Source: an uncultured delta proteobacterium (lineage in GTDB: Bacteria > Desulfobacterota > Desulfobulbia > Desulfobulbales > Desulfurivibrionaceae). Taken from it: DNA of 64,000 bases. The first letter of the stretch is position 1; the number at the start of each line of letters is the position of its first letter. Below are positions 1 through 64,000 of the stretch, in pieces. The DNA lies in assembly GCA_903869265.1 (NCBI GenBank), contig CAIPYE010000017.1, positions 62,001 to 126,000 on the forward strand, read 5' to 3'. A model generated the notes under the pieces. That model did no database searches. It saw only the letters and a list, made by a program, of their open reading frames with translations, and was not told the origin of the DNA. Made by a program: the position numbers and the translations under genes.

Positions 1-1206
1 ACCGGGGAGACCAGCAGGTCGCACTGGGCAAAGGCCTTGGCGTAATCGCCGACGATCAGGGTGCGGACCTGGGAGGCCTTTTTGTAGTAGGCGTCGTAGT
101 AGCCGGAGGAGAGGGCATAGGTGCCGATGATGATCCTTCGTTTCACCTCTTCGCCGAACCCCTTGGAGCGGCTGTGGCGGTACATCTCCAGGAGTTCGTG
201 CTGGTCGTGGTCGCGGAAGCCGTACTTGACCCCGTCGTAGCGGGCCAGGTTGGAGCTGGCCTCGGCCGGGGCGATGATGTAGTAGGCTGCCACCCCGTAC
301 TCGGTGTGGGGCAGGGAGATTTCCACGGTTTTGGCCCCGGCTTCTTGGAGCAAAGTGATCCCCTTGCGCACCGCCTGCTCCACCTCCGGGTCAAGGCCTG
401 CGCCGAAATATTCCTTTGGAATGCCAACAGTGAGTCCCTTGCAATCGGGGGTAAGGGCAGCGGTGTAATCCGGCACCTCCTGGTTGACCGAGGTGGAGTC
501 CCGCGGGTCGTAGCCGCTGATGGCATTGAGCATGATGGCGGCGTCGTGGACATCCTTGGTGAGCGGCCCGACCTGATCCAGGGACGAGGCATAGGCCAGC
601 AGGCCGAAGCGGGAGACCCTCCCATAGGTGGGCTTGATCCCGACGATCCCGCAGTGGGAGGCGGGCTGGCGGATGGAGCCGCCGGTGTCCGAGCCCAGGG
701 AGGCGATGCACTCGTCAGCCGCCACCGAGGCTGCCGAGCCGCCGCTGGAGCCGCCGCAGACATGGGCGAGGTTCCAGGGATTTTTGGGCACCCCGTAGGC
801 GCAGTTTTCGTTGGCCGAGCCCATGGCGAACTCGTCCATGCTCACCTTGCCGAGGATCACCGCGCCTTCGGCCCGTAGCTTTTCCACCACCGTGGCGTCG
901 TAGGGCGGGATGAAGGGTTCGAGGATCTTGGAGCCGGCGGTGGTGCGCAACCCCTTGGTGCAGAGGACATCCTTGATGGAGAGCGGTATGCCGCAGAGGC
1001 TTCCGCCTTCGCCTCTTTTACGCTGTTCATCAGCGGCCTCTGCCTGGGCCAGGGCTCCGTTGCGGTCCAGGGTGATATAGGCGTTGACCTTGGGCTCCAC
1101 ACCGTCGATCCGGTCGAGCACCGAACGGGTGAGCGCCAGGGAGGAGATTTCGCCCTTGGCAAGGAGATCCTGCAAGGCGTGAATGGTTAAGGCGTGGAGT
1201 TCCATA
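1..1206 (-). CDS. gatA: Asp-tRNA(Asn)/Glu-tRNA(Gln) amidotransferase subunit A, C-terminus cut off by window edge
   Basis: Minus-strand frame starting [12 protein letters not shown] at 1206 runs off the window; lies directly downstream of gatC. Listed ORFs in this interval are out-of-frame shadows. Confidence 0.8.
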
Positions 1207-1334
1207 ATGTACCGTACCGCTGCTGATTTTCTAGGATGCCTGCCGCTGGCGCGGGGAGCGCCAACAAAAACGGACCTCGGAAAGGAGGTCCGTAACGGGC
1301 AGGCAGCATGGCTTTGGGCCAAAGCCTGAAGCCA

Positions 1335-1619
1335 TCAAATAACCCTGGGCACCACGAAGGCCTCGCCGTTTTGCAACGGGCCGTTGGCCAGCGCCTCCTG
1401 TTGGGACAGGGATTTGCGGGTCTCGTCTTCGCGGAAGGCATTGCGGACATCCAGGGCATGAGTTGTGGGTTGAATGCTGGTGGTGTCCAGCTCGCCCAAT
1501 TTTTCCACATAGCTCAGAATGCCATCCAGCTGCAGGGTGGTTTTTTCCACCTCTGCTTCCGACAGCGAAAGCCTTGCCAGTTTGGCCACATATCGTACTT
1601 CTTCCGGGGTAATTTTCAT
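1335..1619 (-). CDS. gatC: Asp-tRNA(Asn)/Glu-tRNA(Gln) amidotransferase subunit C
   Basis: MKITPEEVRYVAKLARLSLSEAEVE... typical GatC; internal ATG at 1619 preferred over the longer ORF start. Confidence 0.93.
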   Translation of the reverse strand: MKITPEEVRYVAKLARLSLSEAEVEKTTLQLDGILSYVEKLGELDTTSIQPTTHALDVRNAFREDETRKSLSQQEALANGPLQNGEAFVVPRVI

Positions 1620-1657
1620 GGTTTGTTTTGTAACGCATTCAGCCGGGCAAGTCAATC

Positions 1658-1697
1658 GTAACCGTCCAGCAGCGCCGCTTCGCTGCTGGACGGTTAC
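1658..1697. repeat. Perfect 17-bp inverted repeat (GTAACCGTCCAGCAGCG/CGCTGCTGGACGGTTAC); short copy of dispersed repeat family 1
   Basis: Read directly; related copies at 20039, 23455 and 58618. Confidence 0.9.
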
Positions 1698-1732
1698 AGT
1701 CAAGCCCAGACGGTATTGGAAGAGTGCAGAGA

Positions 1733-2791
1733 TCAGCTTGTGCCCATTTTTGCCTGGTTTTCGAGAACATCGGTAAAGACCCGCACCACCTCGGGGTCAA
1801 ACTGGCTCCCGGCGCAACGGTGCAGCTCGGCAATGGCCCCCTTGAGTTCCAGGTTCTGCTTGTAGCTGCGTTTGGAGGTCATGGCGTCATAGCTGTCCGC
1901 CACGGTGATGATCCTGGTCAACAGGTTCAGGTCGCTGCCGCCCAGACCGTCGGGATAGCCCTTGCCGTCCATGCGCTCGTGGTGGTGGCGGACGATGAAC
2001 AGCTCCTTCTGCATAAAGGCAAGGGGCTTGATGATGTTGGCCCCGATCTCCGGATGTTTTTTCATCAGGAGCCATTCTTCATCGGTGAGCGGCCCGGGTT
2101 TGCGGATGTAGCTGACATCCACCACCAGCTTGCCGATGTCGTGCACCTTGCAGGCCCGCTCCAGCACAGTCATATCGTCCTGGCCCAGGCGCAGGGCCTG
2201 GCCGATGCTCATGGCATGCAGGGTGACCCGGGTGGTGTGGCCGGCGGTGTACATGTCCTTTTCTTCCAGGGCGGTTTGCAGGGTGAGCATGGTGTTTAAG
2301 GCGGAGATTTCCAGGTTCTCGTTGTACTCTTCCAGCTGGCGGTTTTTGTCCGCCAGTTCCCGGGTTTTGTTGCGCACCTCGGTTTCGAGATTTTCCTTGT
2401 AGGCCTTCTCCTGAACGACGTACATTCGTTTTTCAATGGCCCGTTTGATCTTGATGTTGAAGATGTCCAGGTCTTCGATGGGCTTGGGGATGAAGTCGTA
2501 GGCCCCCAGGTTGATGGCCTTGACTGCGTACTCCATGGAGCCCGCGCCGGTGAGGAAGATCACCGGAATCCCGTAATTGCGGTCGTTGATGAGTTTGAGA
2601 GTTTCAAACCCGTCCAAGCCGGGCATGTTGATGTCGAGGATGATGAGATCAAAATCCGCGTTCAGGGCTGTCAGGGCCTCTTCGCCGCTGGCGCAGGGCA
2701 CGACCGTGTGGCCGAACATGGAAAGGATTTTGTAGACGGCCTCCCGAACCAGGGTGTCGTCGTCGGCGATGAGGATTTTTGCCTGTGCCAT
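1733..2791 (-). CDS. Response regulator with C-terminal HD-GYP domain (c-di-GMP phosphodiesterase-like)
   Basis: REC motifs (ILIADDD, LIILDINMPGLDG) then HDIGKL...HHERMDGKGYPDGL. Confidence 0.92.
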   Translation of the reverse strand: MAQAKILIADDDTLVREAVYKILSMFGHTVVPCASGEEALTALNADFDLIILDINMPGLDGFETLKLINDRNYGIPVIFLTGAGSMEYAVKAINLGAYDFIPKPIEDLDIFNIKIKRAIEKRMYVVQEKAYKENLETEVRNKTRELADKNRQLEEYNENLEISALNTMLTLQTALEEKDMYTAGHTTRVTLHAMSIGQALRLGQDDMTVLERACKVHDIGKLVVDVSYIRKPGPLTDEEWLLMKKHPEIGANIIKPLAFMQKELFIVRHHHERMDGKGYPDGLGGSDLNLLTRIITVADSYDAMTSKRSYKQNLELKGAIAELHRCAGSQFDPEVVRVFTDVLENQAKMGTS

Positions 2792-2878
2792 GCTGAATGG
2801 GTCCTTTAAGGGTGTGTGTACAGTCGTGGCCTGAAAAAGGCCGCAACCACACTCTTTTTTTATAACACAGAGTTTCCC

Positions 2879-3922
2879 CTAAAAAGTCCAGTATTTTTTT
2901 GCCACAGCCACGGCAGCATCCAGTGCGGACAGGTCCCTTTTTGCCTGGGCCAGGGCGGTAAACGCCTCGGGCGCAAGCCCTCCCCCCCCTGCCATTTCAT
3001 GGAGGCTGGCCAGCACGCCGTCGGCAAGGCCGTGCAGATTGTAGCCCCCCTCCAGCGCCAACACCAGGCGTCCATCGCACAGCTCCGCCGCCAGATCGAC
3101 CATAGCCCTGGTCATATAGGCAAAGCCGGCGGTGGTGACACCCATGGCGCCAAGGGGGTCTGAGACATGGGTGTCATAGCCGGCGGAGATCATGATGCAG
3201 TCCGGCCTGTACTGGCGGGCCACCGGGGCAACAAGCTCGTCCAGAATCCGGGCAAAGTCCTGGTCGCCCTGGCCGCCGGGCAGCGGCACATTGAGGGTAT
3301 AGCCCTCGCCCTTGCCTGTGCCGACCTCCTTGAGGGAACCGGTTCCCGGATAATGCGGGTACTGGTGGGTGGAGCAGTAGAGCACCTGGTCGGTATCGTA
3401 AAAAGAGTGCTGGGTGCCGTTGCCGTGGTGCAGATCCCAATCGAAGATGAAGATTCGCTCCATGCCGAGCTGTTTCAGCCCGTAGCGGGCGCCGATGGCA
3501 ATATTGTTGAACAGGCAGAAGCCCTTGGCCTGGTCCGCTTCGGCATGGTGTCCGGGCGGGCGCACCAGGGCTGCGGCATTGTCGGCCTGGCCTGCGGCCA
3601 CCATCTTGAGGCCGGTGATCACCGCGCCTGCCGCGAGCACCGCCGCCTCGTAGGAGCGGGGCGAGGTGTGGGTATCCGGATCGAGCACGTCGAACTGCTT
3701 GCCCGCTGTCTCGGCCACCCGGTCGATGTGGGCGGCAGTGTGGTTTGCGGCCAGATCACCGTAGCTGGCAGGCTCGCATTCGGGAAAGAAAAAGGCATCG
3801 GTAGCTTCCCGGGCAAGGGCCTGGTAGATGGCGGTGAGGCGCTCCGGGCTTTCCACATGGCCGTAGCCCGGGTCGTGTTCCAGAAAGAGCGGGTCTTTCA
3901 GGACCGCAGTTTTTTGGCGCAT
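2879..3922 (-). CDS. Histone deacetylase / acetoin utilization (AcuC)-like family protein
   Basis: LVRPPGHHAEADQAKGFCLFNNIAIGA, FDWDLHHGNGTQ, ISAGYDTH, LEGGYN motifs. Confidence 0.93.
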   Translation of the reverse strand: MRQKTAVLKDPLFLEHDPGYGHVESPERLTAIYQALAREATDAFFFPECEPASYGDLAANHTAAHIDRVAETAGKQFDVLDPDTHTSPRSYEAAVLAAGAVITGLKMVAAGQADNAAALVRPPGHHAEADQAKGFCLFNNIAIGARYGLKQLGMERIFIFDWDLHHGNGTQHSFYDTDQVLYCSTHQYPHYPGTGSLKEVGTGKGEGYTLNVPLPGGQGDQDFARILDELVAPVARQYRPDCIMISAGYDTHVSDPLGAMGVTTAGFAYMTRAMVDLAAELCDGRLVLALEGGYNLHGLADGVLASLHEMAGGGGLAPEAFTALAQAKRDLSALDAAVAVAKKYWTF

Positions 3923-4524
3923 GGCGTAGTTCTCCTGATATGGATGGTGCGGGTTTCGGTAATGAGATAGTCGAGCTGCTGATCGTGGCTTTCAAGGGGC
4001 ACCGCCGCAACGACCTGGAGATCAAAGGCCAGGCCGATCCGCAGGGCCTGGGGCGCTGCCCCCTGCAAAAAGCGGTCATAATAGCCGCCGCCGTATCCCA
4101 GCCGTCCTCCGTGAACGTCAAAGACACTGCCCGGCACCAACACCACCTCGATGGAGGCCGGGTCCACCAGAGGCAGGGTTTGCAACGGCTCTGGAATGGA
4201 GCAGTAGCCGGGGGCAAGATCCCGACTTACATCAGTGATGGCAGGGGCCAGCAGCCGGTGTTCCGCAGGCAGGGTCAGGGGCACGCTTATGGTCACGCCC
4301 CTGCTCAGGCAATGCGCGATCAGGGGCAGGGTCTCCACCTCGCTGCGGAAGCTGACATAGGTAAAAACGCTGCGGCAGGCGCTAAACGCCGGCAGGGCCA
4401 GGAGGCGGTCGGTGATGGCCCGGCTTTTTTCCTGCCGTTCTTCCGCGAGCAGGGTATCGCGGGCGGCAAGGATCTGTGTGCGCAGGGTGGCTCTTTCTTT
4501 TGCCATTTTTCTCCTTTGGTTCAA
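3898..4524 (-). CDS. 5-formyltetrahydrofolate cyclo-ligase
   Basis: VLVPGSVFDVHGGRLGYGGGYYDRFL signature; overlaps the HDAC-like gene. Confidence 0.9.
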   Translation of the reverse strand: MNQRRKMAKERATLRTQILAARDTLLAEERQEKSRAITDRLLALPAFSACRSVFTYVSFRSEVETLPLIAHCLSRGVTISVPLTLPAEHRLLAPAITDVSRDLAPGYCSIPEPLQTLPLVDPASIEVVLVPGSVFDVHGGRLGYGGGYYDRFLQGAAPQALRIGLAFDLQVVAAVPLESHDQQLDYLITETRTIHIRRTTPCAKKLRS

Positions 4525-4566
4525 TGGTTCTAGTTATAACGCAACAACGCACAGACGCTAAGATTT

Positions 4567-7500
4567 TTGTTTTGCCCTTTGCGCCCATTGAGCTTGTGCT
4601 GTATATTGAAGGAAATCATTAAATTCCAGATGGGAATTCAGGGAGATCAGTGCATGTTTGAAGAATGGCAACGTTTGGAGCAGGACGGAACCCCGGTGTA
4701 TGTGCAGCCGGAAAAGCCGGACTGGTTCGTGCCGGATCAGGAGGCGGACTGCCTGTTGCAGGAGCTGCAACAGGGGAAAGGTTCCGCTGCGGACAAAGCG
4801 CTTTTTGAAAAAGATTTGGGCGGCAGGATGCTGGCGGCCCAGCGACTTGTCTCCCAGCTTGTTGCCGAACCAGCCTCTCCGTATCCAGGTCGTCACCCAT
4901 TGCTCGCTCTGCATAGTCTGAAGGAATGCTGGTTTCACCTCACCGACCGCTGCAATCTGGCCTGTCGCCATTGCCTCTTTGCCTCCTCCCCGGCCCAGGC
5001 TGCCACCCTGTCTCTGGAGGACCTGGCCCAAGGGATCGCCGAGGCCAAGGCGTTGGGCTGCACCCTCTTTTATTTCACCGGGGGCGAACCCTTTGTCTAT
5101 CCGGGTTTTGGCGCGATGGTGGCCGAACTGCTTAGTGATCCAAAGATCCATGTGGTGGTATTGAGCAATGGCCTGCTGGTCCGGGAGCATCTTGCCGAGC
5201 TGGCGGCCCTGCCCAGGGAGCGCTTCCACCTCCAGCTCAGCCTGGATGGCTTGGCGGAGCAGCATGAGGCGCTGCGGGGGAAAGGGACCTTTACCGGGTT
5301 GCTGGACAGCCTGGGGTTGCTCAGAGAATTGGGTTTCCCCCTTACCCTGTCCGTGGCGGTGAACCGAGACAATGTGGGCGAATTGGCCGAGATTGTCGCC
5401 CTTGCAGTCGAGCAGGGGATCGGCAATATTCACCTGCTCTGGCATTTTGTCCGGGGCAAGGGCAGCCCGGAGCAGTTTGTCGCTCCGGCCCTGATCCTCC
5501 CCCAACTGATCCGGGCCCAGGAGATGGCGGAAAAATGCGGGGTGCGCATCGACAATGTGGAAACTCTGCGCAGCCAGGTGTTCAGCACCCCCGGCACCCG
5601 GCACGACCTGTCCAACACAGCCTGGGAGTCGCTGGCTGTGGGGCCGGACGGGCTGATCTATCCCTCCCCTGCCCTGGTGGGCATCGCTGATTTGGCCTGC
5701 GGCACACTGGGCGACGGTCTGGAAACGGTGTGGCACCAGAGTCCGGTTTTGGAGAAGATCCGCAAGGCAACCCTTGCGGCGAGCGAGGTCTACCAGGCCA
5801 ATCCCCTGCGTTTTTTGGTGGGCGGCGGCGATCTGGACCACAGCTACCTGGCCGGCGGCGCCCTGGTCGGGCATGATCCCTATGTTGCGCTGTATAACGG
5901 ACTGGCCCTTTGGCTGATCAGTCGGCAGGCCCGCCAATACCCCAGCCGGGCCAAGGGTGAGATCCTGCTCCGCATGGGCGAGGTGCGCCACGACTGCCCG
6001 GACACCGGTCAGGAGGTGGCGCTTACCCATTGCAACTGCGTGATCTCCTTGGCCGAGGACCAGGGGCATGCCACGGTGCGGGAGTTTTATGGCCGCGCAG
6101 CGCTCACTGCCAACGAGGAGATCGTCAACCCCTTTGCCCCGGATCAGGCCCTGGCCAATTTCATCCCGGCGGATTCCCGGAAAAAATCCTACGGCTGCGG
6201 CAGCCCGGTCAAGGATGCCGAGCCGCAGCCCGGCGAGGTCCTGGTGGACCTGGGAAGCGGCAGCGGGGTCGAGTGTTTCATGGCTGCAGCCCAGGTGGGG
6301 CCGTCTGGGAGGGTGATCGGCATCGACATGACCGAGGAGATGCTCCATCTGGCCGAGGTGGCCAAGGCAACGGTGGCCAGCAGGTTGGGTTATGACAATG
6401 TGGAGTTCAAAAAGGGCTTTCTCGAAGACATCCCCCTGGAGGATGCCACTGCCAGTGTGGTGATCTCCAACTGCGTGATAAACTTAAGCCCGGACAAGCG
6501 GCAAACCCTGCACGAGATCTTTCGGATCTTAAAGCCCGGCGGCAGGCTGGTGGTGTCCGACATTGTCACCGACGACACCATCCCGGTGGCCATCAAAAAT
6601 AATGAGCAGTTCCGGGGCGAATGTCTGGGCGGGGCGATGCAGCAGGAGGCTCTGCTGGGTATGCTCCGGGGGGCCGGTTTTGTCGGGGTCAGCCTGGTCA
6701 AGCGCTTCCCCTACCGGATCGAAGGCGATACCCGGTTTTATTCCCTGACCTTCCGGGCCTATAAACCGGAAGAGGCGCGGAAGGTGGAGGTCATCTACCG
6801 GGGGCCGTTTGCCGCGGTGTGGACGGAAAGCGGGGGTATGCTGTTCAAGGGGAGGCGCGCAACGGTGGACTTAAGCGAGGCGGAAAGTCTGGCCGAGTCC
6901 TTGTTTGTCCTTGATGCTCAGGGGGCAGTGGCCAACCTGGCCATGGAGAATAGCTGCTGCGCCTCGCCAGCCGGAGCAGAAATTCCTCTGCTCCAGTCCA
7001 GCGGCTGTTGCACCGGCGGGCAGGATGAGCCTGCGCCGCGCAAGATCGTTTCCCTCCCCCCCCTGCGCCAGCCGGTGAACGGTCGATATCCGTCGGGCTG
7101 CATGGTCTGCGGCAAGGAGATCGGCTATCTCGCCCATGAGCGGGAGGTGGCCTGCCATTATTGCGGCGGAATCAAGAAAACCAATGCGGTCTGTGTTGGG
7201 GGCCATTATATCTGCGATGGTTGCCACCAACAGGACGGCCTTTCCGCCATCCGACTGTTGTGCACCGAAACCAAAGAGCAGGACATGCTGATCCTTTTGG
7301 ATACGATCCGACGCCATCCGGCCATTTCCCTGCACGGTCCGGAGCACCATGCCATGGTGCCGGGCATCATCCTGGCCACCTACCGGAACCTGGGCGGCAG
7401 AATCAGCCGGGAAGACATCCTCACCGGCATCGAGCGGGGCAGCAAGGTGCCGGGCGGGGTCTGCGGTTTTTGGGGCAACTGCGGGGCCGCGGCTGGGGTG

Positions 7501-7803
7501 GGCATTGCCTTCAGCGTCCTGCTTGCGGCCACGCCGCTGACTCCCAAACCTCGCCAGCAGGTGCAGGAGATCACCTCCCGGGTGCTGGGCGAGATCGCGC
7601 TGACCCAAGGGGCGCGCTGCTGCCAGCGGGAAACGGTTACGGCTTTAAGGGAAGCGGCGCTTCTCTCCCACCGCCTTCTGCCCGTGTCGCTCCTGGCCGA
7701 AGCTGATTTTGTCTGCAAGCAGTTTTCCGCCAACCGGGAATGTATAGGGGGCCAGTGCCCTTTGTGGGGCAAGGCGGAATTCCGTGTGGGCGGTGTACAA
7801 TGA
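4567..7803 (+). CDS. Three-domain fusion: radical SAM enzyme, ArsM-like SAM methyltransferase, DUF5714
   Basis: CNLACRHC radical SAM motif; [13 protein letters not shown]...[12 protein letters not shown]...[11 protein letters not shown]...ECLGGA ArsM-like; C-terminal [11 protein letters not shown]...[14 protein letters not shown]...RCC typical of DUF5714. The true start may be a downstream ATG ([10 protein letters not shown], ~4654). Confidence 0.88.
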
Positions 7804-8489
7804 AGCCGTTGATTGCCCCCAAAAAAGGAATTGGCAAGGCCATTGTTTTTGCCCTGTTTCTTGCCGCAATGATCACCCTGTTCCGCTTTACCCCGGTGCG
7901 GCAATACATCTCCCCCGACTATCTGCGAGGTCTGGTGAACTCCTTTGGCCCCTGGGGACCGCTGGTCTTCGTGCTCCTCTATGCCGGGGGCATCTGCCTT
8001 TTTCTCCCTGCCACCCTGTTCACCGGCCTTGGCGCCCTGTTGTTCGGCACCCTGTACGGTTTTCTCTACAACGAGCTGGGCGCATTGCTCGGGGCTTCCC
8101 TGGCTTTTTTCATCGGCCGCTACCTGGGCCGGGATTTTGCCGCGGGCCTGATCGGCGACCGGCTGAAAAAGTACGATGACCGCATCGCAGCCAACGGCTT
8201 TGCCACGGTGCTCTATCTGCGGTTGGTTTTTTTCCCCTTTACCCCGCTCAACTTCGGCATGGGGTTGACCAGGGTGACCTTCAGGGAGTATTTCTTCGGC
8301 ACCCTGCTCGGCATCATTGCCGGAGGCTTTGTCCTCACCTTTTTCTTCGCCACCCTGGCCGAGGCCTGGAGATCCGGCGACTGGCGGCAACTGGTGGGCT
8401 GGAAGGGTGCGTTCTCCCTGGCGCTCTTTGTCGGCTCCTTCTACATCCCCGTGGTGATCCGGAAAATTAAGCCCGAGGGTGCAGGTTGA
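7800..8489 (+). CDS. TVP38/TMEM64 (VTT domain) family membrane protein
   Basis: FLPATLFTGLGALLFGTLYGFLYNELGALLGASLAFFIGRYLGRD; ATGA overlap with preceding stop. Confidence 0.88.
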   Translation: MKPLIAPKKGIGKAIVFALFLAAMITLFRFTPVRQYISPDYLRGLVNSFGPWGPLVFVLLYAGGICLFLPATLFTGLGALLFGTLYGFLYNELGALLGASLAFFIGRYLGRDFAAGLIGDRLKKYDDRIAANGFATVLYLRLVFFPFTPLNFGMGLTRVTFREYFFGTLLGIIAGGFVLTFFFATLAEAWRSGDWRQLVGWKGAFSLALFVGSFYIPVVIRKIKPEGAG

Positions 8490-8504
8490 GAAAGGAGTTG
8501 AGCC

Positions 8505-9329
8505 ATGCCTGAACTGCCGGAAGTGGAAGTGGTCTGTCAAGGGCTTGCCCCCCTGGTGCTCAAGCGCAAAATTCTTTCGGTTTCCTTTAGCAACAAAAGG
8601 TTGCGTAAGCCTTTTCCCAGGGCCAAGATGTATCGCCACGTTGAAGGCGCCTTTATTCTGGGGGTGGAGCGTCGCGCCAAATACATCCTCCTGCGTCTGA
8701 CCGGCAAGGCCGTCATGTTGTTCCACCTTGGCATGACCGGCAAGATAGGCCTCTTTGCCCGCGAGATCCCCCGCCGTAAGCACGATCATCTCCGTTTTCT
8801 GCTGGATAACGGCAAGGAGATGCGCTTTAACGATGTGCGGAGGTTCGGCTGTGTCGAGGTATATTCGGAAAAAGAGCTGCGGGAGAACGATCCCTTTGCC
8901 GGATTGGGGGTGGAGCCTTTTTCCGAGGATTTTTCTGCCGACTATCTGCTGAAAAAGGCGCGGGGCAAGAGGCAGCCGGTGAAAAGCTTTCTTATGGATA
9001 ATGGGGTGGTGGTGGGGTTAGGCAATATCTACGCCAACGAGACCCTCTTTGCCGCCTGCACCCATCCGCAAACACCGGTCAACCGGCTGTTAAAGATGGA
9101 TTGGCAGCTCATTGTTAAAAAAAGTCGGCATATTCTCAAAAAAGCCATTGCCATGGGAGGCTCCACCATCTCCGATTACGAGAACGTCAGCGGCGAGGCC
9201 GGATATTTTCAGCTGGAGCTTACGGTGTATGGTCGGCAGGGCCAGCCCTGCCTCCGTTGCGGCCAGGCGATCGAGCGCAGCGTCTTGGGTGGGCGGGCTA
9301 CTTTTTGCTGTCCTTTTTGCCAAAAATAA
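8505..9329 (+). CDS. mutM: Formamidopyrimidine-DNA glycosylase
   Basis: MPELPEVEVV N-terminus, GLGNIYANE, C-terminal zinc finger CLRCGQAIERSVLGGRATFCCPFCQK. Confidence 0.96.
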   Translation: MPELPEVEVVCQGLAPLVLKRKILSVSFSNKRLRKPFPRAKMYRHVEGAFILGVERRAKYILLRLTGKAVMLFHLGMTGKIGLFAREIPRRKHDHLRFLLDNGKEMRFNDVRRFGCVEVYSEKELRENDPFAGLGVEPFSEDFSADYLLKKARGKRQPVKSFLMDNGVVVGLGNIYANETLFAACTHPQTPVNRLLKMDWQLIVKKSRHILKKAIAMGGSTISDYENVSGEAGYFQLELTVYGRQGQPCLRCGQAIERSVLGGRATFCCPFCQK

Positions 9330-9518
9330 GGGGGAAATGGCGTTTTTTTCTTTGGATGTGTATATTTTCCCTTTACTCAGGCGAGGAGCGGATGTATAAA
9401 AGTCATATTTGTCACCCCCTGACCGAGGGAAGAGTTGGCTGGGTGATCCAGGAGTGATCACTACCAAGCGTAATGCGCAATGTCGCAATTATTAAAACAC
9501 AAAGAGAGGAAGAGAACC

Positions 9519-9764
9519 ATGAAATCAGTCAAAACAACCGTTGCCTTTGCCCTGATGCTGCTCCTTGCCACCGGCCTGATCGCTTGCAAGAAGAGCGAAG
9601 AAGCTGCAGTAACTCCGCCGGTAGAGCAGGCTGCTCCCGCTGTTGCTCCGGCCGCCCCGGTGGCTCCGGCTCCTGAAGCCGCTGCTCCTGCTGCTCCTGA
9701 GGCTGCTGCTCCTGCCGCTCCTGCCGCTCCTGCTGCTGAGCCTGCTGCTCCTGCTGCAAAGTAA
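9519..9764 (+). CDS. Small predicted lipoprotein with Pro/Ala-rich C-terminus
   Basis: MKSVKTTVAFALMLLLATGLIACKK: signal peptide with LIAC lipobox; followed by PAAPEAAAP repeats. Confidence 0.8.
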   Translation: MKSVKTTVAFALMLLLATGLIACKKSEEAAVTPPVEQAAPAVAPAAPVAPAPEAAAPAAPEAAAPAAPAAPAAEPAAPAAK

Positions 9765-9778
9765 GTCGCTGTTTCATT

Positions 9779-9815
9779 TCCGGGCTGGGGTCTTCCCAGC
9801 CCGGAAATTTTTTTC
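9779..9815 (+). terminator. Rho-independent terminator
   Basis: TCCGGGCTGGG-GTCTT-CCCAGCCCGGA followed by a T tract. Confidence 0.88.
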
Positions 9816-9855
9816 CTTCCTTTCGCTTTCCCCCCCCATGCTCCAGAAATAAACG

Positions 9856-11016
9856 TTAATCCATGATCTCCAGCAGCGCCTTGGCTGCCTGGGCGAGATC
9901 CGCTGTGCTGTGATGGCGGGTAATGGAGAATCTCAGTCGTGCTGTGCCGTCCGGCACGGTGGGTGGCCGGACGGCCGTGACGAACATCCCCTGTTTTCTG
10001 AGCAGTCCGGCTTTGTCCAGTGTTGCGCCGCTCTTCCCTACCAGAAAGGGGATGATCTGCGAGGGGCCGAGGTCCGCGCTGTATCCCCCGTTGCGGAGCA
10101 TGGTCTTGAAGTAGGCGATTTTTTCATGCAATTCCTGGCGAAAAGCTGGTTCTTGCTGGATGAGCTGCACCGCAGCAAGAGAGGCTGCGGCAACCGCAGG
10201 CGGCAAGGCCGTAGAGAAGATAAAGCTCCTGGCCCGGTTGAGCAGATATTCAATCATCTCCCTGTTGCCTGCCACATAGGCGCCATAGCTGCCAAGGGCT
10301 TTGCCAAAGGTGCCCATGGCCAGATCCACCCCGCTGCCCACCCCGTCCTCTTCGATAACCCCGCCGCCGTTAGCGCCAAACACTCCGGTGGCATGGGCCT
10401 CGTCCACCATGAGCAGGCAGCCGAACCGCTCCTTGAGCTCCACCAGCTCACGCAGCGGGCAGCGGTCGCCATCCATGCTGTAAATGGACTCCACCACGAT
10501 CAGGGGTGTGCCCGCCCCCCGTTTTTCCTTGAGCAACTCTTCGAGATGGTTGAGGTCGTTATGCCGGAAACGCACCAGGCGGGCGCCGGAAAGCCGGCAG
10601 CCGTCGTGGATGCTGGCATGGTTTAGCCGATCGCTGAAGATGAGGTCGTGGCGGGCCACCAGGGCGGGAATGATGCCGGTGTTGGCCATGTAGCCGGAGC
10701 CGAAGGTGAGGGCATTTTCTTTGCCCTTGAGGCGGGCCACCGCTTCCTCCAGATCATGATGTACGGCGAGGTCGCCGCTCATCAACCGGGCCGCGCCGGA
10801 GCCTGCGCCAAACCGGCGCAACCCCTCATGGGCTGCCGCGATGAGAATTGGATGTTCGGCAAGGGCCAGGTAGTCATTGGACGAGAAATCGATCAGTTCC
10901 CGAGCATCGTCTCCGGCAAGGACGAGCCGCCCTTTGCCTCGGCGGATCACCGGACGCAGGCTGCGGAGCCCTCCCTTTTCCCGTTGCTGGTTCAGCCAGT
11001 CCTTCAGATCGACCAT
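9856..11016 (-). CDS. bioF: 8-amino-7-oxononanoate synthase
   Basis: DFSSNDYLALAEHP, VDEAHATGVFGANGGG, MGTFGKALGSYGAY motifs; adjacent to bioB. Confidence 0.93.
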   Translation of the reverse strand: MVDLKDWLNQQREKGGLRSLRPVIRRGKGRLVLAGDDARELIDFSSNDYLALAEHPILIAAAHEGLRRFGAGSGAARLMSGDLAVHHDLEEAVARLKGKENALTFGSGYMANTGIIPALVARHDLIFSDRLNHASIHDGCRLSGARLVRFRHNDLNHLEELLKEKRGAGTPLIVVESIYSMDGDRCPLRELVELKERFGCLLMVDEAHATGVFGANGGGVIEEDGVGSGVDLAMGTFGKALGSYGAYVAGNREMIEYLLNRARSFIFSTALPPAVAAASLAAVQLIQQEPAFRQELHEKIAYFKTMLRNGGYSADLGPSQIIPFLVGKSGATLDKAGLLRKQGMFVTAVRPPTVPDGTARLRFSITRHHSTADLAQAAKALLEIMD

Positions 11017-11927
11017 AATTGTTTGATGTCTTCGGCAAATTGTTGGTCTGCCTCTGGGGCGCGGCCCCGCTGGGTGAGATAGCCGCCGATCATCATGCCG
11101 TCGGCGCCAGCCATGAAGGCGGAGCTTAAAAAATCGCCCAGGGCGGATTCGCGGCCCGCAGCCAACCGGATCGCCGCCTGGGGCAGGATCAACCGGTAGA
11201 GGGCGATGGAGCGGAGGATTTCCGTGATGGGTAGGGGGGGGAGTCCTGCGCAGGGAGTGCCGGCCAGGGGAATGAGGATATTGATGGGCACGGAATCAAT
11301 CCCGTACTCGACAAGGATCATGGCCATGGACAGCCGATCCGCTTCGGATTCTCCCAAGCCGAAGATGCCGCCGCTGCACACCGAAAGACCGACGGTCTGG
11401 GCGGCCCTGATGGTGGCGACCCGGTCACCGAAGCTGTGGCTGGTGCAGACCTGCGGGAAAAACTCTCGGGAGGTCTCCAGGTTATGGTGGTAGCGGGAAA
11501 GACCGGCCTCCTTGAGCTGCCCGAGTTCGGATTCGCCCAAAATACCGAGGGAGGCGCAGACTTTGAGCCCCACCTCTTTGCGGATGGCGCGGATGATGCC
11601 CAGCACCTGGCCCAGATCTTCGCTTGCCAAGCCCCTGCCGCTGGTCACCAGGGAAAAACGGCTGGCCCCGTTTTTTTTGGCCTCATGGGCGGCGGCCAGG
11701 ATCTGGGCTTTATCCAGTAGAGGGTAAACCGGGGCCTCTGTCTGGTAATGGGCGGATTGCGCGCAAAAATAGCAGTCCTCGCTGCATCTGCCGGACTTGG
11801 CATTGATGATGCTGCACAGGGAAAAGGAGGTCCCCCGCCGGGCAAGCTTGGTCGCCAGGGCCTGGCGCATGAGTTCGGCCAGGGGCAAGGCCTGGAGTTC
11901 GGTGATGTCGGGCGGTTGGTGATTCAT
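11004..11927 (-). CDS. bioB: Biotin synthase
   Basis: KSGRCSEDCYFCAQSAHY radical SAM motif, YHHNLETSREFF; start MNHQPP at 11927. Confidence 0.95.
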   Translation of the reverse strand: MNHQPPDITELQALPLAELMRQALATKLARRGTSFSLCSIINAKSGRCSEDCYFCAQSAHYQTEAPVYPLLDKAQILAAAHEAKKNGASRFSLVTSGRGLASEDLGQVLGIIRAIRKEVGLKVCASLGILGESELGQLKEAGLSRYHHNLETSREFFPQVCTSHSFGDRVATIRAAQTVGLSVCSGGIFGLGESEADRLSMAMILVEYGIDSVPINILIPLAGTPCAGLPPLPITEILRSIALYRLILPQAAIRLAAGRESALGDFLSSAFMAGADGMMIGGYLTQRGRAPEADQQFAEDIKQLWSI

Positions 11928-11948
11928 GATAATTGTTCCCTGAAAATC

Positions 11949-12015
11949 AGCCACGAAACCCACGAAATCCACAAAAATTTAACAAATTTCGTGTTTTTTC
12001 GTGGGGTTCGTGGCT
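11949..12015. repeat. 19-bp near-perfect inverted repeat in pcnB-bioB intergenic region
   Basis: AGCCACGAAACCCACGAAA ... TTTCGTGGGGTTCGTGGCT (1 mismatch). Confidence 0.85.
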
Positions 12016-12029
12016 AAAAAATCACCGGC

Positions 12030-13391
12030 CTATTTGAGGCCAAAGATTCCGCCTTTCTTGCCGGAAAATGCTGGGGTACGGCTTTCTGACCGGGGCTGCC
12101 GGGGTTTGCCGGTCCTGGGCTTGCTGCCTCTGGGGGGCGCGGAAGGCTCGGGTTGCGGAGCGAGATCGACGGGCGAGCCACCAAGGGCCTCCTGGTAAAG
12201 CTGAAAGAATAGCAGGCCATCCGGGAAGTAACTCTTGCGTTTCAGCCAGCCAGGCCAAGCCTGCTCTGCATCGTGTTTGGCAAAAACCGGGAGATTGACC
12301 AAGAGCGAGGTGATCTCCTCCCTGGAGGCCCGTTTGACATTGAGGTGCTCCAAATGGGAATCAACCTCGGTGCGGAGGGTGCGGGAAAAGGCAAAGGCCT
12401 CGCGGCCCTCGGCCGACAGGTTCACCAGGTTGAAGCGTGCCTGGGCCCAAGGCAGCAAGAGGAGTGCGAGCAGGAGGTGTTCCGGCAGAGGGGTGCCGTC
12501 GCCATGCAACCGGTCGATCACCTGGCACAGGGCGAAGAGGAGGCTGGTTTGGCCTGAAGGTTCTGTCGGCTCCGGGCTGATGATCCCCTCATAGCAAGGG
12601 AGGAGGAGAAAAAACAGTCCGCTGGTTACGGCAAGCCGACACCAAGGGGCGCATGCACCGCTGTTCAGGTCTTTGAAGAATTCGTCCCGGATCCGGGAAT
12701 CGGGGCAGAGGCGCAGGGTGTCCCGATGGGCGATAATGGCCTGCCAGGTACGCTCTTCGATGGTGAAACCGCTTCTGGCCGCATGGCGGATGGCCCGCAT
12801 CATGCGGACGGGATCGCGGATAATTCTTCGGTCCGGCTCCCCGACAATGCGGACAATCTTGTTGTTGAGGTCAGCCACTCCGCCCGTGTAGTCGATGATG
12901 GTGAAGTTTTCTATCTCGTAGAACAGGGCGTTGATGGTGAGATCCCGCCGGAAGGCGTCTTCCGCTTCCGAGCCGAAGGTGTTGTTGTGGGCCAGCACCT
13001 CGTCTTCTTCCCTCTCGCCCTCTTCAAACTCGCTGCGGCAGCGCAGGGTGGAAACCTCAACGATCTTGCCGCCAAAGAAAAAAACCTGCACCAGACGAAA
13101 GCGTCGACCGATGATCCGGCTGTTGCGGAAAAGGGTGCGTAGCTGTCCGGGCCGGGCATTGGTGCTGATGTCGAAATCCTTGGGGGTTTTGCCGAGGTAG
13201 AGATCGCGCACCGCACCGCCCACCAAGTAGGCGGAAAAGCCCGCGTCGCGGAGGCGGTGCATCACCTTCAGGGCCTCGCGGTCGATGTCCTTGCGGGAAA
13301 TAGGGTGCTCGGCCCGTGGAATGATGAGGGGTTCCGGCAGGTCAGCCAGGTCGGTGGATGGGTCCATGGAATCTTCCGGGCAGGAGAGCAA
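12030..13391 (-). CDS. pcnB: Poly(A) polymerase / CCA-adding-like nucleotidyltransferase
   Basis: AYLVGGAVRDLYLGKTPKDFDISTNARPGQLRTLFRN...; basic C-terminal tail. Confidence 0.88.
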   Translation of the reverse strand: MLSCPEDSMDPSTDLADLPEPLIIPRAEHPISRKDIDREALKVMHRLRDAGFSAYLVGGAVRDLYLGKTPKDFDISTNARPGQLRTLFRNSRIIGRRFRLVQVFFFGGKIVEVSTLRCRSEFEEGEREEDEVLAHNNTFGSEAEDAFRRDLTINALFYEIENFTIIDYTGGVADLNNKIVRIVGEPDRRIIRDPVRMMRAIRHAARSGFTIEERTWQAIIAHRDTLRLCPDSRIRDEFFKDLNSGACAPWCRLAVTSGLFFLLLPCYEGIISPEPTEPSGQTSLLFALCQVIDRLHGDGTPLPEHLLLALLLLPWAQARFNLVNLSAEGREAFAFSRTLRTEVDSHLEHLNVKRASREEITSLLVNLPVFAKHDAEQAWPGWLKRKSYFPDGLLFFQLYQEALGGSPVDLAPQPEPSAPPRGSKPRTGKPRQPRSESRTPAFSGKKGGIFGLK

Positions 13392-13409
13392 GGTGTCAGG
13401 ACTCCAGCC

Positions 13410-14387
13410 TTAATACGTAGCCGCAGGTTCCTTGTACATGGACTCGGCCTGCGAAACAAACTGGTCGAAAACCTCGCGAACCGTGAGGATTTCCTTCATT
13501 TTAAAGACATTTTCGCCGGAAAAAACCAGGCCATCCTCCATATTGCCCTCGCAGGCTGCAGTGAGTCGGTCGCTGATGCAATACACATGGTCGCATTTTT
13601 TCAGGCATTTGTATTTGCATTCCTTGGCCTTGAGATCGGCATGGCTCAGGAGCTGCTTGACAAAGGGGGTTTTGATGGCCCGGCCGGGCAACCCCACCGG
13701 GGACTTGATCAGGGCGATATCTTCCCGGCTGGCGTGGAGCATGGCCTGCTTGAAGCTTTCCGCCACCGAGCATTCCTTGGTGAGGACAAAGCGGGTGGCG
13801 ATCTGGATGCCGTCCGCCCCGTACTTGTCCATCATCTCCGCCATCTCGAAACCGTTGGTGATGCCGCCGGCAGCGATCAGGGGCACCTTCTTGACCACCT
13901 TGCGGATTTCGGGAAAAAGTTCGCGCAGAGCCACGTTGGTGCCAAGGTGGCCGCCGGCCTCCTTGGCTTCGACCACGATGGCCGCGGCGCCAAGTTTTTC
14001 GGCCAGGATGGCAAAGGAGGGCGAGGACACGATGGAGACAATGGGGGTGTTGGTCTCCTTGCCGATCTTGAAAATATCCCGGGAAAAACCGGCGCCGGTG
14101 ACGATCATGTCCACTCCGGCTTCGATGGAGCCCATGACCAGGCTGTAGAAATTTTTCATGGCGAACATGATGTTCACCGCGATGATCCCTTTGGTGGCGG
14201 CTTTGGCCTTGCGGATGTCGGCCTGGAGCTCCTCCAGCGGAATGGCTGAGCCGCCGATGGTGCCGATGCCGCCGCACTCGGCAACGGGAACGGCCAGGGC
14301 CGAGGTGGAGACGCGGATGGACATGCCACCCTGAACAAGGGGTACCGGGGCAGTGAATTTGCCGATGGTAAGGGGGGGTAGCTTCAT
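13410..14387 (-). CDS. NAD(P)H-dependent flavin oxidoreductase (nitronate monooxygenase/FabK-like)
   Basis: PLVQGGMSIRVSTSALAVPVAECGGIGTIGG, VEAKEAGGHLGTN, PLIAAGGITNG. Confidence 0.87.
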   Translation of the reverse strand: MKLPPLTIGKFTAPVPLVQGGMSIRVSTSALAVPVAECGGIGTIGGSAIPLEELQADIRKAKAATKGIIAVNIMFAMKNFYSLVMGSIEAGVDMIVTGAGFSRDIFKIGKETNTPIVSIVSSPSFAILAEKLGAAAIVVEAKEAGGHLGTNVALRELFPEIRKVVKKVPLIAAGGITNGFEMAEMMDKYGADGIQIATRFVLTKECSVAESFKQAMLHASREDIALIKSPVGLPGRAIKTPFVKQLLSHADLKAKECKYKCLKKCDHVYCISDRLTAACEGNMEDGLVFSGENVFKMKEILTVREVFDQFVSQAESMYKEPAATY

Positions 14388-14694
14388 GAAAGTCTGGTGC
14401 TCCGTTTAGTTTGAGGACGAATGAGCAACTATGCTTTTTTTCGTTTTTTTTGTCAAGGAAACCTGATGGGTTCCCGAAATAAGGAAAAAGGTCGCATGCC
14501 CGTGATGCAAAATCAAAAAGCGATAGCGCCAAGCTGCGGCCATCGCCGGTCGTTTTCGCATCTAAAAAGAAGAGTTTTGCCTTTTTTGCCGGTTTCTGGT
14601 TTAATTATTTAATAGTTGCGCTGTGGCGCGAAGATGTACCCGATTTTCCTTCTTCTCCGCAACATATATATGCGTGCGGAACAGGGAATGCTGC

Positions 14695-15291
14695 ATGCAT
14701 ATTCACCCAAGCCGCATCGGCTTTGACATAGACGGCGTGGTCGCCGACACCATGGAGGCCTTTATCCGTCTGGCCCGGACCGATTATGGGGCCAAGGTGC
14801 GCCCGGAGGAGATCACCGAGTTTCAGGTGGAGGATTGTCTGGATCTTGATCCGGCCATGGTGGAGGAAATTTTTGGCCGCCTGATGGAAGAGCCCATTGC
14901 CTGCGGTCTGCGGCTCATGAGCCAGGCCCGGCAGGTGTTGACCGGATTCGCCGACCATGGCCCCCTCACCTTCATCACGGCCCGACCGCAAAAAAAACCC
15001 ATCGCCCGCTGGCTGAAAAAAGAACTGGGTCCGCAGGTTTACGGTCGGGTGCGGCTGGTGGCCACCGGCGAACACGACAGCAAGGCTGCCCACATCAAGG
15101 AACTGTGTCTTGCTTTTTTTGTGGATGACCGGGCCCAGACCTGTATACAGCTTGCCCAGGAAGAGGGCATCCAGCCCATTGTCTATCGTCAGCCCTGGAA
15201 CCAGGGCAAGCATGCTCTGCCCGAGGTGGAGAACTGGCGCACCATCCACGCCTTGTGTCATGGGGATGGGTCAGGGGAGGCGGCCTGGTGA
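14695..15291 (+). CDS. HAD-superfamily hydrolase (5'-nucleotidase-like)
   Basis: [25 protein letters not shown]. Confidence 0.78.
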
Positions 15292-15722
15292 AGCATTGCC
15301 CTGCCTGCGGTCAAGCGATTCCGGCTTATAGAAATCCGGTGCCCACTGTGGATATCATAATCACCCTTGGCGGCGGCGTTGTTCTGGTGAAGCGGAAAAA
15401 TCCGCCTGTTGCCTGGGCCTTGCCCGGCGGGTTTGTCGATTACGGGGAGTCGCTGGAGCAGGCGGCGGTGCGGGAGGCGTGCGAGGAAACCGGGCTCTCT
15501 ATCCGGCTTGGCCGCCAGTTTCACACCTATTCCGATCCGGATCGCGACCCCAGGCAGCATACGGTGAGCACGGTTTTTCTTGCCACTGCGGAAGGAACGC
15601 CCTTGGCTGGCGATGATGCGGGGGAGGTCGCGATATTCCAGGAAGAATCGCTGCCGTCATTGGCTTTTGACCATTCAAGGATTCTGGGTGATTATTTTGC
15701 TGCGCAACGAGCTGCCGCCTGA
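15288..15722 (+). CDS. NUDIX hydrolase
   Basis: [24 protein letters not shown] Nudix box; probable GTG start overlapping preceding stop; N-terminal CPACGQ. Confidence 0.9.
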
Positions 15723-15723
15723 A

Positions 15724-16650
15724 ATGAATACCCGCATCCTGCTGGTGGATGACGACCCTTTCATTATCGAAATGCTGAAGAGCGCCATGGAGGCCTTGGG
15801 CCATGCTTTTGATGCGGCCATGGACGGCGAGGAGGCAAAGGTCAAGCTCAAGCAGCGCGAGTTCACCATGGTCCTCACCGATCTGACCATGCCGCGTTGT
15901 GATGGCATGGAACTCCTGACGCATATCAAGGAGGAATATCCCCAGATCGATGTCATCGTTATCACCGGCCATGCCGAGGTCCATGGCTTCACCGATGTTG
16001 TCCGGGCCGGTGCCAGCGATTTCATCACCAAGCCATTCGGCATGGATGAGCTTGAGGCAAAAATCAGCCGGGTCATCCGTGAGCAAAACCTGATCCGCAA
16101 GCTCGAGCATCTCTCCATGTGCGATATGCTCACCGACCTGTATAATCGCCGTTGTTTTGAGAGGAAACTGCACGAGGAAGTGCCGCGGGCCCATCGGCAA
16201 GGATACCCGGTGTATCTGGCCCTGCTCGATGTGGACCGATTCAAGGAGTACAACGACCAGTATGGACATCAGGCCGGAGACGGGGTTCTTCAGGATATCG
16301 GGAGAATCCTCGTGCAGTGCACCAGGGGGAATGTGGACTGGTGTTTTCGCTTCGGTGGCGACGAGTTCGCCCTCATCATTCCCTACGCCACCGTTGCCCA
16401 GGTTGGCCAGATTGCCGATCGCATCCAAGAACGATACGGCCATGAGCCGCACTATGCCCCGACCAGTCTCAGCATCGGCCTGGCCCAGTTCATCAGGAAT
16501 CCTGGCGCTTCCTGGACGGAGGATATCGCCGATTTGGTGGCCCGCGCCGACAAGGCGTTGTATTCCGGCAAGGAGCAGGGGGGCAATCGGGTGATTGCCG
16601 ACTCCTCCCTGTCGTGTCCTGGAGAATTAGCAGCCGGAACGGAGTCCTGA
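15724..16650 (+). CDS. Response regulator - GGDEF diguanylate cyclase
   Basis: REC (ILLVDDDPF, LTDLTMPRCDG) plus FRFGGDEFALI. Confidence 0.94.
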   Translation: MNTRILLVDDDPFIIEMLKSAMEALGHAFDAAMDGEEAKVKLKQREFTMVLTDLTMPRCDGMELLTHIKEEYPQIDVIVITGHAEVHGFTDVVRAGASDFITKPFGMDELEAKISRVIREQNLIRKLEHLSMCDMLTDLYNRRCFERKLHEEVPRAHRQGYPVYLALLDVDRFKEYNDQYGHQAGDGVLQDIGRILVQCTRGNVDWCFRFGGDEFALIIPYATVAQVGQIADRIQERYGHEPHYAPTSLSIGLAQFIRNPGASWTEDIADLVARADKALYSGKEQGGNRVIADSSLSCPGELAAGTES

Positions 16651-16881
16651 AACAGCAAAAAAATACCGCCGTCCCAAAGAGTTTTCAGCCAAGCCCCACC
16701 TCCCAACCCCTCTGTTTGCCCATGCATTTCCTTCATTTTCACATGGTTACGCCATATTTTTTGGCAGAGCCGACCGCCATGTTTTCCCCGAAGATTTGCT
16801 CTGTTTGCTACAGATAAAAAGTTTGTATTTGCCCATATTCTCTGGTATATAAGCTCGATCTATCAAAGGAGGATTGTTTCC

Positions 16882-18600
16882 ATGGCAAAAAGCACAACAG
16901 CAACCAAAACGAAGTCCGATGTCAATGAAGGGGAAATGAGCTTTGCTCAGCTTTTCGAGGAAAGTCTCAAGGTGGCGGAGGTCGGTGAAGTCGTATCCGG
17001 CACCGTTATCGCCCTGGCCAACGATTTTATCGTTGTGGATATCGGCGACAAGTCGGAAAGTGCGATCCACTGTTCCGAGTTCAAAAATGAGAATGGCGAA
17101 ATCGACGTCAAGGTGGGCGACATCTTTGACGTCTTCGTGGAGAAGCGGGAGGTCGAAGGCGGCCTGAAGCTCTCGCGCGAAAAAGCCATCGGCATCAAGG
17201 TCTGGGAAGACATCGCCAAGATCCAGGAAGAAGACGGCACCATCTCGGGCCGCATCGACAACCGGGTCAAGGGCGGACTTTCCGTTGATATCGGCGTGCC
17301 GGCCTTCCTGCCCTACTCACAGATCGACCTGAGACCGGTCAAGGATCTGGACAGCCTCATCGGCCAGACCTTTGAGTTCAAGGTTCTCAAATATAACCGC
17401 AAGCGCAACAATGTGGTGATCTCCCGCCGCGCCATCCTCGAGGACGAGCGCAAGAAGCTGCGGGAAGATATGCAGTCCAACCTGGTGGAAGGCCAGGTGG
17501 TCACGGGCACCATTACCAATATCACCGACTACGGGGTGTTCATCGACCTGGGCGGCATGGACGGTCTTTGTCACATCACCGATCTCTCCTGGGGCCGCGT
17601 TTCCCATCCCTCCAAGCTGTTCAAGGTGGGCGAGGATGTTCAGGTCAAGATCCTCAAGTACGACCGCGAGAACGACAAGGTTTCCCTTGGCGTCAAGCAG
17701 CTCAAGGAAGATCCCTGGGCCACAGTGCAGGAACGTTATCCCATCGGCGCCAAGGCCATGGGTAAGGTGGTCTCCATCACCGACTACGGAGTATTCGCCG
17801 AGCTGGAAGAGGGCGTTGAAGGTCTGATCCATGTTTCCGAGATGTCCTGGTCCAAGAAGACCCGGCATCCCTCCAAGATTGTCGGGGTTGGCGAGGAGGC
17901 CGAAGTGGTCATCCTCAACATCGACGTGGATGCCAAGCGCATCTCTTTGGGCATGAAGCAGCTGCAGCCCAATCCTTGGGATCTGGTCAGCGAGAACTAT
18001 CCGGTAGGCTCCATCATCGAAGGCAAGATCAAGAACATCACCGACTTCGGCGTTTTCATCGGCATCGAGGAAGGAATCGACGGTCTGATCCATGTTTCCG
18101 ACCTGTCTTGGACCGAGCGGATCAAACATCCTTCCGAGAAATACGCCAAGGGTGAAACCATTCAGGCTGTGGTGCTCAAGATCGACCGCGAGAACGAGCG
18201 GTTCTCCCTCGGCGTCAAGCAGCTGGAGCCGGATCCCTGGCAGGCAGCCATCGAGAAATATTCGGTGGGAAGCACCGTGCAGGGCAAGATCACCAACGTG
18301 ACCGAATTCGGCATTTTCGTGGAAGTGGAAGAGGGCATCGAAGGGTTGATCCATGTTTCCGAGATCAGCAAGGACAAGGTTGCCACCCCGGTGGGGTTGT
18401 ACAATGCCGGTGATACCGTGGAAGCAAAGGTGATCAATGTTTCCGCCAAGGACCGGAAGATAGGCTTGTCCATCAAGGCCTTGACCGATGATTCCAGCGA
18501 AGGCTCCCTTGAGGAGTACAAGCAGAAGCAGACCAAGAGTGGCCCGTCCACCATTGGCGATCTTTTGAAGGAAGAGATGGACAATAAGGCCCAGGAGTAA
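16882..18600 (+). CDS. rpsA: 30S ribosomal protein S1
   Basis: Serial S1 domains (GVFIDLGGMDGLCHITDLSWGR..., GLIHVSEMSW...). Confidence 0.97.
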   Translation: MAKSTTATKTKSDVNEGEMSFAQLFEESLKVAEVGEVVSGTVIALANDFIVVDIGDKSESAIHCSEFKNENGEIDVKVGDIFDVFVEKREVEGGLKLSREKAIGIKVWEDIAKIQEEDGTISGRIDNRVKGGLSVDIGVPAFLPYSQIDLRPVKDLDSLIGQTFEFKVLKYNRKRNNVVISRRAILEDERKKLREDMQSNLVEGQVVTGTITNITDYGVFIDLGGMDGLCHITDLSWGRVSHPSKLFKVGEDVQVKILKYDRENDKVSLGVKQLKEDPWATVQERYPIGAKAMGKVVSITDYGVFAELEEGVEGLIHVSEMSWSKKTRHPSKIVGVGEEAEVVILNIDVDAKRISLGMKQLQPNPWDLVSENYPVGSIIEGKIKNITDFGVFIGIEEGIDGLIHVSDLSWTERIKHPSEKYAKGETIQAVVLKIDRENERFSLGVKQLEPDPWQAAIEKYSVGSTVQGKITNVTEFGIFVEVEEGIEGLIHVSEISKDKVATPVGLYNAGDTVEAKVINVSAKDRKIGLSIKALTDDSSEGSLEEYKQKQTKSGPSTIGDLLKEEMDNKAQE

Positions 18601-18609
18601 TCAGGATAT

Positions 18610-18647
18610 CAGGGAGCCGCAGCACCGCTGCGGCTCCCTGACTTTTG
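18610..18647 (+). terminator. Rho-independent terminator downstream of rpsA
   Basis: CAGGGAGCCGCAG-CACCG-CTGCGGCTCCCTG then ACTTTTG. Confidence 0.85.
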
Positions 18648-18786
18648 TTGAAATAGCAGATAAGTGCAGACTTCGAAAAGCTGCGATTTCAGCGGTTGCC
18701 AGTTTGCAGCCATTTGATTTTTTCTTCCGGACCTGTGTGTTTTGTTGGTTGTTACGAGTCCATCATTATTTCATTTCGGGTTTGTC

Positions 18787-19707
18787 ATGTCACAAGGGTT
18801 ATTCCGCCACAAGCATCCGGTTCTCACGGGATTATTGGTCCTGGGGGCTATCATGCTGTTTTTCTGGGGCGGAATAACTTTTTTTGTTGTCCGTCTCGCC
18901 AGTCCGTCCAAGTCCGAGCTTTTCCTCAAGGAAGGGATCGGGGTTATTGATGTCAAGGGGGTTATCCTCGAATCAGAGGCGACCCTTGAGCATCTGGTGG
19001 CCTTTCGGGAAGAGCCAAAGATCAAGGCCATTGTCCTGAGGATCGACAGCCCCGGTGGGGCTGTGGGCGCTTCCCAGGAGATCTATGACGAGGTGAAGCG
19101 CACCATTGCTGTCAAGCCGGTGGTCGCCTCCATGGGTTCGGTGGCGGCCTCGGGCGGTTTGTATGTTTCCCTGGGCGCCAGCAAGATTGTCGCTAACCCC
19201 GGCACCCTGACCGGCAGCATGGGGGTAATCCTCAAGTTTGCCAATCTTGAAGGGCTGTTTGAGAAGATTGGCTACAAGAACGAGGTGGTCAAAAGCGGCA
19301 GGCTGAAGGATATCGGTTCTCCCTCCCGGCCCATGACCGGCGAAGAACGGCTGATGCTCCAGGGTATGATCGATGTCGTCCAGAGCCAGTTTGTCCAGGC
19401 TGTGTCCGAAAGTCGGTCTTTGCCGACGGCGGAGGTAAGAAAGATTGCCGATGGCCGTATTTTTTCAGGACAGCAGGCCAAGGAGTATGGCCTGGTTGAC
19501 CAATTGGGAAATTTCAGCGACGCGGTCATGCTGGCCGCCGACCTTGCCGGAATGAAGACCGAGAAGATGCCGGAGCTCATCTATCCCAAGGAAGAGGATT
19601 TTTCCTTCCTGCGGCTGATGACCGGTAAAAAAAGTGAATCGCTATTACAGCAAACAGGTTTATCCGGTCCGATTCTGGCCTATGAATGGACAGGGACCTT
19701 GCGATAG
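18787..19707 (+). CDS. sppA: Signal peptide peptidase SppA
   Basis: VLRIDSPGGAVGASQEIYDEV, SMGSVAASGGLYVS; start MSQGLFRHKH chosen. Confidence 0.93.
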   Translation: MSQGLFRHKHPVLTGLLVLGAIMLFFWGGITFFVVRLASPSKSELFLKEGIGVIDVKGVILESEATLEHLVAFREEPKIKAIVLRIDSPGGAVGASQEIYDEVKRTIAVKPVVASMGSVAASGGLYVSLGASKIVANPGTLTGSMGVILKFANLEGLFEKIGYKNEVVKSGRLKDIGSPSRPMTGEERLMLQGMIDVVQSQFVQAVSESRSLPTAEVRKIADGRIFSGQQAKEYGLVDQLGNFSDAVMLAADLAGMKTEKMPELIYPKEEDFSFLRLMTGKKSESLLQQTGLSGPILAYEWTGTLR

Positions 19708-19721
19708 GAGTGTATCAAACG

Positions 19722-20009
19722 ATGTTGAAACGGGATTTGGTAAATGCGGTGGCTGAAGAGATGGGCGCGTATCTGAAAAAGGATGTGAGCCAGGCCGTTG
19801 ATATCATGCTGGACACCATAGTGGAGGCCCTGGCCGAGGACCGGCGCGTCGAGATTCGCGGCTTTGGCAGTTTTTCCGTGCGGCAGCGCAAGGCGCGGAC
19901 CACCAAGAACCCCAGAACCGGCAAGGTCATGAAGATCACCTCCCGCAAGAATCTGCACTTCACCATGAGCAAATCGCTGAAAGACGCTCTGATCCAGAAC
20001 GGGAAGTAA
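19722..20009 (+). CDS. HU/IHF-family DNA-binding protein (IHF beta-like)
   Basis: RRVEIRGFGSFSVRQRKARTTKNPRTGKV. Confidence 0.93.
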   Translation: MLKRDLVNAVAEEMGAYLKKDVSQAVDIMLDTIVEALAEDRRVEIRGFGSFSVRQRKARTTKNPRTGKVMKITSRKNLHFTMSKSLKDALIQNGK

Positions 20010-20038
20010 GCGCGGCCTCATGCGCTTCCACAAAATGG

Positions 20039-20164
20039 GTTGTAACTGTTCGGCAGCGCCGCTTAGCTGCTGCCGCAGATGCGCGAAAGAGGTCTGCGAA
20101 GTGTGCTAATGCACATGAGCAGGCCGATGACAAAACAGATGTGGTGCTGCTGAGCGGTTACAAC
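20039..20164. repeat. Full-length copy (~125 bp) of dispersed repeat family 1
   Basis: Imperfect terminal inverted repeats GTTGTAACTGTTCGGCAGCGCC / GGTGCTGCTGAGCGGTTACAAC; interior matches reverse complement of 58618-58741. Confidence 0.82.
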
Positions 20165-20769
20165 AAATGGCTGGTTTCACCCTTGCCCTGGCGCAATACC
20201 TCCGGCGTATCGCCGATGAGCGACACCACGGATGACGGCTCCGGGTATACCGTGCCGCCGTCGATGATGATATCCACCAGACGACCGAACTGTTCCTCGA
20301 TCTCGAAGGCCTCGCTCAGGGGCGGATCATCCGGGTCCTGGATGGCGCTGGTGTTGAGCATCGGATTGCCCAACGCCTCGATGAGCGCCAGGCAGATGGC
20401 GTTGTCCGGCACCCTGATCCCCACGGTTTTTTGTCGGCTGAGCATGATTTTCGGCACCAGTTTTGCCGCTTGCAGGATAAAGGTGTAGGGTCCGGGCAGA
20501 TCTTTTTTCATGATCCTGTAGCTCATGTTTGAAACATGGCAATAGGTGCTGACGTTTTTGAGGCTTGAGCACATGAAGCTGAAAGGCTGGTGTATCGGCC
20601 TCTTTTTTATTTGATGGATCCGCTTGATCGCCTTTTGATTGAACATGTCGCAGCCGATGCCGTAGACGGTGTCGGTGGGATAGCAGATCACCGCGCCTTT
20701 GCGCAGGGCCTCCGCCGCCTGTTGGATCAGGCGGGGTTGCGGGTTGTCCGGATTGATGTCAAGTATCAC
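20158..20769 (-). CDS. Sua5/YciO/YrdC-family L-threonylcarbamoyladenylate synthase
   Basis: GAVICYPTDTVYGIGCDMFNQKAIKRIHQIKKRP. Confidence 0.92.
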   Translation of the reverse strand: MILDINPDNPQPRLIQQAAEALRKGAVICYPTDTVYGIGCDMFNQKAIKRIHQIKKRPIHQPFSFMCSSLKNVSTYCHVSNMSYRIMKKDLPGPYTFILQAAKLVPKIMLSRQKTVGIRVPDNAICLALIEALGNPMLNTSAIQDPDDPPLSEAFEIEEQFGRLVDIIIDGGTVYPEPSSVVSLIGDTPEVLRQGKGETSHLL

Positions 20770-20886
20770 GCGGCGATCCTTTGTGTGGGATAGGGGGTGG
20801 CGCTAACCCCCTATGAGTATTGGGTATATTGTACGGCACGGTCTGACAAAAGGCAACAGTGAAGCGGTGACAGCAGGGGAAGGATC

Positions 20887-21807
20887 ATGCGCATAGCCTG
20901 CGGTGTGGATATCGGAAGCAACAGCTTCCGCCTGTTGGTGGCAGAGATTGAGCATGGCCGCCTGCGCCCCCTGGCCCACGATCTGGTCACGGTCCGCTTG
21001 GGCGAGGGGCTTGGGAAAAGCGGCCGACTTGCTCCTGCGGCCATGCTTCGAGCCGAAGCGGCCCTGGCCCGGTTTGCCGGGATAATGGCGACCTACCCGT
21101 TACACAGTGTGCGGGCCTGCGCCACACATGCCGTGCGCATGGCTGCCAATCGGGACGAATTTCTCCAGAGGAGTGAGGCGCTGGCCGGCATGAGAATCGA
21201 GGTGCTTTCCGGCGAGGAGGAGGCCTATCTTGCCCTGCTGGGGGTACTGAGTGCCCTGCCGAAAAAACAGCGGCATTATCCCCTGTTGCTTGTGGATATG
21301 GGCGGGGGCAGCACCGAGCTCATCCTCCAGGCCACAGCCGTGAGCGCGTCCAGGGCGATAAGCCTGGCCTTGGGCGCGGTGGGCTTGACCGAGGAATTCG
21401 GTGCGGATTTGGCGTCCATGCGTGCGAAGATCAGAGCGACCTTGGCCCCGGCTCTGCGACGTATCGGCGAGGCGGAGATGCTCGGGCAAGGCTCCCTGCT
21501 GGTGGTATCCGGCGGAACCGCCACCACTCTGGCTGCTCTCGATTTGAGGCTGGACCGCTATGATGCCCAGCAGGTCCAGAATCACCCCTTGAGCCAGGCA
21601 ACGCTGCATCGTCTGATTGCATGGCTGGCCGCTCTTTTGCCAGGGGATCGCAATGGACTCTCCGGCCTGGCCGACGGCCGGGGGGAGATTATCGTGGCCG
21701 GGGCAGTGCTCCTGCAGGAGTTGCAGCAGGCTCTGGCAAGCCCAGTGGTGGTGAGCGATGCCGGGTTGCTGGAGGGCATTCTCCTGAGCGGGGCAACAGG
21801 CGGCTAA
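20887..21807 (+). CDS. Ppx/GppA phosphatase
   Basis: ACGVDIGSNSFRLLVAEI; LLVDMGGGSTELIL. Confidence 0.92.
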   Translation: MRIACGVDIGSNSFRLLVAEIEHGRLRPLAHDLVTVRLGEGLGKSGRLAPAAMLRAEAALARFAGIMATYPLHSVRACATHAVRMAANRDEFLQRSEALAGMRIEVLSGEEEAYLALLGVLSALPKKQRHYPLLLVDMGGGSTELILQATAVSASRAISLALGAVGLTEEFGADLASMRAKIRATLAPALRRIGEAEMLGQGSLLVVSGGTATTLAALDLRLDRYDAQQVQNHPLSQATLHRLIAWLAALLPGDRNGLSGLADGRGEIIVAGAVLLQELQQALASPVVVSDAGLLEGILLSGATGG

Positions 21808-21984
21808 AGGCGCGGGAGATGCGCGCTTCTGCAAACTCGTCATTGACCTTCGGATTGAAAGTTTTTTATAGTGAAGACTCTACGGTTATTTGCCACCCGT
21901 TTTCTGGGTGGCGTTCTAGTATCTCAGATCGCCTTGGCAAGCGAGGCGCATCACCTGCCACACTTTTTTTGAGGGAGTCCGCTG

Positions 21985-23445
21985 ATGTCACTCGAAACAA
22001 TCGAACATGCCTATACCTTTGACGATCTGCTCCTGGTGCCTGCCGCTTCCGAAGTGCTGCCCAACGAGGTGAGCCTGGCGACGATGCTGACCAAGTCGAT
22101 TACCCTGAATATTCCCCTGGTCAGCGCGGCCATGGACACGGTTACCGAGCATCGGGCCGCCATTGCCATGGCCAGGGAGGGCGGGATCGGGATTATCCAT
22201 AAGAACATGGGCGTGGAAGAGCAGGTTCGCGAGGTGCGCAAGGTAAAGAAGTCCGAGTCCGGCATGGTCATCGACCCCATCACGGTGAATGATGCCCAGA
22301 CCGTGCGCGAGGTCAACGAGATCATGCGCAATTACCGGATTTCCGGGGTGCCGGTTCTCCGCGGCACCAAGCTGGTCGGCATTGTCACCAACCGCGACCT
22401 GCGTTTTGTTTCCGACGAGGATTTGCTGGTCCGGGATGTCATGACCAGCAAGAACCTGGTGACCGCCAAGGCCGGCATCACCCTGGAGCAATCCAAGGCG
22501 CTGCTCCACGAGCACCGCATCGAAAAACTCCTGGTGGTGGATGACGAGGGCAATCTTCAGGGACTGATCACCATCAAGGATATTGAAAAGGTGCGGAAGT
22601 ATCCCCATGCTGCCAAGGATGACCTGGGCCGCCTTCGGGTGGGCGCGGCCATTGGCGTGAATTCCTCCCTGGACCATGTGGAAAAATTGATCAGCGTCGG
22701 GGTGGATGTGGTGGTGCTCGACTCCGCCCACGGGCATTCCCGGAACATCCTAACTGCCCTGACCCGGATCAAGGACGCCTTTCCGGAGCTCCAGATCATC
22801 GCCGGAAACGTGGCCACGGCGGAAGGGGCCGAGGCCCTGATCCGGGCCGGAGCCGACTGCGTCAAGGTCGGGGTGGGGCCGGGCTCCATCTGCACCACCC
22901 GCATCGTGGCCGGGGTCGGCGTGCCGCAGATGACCGCGATCCATAACTGCTCCAAGGCTGCGGATAAATTCGGCGTGCCGGTGATTGCCGACGGCGGGAT
23001 CAAGTACTCCGGCGAGATCGCCAAGGCCATCGGCATCGGGGCCAGGGTGGTGATGATCGGCAGCCTCTTTGCCGGCACCGATGAATCGCCCGGCGAGACC
23101 TTTTTGTACCAGGGCAGAACCTACAAGGGCTACCGGGGCATGGGCTCGCTCGGTGCCATGAAGGATGGCTCCAGCGACCGCTACTTCCAGGAAGGGGTGG
23201 AAAGCCAGGCCAAATACGTGCCCGAGGGCATCGAAGGCAAGGTGCCCTACCGGGGGCCGCTCTCCGATATGATCTACCAGCTCATGGGCGGTCTGCGTTC
23301 CGGCATGGGCTATCTCGGCGCGGCCACCATCGAGGAGTTGCGCCAGAAGGCGAAGTTTGTCAAGATCACCGCCGCAGGCCTCAAGGAAAGCCATGTCCAC
23401 GACGTGATCATCACCAAAGAGGCCCCGAATTACCGGTTGGGCTAA
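21985..23445 (+). CDS. guaB: Inosine-5'-monophosphate dehydrogenase
   Basis: [19 protein letters not shown] region, [20 protein letters not shown]. Confidence 0.97.
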
Positions 23446-23454
23446 CAATAGAAG

Positions 23455-23509
23455 TGTAACTGTCCAGCAGCGAAGCGGCGAAGCAGATGTGGCCTGCTGG
23501 ACAGTTACA
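23455..23509. repeat. Perfect 16-bp inverted repeat; short copy of dispersed repeat family 1
   Basis: TGTAACTGTCCAGCAG ... CTGCTGGACAGTTACA between guaB and guaA. Confidence 0.9.
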
Positions 23510-23561
23510 GAGAGAAGTATGGGGTTAGAATTTTTCTGACTCCTTCAGCAAAGGTAAAACA

Positions 23562-25133
23562 ATGGATATCCACAGCGAAAAGATTCTGATTCTTGATTTC
23601 GGCTCCCAGTACACCCAGCTCATTGCCCGCCGGGTGCGGGAGGCTGGGGTGTATTGCGAACTCCATCCCTGGGACATGACCTCAGAGGAAATCAAGGCTT
23701 TTGGCCCCAAGGGGATCATCCTCTCGGGCGGGCCACAATCGGTGCACGAGGCCGAGACCCCCCGCGCCGCCGAAGCGGTGTTTACTCTGGGCGTGCCGGT
23801 GCTCGGCATCTGTTACGGCCAGCAGACTATGGCGGCTCAGTTGGGCGGCGAGGTGGAACCTTCCGCCCACCGCGAGTATGGCTATGCCCAAGTGCGAGCC
23901 CGCAACCACTCCAAGCTGCTCGCCGACATTGAGGACCACGCCAGTCCCGAGGGCTACGGGTTGCTCGACGTCTGGATGAGCCATGGCGACCGGGTCAACA
24001 AGCTGCCCCAGGGTTTCGTGGTCATCTGCGAGACCGACAGCGCGCCCATGGCCGGCATGGCCGACGAGTCCCGCCGTTTCTATGGCCTCCAGTTTCATCC
24101 GGAGGTGACCCATACCCGCCAGGGCCAGCGGATTATCGAGCGCTTTGCCCACGAGATTTGCGGCTGCGGACGTCTGTGGACGTCGAGCAATATCATTGAC
24201 AATGCCATCAAGCAGATTCGCAGCCAGGTGGGCACAGATGAGGTTTTGCTGGGGCTTTCCGGAGGGGTTGATTCCTCGGTGGTCGCGGCTATGCTGCACC
24301 GGGCCATCACCACCCAGCTCACCTGTGTCTTCGTGGATAACGGGCTGCTGCGGCTGCATGAGGGCGATCAGGTCATGACCACCTTTGCCAGGCACATGGG
24401 GGTCAAGGTGCTGCGGGTGGACGCGGAGCAACGGTTTCTCGATGGGCTCAAGGGCGTGGAAGACCCGGAGCAAAAGCGCAAGATCATCGGCAACACCTTT
24501 ATCGAGGTCTTCGAGGAGGAGGCGGAAAAACTCGCCAACGCCAAATGGCTGGCCCAGGGCACCATTTATCCCGATGTCATTGAGTCGGCCGGGGCCAAAA
24601 GCGGCAAGGCCAAGGTGATCAAGAGCCACCATAACGTGGGCGGGTTGCCCGAGCACATGAAGCTTGGCCTGGTGGAGCCCCTGCGCGAGCTGTTCAAGGA
24701 CGAGGTCCGCGTCATCGGGGTCGAACTTGGGTTGCCCTATGAGATGGTCTACCGGCATCCCTTCCCCGGACCCGGCCTCGGGGTGCGCATCCTGGGCGAG
24801 GTGCGCAAGGATTATGCCGACACCCTGCGCTTGGCCGATGAGATTTTTATCGAAGAGTTGCGCAAGAACGAGCTCTACGACAAGGTCTCCCAGGCCTTCA
24901 CCGTGTTTCTTCCGGTGAAGTCGGTGGGTGTGGTCGGCGACAACCGCCAGTACGCCCATGTGGTTGCCCTGCGGGCCGTGGAGACCGTGGATTTCATGAC
25001 CGCCCGGTGGGCGCATCTTCCCTATGATTTCCTCGATCATGTCTCACGGCGGATTGTCAACGAGGTGCGCGGCATTTCCCGGGTGGTCTACGACATCACC
25101 GGCAAGCCGCCGGGAACCATCGAATGGGAATAG
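23562..25133 (+). CDS. guaA: GMP synthase (glutamine-hydrolysing)
   Basis: [39 protein letters not shown], ends GTIEWE. Confidence 0.98.
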
Positions 25134-25247
25134 CCCCAGTTGCCGCTTTGCCCAGCCGGTTTTTTTATGATACCATGCAAGGTGAGCTGATTTTCTGCCG
25201 GAAACCAACTTGTTGTCCGACAAATCTCTAAGGAGAAAGGGGCTGCC

Positions 25248-26507
25248 GTGAAGGGTGGACAGAAAGAGATGCGGGATCTGGAGCTGGCCAACCGGCTCCT
25301 GGACAGTTTTTCCCAGATTGCCGAGGTGATCAACACCCGGAACCTTGACTATTCTGCGCGTCTGAGCCGGATACTCGAGGTTATCCTCGAGTATCTTGGG
25401 GTGGAGCAAGGCTCCCTCATGGTGCTTGAACGGAAAAAATATCTGGTGGTTCGGGCGGCAAGCCGGGCCGAGCTCATCGGCCACGAGCAGGCCATTGACG
25501 ATGAGCGTTCCGTGGCCTCCTGGGTGTCCAGGCACCAGGAACCCCTCTTTATCAAGGATATTTCCACGGATAAACGCTTTGGCGGACAAGGCCGCAGCAG
25601 CTACAGGCGCAATTCGCTGCTCTCCATGCCGATCCTCCATAAGGGCAAGGTGCTTGGCGTCATCAATGTGACCGACAAGATCGGGGATCGGGATCTTCTC
25701 AAGGAAGACATCACCCGTCTTTTCGATTTCAGCAGCGTCATCCTCTCCCTGCTTGTCCAGGAAAATCTGCAGCAGAATCTCCGTCGGCAGCAGCGTATCC
25801 TCCGGGAGCGCAATCAGGAGCTGCGGCATCAGGAGACCTTGCGCGCCGAACTTTCCCGCATGCTGATCCACGACCTCAAGGGACCGCTTTCCGAGGTGGT
25901 GGCCAATCTCGATATCCTGTCCTACTCCGTTGCCGAGGAAAATCGGGAATTTCTGGAGTCGGCCCAGATGGGGTGCGACCGGGCGGTGCGCATGGTTTCA
26001 AATCTGGTGACCATCGGCAAGATCGAAGACGGCAAGCTCACCCCCATCAAAGAGGTTGTCGCGCCCGGCCCCATGCTGGCCGAATGCTTGAGCAGCATCA
26101 AGGGCATGGCCAGGATCAAGAATGTGGAGTTGGTTCTGGAGGTGGAGGCGGAGCTGCCGCAGATTGCCCTGGACCGGAGCCTCATTCTGCGGGTGCTGCA
26201 GAACCTGCTCACCAATGCCCTGGGTTATTGCGCGGCCAACACCACGATTCGTTTTGGTTGTCGGCCGGTACCCGGCAAAAAGCGGCTGGAATTTTATGTG
26301 CAAGACCAAGGCCCTGGAATCCCCGCGTCGAAGCACCGCATCATTTTTGAGAAGTACGCCCGAATTTCCGACAAGCAGGATGCTTTGGTCGGCACCGGCC
26401 TTGGCCTCTATTTCTGTCGGCTGGCCGTGGAGATTCACCGGGGCAGGATCGGCGTCGAGAGCGAACCTGGGCAAGGTTCCCGTTTTTATTTCAGCTTGCC
26501 TCTGTAA
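25248..26507 (+). CDS. Cytoplasmic GAF-domain sensor histidine kinase
   Basis: GAF-like N-terminus; MLIHDLKGPLSEV H-box; NLLTNAL N-box; GTGLGLYFCRL G-box. Confidence 0.9.
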   Translation: MKGGQKEMRDLELANRLLDSFSQIAEVINTRNLDYSARLSRILEVILEYLGVEQGSLMVLERKKYLVVRAASRAELIGHEQAIDDERSVASWVSRHQEPLFIKDISTDKRFGGQGRSSYRRNSLLSMPILHKGKVLGVINVTDKIGDRDLLKEDITRLFDFSSVILSLLVQENLQQNLRRQQRILRERNQELRHQETLRAELSRMLIHDLKGPLSEVVANLDILSYSVAEENREFLESAQMGCDRAVRMVSNLVTIGKIEDGKLTPIKEVVAPGPMLAECLSSIKGMARIKNVELVLEVEAELPQIALDRSLILRVLQNLLTNALGYCAANTTIRFGCRPVPGKKRLEFYVQDQGPGIPASKHRIIFEKYARISDKQDALVGTGLGLYFCRLAVEIHRGRIGVESEPGQGSRFYFSLPL

Positions 26508-26546
26508 TGCAGAGCTGACAGCTTTCAGCAAAGGGAAGAAAGTAGA

Positions 26547-27710
26547 ATGAAGCTCAAAGCCCCAAAAGACATGGTTTTTCTTATCGTGGACGACATCGAC
26601 AACATGCGTCGATCCATCAAGGCCATGCTGAAGCTGGTCCAGTTCGGCAAGGAGTTTTACGAGGCGGCCAATGGCCGGGATGCCTGGAAGCTTCTCCAGG
26701 ATGAGAATATCGGTATCGATTTTATTATCTGCGATTACAACATGCCCTATATGTCCGGCACCGAGTTGCTGGGGTTGATCCGCACTGCCAAAAAGTTGCG
26801 CGATATCCCCTTTCTCATGGTCACTGCGGAAGCCAACATGGATATTGTCGCCGAAGCGGCCGAGCAGGATGTTGACGCATACATGACCAAGCCTTTTGTC
26901 ACCGCGACCCTGGAGCAGAAGGTCAACGAGCTTTTGGGCCAGCTCAGTAACCCAACGCCTTTCAACCAGCTTTTGCTGCAGGCGCGCACCCTTGATGAAA
27001 AGGGCGATCTTGACGGTGCCATTGGCGCAGCCACGGAGGCGGCCAAGCTCAATGACCGGTCTTCAAAGCCCTACCGGGAGTTGGGGAGACTCTTCGGGAA
27101 AAAAGGCGACCTGAAAAAAGCCCAGCTCTGCTATGAAAAAGCCGTGGAGATCAACCGGCTTGATGTCAGTTCCTACCATGCTCTGGGCCAGATTTATTTC
27201 CGTCAGGGCAAGATGGATATGGCCCTGGAAAACTTCGACCGAGCCATGGAGATCAGCCCCAGGCATGCGGACCGGGCCATGAATTTTGCCAAGTTGCTTA
27301 TTAAGAAAAAAATGCTGCCCGAGGCGGAAAAAGTCCTGCGTCTGGTGTTGAAAACAAAGAGCAACGATATCGACTTCAAGGAAGATATTGCCGACACCTG
27401 CAATAGCTGCGGTCTGGGGGATCTGGCAGTCAAATCCTACCGCGAGGTGCTGAAGGCAGACCCGGAACGCATCTATCTGCACAAAAAAATCGGCATGGCC
27501 CTGTATACTGCGGGCGATCCCAACGAAGCGGTCAAGATGCTGGAAAAGGCGGCGGAGAAAACCTCCGAGGACATCGAGCTTTTTCTCGCCTTGGGCAAAG
27601 CCTATTATGCCATGAAATTTCCAGTGCGGGCCGACCAGTGGGTTTCGAAGGTGCTCCGGATTGATCCCGGACACAAGGAAGCCCGCGCCATCCTGGACAA
27701 GTGTCTGTAG
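26547..27710 (+). CDS. Response regulator with TPR repeats
   Basis: FLIVDDIDNMRRSIKAML...DFIICDYNMPYMSG...YMTKPF then TPR units. Confidence 0.9.
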   Translation: MKLKAPKDMVFLIVDDIDNMRRSIKAMLKLVQFGKEFYEAANGRDAWKLLQDENIGIDFIICDYNMPYMSGTELLGLIRTAKKLRDIPFLMVTAEANMDIVAEAAEQDVDAYMTKPFVTATLEQKVNELLGQLSNPTPFNQLLLQARTLDEKGDLDGAIGAATEAAKLNDRSSKPYRELGRLFGKKGDLKKAQLCYEKAVEINRLDVSSYHALGQIYFRQGKMDMALENFDRAMEISPRHADRAMNFAKLLIKKKMLPEAEKVLRLVLKTKSNDIDFKEDIADTCNSCGLGDLAVKSYREVLKADPERIYLHKKIGMALYTAGDPNEAVKMLEKAAEKTSEDIELFLALGKAYYAMKFPVRADQWVSKVLRIDPGHKEARAILDKCL

Positions 27711-27752
27711 GCCAAGGGCGGACGTTTTTCGACAAGGACAGGCTATTTCTCC

Positions 27753-29846
27753 ATGGCAGCAGAATTCACTTTTCTTCTTGCGCTACAGGCTCTTAACTCC
27801 CAGGGACAGGCTATCCTGGGGGAGAACTGGGCGGATTTTCTTTTGGACCTGCGGCAGGCTCTTGCCGTAAAGGGGAAAGAAGATCCGGCCAGCACGGAGG
27901 ATCTGCTGCTTTTCCATTTTGCGCAACCGGACATCGCCTGTGTTACGTTACAGGAAAGTCTGGCCCGATTGAAAAAAGCGTATGAGTGGAAGAAGAATGT
28001 CGGCCCCCTGCCCCTGCACATTCTTCTGCATCTTGAAAAAGAGGGAGACCCTCCCGGCCCAGCGCATGACGTCGCGGCAAGCTTCTGGGATATGCTCCAG
28101 CACGAGCAGCCCTATGTAACCCGGCCCTTGAAGCAGCAGTGGACGGAAAGCCAGGCTGGTAACAATGCATTGCCCCACACCTTTGCCGAGGCTGGCAACG
28201 GCTTGTATCTTCTTTCCTTCTCCGTTCCGGAAATTCCGCGCGCCGAGATTTTCCCCCACCGCGCCCTTCCCCTTGCCGGACAGCTTTCCCCCTGTTTTTA
28301 TTGCGGCATGACCATCCACAAACCGGCGGACTGCCCTGCAAAAATGTTGACCATGGCCACCCAGGGGATTTCCCTGGCCGGGCATCTGCCTCTGCAAACA
28401 TTGAGCGAACTGTTTGGCAAGGCCATGGCCACTCAAGAAAAATTGGCCAACATGATGGCGGCCGGCCTTGCCGTGTCCCAGATTCGTCAGAGTCCTCTTC
28501 TTCAAGTGTATCTTGCCTATTTTGACCTGAATCTGGTCTGCCAGCCCAGGTTTTTGTGGAACATCGCCTTTAACAGCAATGCCAAATGGGAGGAATTGAT
28601 CAAGCCGGAAACGGTCTCGGTGGACAGCCACAGCCTGCATCTGGGCCTTGATTGTCTGCGGGTGGGCCAGTATGCCCAGGCCGAGGACTTCTTTGTCGAG
28701 GAAAGCAGGCGGCCAAAGGGAAAGCAGTTTTATGCCACAATCGGTCGGGCCTTTGTCGCCCTGGAACTCGGGCGGGACAACGATCTGGAGCATTTTCTGG
28801 AACACGCCGCAGGGATAGCGAATTCCGACAAGGAAAAGATCTATATCGCCCTGTTGCAGTCCAGGTATTATGCCCTCCACGATGATCACTGGAAGGCGGG
28901 ACACGCTCTGGACAATGTTTTCAGTCTGCGTCGGGATCTTGCCGAGGCCTTGTACCGGCAGGTCCAGCTCATGGTCCAGGGGGATATGGGAGAGAAAGGC
29001 ATCCGGCAGCTCCGAAACCTGGTTGCCGACCACAAAGAGCTGTTCCTGACCGCGCTCATGGACCCGCAACTGCTTGCCGTTGCCGGGCAGGTTGAGGATC
29101 TCCTCGCTGTCCGGTTACAGGTCCAGCGACAGGAGGCGGAAGAAAACCTGGTGACGGCCCAGACGGTCTGCCAGGATTTACAGACCTGGTTTACCGAGGA
29201 TGAACGTCCGGCGGCGTTGTTGACCGACCTTGCCGGCCTTGAGAAGCAGTTTGCCCAGGGCAGTTATTATGACTTTCTTGAGGTGGCGTACAAGGCCCAG
29301 GCGTTGTCGCACGCCTGCTACCGATTGCAGGAAAACGCCCTTGATGCCATGAAGGCCGATATCGCCCGGATGCTGGCGACCTGGGAGGCTTTCCGGCGAT
29401 ACTGGCAGGATTATCCCTACCAATCTTTTTTTGAAAATTTTCAGAAAATTCTCCAGGCGGTTCGGGAAAATATGACTGCAATAGAAGGTCTTGCCAAGCA
29501 GAACATGCATGGCCACCTCTACCATGCTGTGCAAGAGATGCTGGTCCAGGTTCGGGAGGGTTGCGACGCCTTGAAAACGCTCTCTGCGAGGATGGACTGG
29601 GTAAGAAGGTTGTGTGACGGGGCAAAGCTGTTTGCCCGGAGATTGCTCATTACCGAGGTTGTTCTTCTGGGTGCAGGAGCCTTGCTCTTTCCCCTCCTGG
29701 CTTTTTGGCTGACTGAAGACTCCGGCGGGATGATCGGTCTGCTTACGAATTCGTGGCTGCAGAAACAGGCACTGCTCATTGTCACCCTGTTTGTCGCGCC
29801 GTTGTTCGCTTTGGGCCGGACGCTTTGGGAGATGATGGAAGCCTAG
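27753..29846 (+). CDS. Uncharacterized 697-aa protein: CCHC zinc-knuckle motif, TPR-like helices, C-terminal TM segments
   Basis: CFYCGMTIHKPADC (C-X2-C-X4-H-X4-C); hydrophobic C-terminal helices LLITEVVLLGAGALLFPLLAFWL and ALLIVTLFVAPLFAL. Confidence 0.72.
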   Translation: MAAEFTFLLALQALNSQGQAILGENWADFLLDLRQALAVKGKEDPASTEDLLLFHFAQPDIACVTLQESLARLKKAYEWKKNVGPLPLHILLHLEKEGDPPGPAHDVAASFWDMLQHEQPYVTRPLKQQWTESQAGNNALPHTFAEAGNGLYLLSFSVPEIPRAEIFPHRALPLAGQLSPCFYCGMTIHKPADCPAKMLTMATQGISLAGHLPLQTLSELFGKAMATQEKLANMMAAGLAVSQIRQSPLLQVYLAYFDLNLVCQPRFLWNIAFNSNAKWEELIKPETVSVDSHSLHLGLDCLRVGQYAQAEDFFVEESRRPKGKQFYATIGRAFVALELGRDNDLEHFLEHAAGIANSDKEKIYIALLQSRYYALHDDHWKAGHALDNVFSLRRDLAEALYRQVQLMVQGDMGEKGIRQLRNLVADHKELFLTALMDPQLLAVAGQVEDLLAVRLQVQRQEAEENLVTAQTVCQDLQTWFTEDERPAALLTDLAGLEKQFAQGSYYDFLEVAYKAQALSHACYRLQENALDAMKADIARMLATWEAFRRYWQDYPYQSFFENFQKILQAVRENMTAIEGLAKQNMHGHLYHAVQEMLVQVREGCDALKTLSARMDWVRRLCDGAKLFARRLLITEVVLLGAGALLFPLLAFWLTEDSGGMIGLLTNSWLQKQALLIVTLFVAPLFALGRTLWEMMEA

Positions 29847-29875
29847 CAGTATCCGCATGAGGTCCTTGCAAACGT

Positions 29876-32818
29876 CTACATTTTTTCCGGATTCTTTTTG
29901 TTCTCCCGCAGGGTTTCACGAATAGCACGGGCCAGATCGCCCATGGAAAAAGGCTTCTGGATGAAATGGATGCCCGGATCCAGCACGCCGTGGTGAGCGA
30001 TGACGTTTGCCGTATAACCCGACATGTAGAGGCATTGCATCGCCGGTCGGAGGGCAGAGAGCCGTTGCACCAACTCCCGACCGTTCATCTCGGGCATCAC
30101 CACATCGGTGATGAGCAGATGGATTTCCCCGACCTGCTCTTGGGCCAGCTGAATCGCCATCATCGGCGTGTTGGCGGCAAGCACCGTGTAGCCCAGGCGT
30201 TGGAGTATCGTCTTGCCGAGATTCAGGATTGCACCATCGTCTTCCACCAGCAGCACCGTTTCCGTGCCGCCTGCGGGTTTTTTTTCCGCCCGGCTGGTCT
30301 CCGTCGGCACTGTTTCACTGGTGAAGCTGGGCAGATAGATGCTGAAGGTGGTGCCCTGACCAGGCTCGCTGTACACGTTGACAAAACCGTTGTTCTGCCG
30401 GACGATGCCATCCACGGTTGCCAGCCCCAGGCCGGTTCCCTTGCCCTGTTCCTTGGTGGTGAAAAAAGGCTCGAAGATTTGGGCCAGGGTTTCCGTGTCC
30501 ATGCCGCAGCCATTGTCGCTCACCGCCAGCAGGACATATTCGCCGGGGAGGGCCTCCGGATGGTCGGCGCAATAGGACGAATCCAGCGAGACATTTTCCG
30601 TTTCGATGGTGATCTTGCCGGTGTCGGCAATGGCGTCGCGGGCGTTGACCGCCAGGTTGGCCAGGATCTGATCGAGCTGGGAAGGGTCGATTTTCACGGG
30701 CCACAGGTTGTGGCCCGGCAGCCAGGCAAGGTCGATATCCTCGCCGATGAGCCGCTGGAGCATTTTCAGCATGCCCGAGACGGTATCGTTTAAGTCGAGG
30801 ATCTTGGGGTTCGCTGTCTGCTTGCGGGCAAAGGCAAGGAGCTGGCGGGTGAGATCGGCGGAGCGTATGGCCGCCTTGCGAATCTCTAAAAGTTCTTCAT
30901 GCACGGGATTTGTTGCCTCAACCTTGGCGAGGGAGAGCTCGCTGTACCCGAGAATCGTCTGGAGCATGTTGTTGAAGTCATGGGCCACTCCGCCGGCCAG
31001 CCTGCCCACCAACTCCATCTTCTGGGATTGGAGCAGCTGGGCCTGCAAGGTTCTCTGTTCCTCCTCCGCCCGGATATGTCTGCTGATGTCGATGATGACA
31101 CCGTCAAGCCAAACAAGATCGCCCTTGGGATCGTAAATACCCTGCCCTTTTTCGTGCACCCAGATGGTGACGCCATCGGACCGGATCAGGCGATACTTCA
31201 TTTCAAAGGGCTGATGGGCAACCACCCCAGCCTGCACGGCGCGGTCAACCATGGCGCAATCGTCGGGGTGGATGATGCTCGCGTAGGAGCGGACCGCGTT
31301 GTTAATAAAATCGGCAGCCGGGTAGCCGGTCATGCGCTCTATTTCATCACTGAAAAAGAGCATGGTCCAGTGTTCGTCGTTCAGGCAACGATAGGCCAGG
31401 CCGGGCAGATTGCTGACCAGGGTCCGGTAGCGCTCCTCGCTTTCCCTGAGCGCGGTTTCGGCTTGTTTGCGTTCTGTAATGTCGGTGTGGGTGCCCAGCA
31501 TCCGCAAGGGGCGGCCTGCGGCATCGTATTCCACCACCTTGCCGAGGGAGAGGATCCATTTCCAGTCGCCAGTCTTGGTTCGTTGCCGAAACTCTACCCG
31601 GTATTCGGGAGCCTTGCCGGCGACGTAATCCCGATAGGCAGCGGCCACGGATTCGCGATCATCGGGGTGCAACCGTTCGATCCATTTGGCATTGGTCTCT
31701 TGGAATTGGGCCGGATCATATCCGAGCATGGTGGCGTATCCCGGATTGATCTGGGCCTCGCCTGTCTGGATATTAAGGTCATATAACCCCTGGTTGGCCG
31801 CCATAAGTGCCAACCGGAGCCGCTCTTCGTTTGTTTTGAGGACTTCGGCAGTGTTTTTCCGGTCGGTGATATCCACCAGCAGAGCCAGGACGTAATCCAG
31901 CGAGCCATCCGCGAACCGCACGCAGCCAACGGAGAGGTCCGCCCAGATGACAGCGCCGTCCTTGCGGAGAAAGCGTTTTTCCATGGAATATTCATCAATT
32001 GCGCCGGAGAGCAGCCGCTCGAAATTGCTCAGGTCGGCCTGTAGATCCTCGGGGTGGGTGAGTTCCGCCCATCGCAATTGTGACAACTCTTCATAGGAAT
32101 ACCCCAGCATCCGGCACAGTTCGTTGTTCACCTGCAGCCAGCCTTTTTGGGGCGAGGTGATGGCCATGCCCACGATCTGTCGCTCAAAAAACAGGCGCAT
32201 CCGTTCTTCGCTGGCCTGTAATTCCATGGCGATCCGCTCCCGCCGTTGGCGCAGGACCATCAGCGAACCCAGCATGGCCGTGGCCAGCGGGTAGATCAGC
32301 AAAACCGGCAGGCTGATTATGGCAAGCACCTGCAGGGCGATGGCCCAGGGCAGGAAAAACATCAGCGCCAGCATGACCGCATGGACGAGGACGCCGAAGA
32401 GGTAGAGTTCGCGCCAGGAAAAATCCTCCGTTGCCGGGCGACGGTAATGCCGCCAGGCAAGACCCAGGGTGCCGGAGGCCATGATCACCGAAATCCCGGT
32501 CACGGTAGCGGCCCCGCCCAGGGAAAGGCGGAAGGCTGCCGCCATAGCCATGGCAACGGCAGTGGGCACCACCCCGAAGAACAGACCTGCCACGCCAAGG
32601 AGCACCGAGCGGGTATCGAACACGATCCCTGTCACATAGCGCCAGGAAGAGAGCATGATGATGATGCAAAGGATTCCGAGGATTATCCCGATGGACAGTT
32701 GCACCGGCAGGGTCGGTTTCTTCAGCCGGAAGCGACTGGTGGTCAGGTCGTAGACAAAGGCCATGGCCAGGAGCAGGGCGGCGTTCTGGATGAGCGCGGG
32801 AAAGGCAGTGTCAAGCAT
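29876..32818 (-). CDS. Hybrid sensor histidine kinase (5TMR-LYT-like membrane domain, multiple PAS, HisKA/HATPase, C-terminal REC)
   Basis: Multi-TM N-terminus; PAS/PAC repeats; [42 protein letters not shown]...[12 protein letters not shown]. Confidence 0.92.
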
Positions 32819-32938
32819 GCGTGGTCATTCCTCGTGAGGCTTTAAGACCAGAGGGGGATAAAGCCGAGGCAACTTTTTGCGCCTCGTAATTTCCTTTCTT
32901 TTTTTATACCACATTTTGTCAAACAACACATCTTGGCA

Positions 32939-32975
32939 CAAAAAAAGGGTTTCCAGGAAAAACCTGGAAACCCTT
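32939..32975 (-). terminator. Rho-independent terminator, apparently the original tRNA-Leu terminator displaced by the island
   Basis: Perfect 13-bp stem AAGGGTTTCCAGG/CCTGGAAACCCTT with A5 loop; T-run on minus strand. Confidence 0.8.
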
Positions 32976-32983
32976 GATTTACT

Positions 32984-33012
32984 TGGTGCGGAGGTCTTAT
33001 TCGAACTCATGG
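32984..33012 (-). repeat. Degenerate duplicate of tRNA-Leu 3' end (candidate attL of island)
   Basis: TGGTGCGGAGGTCTTATTCGAACTCATGG resembles TGGTGCCGGAGGTCGGAATCGAACCGACATGG at 43081. Confidence 0.65.
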
Positions 33013-33060
33013 AATAACATGTTGTTGTTTCTGATATTTATTAATTGGAAATGTTTGGCG

Positions 33061-33082
33061 TACCCCCAAGAATACCCCCAAA
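33061..33082. promoter_or_regulatory. Candidate integrase arm-type sites, left end
   Basis: TACCCCCAAG and TACCCCCAAA in tandem; same decamer near right end. Confidence 0.5.
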
Positions 33083-33133
33083 GGTTTGGGCCGGGGACAA
33101 TCGTGAGCGAGTCCATATTAATCTCCGCATTGT

Positions 33134-36100
33134 TCAAACAAAATATCGGCTCATAATTTTATCATGCGCTTGCAAGATGTTCTTGTGATATGGCATCCCA
33201 ATTGAATGCCCGACAAGCCAGCCCAACGCATGTTCTTGCATAAAAAATTTTCTTCTTTCTACTCTCCTTATTATTAACATAACAAGGGTCACCAATTTTT
33301 CTCGACTCCCTTTTGTGAAAAAGCAGAACACTTCACTTGCAATTCGTTTTATTTTTAAATCATCAGAGCATTCATCAATAACTGCATCAATGAAAGAACT
33401 CATTACCCCAGAATTTGCACTCATGTCAGCTGATGGCCCACCTACCATTTCAAGCATACTGGTCAACTCATGGGTAATTTCAAAATTATCTTTTCTTGCT
33501 TGATGTATCAAGCAATTTGGGTCGAGAGATATATAGTTATGTCCGGCCAAAGCGAGTGTATTGACTGCCTCGCAATATTCGTCCGAAGTAATATGACCAT
33601 CTTCTTTCGCGATTATCAACACAGGCTGTAGCCATGTGGTTGCCGCTTCAAAAGTAGCCCCAGCCCAAACCCTAAACCCATAGTCTTCAGATAAAAGCAA
33701 TAGATCGTTACCCTCAGCGGCCACAGCAGGGTCGCAAGCTACTTTCCCAACGGTATTAATTATTCTCAACATCTCGGGCGTGAAATCTTTTTTGGGCATA
33801 GCGGGCGCTATCGAGGCCACTTTTTTAATCCATACGATTTCTTTGTCGCACTCAGCAGCCACCCTTTGCAAGGTTTCATCGGAATACTCTTCAAAAACCA
33901 TTTGGCCTTCTCTCCATGCCATAAACCCTTTCACCTTCCCAATATTTTGCTTTGACTCCATGGCTCTTCGAGCGAAAAGATCAACAACTGATTGCGTGGT
34001 GTGAATTTTTCCACATACCGCTATTACAGCTTTTTCCATACCCAAGCGTCGAACGACCGACAATGTAATTGCGTCAAGCACACACCCTACTTGAGAATGA
34101 CGCCTTATCGTCTGGATGGCCGCTCTACGTTCAGGGTATGTACCCCGACATACTTGACACTGCATGCCAACGGACGGGAGCCCACCCCAAACCTCTAAAG
34201 GGTCTTTACCAACAAGCGCAGCCACAAATACAAGTGGAAGTCCTTGCGATTGATACTTCCCCAAAATACCTTCGTCAACCTCGGCACACGCTTTGGTAAC
34301 AGCACGCATATCCTCAAAGGGGTCCGCAGCAGCAGGATCGAATGTGAATTTTTGCAAACCCCTCGCTCGAGGAAATCGCTCATTAAACTCATCGAGTGAA
34401 CGATGGAATGCGTCCAGATACTTGGATTTGACCCAGTCAATCTCAACAGGTTTGGATCCGATACGCTCTTGCAAGTTAAACTTGACACCTGGCTCCTTGC
34501 CAATAAGGAGCACAGCTAAGTCACTAGCTGGACTTAAACGCTCATTCTCAAAGTAGGCATGCTTATTCTTTTCAATACGATATCGTCGTCGCTCACCACC
34601 CTCGACCAGAAGACAAACTACAGTGTTCTCTGCAACTACAGTTGCAGAAGGCATCACCGCCCCAAAATCCTCATCAAGAAACACAAGGGCTTGATAAGCA
34701 AGATGTGCTTGGGGGACATCCCAATTATCCATGAGCACTGAATATCCATATTCTAGGCCTTGCAATGCTTCTCCGTAATGGATAATTATGGCCGCAAGTT
34801 GAATTCGTTGCTCGGGTGGCCCAACCAACTTCACCAACTCAAGATGTTTCAATGATCGTCGTATGTCGCTATCTCGACCAGCTCTCTGCCAGATTCCGAG
34901 CCGGTGAAGTATCATTTTAATATCGTTTGGAAACTTTCCGAGATATAACGTAATTTTCTTATCTGCCATTGCGTTGCCGGCATTAATCGCAAGGATTGCA
35001 TTAGCCCTCAGGAACCAATCACTCTCCCGAAGAGAGGGCGGCACTTCATCCAATATTTCCCGTGCTGTAACCCAGGAGCCTGAGTTTATTGAAGCTGCAA
35101 TCAAAATGCGAAGGCCTTCACTTTCACGGTTCGTAGCAACACGATTTTTCAACAGACTACATATTGCATCATCACGGCCTAGCTTTCTAGCTTCGAAACT
35201 CAATAACATTCGTGATAACAAACTCGTTTGGTCCGTAACTAACGCCAAGGCGTCTTCAAAAGCATTACTTGCACCTTCATTATCTCCAGCGGCATAATAG
35301 GTGTTTACCTGCATGGCTCTAAGAGAAAGGCTTGCTGGTTTCGCTTCAACCCGTTGCGTTATAGCATCAATTGCAACTTGCTTTTCTCCTTGCTTTAAAT
35401 ATGCCCGAAGACGAACACTAAGAAAAACCGCCTGAACGTGCTCCGGAAAAACACTTTCGTCTATGCCGTCAATCAGTTCCAGTGCTTCGCTTTGCCTCCC
35501 CTTTTCATCCAATGCTTCAACAAAAATACCTATCGCCTCTAGATCCTTTGGCGTATCCGGAAACAATGCTAAAACTGCTGCTGGGTCATTTTCCGATAGA
35601 GCAATAATCGCCCGCTGAACCCTGAGATTTTCATCTAAAGGATTCTGTTTTATCGAAGCCTCAAGGATTTCCTTCGCTTTCGAGTGGTCATTGGTGAATC
35701 GAAGCGCCAAGGCCGCATTGTGAGCGGTGGACGGAGATAAAGCTAACCCATTCCGGATCGCCAAACTCGCTTGTGTAACTAGGATTTCAGCAACGTCATC
35801 AATTCCTTGAAGATCAATGTTTTTCAAGATGCCGCCAGCGATAACATCACAATCAGTACAAATAAGCTCATCAAGCATTGCTTCCGCCGCAAACAGTTTC
35901 AACATCCGACATTCGGGATGCTTCTTTGATGCAGCCTTTGCCTCGCTCACCCAGGCAATATTGTCCCTGCATCTTAGAAAATGCACATATGCTATCAACA
36001 CATCTTCCGTCTTATGCAATGTCACCGGGACTTCACTGAGCGGATTATCACAGGCATCATCATCTATCAAAGCTTGAATCAAAGTCCCAGCAACCCCAGC

Positions 36101-37048
36101 ATTGCTTTGATCCTCCGCTAAAATTTTGCGTGCAAGATCAGCGGCCTCCTTGTAATTCCTTTTCAAGAGTAAGCCCGTTGCTTTATTTCTTGGCGCGTTC
36201 TTGTGTCCCGGACATTCGTTGTATGCATCAAGGAGTAGGCTTCCCGCTTCCTCATGCGCACCTAGTTTCAGTTTTGCAGAGGCGATACCAACCAAAATCC
36301 TGTACCGCTCTGAACCAGTCGCTTTCACCCAGGCGCTATTCTTAAGCTCTTCAAGTTGGCTAAGCGCGGCTTGAACATGACCCTCATCTATCAAGTGCTG
36401 AAATGCTGTTATTTGTCCATGAAGGGGCGTATTCTCATCACTTTCATTCAACGTATCATCTGAAGGTATTGACGATGGGGCTATAGTCCCCTTCGATATC
36501 ATTTCAATCGACTGCGCTACTTTTTCGATTTCTAAGATTATTTTTTCCTGACTTGTTTCTGCAAATGGACTCCAGGTCGGGTCAAAGGCTTTCCACGCTT
36601 TATCGTGCTTAGAAACGTGTTCCTCCACATCCTCCCACCCCCACACTGACACCAAAAAGGGATGAGTTGTTTTTGCCAATTTTTGGGTTAAAATTCGAGC
36701 ATATTTTTGAATTTCTTGGTCACGTGGAGCGGTCGTAACCAAAATAAATTCAGATAGTTCTGGCTTGAAGGTTTTTGCTTTGTCTACTTCAGAACGCAGG
36801 TCTTTCTCGGTGACCTTGTTTTCAAATTTTTTCTTACATTGAACACCTACAAGTTGGTCAATCTTTCTATTTCTGTGCCCAAAGACATCAACACCGTTCT
36901 GTTTTTGACCTGTTCGACCATTCTGTTGTGTATTGGGGTCGTCTAGTACACACGCAAATAGCTCACGGATACAACTTTCAAAATCTTGCCAATTTTTTGG
37001 TTTAGGCAATGAAGTGCTTGCTAGAGACATCAATAACTCCTTCAGCAA
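33134..37048 (-). CDS. 1304-aa multidomain protein: N-terminal Mrr-like restriction endonuclease fold, TPR array, GreA/B C-terminal-like domain, C-terminal PIN-like domain; predicted immune effector
   Basis: GVDVFGH...DQLVGVQCKKKF REase-like motif; TPR-like helices aa ~215-790; GGERRRYRI...LSPASDLAVLLIGKEPGVKFNL...EIDWVKSKY GreAB-C-like; CVLDAITLSVVRRLG...LLLLSEDYGFRVW PIN-like. Confidence 0.78.
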   Translation of the reverse strand: MLKELLMSLASTSLPKPKNWQDFESCIRELFACVLDDPNTQQNGRTGQKQNGVDVFGHRNRKIDQLVGVQCKKKFENKVTEKDLRSEVDKAKTFKPELSEFILVTTAPRDQEIQKYARILTQKLAKTTHPFLVSVWGWEDVEEHVSKHDKAWKAFDPTWSPFAETSQEKIILEIEKVAQSIEMISKGTIAPSSIPSDDTLNESDENTPLHGQITAFQHLIDEGHVQAALSQLEELKNSAWVKATGSERYRILVGIASAKLKLGAHEEAGSLLLDAYNECPGHKNAPRNKATGLLLKRNYKEAADLARKILAEDQSNAGVAGTLIQALIDDDACDNPLSEVPVTLHKTEDVLIAYVHFLRCRDNIAWVSEAKAASKKHPECRMLKLFAAEAMLDELICTDCDVIAGGILKNIDLQGIDDVAEILVTQASLAIRNGLALSPSTAHNAALALRFTNDHSKAKEILEASIKQNPLDENLRVQRAIIALSENDPAAVLALFPDTPKDLEAIGIFVEALDEKGRQSEALELIDGIDESVFPEHVQAVFLSVRLRAYLKQGEKQVAIDAITQRVEAKPASLSLRAMQVNTYYAAGDNEGASNAFEDALALVTDQTSLLSRMLLSFEARKLGRDDAICSLLKNRVATNRESEGLRILIAASINSGSWVTAREILDEVPPSLRESDWFLRANAILAINAGNAMADKKITLYLGKFPNDIKMILHRLGIWQRAGRDSDIRRSLKHLELVKLVGPPEQRIQLAAIIIHYGEALQGLEYGYSVLMDNWDVPQAHLAYQALVFLDEDFGAVMPSATVVAENTVVCLLVEGGERRRYRIEKNKHAYFENERLSPASDLAVLLIGKEPGVKFNLQERIGSKPVEIDWVKSKYLDAFHRSLDEFNERFPRARGLQKFTFDPAAADPFEDMRAVTKACAEVDEGILGKYQSQGLPLVFVAALVGKDPLEVWGGLPSVGMQCQVCRGTYPERRAAIQTIRRHSQVGCVLDAITLSVVRRLGMEKAVIAVCGKIHTTQSVVDLFARRAMESKQNIGKVKGFMAWREGQMVFEEYSDETLQRVAAECDKEIVWIKKVASIAPAMPKKDFTPEMLRIINTVGKVACDPAVAAEGNDLLLLSEDYGFRVWAGATFEAATTWLQPVLIIAKEDGHITSDEYCEAVNTLALAGHNYISLDPNCLIHQARKDNFEITHELTSMLEMVGGPSADMSANSGVMSSFIDAVIDECSDDLKIKRIASEVFCFFTKGSREKLVTLVMLIIRRVERRKFFMQEHALGWLVGHSIGMPYHKNILQAHDKIMSRYFV

Positions 37049-37128
37049 TCGTCAGATTCGATATTTTTTCTGCTGCCGACCAACTAACTCAACCCAGATT
37101 TTTTTGCAGTCGACCGCATTTTTTTCTC

Positions 37129-38121
37129 TTAATTTCCGAAAACATTTGGATCTGGCCGGTATCTCACGCAGCCAGCCGCAGCACTTGAGTCTGTCCTGCT
37201 CTTAAAAGTTTTACAAAATATTGGACCAATATAATTCTGCCCCTGAAACCAATCGGCTACCGCATGATATCGACACAGGAAGCAATTTTTAACCTTTACA
37301 CCTTTATGGAATGCTTTCTCCACCTCTTCGGCAAATGTACCCTTGTCTGCATATACTACTTCATTTACATAAAAATCTTTCTTTTTACACATTTTTTCAA
37401 ATTCGTACGCCTTATAGTTGCCGATATGACATTTGCCACTCGGGAATACCACAAAACAACAAATAAACTTTTTACATTCTTCCCGGATATCTTTCTTGAA
37501 AGGTGTCGGCTCAAAATTATACAAATAAACATCTAACATAGATATTTTATTAGAATTAAATATTTCTAAATCTTCTTCGGATTTAATCTCAAACTCTATG
37601 ATCTTTACTTTTGATTCTATTTTTTTATCAGTACAATTATGCGTTACAGCAATTTCAACATAAATCCTGTTATTATCTTTTGTTTTTAACAGCAAGTCCG
37701 GGACTAATTCCCCATCCTTTTTCTCAACATAAATTTCCTTAAATGCGTTTGTAAGGTCATACTCAGCATACTCCTCCGTTATCTCGCAACAACCATGCTT
37801 ACAATAATCACACAAAACAGGGATGGGATATTCTATAATATACGGGATGTTACACTCGAGACATTTCCTGTAAGTTTTTTCAAACAATAATTTACCAATC
37901 CGGTGCAGGTACGTTTCCAATGAACACTTTCGATTAACTTTATGTCGAAAATGCTTTGCACGCTTTTCACCAAGCACAGGAATGACCGTGTTTCCACAAC
38001 CAATACACGTGCAATCTTTTCGGCCAGTCTCGATTAATGAATTAACATCAATGACTGTCCCATTTTCAGACAAAGCATATCTGTATTGAACTTCAGAAGA
38101 GCCCATAAACAGCACTAACAA
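37129..38121 (-). CDS. CoiA-like nuclease domain protein
   Basis: CTCIGCGNTVIPVLGEKRAKHFRHK zinc-binding N-terminus; VPDLLLKTKDNNRIYVEIAVTHNC REase-like core. Confidence 0.72.
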   Translation of the reverse strand: MLVLFMGSSEVQYRYALSENGTVIDVNSLIETGRKDCTCIGCGNTVIPVLGEKRAKHFRHKVNRKCSLETYLHRIGKLLFEKTYRKCLECNIPYIIEYPIPVLCDYCKHGCCEITEEYAEYDLTNAFKEIYVEKKDGELVPDLLLKTKDNNRIYVEIAVTHNCTDKKIESKVKIIEFEIKSEEDLEIFNSNKISMLDVYLYNFEPTPFKKDIREECKKFICCFVVFPSGKCHIGNYKAYEFEKMCKKKDFYVNEVVYADKGTFAEEVEKAFHKGVKVKNCFLCRYHAVADWFQGQNYIGPIFCKTFKSRTDSSAAAGCVRYRPDPNVFGN

Positions 38122-38152
38122 AGCTCAGCGGAAACAACGCCGAAACACCTTG

Positions 38153-38887
38153 CTAGCCCTCAATGAATGCTTTTAATCCTTCCACCGACAACCACGGCTT
38201 TGTTTTATGGATTATTCGGTGACAATTGGCACAGATAATAGACAAATCATTTATTTTTGTTTTTTCACCGGGCTTCAATTCTGAAACAGGCTTGTTGTGA
38301 TGACACTCGGCGAAACCGTAGCCAAGTTTTCCATATTTTTCAGCGAAGTCAAAACCACACGCTTCACATTCAAGCGTGCCGGTTTTCTCGAAAACACTTT
38401 TTTTCTTCTTTTTTGTCGCTGAGGCGTTCCGCTCCCTAATTCGATGAGTTCTTGTCAGTACTTTGCCTTCAGAAAACTCCTCTTCTTCGTCGATCAGTTC
38501 ATTTTCTTCGTTTTCTGAACGTGGCGATTTCAATTGCGAATAATTGAGCTTTATTGCTTGAGCTACGCGAGAAAGATCGGTCTTGTTTTCAGAAAATTCA
38601 TTCCAAATTTCTTCCTCTAATTTCCCGCCAGCCTGAAGACCCTTGCCTGTATAATTTGGATCAAAACGCAAATAATTGCTCAGCTTCATACTGACGCCAT
38701 TGGGATTGCGAAAATCTTCGTTTGCTTCCGCACCAGCATGAATAGGGAGATTGTTTAATAACTTGCTGAGTTCGACAACTTCTGGATGATCTCTATCTGG
38801 GATAGCAGGGGCATACTTAAAGTAAAGATCCAGGGCTAGAATCAATTCATCTCTTGTCCAATTTGGATTTCTTGGCATACGCACCAC
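38153..38887 (-). CDS. HNH endonuclease (McrA-like)
   Basis: CEACGFDFAEKYG...AECHHNKPVSEL...LSIICANCHRIIHK. Confidence 0.88.
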   Translation of the reverse strand: MVRMPRNPNWTRDELILALDLYFKYAPAIPDRDHPEVVELSKLLNNLPIHAGAEANEDFRNPNGVSMKLSNYLRFDPNYTGKGLQAGGKLEEEIWNEFSENKTDLSRVAQAIKLNYSQLKSPRSENEENELIDEEEEFSEGKVLTRTHRIRERNASATKKKKKSVFEKTGTLECEACGFDFAEKYGKLGYGFAECHHNKPVSELKPGEKTKINDLSIICANCHRIIHKTKPWLSVEGLKAFIEG

Positions 38888-39018
38888 CGAAAAATAAGTT
38901 GCTAACGATTGTCAGGACATTAGACTAATCTGCCACCGAACCCGAAGCCCGCTTTTTTTTACAGAAAAATGAACGGTATGAAATAAATTACTGATCAGGC
39001 ACCCCAACAGGACATAAA

Positions 39019-39969
39019 ATGACCCAACTGGAAATAGACAAATGGGCTCAAGGAAAACCCCCCTTGCTGGCTATCCTCTCCCAGCACTCAGCTAGTTTTG
39101 TCGATGATCTTCACGAAATCCTTTCATACGCCATCAAGCAAGAGCAGATCCCCAAATTTCCAGAAGCAGATCCCAAACAATGGCTTCGGCTTTATCGCAA
39201 ACATCGCCATTTGGAAAAATGTGCGCTTACTGCCCTCCAAGAATTGGGCGGAAATTTCGGCACATTCATTGTCGGATTTTATTCTGGCATCCAATCTTTT
39301 CGCAAAACGCAGACCCTTACTGAAGATCAAGCCCCTAAAGCTCCTACCTTGGAACAACAAACGAAAGCGCAGGCACTATGGCAGGAAGCTTATAAAGTCA
39401 GCCTTGCTGATCTTGAAACCGACCTCAAAAATCATCACATCCATATCCAAGGCGTCAAAGAAAAGACAAAAGAACTTTGCCTCAATCAAGAATTTCTGTT
39501 CATCTTCAAGGTGCTTCTCCCCTGCTTGCTACTTTACAACACAACACCGTTGAAACTGCTCCGCCAGGCTCGGCTTGGTAACCGCAAGGCGATTGAAAAC
39601 CTTGTCCGGCTTGACAAAATGATCCTTGCAGACCATGGGATTATGCGGCAAACTCAGCGATTATTGCACCGGAACAAACACAAGCATGAATCTGTCGTTG
39701 CCGTGCCCTACAGGGATACACCTAAATTCGAGCTTTCCCGAAAAACTACCATATACCTCCTGGCCGGGTTGATCTCTCAAATGGCCAAGGAACTCAACCA
39801 TAAACTCACCGCACCTCAAATCCGAGCGCTTTTTGATGCAATTGCCCATGACAGAAGCAACGGTGAACAGATAATTGACTCTGACCTCCCACCATCTCAT
39901 GAAGCCTTTTACAAGGCCATACAAAGATATCGTTCTCTCTTTGCAAATCTCTCCCCTACCCGGACATAA
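39019..39969 (+). CDS. Hypothetical protein, island-encoded, no family recognised
   Basis: Intact 316-aa ORF, divergent from the nuclease operon. Confidence 0.65.
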   Translation: MTQLEIDKWAQGKPPLLAILSQHSASFVDDLHEILSYAIKQEQIPKFPEADPKQWLRLYRKHRHLEKCALTALQELGGNFGTFIVGFYSGIQSFRKTQTLTEDQAPKAPTLEQQTKAQALWQEAYKVSLADLETDLKNHHIHIQGVKEKTKELCLNQEFLFIFKVLLPCLLLYNTTPLKLLRQARLGNRKAIENLVRLDKMILADHGIMRQTQRLLHRNKHKHESVVAVPYRDTPKFELSRKTTIYLLAGLISQMAKELNHKLTAPQIRALFDAIAHDRSNGEQIIDSDLPPSHEAFYKAIQRYRSLFANLSPTRT

Positions 39970-40193
39970 CTTTTAAATTCTCTGTCCGGGTCCACCTGTT
40001 CTTTCCGTGATACACCCTGAACCATGATGATGGTTACAGGAAAACACATACTCAACAGCGGCATCACAAAACCATACTTCACACCATATTATTGGCTGTG
40101 CGGCCTTTGCTTGCCCTGTCCCCTCCGAGCGGGGAGGGGGCAGGCAATGGCCGCATCGTCCCGTTTATTTTCCGACTTAATAATGGGGGGCGA

Positions 40194-41423
40194 ATGACTA
40201 ACAGCCCCCCTTCAAAAGTAGACCGTATTCCCAATGGTCCCGCGTTAATACTGGCATCCGGCGTTGATTCGCTCGTTTTAACAATTGATGTCATTTGGAA
40301 GGACGATTCCTTTTTTAAACATCTTGCTGCGATGAAAGCCATTGCCAAGCAAGAAGAAAAAGATGTCGCCATTACCATTGGCAGCCGTGAAGGTCGGGAA
40401 CCCTTGTTGCTCTCAATAAAACCTTTCGGCACTAAAGGGCACGAATGGATACTGCAAGGCGATGATTATGCCCTCACCATTGGAGACTGGCTTGAGCCGA
40501 AATCGCGGCCAGGCATTAACGCTACGATCCGTTCTGAGACATTGTGGGCGCTCGGGCCTGAAATCGCTGTCACTATCCTACTTGATCTCCTTACTTCGTC
40601 CGGCGCTCGTATACAGAGAGTAAAACCTAGCCGGGTTGATCTGTGCGTTGACTACCTCATGCCCGAAAGACAGTGGTCAAGAAATCTTGAGAAATACATG
40701 GTCACCAGGGCGGTCGATTGTTCGCCGCATAGTCGCCATAAAGTTTTCTCCGGTTTCAGTCTAGGCAAGGGCAGTGTTGTTGGTCGCCTTTATGACAAAC
40801 CGCTTGAAATCAGCCAGAAATCAAAAAAGTTCTGGATGTACAATGTATGGGGCATTGAATCGGTGCCGGAAGGATGCCGCATCATCCGAGTGGAAGGGCA
40901 ATTCCGAAGGGCGGCGATAAAAGAACTCGGTATCGACTCGGTGGCCGATCTGTTTGCCCACCTTGACAACCTGTGGGCCTATTTTTCGAAGGCTTGGCTT
41001 AAGTTCCAAAACAACCCCGGCAAACATCACCTGTTACGCAAGACGTTCCCTTTTTGGAAAACTATCCAGAACGGTTTTTACGGCGTACAGGATGCGCAGC
41101 CATTGATCCGCTGCAAATCACTCCAGACCAAGAAAAAACAAATAGCTGCACAAGTCTATGGCCTCCTGAACAGCTTCATTGCCATTGAGCAGGAGGAAAA
41201 GGGCGCGGCTATCGGCCAGGAAACCACCATGAAAAACTCTCTTGTCAGGCTTGGCGACTATTTCAAGCAAGACGGCAAAAATGAATTTGAATTGAACATC
41301 GACATTATCACAAAAAGGGCCAAGCACAACAAGGCCAAGACAAAAATGCTTGAAGTCGACAAGCAGAGAAGCACTATGGGATTCCCTTCAAACCTGCCAA
41401 TTGAGCTAAATACAAAGGAGTAG
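40194..41423 (+). CDS. Replication-initiation-factor-like protein (rolling-circle Rep/Rep_trans-type)
   Basis: VDSLVLTIDV, RVDLCVDYL, GRLYDKPLEI, RIIRVEGQFRR motifs; ATG at 40194 preferred. Confidence 0.65.
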   Translation: MTNSPPSKVDRIPNGPALILASGVDSLVLTIDVIWKDDSFFKHLAAMKAIAKQEEKDVAITIGSREGREPLLLSIKPFGTKGHEWILQGDDYALTIGDWLEPKSRPGINATIRSETLWALGPEIAVTILLDLLTSSGARIQRVKPSRVDLCVDYLMPERQWSRNLEKYMVTRAVDCSPHSRHKVFSGFSLGKGSVVGRLYDKPLEISQKSKKFWMYNVWGIESVPEGCRIIRVEGQFRRAAIKELGIDSVADLFAHLDNLWAYFSKAWLKFQNNPGKHHLLRKTFPFWKTIQNGFYGVQDAQPLIRCKSLQTKKKQIAAQVYGLLNSFIAIEQEEKGAAIGQETTMKNSLVRLGDYFKQDGKNEFELNIDIITKRAKHNKAKTKMLEVDKQRSTMGFPSNLPIELNTKE

Positions 41424-41427
41424 AAAA

Positions 41428-41637
41428 ATGACACCGACCTTAGAGGATATGGCTATTCTTCGTCTTTCCGCAGTGAAAAGACTGACAGGGCTTTGCCGGA
41501 GCAGTATTTATCAGATGATGAAAGACGGCATTTTCCCCCGATCTGTTTCTCTTGGCTATCGTGCGGTAGGATGGATGGCCTGTGACATTCACGCATGGTT
41601 GTATGCTAAGAAATGCGGGCAGGAGTATCGGGCATAA
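41428..41637 (+). CDS. AlpA-family (MerR-like HTH) regulator / excisionase
   Basis: ILRLSAVKRLTGLCRSSIYQMMKDGIFPRSVSLGYRAVGWMACDIHAWL. Confidence 0.9.
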   Translation: MTPTLEDMAILRLSAVKRLTGLCRSSIYQMMKDGIFPRSVSLGYRAVGWMACDIHAWLYAKKCGQEYRA

Positions 41638-41660
41638 ATCTCATGCCAATCGGCTAGAGA

Positions 41661-42890
41661 TTATCCCTCTGCTGACCGGAGAGGAATGATCTTTGCCCCG
41701 GTTTTCAGCGCATCAAGATAATCACCCCAAGCCTGCATCATCTTCCGGCGTTCTGGAAGATGGGCCGTGCGGTTATAGGCTCTTCCCAGCGGATCGCGCA
41801 CGGCATGGGCAAGCTGGTGTTCTATGAAGTCGGGACGGAAGCCCAATACTTCATCAAGGATGGTTCGGGCCACTGCCCGGAAACCATGCCCGGTTATCTC
41901 CGTTTTTGTGTCAATACCCATCCGCCGCATGGCCGCATTCATGGTCATATCGGATATAGGTCTTGAATAGGTTCTTGCGGAAGGGAACACATAGGGGCTG
42001 CTACTGCTGAGCGGGTGAATCTCCCGCAGGATCGCCACCGCCTGTTTTGCCAGAGGGACAATGTGCGGAGTCTTTGTCTTGTTCACCATGTATGACCACT
42101 CGCCCTTGTCCAGGTCCACGTCAGCCCATTGCATGGCCCGTAGCTCGCCGGGACGGACAAACAGTAGGGGAAGCAGACGCAAGGCGCAACGGACCACCAG
42201 GGAGCCTTGGTAGCCGTCTAGCATCCGCAACAAGGGGGCAACCTCTTTGGGATCGGTGGTGGCTGCCCGGTGGGTTGTTTTGATCGGGGTAAGCGCTCCT
42301 TTTAAATCGCCGGAGGGGTCACGTTCACACCTGCCGGTTGCCACCCCATACCTGAATACCTGCCCGCAGAGTCCGCGCACCCGATGGGCTGTGTAATTCG
42401 CTCCACGTGCTTCTATCTGGCGGAACATGGCCAGCAGCACAGGAGCATTGATCGCAGGAAGGGGTTTGTCTCCAATCTCCCCAAAAACGTCACGGGCTAG
42501 CATGGCAAGAATCGCCTCCGCTGTCCGTGGTGCCCATTGTGGTGAAAACTGGCTGTGCCACTCGCGGGCCACGACTTCAAAGGTCTCTTGCTCCCGGATC
42601 ATGGCCGCTTCCTGTTCCTTCTTGGCTGCGCCGGGGTCAATCCCCTTGGCTATCAGCTCTCGGGCCTCTTCCCGCCTTTGTCTTGCATCGGCAAGAGAGA
42701 TTTGGGGGTATGCGCCAAGGGACAACAGCTTTTCCCTACCCCCAAAACGGTATTTGAAACGCCACAATTTGCCGCCGGTGGGCGTGATCAACAGAAACAA
42801 TCCGCTACCGTCAAAGAGCTTGATGTCCTTGGCAGCTGGCTTGATGGCGCGAATCTGCATGTCCGTCAATGGCACGGTTCGCTTAGGCAT
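41661..42890 (-). CDS. Tyrosine-type site-specific integrase (P4-like, DUF4102 N-terminus)
   Basis: LTDMQIRAIKPAAKDIKLFDGSGLFLLITPTGGKLWRFKYRFGG; catalytic HGFRAVART...EHQLAH...YNR. Confidence 0.95.
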   Translation of the reverse strand: MPKRTVPLTDMQIRAIKPAAKDIKLFDGSGLFLLITPTGGKLWRFKYRFGGREKLLSLGAYPQISLADARQRREEARELIAKGIDPGAAKKEQEAAMIREQETFEVVAREWHSQFSPQWAPRTAEAILAMLARDVFGEIGDKPLPAINAPVLLAMFRQIEARGANYTAHRVRGLCGQVFRYGVATGRCERDPSGDLKGALTPIKTTHRAATTDPKEVAPLLRMLDGYQGSLVVRCALRLLPLLFVRPGELRAMQWADVDLDKGEWSYMVNKTKTPHIVPLAKQAVAILREIHPLSSSSPYVFPSARTYSRPISDMTMNAAMRRMGIDTKTEITGHGFRAVARTILDEVLGFRPDFIEHQLAHAVRDPLGRAYNRTAHLPERRKMMQAWGDYLDALKTGAKIIPLRSAEG

Positions 42891-42915
42891 GGCCCTTCCT
42901 CCAGAGTAGGATTAT

Positions 42916-42970
42916 TTTGGGGGTATCTCTATTCTGGTTTTGGGGGTACACCCCCAAAGATACCCCCAAA
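42916..42970. promoter_or_regulatory. Candidate integrase arm-type sites, right end
   Basis: TTTGGGGGTA at 42916 and 42939; TACCCCCAAA at 42961. Confidence 0.5.
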
Positions 42971-43021
42971 CCTTCTGGAATTTAGCATATCAGGATGGAA
43001 GTCGGCGGACAACAGAAAAAG

Positions 43022-43047
43022 AAAAAGCCCTGATTTCTCAGGGCTTT
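43022..43047 (-). terminator. Terminator downstream of tRNA-Leu, supplied by island
   Basis: AAAGCCCTGA/TCAGGGCTTT stem; minus-strand T run. Confidence 0.75.
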
Positions 43048-43080
43048 CAGGGCGATACTGGAAGGTATCGGATTATGCGT

Positions 43081-43167
43081 TGGTGCCGGAGGTCGGAATC
43101 GAACCGACATGGGGTCGCCCCCGCGGGATTTTGAGTCCCGTGCGTCTACCAGTTTCACCACTCCGGC
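43081..43167 (-). tRNA. tRNA-Leu (anticodon CAA)
   Basis: GCCGGAGTGGTGAAACTGGTAGACGCACGGGACTCAAAATCCCG...GGTTCGATTCCGACCTCCGGCACCA; anticodon loop CTCAAAA; encoded CCA. Confidence 0.95.
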
Positions 43168-43267
43168 AGAATGGCGATGCCGCCTGTGACGGCGGCATAG
43201 GACGAACACTATAGAGGCCTTGCCGAGCCCTGTCAAGCCCTAAAGAACAGCACCCTTCCCTGAGGTT

Positions 43268-43837
43268 TCAGTGGCCGGTTTCCAGGAAAATTCTTTGGAA
43301 CCGGTAGAAGTAATCCACCCCGGACCAGACCGTCATCACTGCGGAAACATAGAGGATACCCTTGCCCAGTTCGTGCAGGAAGGGGATGGGCACGACGCCC
43401 AGGGGGAAGATGAGAATACAGAGCGCGGTGTACTGTAAAACGCTTTTCAGTTTGCCCATGCCGCTGGCCGCGACCACAATGCCCGAAGAGGCGGCTACGC
43501 CGCGGAGGCCGGTGATCACCAGTTCCCTGGCCAGGATGATGAACACCAGCCAGGCCGGGATCTGGTCCATGGGGATCAGCATGACCAAGGCCGCGCAGAC
43601 CAGCACTTTGTCTGCCACCGGGTCCATCAATTTGCCCAGAACTGTTTCGATCTTGTGCTTGCGGGCGTAATAGCCGTCGGCAAGATCGGTGAGCGCCCCG
43701 GTGAGGAAAAGAAAAAAGGCGAACAGACTGACCCCGACGCTGGGTTGGGGATAGAGAAAAAAGAGCAGGACCGGCGCCACCGCAAAGCGGTAGCCGGTGA
43801 GCAGATTGGGAACGGTGAAGATCGCGTGTCGGCTCAT
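43268..43837 (-). CDS. pgsA: CDP-diacylglycerol--glycerol-3-phosphate 3-phosphatidyltransferase
   Basis: DLADGYYARKHKIETVLGKLMDPVADKVL CDP-alcohol phosphatidyltransferase motif. Confidence 0.92.
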   Translation of the reverse strand: MSRHAIFTVPNLLTGYRFAVAPVLLFFLYPQPSVGVSLFAFFLFLTGALTDLADGYYARKHKIETVLGKLMDPVADKVLVCAALVMLIPMDQIPAWLVFIILARELVITGLRGVAASSGIVVAASGMGKLKSVLQYTALCILIFPLGVVPIPFLHELGKGILYVSAVMTVWSGVDYFYRFQRIFLETGH

Positions 43838-43842
43838 GGAAG

Positions 43843-44511
43843 CTAATTGGCTGCTCCCAGCCAGCGGGAGGATGGGGCCGCCGCGGCTGTCAGTTGTCGG
43901 TAATGCTGGATAACCTTGGCCACATACTGCTGGGTTTCCGGGATCAACGGAATGCCCTGGGCGGCTTCGACCCTGCTTGGCCCAGCATTGTAGGCGGCCA
44001 GGGCCAGCCTGAGGTTGCCGCCGAAGCGGGCCATCATCTGGCGCAGGTAATTGGTGCCGCCAAAGATATTTTCCTGGGGGTCGAACGGGTTCCAGACATT
44101 CAGGTCGGCTGCGGTTTCCGGCATCAACTGCATAAGGCCCTTGGCCCCCTTGGAAGAAACGGCCTGGCAGTCGAAGTTGGATTCGGTCTTGATAACGGCC
44201 TTGATCAACAGGGGATCCATCTCGTAGCGGCTGGCCGCCCTTTGGATATGCTCTTCATAGAGGCGCGGATCCCCGGCCCGGGCCGCCCGGCCACCCCGAA
44301 ATTGCGGCCGGATCACTTCGAGTTTGTAGCGGGGATCGTTGGGCACATTGGTGAAATGCACGGTGCCCTGCTGGTCGACAAAGGTGTAGATCGCAGCCTG
44401 CGCGCCATTCGGGGCCAGCAACAATGCCCAGACCAGCACGGCCAGGAAACGTCCCGTTATCCGTGCTCTGGTTTTCTCCCTATGTCGGGGAGGTTTCCCT
44501 GTCCGCGCCAT
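43843..44511 (-). CDS. Lytic transglycosylase (SLT) with DUF4124-like N-terminus
   Basis: AIYTFVDQQGTVHFTNVP; IKTESNFDCQAVSSKGAKGLMQLMPETA; ALAAYNAGP. Confidence 0.92.
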   Translation of the reverse strand: MARTGKPPRHREKTRARITGRFLAVLVWALLLAPNGAQAAIYTFVDQQGTVHFTNVPNDPRYKLEVIRPQFRGGRAARAGDPRLYEEHIQRAASRYEMDPLLIKAVIKTESNFDCQAVSSKGAKGLMQLMPETAADLNVWNPFDPQENIFGGTNYLRQMMARFGGNLRLALAAYNAGPSRVEAAQGIPLIPETQQYVAKVIQHYRQLTAAAAPSSRWLGAAN

Positions 44512-44550
44512 GTTTCGTCTCCGGGCAGATGCGCCTGCAAAAACAGTATA

Positions 44551-45198
44551 CTACGCTTTTGCTCTTTTTTCCCAGTCGGCCAAAAATTGTTCCATGCCGA
44601 GATCGGTGAGCGGATGCCGGGCAAGCTGGGCGATGACTTTGAAGGGGATCGTGGCGATATGGGCGCCCAACAAGGCCGCATCCACCACATGGATGGGATT
44701 GCGGATGCTGGCGACGATCACCTCGGTGGCATAGCCGTAGTTGTCGTAGATGTTCATGATGTCGCTGATCAGATCCATGCCGTTCTGGGAGATGTCGTCC
44801 AGTCGCCCGACAAAGGGACTCGCATAGCTGGCCCCGGCCTTGGCGGCCATCAGGGCCTGGCTGGCGGAAAAAATCAGGGTCACGTTGGTTCTGATCTTCT
44901 CATCGGCAAGCTGCTTGACCGCCTTGAGACCCTCGGTGGTCATGGGGATCTTGATCACGATGTTGGCGTGGATTGCGGCAAGCTCGCGGCCTTCCCGAAC
45001 CATGCCTTCGGCGTCCAATGCGATAACCTCGGCGCTGATCGGGCCGTCCACCACCTTGCAGATATCCTTGATGATCTCAACAAACGGTTTCTTCTCCCTG
45101 GCGATCAGCGAGGGGTTGGTGGTGACTCCGTCCACCATGCCCATGTCCACGGCTTTTTTGATTTCATCAAGATTTGCGGTATCAATAAAAAACTTCAT
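44551..45198 (-). CDS. Fructose-6-phosphate aldolase / transaldolase-like
   Basis: [44 protein letters not shown]. Confidence 0.93.
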
Positions 45199-45232
45199 CT
45201 ATTCTCTCCTTGTAAGGGCAAAAAAAGACGGC

Positions 45233-45517
45233 TCAGCCGTTTTCCTGCCGAGGTGTTTGGCGGCCAGCACAATAAACTTTCCGGCATTGTTCGCTGCAAA
45301 AAAATACAACCGTATCTTTGTCTTGTAACACAACGGCCTGCTTTTTGGGAATATAGATATGGCAGACCGGGTCTTCCACCAATTCATCATGGGCAGCAGA
45401 ATCGCCCGTGTTTGCGCCTTGCCCGCCACTGCTGGACCTGAGTTTTTTTTTCCTGCCGCCGGTCAGCAGGCGGTAGATGACATAGAGAAAAACCGCGTAG
45501 ATGAAGAGTTTAAACAC
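45233..45517 (-). CDS. Small membrane-anchored YHS/TRASH-like protein
   Basis: VFKLFIYAVFLYVIYRLL TM; EDPVCHIYIPKKQAVVLQDKDTVVFFCSEQCRKVY; GTG start overlapping folK stop. Confidence 0.7.
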   Translation of the reverse strand: MFKLFIYAVFLYVIYRLLTGGRKKKLRSSSGGQGANTGDSAAHDELVEDPVCHIYIPKKQAVVLQDKDTVVFFCSEQCRKVYCAGRQTPRQENG

Positions 45518-46028
45518 TGAAGGACTCCTTGTTTCGCCATTCCTGCCGCTCCACCCCTGCCTGGGCGCGGAGTTCGCCGCAGAGATCCAGGCTGGTCCGG
45601 CCCAGGACAGGATGCACATGCTTGGGTGCCAGTTCCGCCAGCGGCGCCAGCACGAAAAGGCGGTTGGCGATCTGCGGATGGGGAACGGTCAGTATTTTGC
45701 TTTGTATCATCAGGTCTCCGTAGTAGAGCAGGTCCAGATCGACGGGCCTGTCTTGGGTCAGGGCGCGATCCCGGCCCAGGTCTGTCTCGATGGCGAGCAT
45801 GGCGGCTAGTAGTTCGGTGGGGGAAAGGCTGGTGAAGATTTCGCCCACGGCATTGGTGAACCAGTGCTCCGTGTCCATGCCGACAGGCTCGGTTCGGTAT
45901 GGGCTCGATAACCCGTGCAGAGTAATCTCCGCCATGTGGCCCAACCGCTGCCAGGCCGCGATCAGATTGGCCTGGCCGTCACCGAGATTGGAACCCAGCC
46001 CGATAAAGGCCCGCTGTTGTTTTCCCAT
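45510..46028 (-). CDS. folK: 2-amino-4-hydroxy-6-hydroxymethyldihydropteridine pyrophosphokinase
   Basis: AFIGLGSNLGD; RPVDLDLLYYGD; VPHPQIANRLFVLAPL. Confidence 0.93.
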   Translation of the reverse strand: MGKQQRAFIGLGSNLGDGQANLIAAWQRLGHMAEITLHGLSSPYRTEPVGMDTEHWFTNAVGEIFTSLSPTELLAAMLAIETDLGRDRALTQDRPVDLDLLYYGDLMIQSKILTVPHPQIANRLFVLAPLAELAPKHVHPVLGRTSLDLCGELRAQAGVERQEWRNKESFSV

Positions 46029-46051
46029 GGAGCCTCTTGAAAAATCCCCAA

Positions 46052-46165
46052 AGTTCCCTCCCGTCGAGGGAGGGCTAGGGAGAGGGGGAAATAGCTGGAA
46101 CGGTAGATTGCAACTTCACCCTTCCCCCGGTCTATACGCCCTCGACGGGAGGGGGAGTCAATTTG
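46052..46165. repeat. Repeat family 2 copy A (dapB-folK intergenic)
   Basis: CCCTCCCGTCGAGGG terminal inverted repeats; reverse complement aligns with 61297-61410. Confidence 0.78.
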
Positions 46166-46175
46166 GAAGAAGCTC

Positions 46176-46985
46176 CTAAATATCCTGCAAGCCCAGCACG
46201 TCGAACATGGTGTAGAGTCCGTTGGGCTTGCCCACCACCCAGGCGGCGGCAAGGGCCGCACCCCGGGCGAAGTTGTCCCGGCTATGGGCCCGGTGGGTGA
46301 GTTCCAGCCTCTCCCCTGCCCCGGCAAAATAGACGGTGTGTTCGCCCACGATATCCCCGGCCCGGATGGTCTGGATGCCGATTTCCTTGTCTGTGCGTGC
46401 GCCGATCATGCCGTGGCGGGAATAGACCCCCACCTCGGCCAGGTTGCGGTGCACGCCTTCCGCCACCATCTCCCCCAATTTGAGAGCCGTGCCGCTGGGC
46501 GCGTCCTTTTTCATCCGATGGTGGGCCTCGACGATCTCGATATCGTAGGCATCGCCCAGCAGGGCGGCCATCTTCCGGGCAATCTTGAACAACACATTGA
46601 CGCCCACTGCCATGTTCGGGGACTGGACGCAGGGGAAATTCCGGCTCAATTCGGCAAGTTCAGCCAGATTATCGGGGCTGAGCCCAGTGGTGCCGATGAC
46701 CATGGCCTTTTTTGCCTGGGCCGCCTTGCGGGCCAGGGCCATGGTGGCCTCGTGGAAGGTGAAGTCAATAACCACGTCGCCCTGGTCCTTGACCGCCTCG
46801 AAGCTGTCCGCAACCGTAATGCCCAAAGCGCCCATCCCAGCCAGTTCGCCGAGATCCTTGCCCAGCTCCGGGGTATCGGGCCGCTCAAAGCCAGCGGCCA
46901 AGGTCAACCCTTCCTGTTGGTGCACCATATAGCTGATCCGGCGGCCCATCCTGCCTGCGGCCCCGGCGACAATAACCTTGGTCAT
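46176..46985 (-). CDS. dapB: 4-hydroxy-tetrahydrodipicolinate reductase
   Basis: VIVAGAAGRMGRRI; EAHHRMKKDAPSGTA. Confidence 0.96.
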   Translation of the reverse strand: MTKVIVAGAAGRMGRRISYMVHQQEGLTLAAGFERPDTPELGKDLGELAGMGALGITVADSFEAVKDQGDVVIDFTFHEATMALARKAAQAKKAMVIGTTGLSPDNLAELAELSRNFPCVQSPNMAVGVNVLFKIARKMAALLGDAYDIEIVEAHHRMKKDAPSGTALKLGEMVAEGVHRNLAEVGVYSRHGMIGARTDKEIGIQTIRAGDIVGEHTVYFAGAGERLELTHRAHSRDNFARGAALAAAWVVGKPNGLYTMFDVLGLQDI

Positions 46986-47053
46986 GATCTTCTCCTTAAA
47001 ATTCAGCTGTCAGTTGAGAGCTATAAGCACACGGCTATGCGCCTTGGCGCAAC

Positions 47054-47938
47054 TTATACCAGCCCGCAGTCGGCCAGAACCTTCCTGAGCTTCTCGGTGT
47101 TTGCCTCGCTCATCTTGTACAGAGGCAGACGCGGAGCACTGTTTTTGATCTTGCCCATTATGGCCAGCGACGTCTTGGCCGGGGTCGGGTTGGTCTCGAT
47201 GAACATCGCGCCCATGAGCGGGAAAAGCTTGTAATGCAGCTTGCGGGCCTTGGTAAAATCCCCGGTCAGGGCTGCGTCCATCATGGCGGCCATGTCCTTG
47301 GGCGCCACGTTGGAGGTAACGGAAATCACCCCGGTGCCGCCGATGGCCACCGTGGCCATGGAGGTGAAATCGTCGCCGGACATCACCGCAAAATTCTTGG
47401 GGCAAAGGCGGATGACCTGGCTGATCTGGTTCAGATCCGCAGTGGCTTCCTTGACGCCGACGATGTTCTTGATCTTGGCGCAGCGGGCCACGGTCTCCGG
47501 CAGCATGTTGACGCTGGTGCGGCTGGGCACATTGTAGAGGATGATGGGGATATCCACCGCCTCGGCCACTGCCTTGAAATGCTGGTAGAGCCCTTCCTGG
47601 GTGGGCTTGTTGTAGTAGGGCGTGATCATCAGGGCGCCGTCGGCCCCCGCAGCCTTGGCGGCGCGGGTCAGCTCGATGGATTCGCTGGTGGAGTTGGAGC
47701 CGGTTCCGGCCAACACAGGCACCCTCCCCTTGACGGTCTTGATGGTCAGCGCCACCACCCGATGGTGCTCTTCATGGGTCAGGGTGGCGGACTCGCCGGT
47801 GGTGCCGCAGGGCACGATGCCGTGGGTGCCGTTCTTGATCTGGAACTCGATGAGATCCTTCAACCCCTTTTCATCGACCTTGCCGTCCTTGGTAAAGGGC
47901 GTGACAATGGCCACATAGGCGCCGCGAAACTTGTTCAT
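47054..47938 (-). CDS. dapA: 4-hydroxy-tetrahydrodipicolinate synthase
   Basis: GTTGESATLTHEEH; YNVPSRTSVNM. Confidence 0.97.
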   Translation of the reverse strand: MNKFRGAYVAIVTPFTKDGKVDEKGLKDLIEFQIKNGTHGIVPCGTTGESATLTHEEHHRVVALTIKTVKGRVPVLAGTGSNSTSESIELTRAAKAAGADGALMITPYYNKPTQEGLYQHFKAVAEAVDIPIILYNVPSRTSVNMLPETVARCAKIKNIVGVKEATADLNQISQVIRLCPKNFAVMSGDDFTSMATVAIGGTGVISVTSNVAPKDMAAMMDAALTGDFTKARKLHYKLFPLMGAMFIETNPTPAKTSLAIMGKIKNSAPRLPLYKMSEANTEKLRKVLADCGLV

Positions 47939-47987
47939 AACTTCCTCCTGTGTCTCTCAATCAAAGGCAAAAAAGGGGGGTGGCCCC

Positions 47988-48824
47988 TTACGACTTCGTC
48001 CGTATTGCTTCGGCGTGCAGCCGACCTTCGTAGATAAAATTGGCTGGCCCTTCCAGATAAACGCCGGCAATCTCTTGACCGGCAAGGGTGTAATGGATGG
48101 TCAACAGCTCGCCGCCCGAGGTGGTCACCGCCACTGGGGGCTGCGCCAGACCGAGAATTCCGGCGATGATGCCTGCGGCCACGGCGCCGGTGCCGCAGGC
48201 CAGGGTTTCCCCCTCGACCCCGCGCTCATAGGTGCGGACGATCAGGCCGTTGCCACCCTGCTGCTTCACAAAATTAACATTGGTCCCGGCTGGCTGGAAG
48301 CGCTCGTGGAAGCGGATAGTTCTGCCCCATTCCAGCACCGGGGCCTGCGCGATGTCTTCCATGAAGAGCACGGCATGGGGTACCCCTGTGTTGAGGCTAT
48401 GCACCACCTGCTCCTGGCCGTTGACCATGAGCTTCTCATGCAGGTGCAGGGTGTTGGGCGCGGTCATCTTGAGCTTGACCGACTGGCCCGTCACCTCGGC
48501 CTCAATGGGTCCGGCCACGGTCTCAAAGCGCATCCGCGCCGGGGCTATGCCGTGGTCATGGGCAAAGCGGGCGGCGCAGCGGGCGCCGTTGCCGCACATT
48601 TCGGCCCAGCTGCCGTCACCGTTCAAGAACTGCCAGCGGAAATCCGCGCTCTCGCTGTTTTCAATCAAGATCAGGCCGTCCGCGCCCACGGAAACCCTCC
48701 GCTCGCACACCGCCCTGGCAAAACCGGGCATCTCTTCCCGGCTCAAAAACGGAGTGCGATGGTCAATGAGGATGAAGTCATTGCCGGTGCCGCTCATCTT
48801 GGTGAACTCAATGGGAAACTGCAT
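47988..48824 (-). CDS. dapF: Diaminopimelate epimerase
   Basis: KMSGTGNDFILID; MCGNGARCAARF; ACGTGAVAAG. Confidence 0.96.
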   Translation of the reverse strand: MQFPIEFTKMSGTGNDFILIDHRTPFLSREEMPGFARAVCERRVSVGADGLILIENSESADFRWQFLNGDGSWAEMCGNGARCAARFAHDHGIAPARMRFETVAGPIEAEVTGQSVKLKMTAPNTLHLHEKLMVNGQEQVVHSLNTGVPHAVLFMEDIAQAPVLEWGRTIRFHERFQPAGTNVNFVKQQGGNGLIVRTYERGVEGETLACGTGAVAAGIIAGILGLAQPPVAVTTSGGELLTIHYTLAGQEIAGVYLEGPANFIYEGRLHAEAIRTKS

Positions 48825-48826
48825 GG

Positions 48827-50089
48827 TTATGCGCCCTTTCCGAGAAATTCCGGGATGCTTTCCCCCTGGATCAGGGTTTCATAGGTTTCCCTGGCCCGGA
48901 TCACATGAAATGCGTTGCCATGCACCAGAACCTCGGCCACCCGGGGTCGGGAATTGTAGTTGGACGACATGGAAAACCCATAGGCTCCGGCGCTCATCAC
49001 CGCCAGCAGCTCGTCGGCCTCCACGTTGGGCATCAGCCTTTCCCGGGCAAGAAAATCGCCGGTTTCACAGATCGGCCCCACCACGTCGGCCACCGCCTGT
49101 TCCCGGTCGGGGTGCTCCACGGCCTGGATGAGGTGGAAGGCGTCGTAGAGGCTGGGCCGGGCCAGGTCGTTCATCCCGGCATCGACAATGATGAATTTCT
49201 TGAGCCCTTCCTTGGTGTACAACACCCTGGTGACCAGCGCCCCGGCGTTGCCCACCAGTACCCGGCCCGGTTCGAGGATCAGGGTGCAGGCAAGCCCTGC
49301 CAGCTCCTGCTTGATGGCCTGGGCATACTCGGATGGCAACGGCGGCTCTTCGGCGTTGTAACGGATACCCAGGCCCCCACCCAGGTCGAGATGGGTGATG
49401 GAGATCCCCTGTTCAGCAAGCAGGGCGATGAAACCCTTTACCTTGGCCAGGGATTCGACAAAGGGTGCGACCTTGGTGAGCTGCGAGCCGATATGACAGC
49501 TTACCCCTTTGATGGCGATGTTGGGCAGCTTGCTGGCCGCGAGATACACCCGCAGCGCGTCGGTGATGGGGATGCCGAACTTGTTCTTGGCCAACCCGGT
49601 GGAGATGTAGGCGTGGGTCTTGGGGTCCACATCCGGGTTCACCCGCAAGGAGACCGGGGCTTTGAGCCCGAGGTTTGCTGCCACTGTCTGGATCACGGCC
49701 AGCTCCTGCTCGGATTCCACGTTGAGCATGAGGATACCGCACTCCAGGGCGGCGCGGATCTCTGCTGCGGTTTTGCCCACCCCCGAGTAGACGATTTTTT
49801 GGGGATCAACCCCGGCGGTGCGCGCCCGGAACAGCTCGCCGCCGGAAACGATGTCCGTACCGCCGCCCAGGGACGCGAAAAGGCGGAGGATGGCGATGTT
49901 GGCGCAGGACTTGGCCGCGAAGCAGGTGATATGGGGGATGTCACCAAAGGCCTGGTCAAAGGCGGTAAAATGACGGCTCAGGGTGGCACCGCTGTACAGA
50001 TAGAACGGGGTGCCCACCGCCTCTGCCACCGTTGGCACGGCAACATCCTCGCAATGCAGGGTGTCGTTTTTGTACTGAAAATCATGCAT
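48827..50089 (-). CDS. lysA: Diaminopimelate decarboxylase
   Basis: FAAKSCANIAIL, DLGGGLGIRY, ICETGDFLA. Confidence 0.96.
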   Translation of the reverse strand: MHDFQYKNDTLHCEDVAVPTVAEAVGTPFYLYSGATLSRHFTAFDQAFGDIPHITCFAAKSCANIAILRLFASLGGGTDIVSGGELFRARTAGVDPQKIVYSGVGKTAAEIRAALECGILMLNVESEQELAVIQTVAANLGLKAPVSLRVNPDVDPKTHAYISTGLAKNKFGIPITDALRVYLAASKLPNIAIKGVSCHIGSQLTKVAPFVESLAKVKGFIALLAEQGISITHLDLGGGLGIRYNAEEPPLPSEYAQAIKQELAGLACTLILEPGRVLVGNAGALVTRVLYTKEGLKKFIIVDAGMNDLARPSLYDAFHLIQAVEHPDREQAVADVVGPICETGDFLARERLMPNVEADELLAVMSAGAYGFSMSSNYNSRPRVAEVLVHGNAFHVIRARETYETLIQGESIPEFLGKGA

Positions 50090-50108
50090 GGTTTGCTATC
50101 TCAACTTA

Positions 50109-51176
50109 TCATTCTTCGCTATACGTGGCTTCCATGGAAGACGTGCTTTCGTTGGGTGGCATGGCCTGGTCAAAGGCGGTGACCGAGTAATACCAGACGC
50201 CTCTGCCCTTGGGCGGTTTTGTGTCGAGAAAAGAAAGACCTGCCCCGCCAACCTCGCCGATGCGTTCCGGGGTCGGGTTGCGGGCCGAGCGGCGGTAGAT
50301 GCGGAAACCCGCCAGATCAGGCTCGGCAACGGTATCCCAGAGAACCTTGATCCCCTCGTTGGTGACCACGATCCGGACCTTCTGGGGCGGCGCCGGAGGC
50401 GTGAGGTCGCGCGGGGTGGCGCTTACGACGGGGCTTGCCATGCCGGCCGCCACGGTTCCTTCGTGCAGCCGCATGGCCCGGATCTTGTACTGGTAGGCCT
50501 TGCTATTTCGCAAGCCCTTGTCCGTATAGACCAACCCCTCGATCAGCTCGCCCGGCATCTCGCTAAACGTCTCGCCGCTGTCGGTCGAGCGGGAAACCTG
50601 ATAGCGGATGGGGTCGGAAACGGTTGTCCCATCCAGCAATCCTGCGGGCGGCTGCCAGCGCAGGGTAAGGGACTTGTCCCCTTCCTCAATTCTGAAATTT
50701 GTCGGAGCCAGGAGCGGGGTATCCCAGACCACCGAAACGGTGTTCGAATCATCGCTGCTGACAAACCAGCCCGCCTTGCTGCGGACCCGGTACACATAGC
50801 GGTGATTGGGGCGCAACAGGGTCTCCTGATAGGAAACCCTCCCCTTGTCGTTGCTTTCCGCCGTGATCTCGATGGAAGGACCAAAGGGGATGGGGCAGTC
50901 CGGGCAGTAATCTTTGATGGGGATAACGGCCCGCAGCAGTTCAAACTTCTCGATCCGGTACGGCAACCGATCGCCCTCCACGGTTGACCGAGGATAGGAC
51001 CAGCTTAGCTCCACCCCTTTTTCGTCAAGATTATAGCGCAGATCGGTGATGGGCGCCGGCATCACGGTATCGGGCGGCACGGGCCGGGTCTTCTTGCCGC
51101 AACCCGCCAAACCGGTGGCGAAAACCATTGCCAAGGCCAAAACAAGCATGCGCCTCCCAATCACTCCGGATCTCAT
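50109..51176 (-). CDS. Fibronectin type III-domain predicted lipoprotein
   Basis: Lipobox FATGLAGCGKK; repeated FnIII-like strands. Confidence 0.8.
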   Translation of the reverse strand: MRSGVIGRRMLVLALAMVFATGLAGCGKKTRPVPPDTVMPAPITDLRYNLDEKGVELSWSYPRSTVEGDRLPYRIEKFELLRAVIPIKDYCPDCPIPFGPSIEITAESNDKGRVSYQETLLRPNHRYVYRVRSKAGWFVSSDDSNTVSVVWDTPLLAPTNFRIEEGDKSLTLRWQPPAGLLDGTTVSDPIRYQVSRSTDSGETFSEMPGELIEGLVYTDKGLRNSKAYQYKIRAMRLHEGTVAAGMASPVVSATPRDLTPPAPPQKVRIVVTNEGIKVLWDTVAEPDLAGFRIYRRSARNPTPERIGEVGGAGLSFLDTKPPKGRGVWYYSVTAFDQAMPPNESTSSMEATYSEE

Positions 51177-52588
51177 GGCTTAATCCCCAACTCTTTTTCC
51201 GCCTGCTTCAAGGCCTTGGCCACCATCTTGCCCGAGGTGCCGCCCAGAGATACCCGGCTTTTGACCGAGCCGTCGATGGAGAGCACTTTGAAAACATCAC
51301 CCTCGATGACTTCAGAGAATTTTTTTAGCTCCGCCAGCTTCAACTCGGTGAGTTCCTTGCCCTTGCTTATGCAAAAGGCCACGGTGCGGCCGACAATGGC
51401 GTGGGCCTGGCGGAAGGGAATGTTTTTCAGCACCAGATAGTCGGCCAGGTCGGTGGCGGTCATATAGCCGCCGCCAAGGCCTTTGGCCAGCCGCGCCTCG
51501 TTGAAGGTGAGGTTGGCCAGCAGTTGGGCCATGATTGCCACGGACTGGGAGACCGTGTCCACCGTGTCAAAGAGCGGCTCCTTGTCTTCCTGGAGGTCGC
51601 GGTTATAGGTCATTGGCAGACCCTTGAGCAGCATGAGCAGGGACATGAGATTGCCCACCACCCTGCCGCTCTTGCCCCGGATCAGCTCGGGGATATCCGG
51701 GTTCTTCTTCTGGGGCATGATGGAGCTGCCGGTGCAGAAGCTGTCCGCCAGGGTCACGAAGGAAAACTCCTCGGTGGTCCACAGCACCAGTTCTTCGGAG
51801 AGACGGCTCAGGTGGATCTGGATCAGGCTGGCCGCGCTCATGAACTCGATGATGAAATCGCGATCCCCCACCGTGTCCATGCTGTTGGCGGTGATCTTTG
51901 GGAAACCCAGCTCCTTGGCGACAAACTCCCGGTCGATGGGCAGACCGGTGCCAGCCAGGGCCGCAGCGCCCAAGGGCATGACATTGATCCGCTTCAGTCC
52001 ATCGCTCAACCGTTCCCGGTCGCGGCCGAACATCTCGTAATAGGCCAGCATGTGGTGCGCCACCAGCACCGGCTGTGCCCGCTGCAGATGGGTGTAGCCC
52101 GGCATCACCGCATGCTCGTATTTCCGGGCCAGAACCACGAAGGATTTTTGTAGCCCGGAAAGCAGCGCGATGAGGTTGTGGCATTCCTCCCTGAGATAGA
52201 GGCGCACATCCAGCGCCACCTGATCGTTGCGGCTTCGGGCGGTATGCAGCTTTTCCCCGGCCGGGCCGATCTTTTCCACCAGAGTCTTTTCGATATTCAT
52301 GTGAATATCCTCAAGCTCGGGCCTGAAGACAAAGATGCCGGTTTCAATTTCCCGCTCGATCTGGCCTAACCCCTTGAGGATCTGGTCCCGCTCCTTGACG
52401 CTGATCAACCCCTGCTTGGCGAGCATCTTGGCGTGCGCCCGGCTGCCGGCGATGTCATGCTTATACAGCCTGGCATCGTAGTGGATGGAGGCGGTGAATG
52501 CCTCCACCGAGGCGGCGGTTTTTTCGGCAAATCTGCCGCCCCACAGCTTGGCCGGAGCCTTTTTTTTCTCTTTTGAAGAGGATGCCAT
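51173..52588 (-). CDS. argH: Argininosuccinate lyase
   Basis: [29 protein letters not shown]. Confidence 0.97.
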
Positions 52589-52612
52589 TGTCGTCTCTGC
52601 TTATGCCGGAGT

Positions 52613-53824
52613 TTATTTCTTCTTCTTTTCCACCAGGGCCTGGATGGTCAGACGCAGGGCGTTGAGGCGGATAAAGCCCCCGGCATCCGATTGGGTGTAC
52701 ACCTGGTCTTCCTCAAAGGTGGCAAAGCTTTCCTGGTAGAGCGACTGGTCGGATTTACGTCCCACCGGGATGCAGTTGCCCTTGATCAGCTTGAGCCGCA
52801 CCGTGCCATTCACCGTCTCCTGGGCATTGTCCATGGTCTTTTGCAGGAGCTTCATCTCCGGCGAGAACCAGAAACCGTTGTACACGAGCTCGGCATAGCG
52901 GGGGATTAGGCTGTCGCGGATCTTCATGACCTCGCGGTCCAGGGTGATGGTCTCCAGATCGCGATGGGCCGCGCGCAAAATGGTGCCGCCCGGGGTTTCG
53001 TACACCCCGCGGGATTTCATGCCCACGAACCGGTTCTCCACCATGTCCAGCCTCCCGATGCCGTTGGCGCCGCCCAGGGTGTTGAGGCGGGCCAGCATGG
53101 CTGCGGGGCTGAGGCGTTCGCCGTTGATGGCCACCGGGTTGCCATTGGCGAATTCCATCTCGATATAGGTCGGCACATCCGGGGCCTTTTCCGGAGAGAC
53201 GGAAAGCTTGAACATGGACTCCTCCGGCTCGTTCCACGGGTCTTCCAGGATGCCGCCCTCAAAGCTGATGTGCAGCAGATTCTCGTCGGAGCTGTAAGGC
53301 TTTTCCTTGGTAACCGGCACGGGAATCCCGTGCTCTGCTGCATAGGCCATGAGCTTGGTCCGGGAATTGAGATCCCAGATCCGCCAGGGGGCGATGATGG
53401 TCAGCTTGGGATTCAGGGCCAGATAGGTCAGCTCAAAGCGCACCTGATCGTTGCCCTTGCCGGTGGCGCCGTGGCTAACGGCGTCGGCCCCCTCGGCCTC
53501 GGCGATCCGCACCTGTTCCCGGGCGATGACCGGCCGGGCCAGGGAGGTGCCCAGCAGGTAGGAGCCCTCATAGATGGCGTTGGCGCGAAAGGCCGGGAAG
53601 ACATAGTCGCGGACAAACTCTTCGCGCAGATCGGAGATGATCACCTTTTCGGCGCCGGTGGCCAACCCCTTGGCCCGGACCTTGTCCCAGTCTTCCTCCT
53701 GACCCACATCGGCGGCAAAGGCTACGACCGGAACCTGATATTCTTCCCGCAGCCATTTGAGGATGACCGAGGTATCCAGCCCGCCGGAATAGGCGAGGAC
53801 GATCTTGTTTATATTGGCAGCCAT
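52613..53824 (-). CDS. argG: Argininosuccinate synthase
   Basis: [17 protein letters not shown]. Confidence 0.98.
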
Positions 53825-53863
53825 TGGCCGTGTTCTCCCAGTGCGCAGTAATGATTTCGTATT

Positions 53864-54775
53864 TCAGGCCAGATGCATGGCCAGAATAGCCTTGTGGATG
53901 TGGAGCTTGTTCTCCGCCTGGTCAAAGGCGACGCATTGCACCCCCTCCAGCACCTCTTCGGAGATTTCCTCGTCGCGGTGGGCAGGCAGGCAGTGGAGGA
54001 CAATGGCCCCTGGTCTGGCTTGGGCCACCAGGGCCGCATTCACCTGGTACGCTTTGAATACGGCAATCCGCTCTTCCTGCTCGCTTTCCTGGCCCATGCT
54101 GGCCCAGACGTCGGTGTTGATCACATCTGCCTGCCGCACCGCCTCCACCGGATCGCGCACCACCCGGATGGGCTGGCTCGCTTGGGCTTGGGCTGCCGCG
54201 AGAATGGCGGAGTTGGGATCATACCCCTCCGGGCAGGCCAGGGTCAGGGCAAAGCCGAAACGGGCTGCCGCCTGGATCCAGGAGTTGGCCATGTTGTTGC
54301 CGTCTCCCAGCCAGGCGATATGGAGATTTGCCACCTCTCCCTTATGCTCGATCACGGTCATGATGTCGCTCAACACCTGGCAGGGATGGTGCAGGTCGGT
54401 GAGGGCGTTGATCACCGGCACCGTGGAATAGCCGGCCAGTTCATCGACAATCCCCTGGCCATAGGTGCGGACGACCATGCCGTCCACATAGCGGGCCATG
54501 ACCCGGGCCATGTCTTTGAGGGGCTCGTTGCGGGCCAGTTGGGTGTCGCGGCCGGAGAGATAGATTACCTGACCGCCCAAGCCATACATGGCCGCCTCAA
54601 AGGAAACCCTGGTCCGGGTGGAGGGCTTTTCGAAGATGAGGGCCACGGTTTTTCCTGCCAGCTGCTGATGGCGAACCCCGGCCTTGGCTTCTTTTTTAAG
54701 CAGCAGGGCCTGCTCGATGTAGGCGCCAAGCTGCTCCTTGCTGAAATCCTGTAATGCCAGTAGGTGCTTTGTCAT
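53864..54775 (-). CDS. argF: Ornithine carbamoyltransferase
   Basis: FEKPSTRTRVSFEAAMYGLGG; HCLPAHRDEEI. Confidence 0.97.
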   Translation of the reverse strand: MTKHLLALQDFSKEQLGAYIEQALLLKKEAKAGVRHQQLAGKTVALIFEKPSTRTRVSFEAAMYGLGGQVIYLSGRDTQLARNEPLKDMARVMARYVDGMVVRTYGQGIVDELAGYSTVPVINALTDLHHPCQVLSDIMTVIEHKGEVANLHIAWLGDGNNMANSWIQAAARFGFALTLACPEGYDPNSAILAAAQAQASQPIRVVRDPVEAVRQADVINTDVWASMGQESEQEERIAVFKAYQVNAALVAQARPGAIVLHCLPAHRDEEISEEVLEGVQCVAFDQAENKLHIHKAILAMHLA

Positions 54776-55017
54776 GGTTTGTTCTCTCTGCCAGCCTCCC
54801 CCAACACGGTATTGCGGAAAGAAGACTCTCTCTGTTCAGAGCGTCCTGTCGGCACCACGGCGCGCGGCAGGATTCAGAAGACCGGCTCAAAAAATGTCAG
54901 CCCAAGCAATGCCAGCGAATGACGGACAATGTCACCCCTCAGGTTGGGCCAAACTACAATTCATACAAAAAAACTTTTTCTTTGCAAAGGGATTTTTCGT
55001 GGAAAATGTATGGGGGG

Positions 55018-56216
55018 CTATTGGCTCAGCTCGGCAAAAACCTCGTCCAGGGCCTGGATCAGCAGGTCTATCTCGGCGCGGCTGATGATGAGTGGCGGCA
55101 GACAGCGCAGTACCTTGTTCCCGGCAAAGTTTAGAAGCACTCCCTTTTCAAAGAGGAGGTTGACCATGGCCGGACCTTTTTCAATCCAGGCCTCGGTCAG
55201 GGGCAGCCCCTGGATCAACCCGAGCCCGCGGGCAGGGGTTGCGATGGCCGGATATTTGGCGGCCAGGGTGTTGAGGCGCTCAGCGAGATACTCCCCTTTT
55301 CCCCGGACTTCGGCGAAAAAGCCGTCACCCAGCATGATCCGCAAGGTCGCAACCGCGGCGGCGCAGACCACCGGGTTGCCGCCGAAGGTCGAGGCGTGGC
55401 TGCCCGGCTCGAACGCCTTGGCCACCGACTCTGTGGCCAGCATGGCGCCGATGGGCAGACCATTGCCCAGGGCCTTGGCCAGGGTGAGGATATCGGGGGT
55501 CACCCCGTACTGCTCGTAAGCAAAGAGGGTGCCGGTTCTGCCCATGCCCACCTGGATCTCATCAAAAATCAACAGCAGGCCGCGGCTGTCGCAGAGCTGG
55601 CGGATACCGGCGAGATATTCTTTCGCCAAAGGCCGGACCCCGCCTTCTCCCTGCAAGGGCTCGCAGAGAATGGCGCAGGTCTCCGGGCCAATCATCGCCT
55701 CCAAGGCACCGATATCGCCGAAGGGTGCATGGCGGAACCCTTGGGGCAGCGGCTCAAATCCTTTGTGGAATTTTTCCTGCCCGGTGGCGGCCACGGTGGC
55801 CAGGGTGCGGCCATGAAAAGAACCGGCCAGGGAGATGATCTCGTATTTCCCTGCCGGGCTGGCCTTTCGCGCCAACTTGATCGCCGCCTCATTGGCCTCC
55901 GCCCCGGAGTTGGCCAGAAACACCCGGTCAGCAAAGGAATGGCTGATCAGCAGTTCGGCCAGCTCGGTTTGCGGAATCGTATGGTAGAGGTTGGAAACAT
56001 GCACCAGGGTCGAGGCCTGGCGGCAGATCGCCTCGGTGATCGCCGGATGGCAGTGGCCCAGGCTGCAGACCGCGATGCCGGCGAGGCAATCCAGATATTC
56101 CTTGCCGTCACCGTCCTTGAGCAGACACCCCTTCCCCTCAACCATCACTGCGGGATACCTCCCATAGGTGGTCATAAACGAGGCCGTGCTTTTTTCAATC
56201 CATTCCGCATTCGCCA

Positions 56217-56217
<1 letters not shown>
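55018..56217 (-). CDS. argD: Acetylornithine aminotransferase
   Basis: NSGAEANEAAIKLAR; IFDEIQVGMGRTG; HASTFGGNPV. Confidence 0.95.
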
Positions 56218-57275
<1,058 letters not shown>

Positions 57276-57314
57276 TTAAAGTTCATCAGCACCATAAGGA
57301 AACTAAAAAAAAAT

Positions 57315-57881
57315 ATGAAACCCTCGCTCCGTTTTTTTTGCCGGATTGTGATCCTGTGCCCCCTTCTCGCTGCCACTCCGGGCCTTGCTGCGCCGCCTGC
57401 ATCCACCCCCGCAAGCACCAACAAGCCGCCGATTCACATCGAGGCGGACCGGATGGTTTCCATGAAAGCTGACAACGCGGTGCTTTTTACCGGAAACGTC
57501 GATGCCAAGCAGGGCCAGATGACGATCCGCGCCGCGGAGATGACGGTGTATTATCTTTCCAACGAGGAAAAAGCCAAGCTGCCCCAGAGCGGCGAGGAGC
57601 GTAGCCTCAAGAAGCTGTTTGCCTCGGGCAATGTGGAGATTCAGAACGAAGGCATGACCGGCACCGGCGACAAGATGGAGTATTACGAAGCCGAGCGCAA
57701 GATGATCCTCATCGGCAACAGCAAGGTCTGGCAGGACAATAACCTCGTTACCGGTCAAACCGTTATCGTTTACCTCGACCAGGGCAAGAGCATCGTGGAG
57801 CGGGGCGAGAAGAAAGGCGAGCGGGTCAAGGCCTTTTTTTACCCAGGCGGCGAAGGTCCGCAGAGCGGTCAGCAACAGTGA
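57315..57881 (+). CDS. lptA: LPS export periplasmic protein LptA-like
   Basis: IHIEADRMVSMKADNAVLFTGNVDAKQGQMTIRA; directly upstream of lptB. Confidence 0.85.
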   Translation: MKPSLRFFCRIVILCPLLAATPGLAAPPASTPASTNKPPIHIEADRMVSMKADNAVLFTGNVDAKQGQMTIRAAEMTVYYLSNEEKAKLPQSGEERSLKKLFASGNVEIQNEGMTGTGDKMEYYEAERKMILIGNSKVWQDNNLVTGQTVIVYLDQGKSIVERGEKKGERVKAFFYPGGEGPQSGQQQ

Positions 57882-57896
57882 AAACGGAGGCTCCCC

Positions 57897-58619
57897 TTGT
57901 CTGTTCTTGAAACAAAAGACATTGTCAAACGTTATAAAACCCGGACGGTTGTGGACGGGATCAGCCTGCGGGTTGAAACCGGCACGGTGGTCGGGTTGCT
58001 CGGGCCAAACGGCGCCGGGAAAACCACCACCTTCTACGCCATTGCCGGGTTTGTCCGGCCGGACGCAGGCGTCATCCTGCTCGATGGCGAGGACATCACC
58101 GGATTGCCCATCCACCAGCGGGCCGTCAAAGGGTTGTCCTATCTGCCCCAAGAATCCTCGGTTTTTAAAAAGCTCACCGTGGAGGAAAATGTCCGTATCG
58201 TTCTTGAACCGCTGGGTCTTGCCAAGGCAGAGATCAACAACCGGGTCGGTCAGCTCATGGAAGACCTGAAGATCAGCCATCTGGCAGGCAACCGGGGGCA
58301 TTCGCTTTCCGGGGGCGAACGCCGCCGGGTGGAGATCATGCGGGCTTTGGCCACGACTCCGCATTTCATTCTTTTGGACGAGCCCTTTGCCGGGATCGAT
58401 CCGTTATCGGTGGCCGATCTCCAGCAGATCATCGGCAATCTGAAAAACCGCGGCCTGGGGGTGCTCATCTCCGACCACAATGTGCGGGAAACTCTTTCCG
58501 TGTGTGATCAGGCCTATATCGTCAGCCAGGGGAAGATTTTGATCCATGGCGACGCCGAAGCGATTGTCGGTAACGAGGAAGCCCGCCGGATGTATCTTGG
58601 GGAAAATTTCACCCTGTAG
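57897..58619 (+). CDS. lptB: LPS export ABC transporter ATP-binding protein
   Basis: [46 protein letters not shown] start. Confidence 0.96.
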
Positions 58620-58741
58620 TAACCGTCCAGCAGCACCATATCTGCGTTAGCTGTCATCGGCCGGCTCATGTGCAACAGCACACTTCTCGGCCTCTTCCTA
58701 GCATCTGCGGCAGCAGCGAAGCGGCGCTGCTGAGCGGTTTC
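58618..58741. repeat. Full-length copy (~124 bp) of dispersed repeat family 1, opposite orientation to 20039 copy
   Basis: GTAACCGTCCAGCAGCACC ... GGCGCTGCTGAGCGGTTTC; interior matches 20039 copy when reverse complemented. Confidence 0.82.
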
Positions 58742-58899
58742 TTCCTGTCAGCCATCGCAACAAAATACCCTTTGTTTCTTCGCTCCCCCAAATTCTTCTT
58801 GCAAAAACCTTGCCGTCATGGAGTATTATACACACACAAAGGCGGCGCAATCCCGCGCCGTTCCCTGTGTGTCTTTTGCAGTAAAGGATTTCGGCGAAT

Positions 58900-60363
58900 A
58901 TGGCCCTTGAACTGAGACAGCAACTGAAACTCAGCCAGCAACTGGTGATGACCCCCCAGTTGCAGCAGGCCATCAAGTTGCTGCAACTTTCCCGGCTTGA
59001 GCTTGCCGAAACGATCCAGCAGGAAATCGAGATCAACCCTGTGCTGGAAGAAGCGCTTGACGGGCCTGATCAGGCCGAGGCAGAGCAGGAAGGCCATGGC
59101 CATGAGGCGCTGGACGTCCCGGTGCCCGAGCCGGAAAAGACCACCGAAGTCCAGATGGAAAGCGACTCCTCCTTGCGGGAAATAGACTGGGAGAATTACA
59201 GCAACGAGTATGAAAGCGGCTTCTCCAACCGGAGCAAGGATGATAACGACCTGCCCTCCCGCCTTGACATCCTGACGACCAAGCCCGACCTGCACTCCCA
59301 TCTTTCCTGGCAGCTGACCCTTTCCCATCTCACCGAGGAGGAAAAGGAGATCGGCCATTTCGTCATCGGCAACCTGAACCGGGACGGGTTCCTGGTGGTG
59401 ACGGAGGCGGAAATTGCCGAAGGCACGGGCTGCGATCCGGAGCTGGCCCACCGGATGATCCGCGTGGTGCAGGAGATGGACCCGGCCGGGGTCGGGGCCA
59501 GGGATCTTAAGGATTGCCTGCTGTTGCAGCTTGGTCGCCTGGGCCTTGAGGGGTCTCTGGCCGCAACAATAGTCCGGGAGCATCTCCATACCCTGGAAAA
59601 CAGAAATTTCGCTGCCATTGCCAGGGGTACGGGCCGGCCCATCGAGGAGATCCTCAGCGCGATCAAGGTGATCACCGAGCTGGACCCGCATCCGGGCAGG
59701 ATCTATTCCGAAGAGGAGCCCCAGTACATCATCCCGGATGTCTATGTGCACAAGATAAGCGGCGAATATGTCATTTTGCTTAACGACGAAGGCCTGCCTC
59801 GCCTCAAGGTCAGCAACTATTACAAGGATATCCTGAAAAAGGATTCCGGCGCCCCGGCCGAGACCAAGAATTATGTGCAGGACAAGCTCAAATCGGCCCT
59901 GTGGCTGATAAAAAGTATCCACCAGCGGCAACGCACCATCTACCGGGTGGTGGAATCGCTGCTCAAGTTTCAGCACGATTTTTTTGAAAAGGGGGTCGCG
60001 TACCTCAAGCCCCTGGTCCTCCGCGATGTGGCCGAGGATCTCGGCATGCACGAGTCGACGATCAGCCGGGTGACGAGCAACAAGTACGTGCACACTCCCC
60101 AGGGCACCTTTGAGTTGAAGTACTTCTTCAACTCCTCCATCAGCCGTCACGACGGCGGGGACGCCATGGCTTCGGAAAGCATCAAGGAGCGCATCCGCTC
60201 CATCATTGCCGGAGAAGATCACCAGGCTCCCTTGAGCGACAACGCCATTGCCGACATCTTCGCCAAGGAGGATATCAAGCTGGCCCGGCGCACCGTGGCC
60301 AAGTACCGCGAGCAGATAGGGATTCTGCCCTCAAAATTCCGGAAAAAACCCAAGCTGAGCTGA
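58900..60363 (+). CDS. rpoN: RNA polymerase sigma-54 factor
   Basis: LRQQLKLSQQLVMTPQLQQAIKLLQLSRLEL; ARRTVAKYREQIGILPSKFRK RpoN box. Confidence 0.97.
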   Translation: MALELRQQLKLSQQLVMTPQLQQAIKLLQLSRLELAETIQQEIEINPVLEEALDGPDQAEAEQEGHGHEALDVPVPEPEKTTEVQMESDSSLREIDWENYSNEYESGFSNRSKDDNDLPSRLDILTTKPDLHSHLSWQLTLSHLTEEEKEIGHFVIGNLNRDGFLVVTEAEIAEGTGCDPELAHRMIRVVQEMDPAGVGARDLKDCLLLQLGRLGLEGSLAATIVREHLHTLENRNFAAIARGTGRPIEEILSAIKVITELDPHPGRIYSEEEPQYIIPDVYVHKISGEYVILLNDEGLPRLKVSNYYKDILKKDSGAPAETKNYVQDKLKSALWLIKSIHQRQRTIYRVVESLLKFQHDFFEKGVAYLKPLVLRDVAEDLGMHESTISRVTSNKYVHTPQGTFELKYFFNSSISRHDGGDAMASESIKERIRSIIAGEDHQAPLSDNAIADIFAKEDIKLARRTVAKYREQIGILPSKFRKKPKLS

Positions 60364-60402
60364 TCCGGATGCCTGTATCCTCCCTTGCCGCATCACAACG
60401 CC

Positions 60403-61275
60403 ATGCATGAAACCAGCAGCCCGCCACTGACCCTGACCATCATCACCGGCCTTTCCGGGGCAGGCAAGTCCACGGCCCTCAATGTTTTTGAGGATGCCGG
60501 TTTTTTGTGCATCGACAATCTCCCGGTTTTTCTCCTTCTGCCCTTGCTCGACGGCATGGCCCGGCGGGCAGACGGCCCGCACCGGTTGGCCCTGGTCATG
60601 GATGCCAGGGATGCCGAGCTTGCCCCGGCTCTGGGCGGAGTCCTGAAAGAGGTGAAAATCAGGGCCACGCTGGTCCAGATCATTTTTCTTGAGGCCAACG
60701 ACACGATCCTGCTCCGCCGTTACAGCCAGTTGCGGCGCGCCCATCCCCTGGCCCAGGTCGGCCTGGTCCAAGACGGCATCTCCTCGGAAAAAAAGCGGCT
60801 GGCTGGGCTTCGCCAGCTGGCCGACCGGGTGATTGACACCAGCAGCCTCACCCCAACCGAGTTGCGGCACAAGCTCCTGCTGCACGACGCCTCATCGGTC
60901 GCCGCGATGCGGGTCAACATCCTTTCCTTTGGCCATAAGCACGGGCTGCCCAGCGAGGCAGACCTGTTGTTTGATGTGCGGTTTTTGCCAAATCCCTATT
61001 ATGTGGCGGAGCTCAAGGAGAAAACCGGCCTGGATGTATCGGTGGCTGCCCATGCCCTGGACAATGCCAGCGGCAGCCAATTTCTCGTCCACCTCTTTGC
61101 CCTGCTTGATTTTCTCCTCCCTGAATTTGAACAGGCAGGCAAGGCCTACCTCACCATCGCCGTGGGCTGCACCGGCGGGAAACACCGCTCCGTGGCGGTG
61201 GCCGAGGAAATCCGCCGCCATCTGGCAGGGGGGAAATGGGTGGTGAAATTATTTCATCGGGATATGGAAAAGTAA
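60403..61275 (+). CDS. rapZ: RNase adapter protein RapZ (YvcJ family)
   Basis: ITGLSGAGKSTALNVFEDAGFLCIDNLP; VGCTGGKHRSVAVAE. Confidence 0.94.
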   Translation: MHETSSPPLTLTIITGLSGAGKSTALNVFEDAGFLCIDNLPVFLLLPLLDGMARRADGPHRLALVMDARDAELAPALGGVLKEVKIRATLVQIIFLEANDTILLRRYSQLRRAHPLAQVGLVQDGISSEKKRLAGLRQLADRVIDTSSLTPTELRHKLLLHDASSVAAMRVNILSFGHKHGLPSEADLLFDVRFLPNPYYVAELKEKTGLDVSVAAHALDNASGSQFLVHLFALLDFLLPEFEQAGKAYLTIAVGCTGGKHRSVAVAEEIRRHLAGGKWVVKLFHRDMEK

Positions 61276-61296
61276 GCCTCTTGTAAAACTCTGCTA

Positions 61297-61410
61297 AATT
61301 GACTCCCCCTCCCTTGACGGAAGGGGGTTGGGGGGAGGGTGAAGTCGCAACCCGCCTATTTCCTAGCTATTTTCCCCTATCCCTAACTCTCCCCCGCCAG
61401 GGGTAGGGAA
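61297..61410. repeat. Repeat family 2 copy B (rapZ-HAD intergenic)
   Basis: AAATTGACTCCCCCTCCCTTGACGG...GGGTGAAGTCGCAAC...TAGCTATTTTCCCC aligns with reverse complement of 46052-46165. Confidence 0.78.
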
Positions 61411-61432
61411 TTCCTAGGCCTGATGAGCGTAT

Positions 61433-62110
61433 ATGACGGAAACACCACTGTTGGACTGGCAGGCCATAGACACGGTCCTGCTGGACATGGACGGCACCCT
61501 GCTGGATCGCCATTTTGACGATTATTTCTGGGAGCATTATGTGCCGGAGCACTATGCCCTGGAGCACGATCTCTCCATCGATGAGGCACGGCTTGAACTA
61601 CTGGCCCGGTACAGGGGCCGCGAGGGAACCCTGGCCTGGACCGATCTGGATTTTTGGTCCAACGAGCTGGGGCTCGACATCCCGGCCCTCAAGATGAAGA
61701 TCAATCACCTCATCGGCGTGCATCCCCACGTCATTTCTTTTCTCAAGTTCTGTCGCGAGGCTGGCAAGAAGATCTATATGGTGACCAACGCCCACAGCAA
61801 GACCCTGGCCATCAAGATGGAGAAAACCGCGCTGGCAGGCTATTTTGACCGGATCATCTGCGCGGAAGAAGTGGGGATGGCCAAGGAAGACCCGGTCTTC
61901 TGGCAAGGGCTGGAAGCGATGCTGGGCTATGATAAAAAAAGAACCATGCTGGCCGAAGATACCGAAAAGGTGCTGGTCTCCGCCCGGCTATACGGCATGG
62001 GTTTTCTCATCTTCGTCGCCCGTCCCAGCAGCCGCAAACCGGTTGCCCGCTCAGAGAATTTCCCCTCGGTTGTCACCTTCAAGGAGCTGATCCCCGAGAC
62101 AGTCGGCTGA
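61433..62110 (+). CDS. HAD-family hydrolase (YrfG/GMP-IMP nucleotidase-like)
   Basis: DTVLLDMDGTLLDRHFDDYFWEHYVP; VTNAHSKTLAIK; MLAEDTEKVL. Confidence 0.85.
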   Translation: MTETPLLDWQAIDTVLLDMDGTLLDRHFDDYFWEHYVPEHYALEHDLSIDEARLELLARYRGREGTLAWTDLDFWSNELGLDIPALKMKINHLIGVHPHVISFLKFCREAGKKIYMVTNAHSKTLAIKMEKTALAGYFDRIICAEEVGMAKEDPVFWQGLEAMLGYDKKRTMLAEDTEKVLVSARLYGMGFLIFVARPSSRKPVARSENFPSVVTFKELIPETVG

Positions 62111-62153
62111 CGTTTCGCGTTAGCCGCGAACCCGCGACGCCAAAGGAACACCC

Positions 62154-62543
62154 ATGCACGAAAACGAGCAGGCGGAATTGATTACGGTTATCGGTGATTT
62201 TCTGGAGATGGGCCATGTGGAGAACATCATGGCCATGTTCAAGCAGGATGCCTCGCTCTATGCCCTGAGCGGCGAGCTGTTGCGCGATGAGCGCTTCAGG
62301 GTGCGCATGGGCATGGCGGTGCTGTTTGAAGAGCTGAAGGGTATCCGACCGCAAGAAGTGATCCTTGCCATCCCTGCCCTGCTTCCGGTGCTTGTTGAGA
62401 CAACCCCGTGGATGCGTGGCGAGGCCGTGAATCTGCTGGCTATCATCGGCACCCCCGAGGCGGTGGGCCACATCAGGCTTCTGGCCGATGACCCGGATCC
62501 GCAGATCCGGGAGATGGTGCAGGATATTTTAGCTTTAAGCTGA
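62154..62543 (+). CDS. HEAT-repeat-like domain protein
   Basis: WMRGEAVNLLAIIGTPEAVGHIRLLADDPDPQIREMVQDIL. Confidence 0.72.
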   Translation: MHENEQAELITVIGDFLEMGHVENIMAMFKQDASLYALSGELLRDERFRVRMGMAVLFEELKGIRPQEVILAIPALLPVLVETTPWMRGEAVNLLAIIGTPEAVGHIRLLADDPDPQIREMVQDILALS

Positions 62544-62571
62544 TAGCTGCCAGCTTAAAGCTATCAGCAGC

Positions 62572-64000
<1,429 letters not shown>

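What the first reader, a model, noticed from the sequence alone, without database searches (positions are those of the whole stretch)
4567..7803. Radical SAM - ArsM-like methyltransferase - DUF5714 triple fusion
One ORF joins a CxxxCxxC radical SAM domain, a methyltransferase with ArsM hallmarks (LGSGSGxxCF, [17 protein letters not shown]) and a DUF5714 domain rich in Cys/His motifs. The fusion implies sequential chemistry on one substrate, plausibly an organo-metalloid such as arsenic or selenium. The end product and the role of DUF5714 are unknown to me.
Basis: partly seen in the sequence, partly recalled or inferred. Interest (0 to 1): 0.74.

Follow-up and report, generated by a model that had tools for sequence, protein, structure and literature searches.

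The report
Fused ArsM–radical-SAM enzyme, likely arsenosugar pathway
A sulfate-reducer-type bacterium carries one large protein that joins an arsenic-methylating enzyme to a radical enzyme and a cysteine-rich module, and genome comparisons indicate that it replaces the usual separate enzyme (ArsS) in making sugar-linked organic arsenic compounds.

Summary
One ORF encodes radical SAM + ArsM-type methyltransferase + zinc ribbon/DUF5714; the true start is probably ATG 4654, not 4567. It is a real, conserved protein: relatives at about 40-65% identity occur in 34 of 395 sampled genomes of the phylum and in two other phyla, with invariant CX3CX2C, invariant equivalents of three of the four ArsM arsenite cysteines, and invariant DUF5714 cysteines. 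The arsenic reading becomes specific. Fusion genomes almost never have canonical ArsS (1/34; p=6e-5). Among ArsS-less genomes, the fusion tracks the arsenosugar-pathway glycosyltransferase TIGR04283 (28/33 vs 41/243; p=9e-15; within-family exact p=1e-5). Several fusion genes lie beside TIGR04282/TIGR04283, or beside the VTT/MerA-like pair that also flanks canonical arsM-arsS. In this genome the fusion is the only ArsM-like protein, no ArsS passes cut-off, and a TIGR04282-TIGR04283 pair is present. The radical-SAM half is not ArsS: its lineage is SPASM-type, and stand-alone relatives sit in TIGR04282-TIGR04169-rSAM-TIGR04283 clusters. Best explanation: a multidomain enzyme that methylates arsenite and forms the further C-As bond, replacing ArsS. 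Its product and the role of DUF5714 (no PDB fold match) remain unproven.

The parts
4654..7803 (+). CDS of the fusion protein (1049 aa; the ORF as listed opens at TTG 4567)
   Evidence: homologs align from M30 (ATG 4654)
4669..4896 (+). N-terminal segment, probably a degenerate PqqD-like peptide-recognition fold
   Evidence: aligned to the N-terminus of stand-alone relatives; PqqD is over cut-off only in the G016 relative; no PqqD hit in this protein itself
4939..5403 (+). radical SAM core, residues 125-279; CX3CX2C (C129, C133, C136) at 4951-4974
   Evidence: Pfam PF04055; Cys invariant in all relatives that cover the site
5623..5847 (+). SPASM-like region without its cluster cysteines ([20 protein letters not shown] ... 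GGGDLDHSY)
   Evidence: aligned to the YPCA and GGGC motifs of stand-alone relatives; fold match to anSME/PqqE
5995..6039 (+). invariant C477, H488, C491 just before the ArsM domain
   Evidence: invariant in 29 sequences
6064..6966 (+). ArsM-type methyltransferase with its C-terminal domain; C544 (6196), C570, C636 (6472), C686 (6622); CC motif C797/C798
7099..7227 (+). zinc-ribbon-like Cys/His cluster, C845-H887
   Evidence: invariant C/H; weak zinc-ribbon family matches
7249..7767 (+). DUF5714 domain (residues 895-1067), with HGPEHH, CGF.G.CGAA and RCCQRE motifs
   Evidence: PF18978 1.5e-59; weak C_GCAxxG_C_C resemblance; no PDB fold match
7800..8489 (+). VTT-domain (TVP38/DedA-like) membrane protein; its ATG overlaps the fusion's stop codon (ATGA), probable same operon
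   Evidence: PF09335; sequence; the family also flanks canonical arsM-arsS and other fusion genes

Best explanation
The protein is a multidomain C-As bond-forming enzyme that stands in for the ArsM + ArsS pair of arsenosugar-type biosynthesis. The ArsM domain binds As(III) through C544/C636/C686 and methylates it (inferred from homology and conserved residues). The radical SAM domain, a SPASM-lineage enzyme that has lost its auxiliary-cluster cysteines, then transfers a SAM-derived radical group to the methylated arsenic, most likely 5'-deoxyadenosyl as ArsS does (inferred). TIGR04282/TIGR04283 glycosyltransferases and partner genes (VTT membrane protein, MerA-like flavoprotein) process or export the product (inferred). 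The zinc ribbon/DUF5714 module is most likely a thiol-rich module that holds As(III) or supplies reducing thiols between the two active sites (speculative). Shown here: the architecture, the conserved residues, the mutual exclusion with ArsS, the co-occurrence and clustering with the glycosyltransferases, and the separate ancestry from ArsS.
For: ArsM domain: best solved relatives are all arsenite methyltransferases, with three active-site Cys aligned; fold match E 1e-18. Profile: fusion in 34 and ArsS over cut-off in 119 of 395 genomes, both in only one (expected about 10; p=6e-5); among ArsS-less genomes TIGR04283 is in 28/33 with the fusion vs 41/243 without (OR 27.6, p=9e-15); within-family exact test p=1e-5. 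Neighbourhood: TIGR04282 and/or TIGR04283 near 10 fusion genes; VTT and MerA-like genes shared with canonical arsM-arsS loci L105 and L174. In a Thermogutta MAG the parts are separate: VTT, MerA-like, ArsM, rSAM, fused TIGR04282/TIGR04283. Stand-alone relatives of the rSAM half sit with TIGR04169-like and TIGR04282/4283 genes in ArsS-less genomes, and match it along 437 columns (E 2.5e-54), against 143 core columns for ArsS. Own genome: the fusion is the only ArsM-like protein, no ArsS over cut-off, TIGR04282-TIGR04283 pair at L161.
Against: No biochemistry. TIGR04282/4283 are named 'arsenosugar biosynthesis' by annotation, not shown by test here, and in this genome they are unlinked to the fusion. 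41 genomes have TIGR04283 with neither ArsS nor fusion; the stand-alone rSAM or the G016 form accounts for only about 8. Two fusion genomes (G228, G371) lack TIGR04283. The ArsM score is below the NF008823 cut-off (229.7 vs 263) and the fourth Cys is missing. Loss of SPASM cysteines could mean different radical chemistry.
Confidence: 0.68

Rival explanations
1. The radical SAM half forms a different C-As bond (for example 3-amino-3-carboxypropyl as in arsinothricin, or a modified sugar or lipid carbon), so the product is an organoarsenical outside the arsenosugar series.
For: The rSAM is not ArsS and has its own Cys-less SPASM-like region. Radical SAM enzymes are known to make both adenosyl-As and aminocarboxypropyl-As bonds (PMC12159101).
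Against: Linked glycosyltransferases and the exclusion with ArsS favour the arsenosugar type. ArsL was not among the best 25 family matches.
Confidence: 0.15
2. The protein is mainly an arsenic detoxification methyltransferase; the radical SAM and DUF5714 parts modify or protect it (for example redox or metal loading) and form no further C-As bond.
For: ArsM is the best-conserved enzyme half; Cys-rich modules are fused to ArsM in other families (ArsM_AhpD, ArsM_DUF2284, MTase_UXPK).
Against: It does not explain the complementarity with ArsS or the link to TIGR04283, nor the radical SAM genes in ArsS-less clusters.
Confidence: 0.08
3. The radical SAM half modifies a peptide or a small non-arsenical molecule, and the ArsM-like half methylates that product instead of arsenic.
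For: The rSAM lineage (SPASM with PqqD-like N-terminus) is typical of peptide maturases. DUF5714 also occurs in the unexplained Trs system with another rSAM and methyltransferase.
Against: Arsenite-binding cysteines are invariant; arsenic-pathway neighbours; no precursor-peptide gene family stood out among recurring neighbours (small ORFs under 80 aa were not examined).
Confidence: 0.07

Closest known systems
ArsS, arsenosugar biosynthesis radical SAM (seleno)protein (TIGR04167)
   Same: Same probable pathway slot: partner of ArsM and of TIGR04282/TIGR04283; same radical SAM superfamily
   Different: The fusion's rSAM is from a SPASM-like lineage, lacks DUF3641 and the ArsS motif CNxxCxHCHVxAGP; homologous only in the core
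ArsM / AS3MT arsenite methyltransferase (NF008823; PDB 5evj, 4fs8, 8xt7)
   Same: Catalytic domain, C-terminal domain, three arsenite-binding Cys
   Different: Embedded in a larger protein; lacks the fourth Cys (CmArsM C44); family score below cut-off
Stand-alone rSAM/SPASM of TIGR04282-TIGR04169-rSAM-TIGR04283 clusters (L170, L164, L167; no family name found)
   Same: Full-length homolog of the fused rSAM region
   Different: Keeps YPCA and GGGC cluster motifs; not fused to ArsM or DUF5714; genomes lack DUF5714
MbdU metal-binding double selenoprotein / Trs-system DUF5714 protein
   Same: Zinc ribbon + DUF5714
   Different: Separate protein, with selenocysteine in MbdU; different operon (TrsS, DVU_1556 methyltransferase)
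ArsM fused to DUF2284 or AhpD domains (NF041536, NF041537)
   Same: ArsM joined to a Cys-rich or redox domain
   Different: No radical SAM domain; selenoproteins

Membership tests
ArsS (TIGR04167) | scores over the curated cut-off (300 bits) | tested here: not met
   only core-level similarity; no own-genome hit near cut-off (best E 2e-13)
ArsS (TIGR04167) | C-terminal DUF3641 domain and CNxxCxHCHVxAGP motif | tested here: not met
   sequence here is [14 protein letters not shown], no DUF3641
ArsS (TIGR04167) | found with ArsM and TIGR04282/4283 | tested here: met
   in relatives and by profile; in the own genome the pair is unlinked
ArsS (TIGR04167) | 5'-deoxyadenosyl transfer to dimethylarsinous acid | not testable with these tools
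   needs biochemistry
ArsM arsenite methyltransferase | three active-site Cys (CmArsM C72, C174, C224) | tested here: met
   C544, C636, C686 invariant in 29 sequences, aligned
ArsM arsenite methyltransferase | fourth Cys (CmArsM C44) | tested here: not met
   no Cys at that place
ArsM arsenite methyltransferase | NF008823 cut-off 263 bits | tested here: not met
   229.7 bits over residues 521-726
ArsM arsenite methyltransferase | ArsM fold | tested here: met
   Foldseek E 1e-18 to 5evj
Radical SAM superfamily | CX3CX2C cluster motif and PF04055 | tested here: met
   C129, C133, C136
SPASM radical SAM | C-terminal auxiliary-cluster cysteines | tested here: not met
   motif positions are YPSPA and GGGD
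DUF5714 (PF18978) | over gathering score | tested here: met
   200.8 bits vs 26.2
MbdU (NF045648) | over cut-off, with selenocysteine | tested here: not met
   127 vs 600 bits; no Sec codon
ArsL (arsinothricin radical SAM) | family similarity | tested here: inconclusive
   not among the best 25 NCBIfam matches; not searched separately

The most novel reading that the evidence does not exclude
A multidomain organoarsenic synthase: one polypeptide methylates arsenite and attaches a SAM-derived group by a radical enzyme of different ancestry from ArsS, with a DUF5714 module of undescribed fold relaying or reducing the arsenic; the product may be an organoarsenical not yet described.
Probability: 0.3. 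Interest if true: 0.82.

Novelty: new variant of a known kind. Interest (0 to 1): 0.64.

Why it matters
It would explain how many anaerobic bacteria that keep arsenosugar-pathway glycosyltransferases do without ArsS. It would imply a second origin of the radical C-As bond-forming step, widen the organisms that may make organic arsenic, and give a single-polypeptide target to test the pathway and to find a role for DUF5714.

Tried and rejected
Selenocysteine: in-frame TGAs near the C-terminus of two relatives are their stop codons. ArsS membership: rejected. DUF5714 as a general arsenosugar part: absent from 40 of 41 genomes chosen for ArsS or stand-alone rSAM, the one hit being a fusion itself. 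DUF5714 fold: no PDB match better than E 0.7; only weak sequence resemblance to C_GCAxxG_C_C. Literature: no paper found for DUF5714 or an rSAM-ArsM fusion in the open library, which lacks most subscription journals. Long antisense ORF 4558-6348: no support, probably a high-GC artefact. A first parse of reverse-strand loci was wrong and was redone. Tree placement of the fusion next to the stand-alone rSAM lineage has only moderate support (90/65).

Full report
Observation. The ORF at 4567-7803 (+) is open and carries the three domains described: Radical_SAM, an ArsM-type methyltransferase and DUF5714. Relatives start at M30, so the gene probably runs 4654-7803. The next gene, a VTT-domain membrane protein (PF09335), starts at 7800 inside the fusion's stop codon (ATGA overlap), which suggests one operon.

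The fusion is real. A search of 395 genomes of the phylum found the fusion in 34 genomes of 17 families, mostly full length at about 40-65% identity. Named records include Desulfogranum japonicum DSM 18378 and MAGs labelled Candidatus Eisenbacteria and Chitinivibrionales. In a 29-sequence alignment the following are invariant or nearly so: C129/C133/C136 (radical SAM), C477/H488/C491, C544/C570/C636/C686 (ArsM), C798, the zinc-ribbon set 845-887, and C966/C972/C1018/C1019/C1050/C1059/C1064 in DUF5714. Copies split near the ArsM/DUF5714 linker exist (L135, L146).

ArsM half. The best solved-structure relatives are all arsenite methyltransferases. C544, C636 and C686 align with CmArsM C72, C174 and C224; the fourth cysteine, C44, is missing. 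A predicted model of the whole protein (mean pLDDT 83) matches ArsM structures at E 1e-18 and SPASM radical SAM enzymes (anSME, PqqE) at about 1e-11. No other ArsM-like protein is in the genome.

Radical SAM half. It is not ArsS: it matches an ArsS alignment over 143 core columns only, lacks DUF3641 and the ArsS motif, and ArsS forms a separate clade. It matches, over 437 columns at E 2.5e-54, stand-alone radical SAM/SPASM proteins of about 518 aa; two unrelated SPASM proteins give 280 columns and 2.8e-32. The stand-alone proteins keep YPCA and GGGC where the fusion has YPSPA and GGGD, so the fusion family has lost auxiliary-cluster ligands. All seven stand-alone loci examined lie beside a TIGR04169-like 'arsenosugar biosynthesis-associated peroxidase-like protein' gene and a TIGR04282 and/or TIGR04283 gene, and these genomes have no ArsS over cut-off.

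Link to the arsenosugar pathway. Ten fusion loci carry TIGR04282 and/or TIGR04283 within about 8 kb. Others carry the VTT/MerA-like pair that also flanks canonical arsM-arsS in L105 and L174. In a Thermogutta MAG (L074) the order is VTT, MerA-like, a further gene, ArsM, radical SAM, fused TIGR04282/TIGR04283, with ArsM and radical SAM as separate genes. Across 395 genomes the fusion and ArsS exclude each other (1 shared of 34 and 119; Fisher p=6e-5), and among ArsS-less genomes TIGR04283 is over cut-off in 28 of 33 with the fusion against 41 of 243 without (p=9e-15). Because related genomes are not independent, the test was repeated within families: 14 observed against 7.35 expected, exact p=1e-5 (1.9e-5 with the strict threshold). 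In the window's own genome a TIGR04282-TIGR04283 pair is present at L161:9018-10314, unlinked to the fusion.

DUF5714. It has a zinc-ribbon-like N-terminus and a helical Cys-rich body. The model is confident (pLDDT 92.7) but has no PDB match (best E 0.73). Nine of 27 members show weak similarity to C_GCAxxG_C_C, a putative redox-active family. As a separate protein it sits beside TrsS and near a DVU_1556-type methyltransferase (the methyltransferase scored 152.4 against a cut-off of 155), and the related MbdU is a selenoprotein (PMC13188914). It is absent from 40 of 41 genomes chosen for ArsS or stand-alone rSAM, so it is tied to the fusion rather than to the pathway in general.

Mechanism. 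Known chemistry: radical SAM enzymes adenosylate arsenic in arsenosugar biosynthesis (ArsS) and transfer 3-amino-3-carboxypropyl in arsinothricin biosynthesis (review PMC12159101, citing Cheng 2021 and Yao 2024). By analogy the fusion methylates As(III) and then adds a SAM-derived group, most likely 5'-deoxyadenosyl; the glycosyltransferases act afterwards. The steps beyond architecture, residues and genome context are inference.

Limits. No activity data. The pathway names of TIGR04282/4283/4169 are annotations. About 33 of the 41 genomes with TIGR04283 but neither ArsS nor fusion remain unexplained. The fusion list was read by hand, excluding genomes with ArsM-only or DUF5714-only matches. 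MAG incompleteness adds noise.

Noticed in passing
L148:6677-8792 and 8767-10804 (G208; also G252, L147): A separate DUF5714 gene lies directly after TrsS and near a DVU_1556-type methyltransferase, so DUF5714 belongs to the unexplained Trs system too.
   Followed up: partly
L170:1323-4674 (G022); also L164-L169: ArsS-less clusters: TIGR04282, TIGR04169-like, an unnamed radical SAM/SPASM protein of about 518 aa, and TIGR04283; a second ArsS replacement without fusion.
   Followed up: yes
L162:7459-9942 (-): An 828-aa PqqD/rSAM/SPASM-ArsM two-part fusion without DUF5714 that keeps the SPASM cysteines.
   Followed up: partly
L074:4525-13573 (Thermogutta MAG): Unfused order VTT, MerA-like, ArsM, radical SAM, fused TIGR04282/TIGR04283; the radical SAM has an ArsS-like C-terminal Cys motif.
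   Followed up: partly
L140:11471-12160 (-): An extra separate DUF5714 gene just upstream of a fusion gene (G029).
   Followed up: no
e.g. G053, G184, G282: About 33 genomes have TIGR04283 but neither ArsS nor the fusion nor the stand-alone rSAM; another missing enzyme may exist.
   Followed up: no
window 4558-6348 (-): A 596-aa ORF antisense to the fusion gene, probably a base-composition artefact.
   Followed up: no
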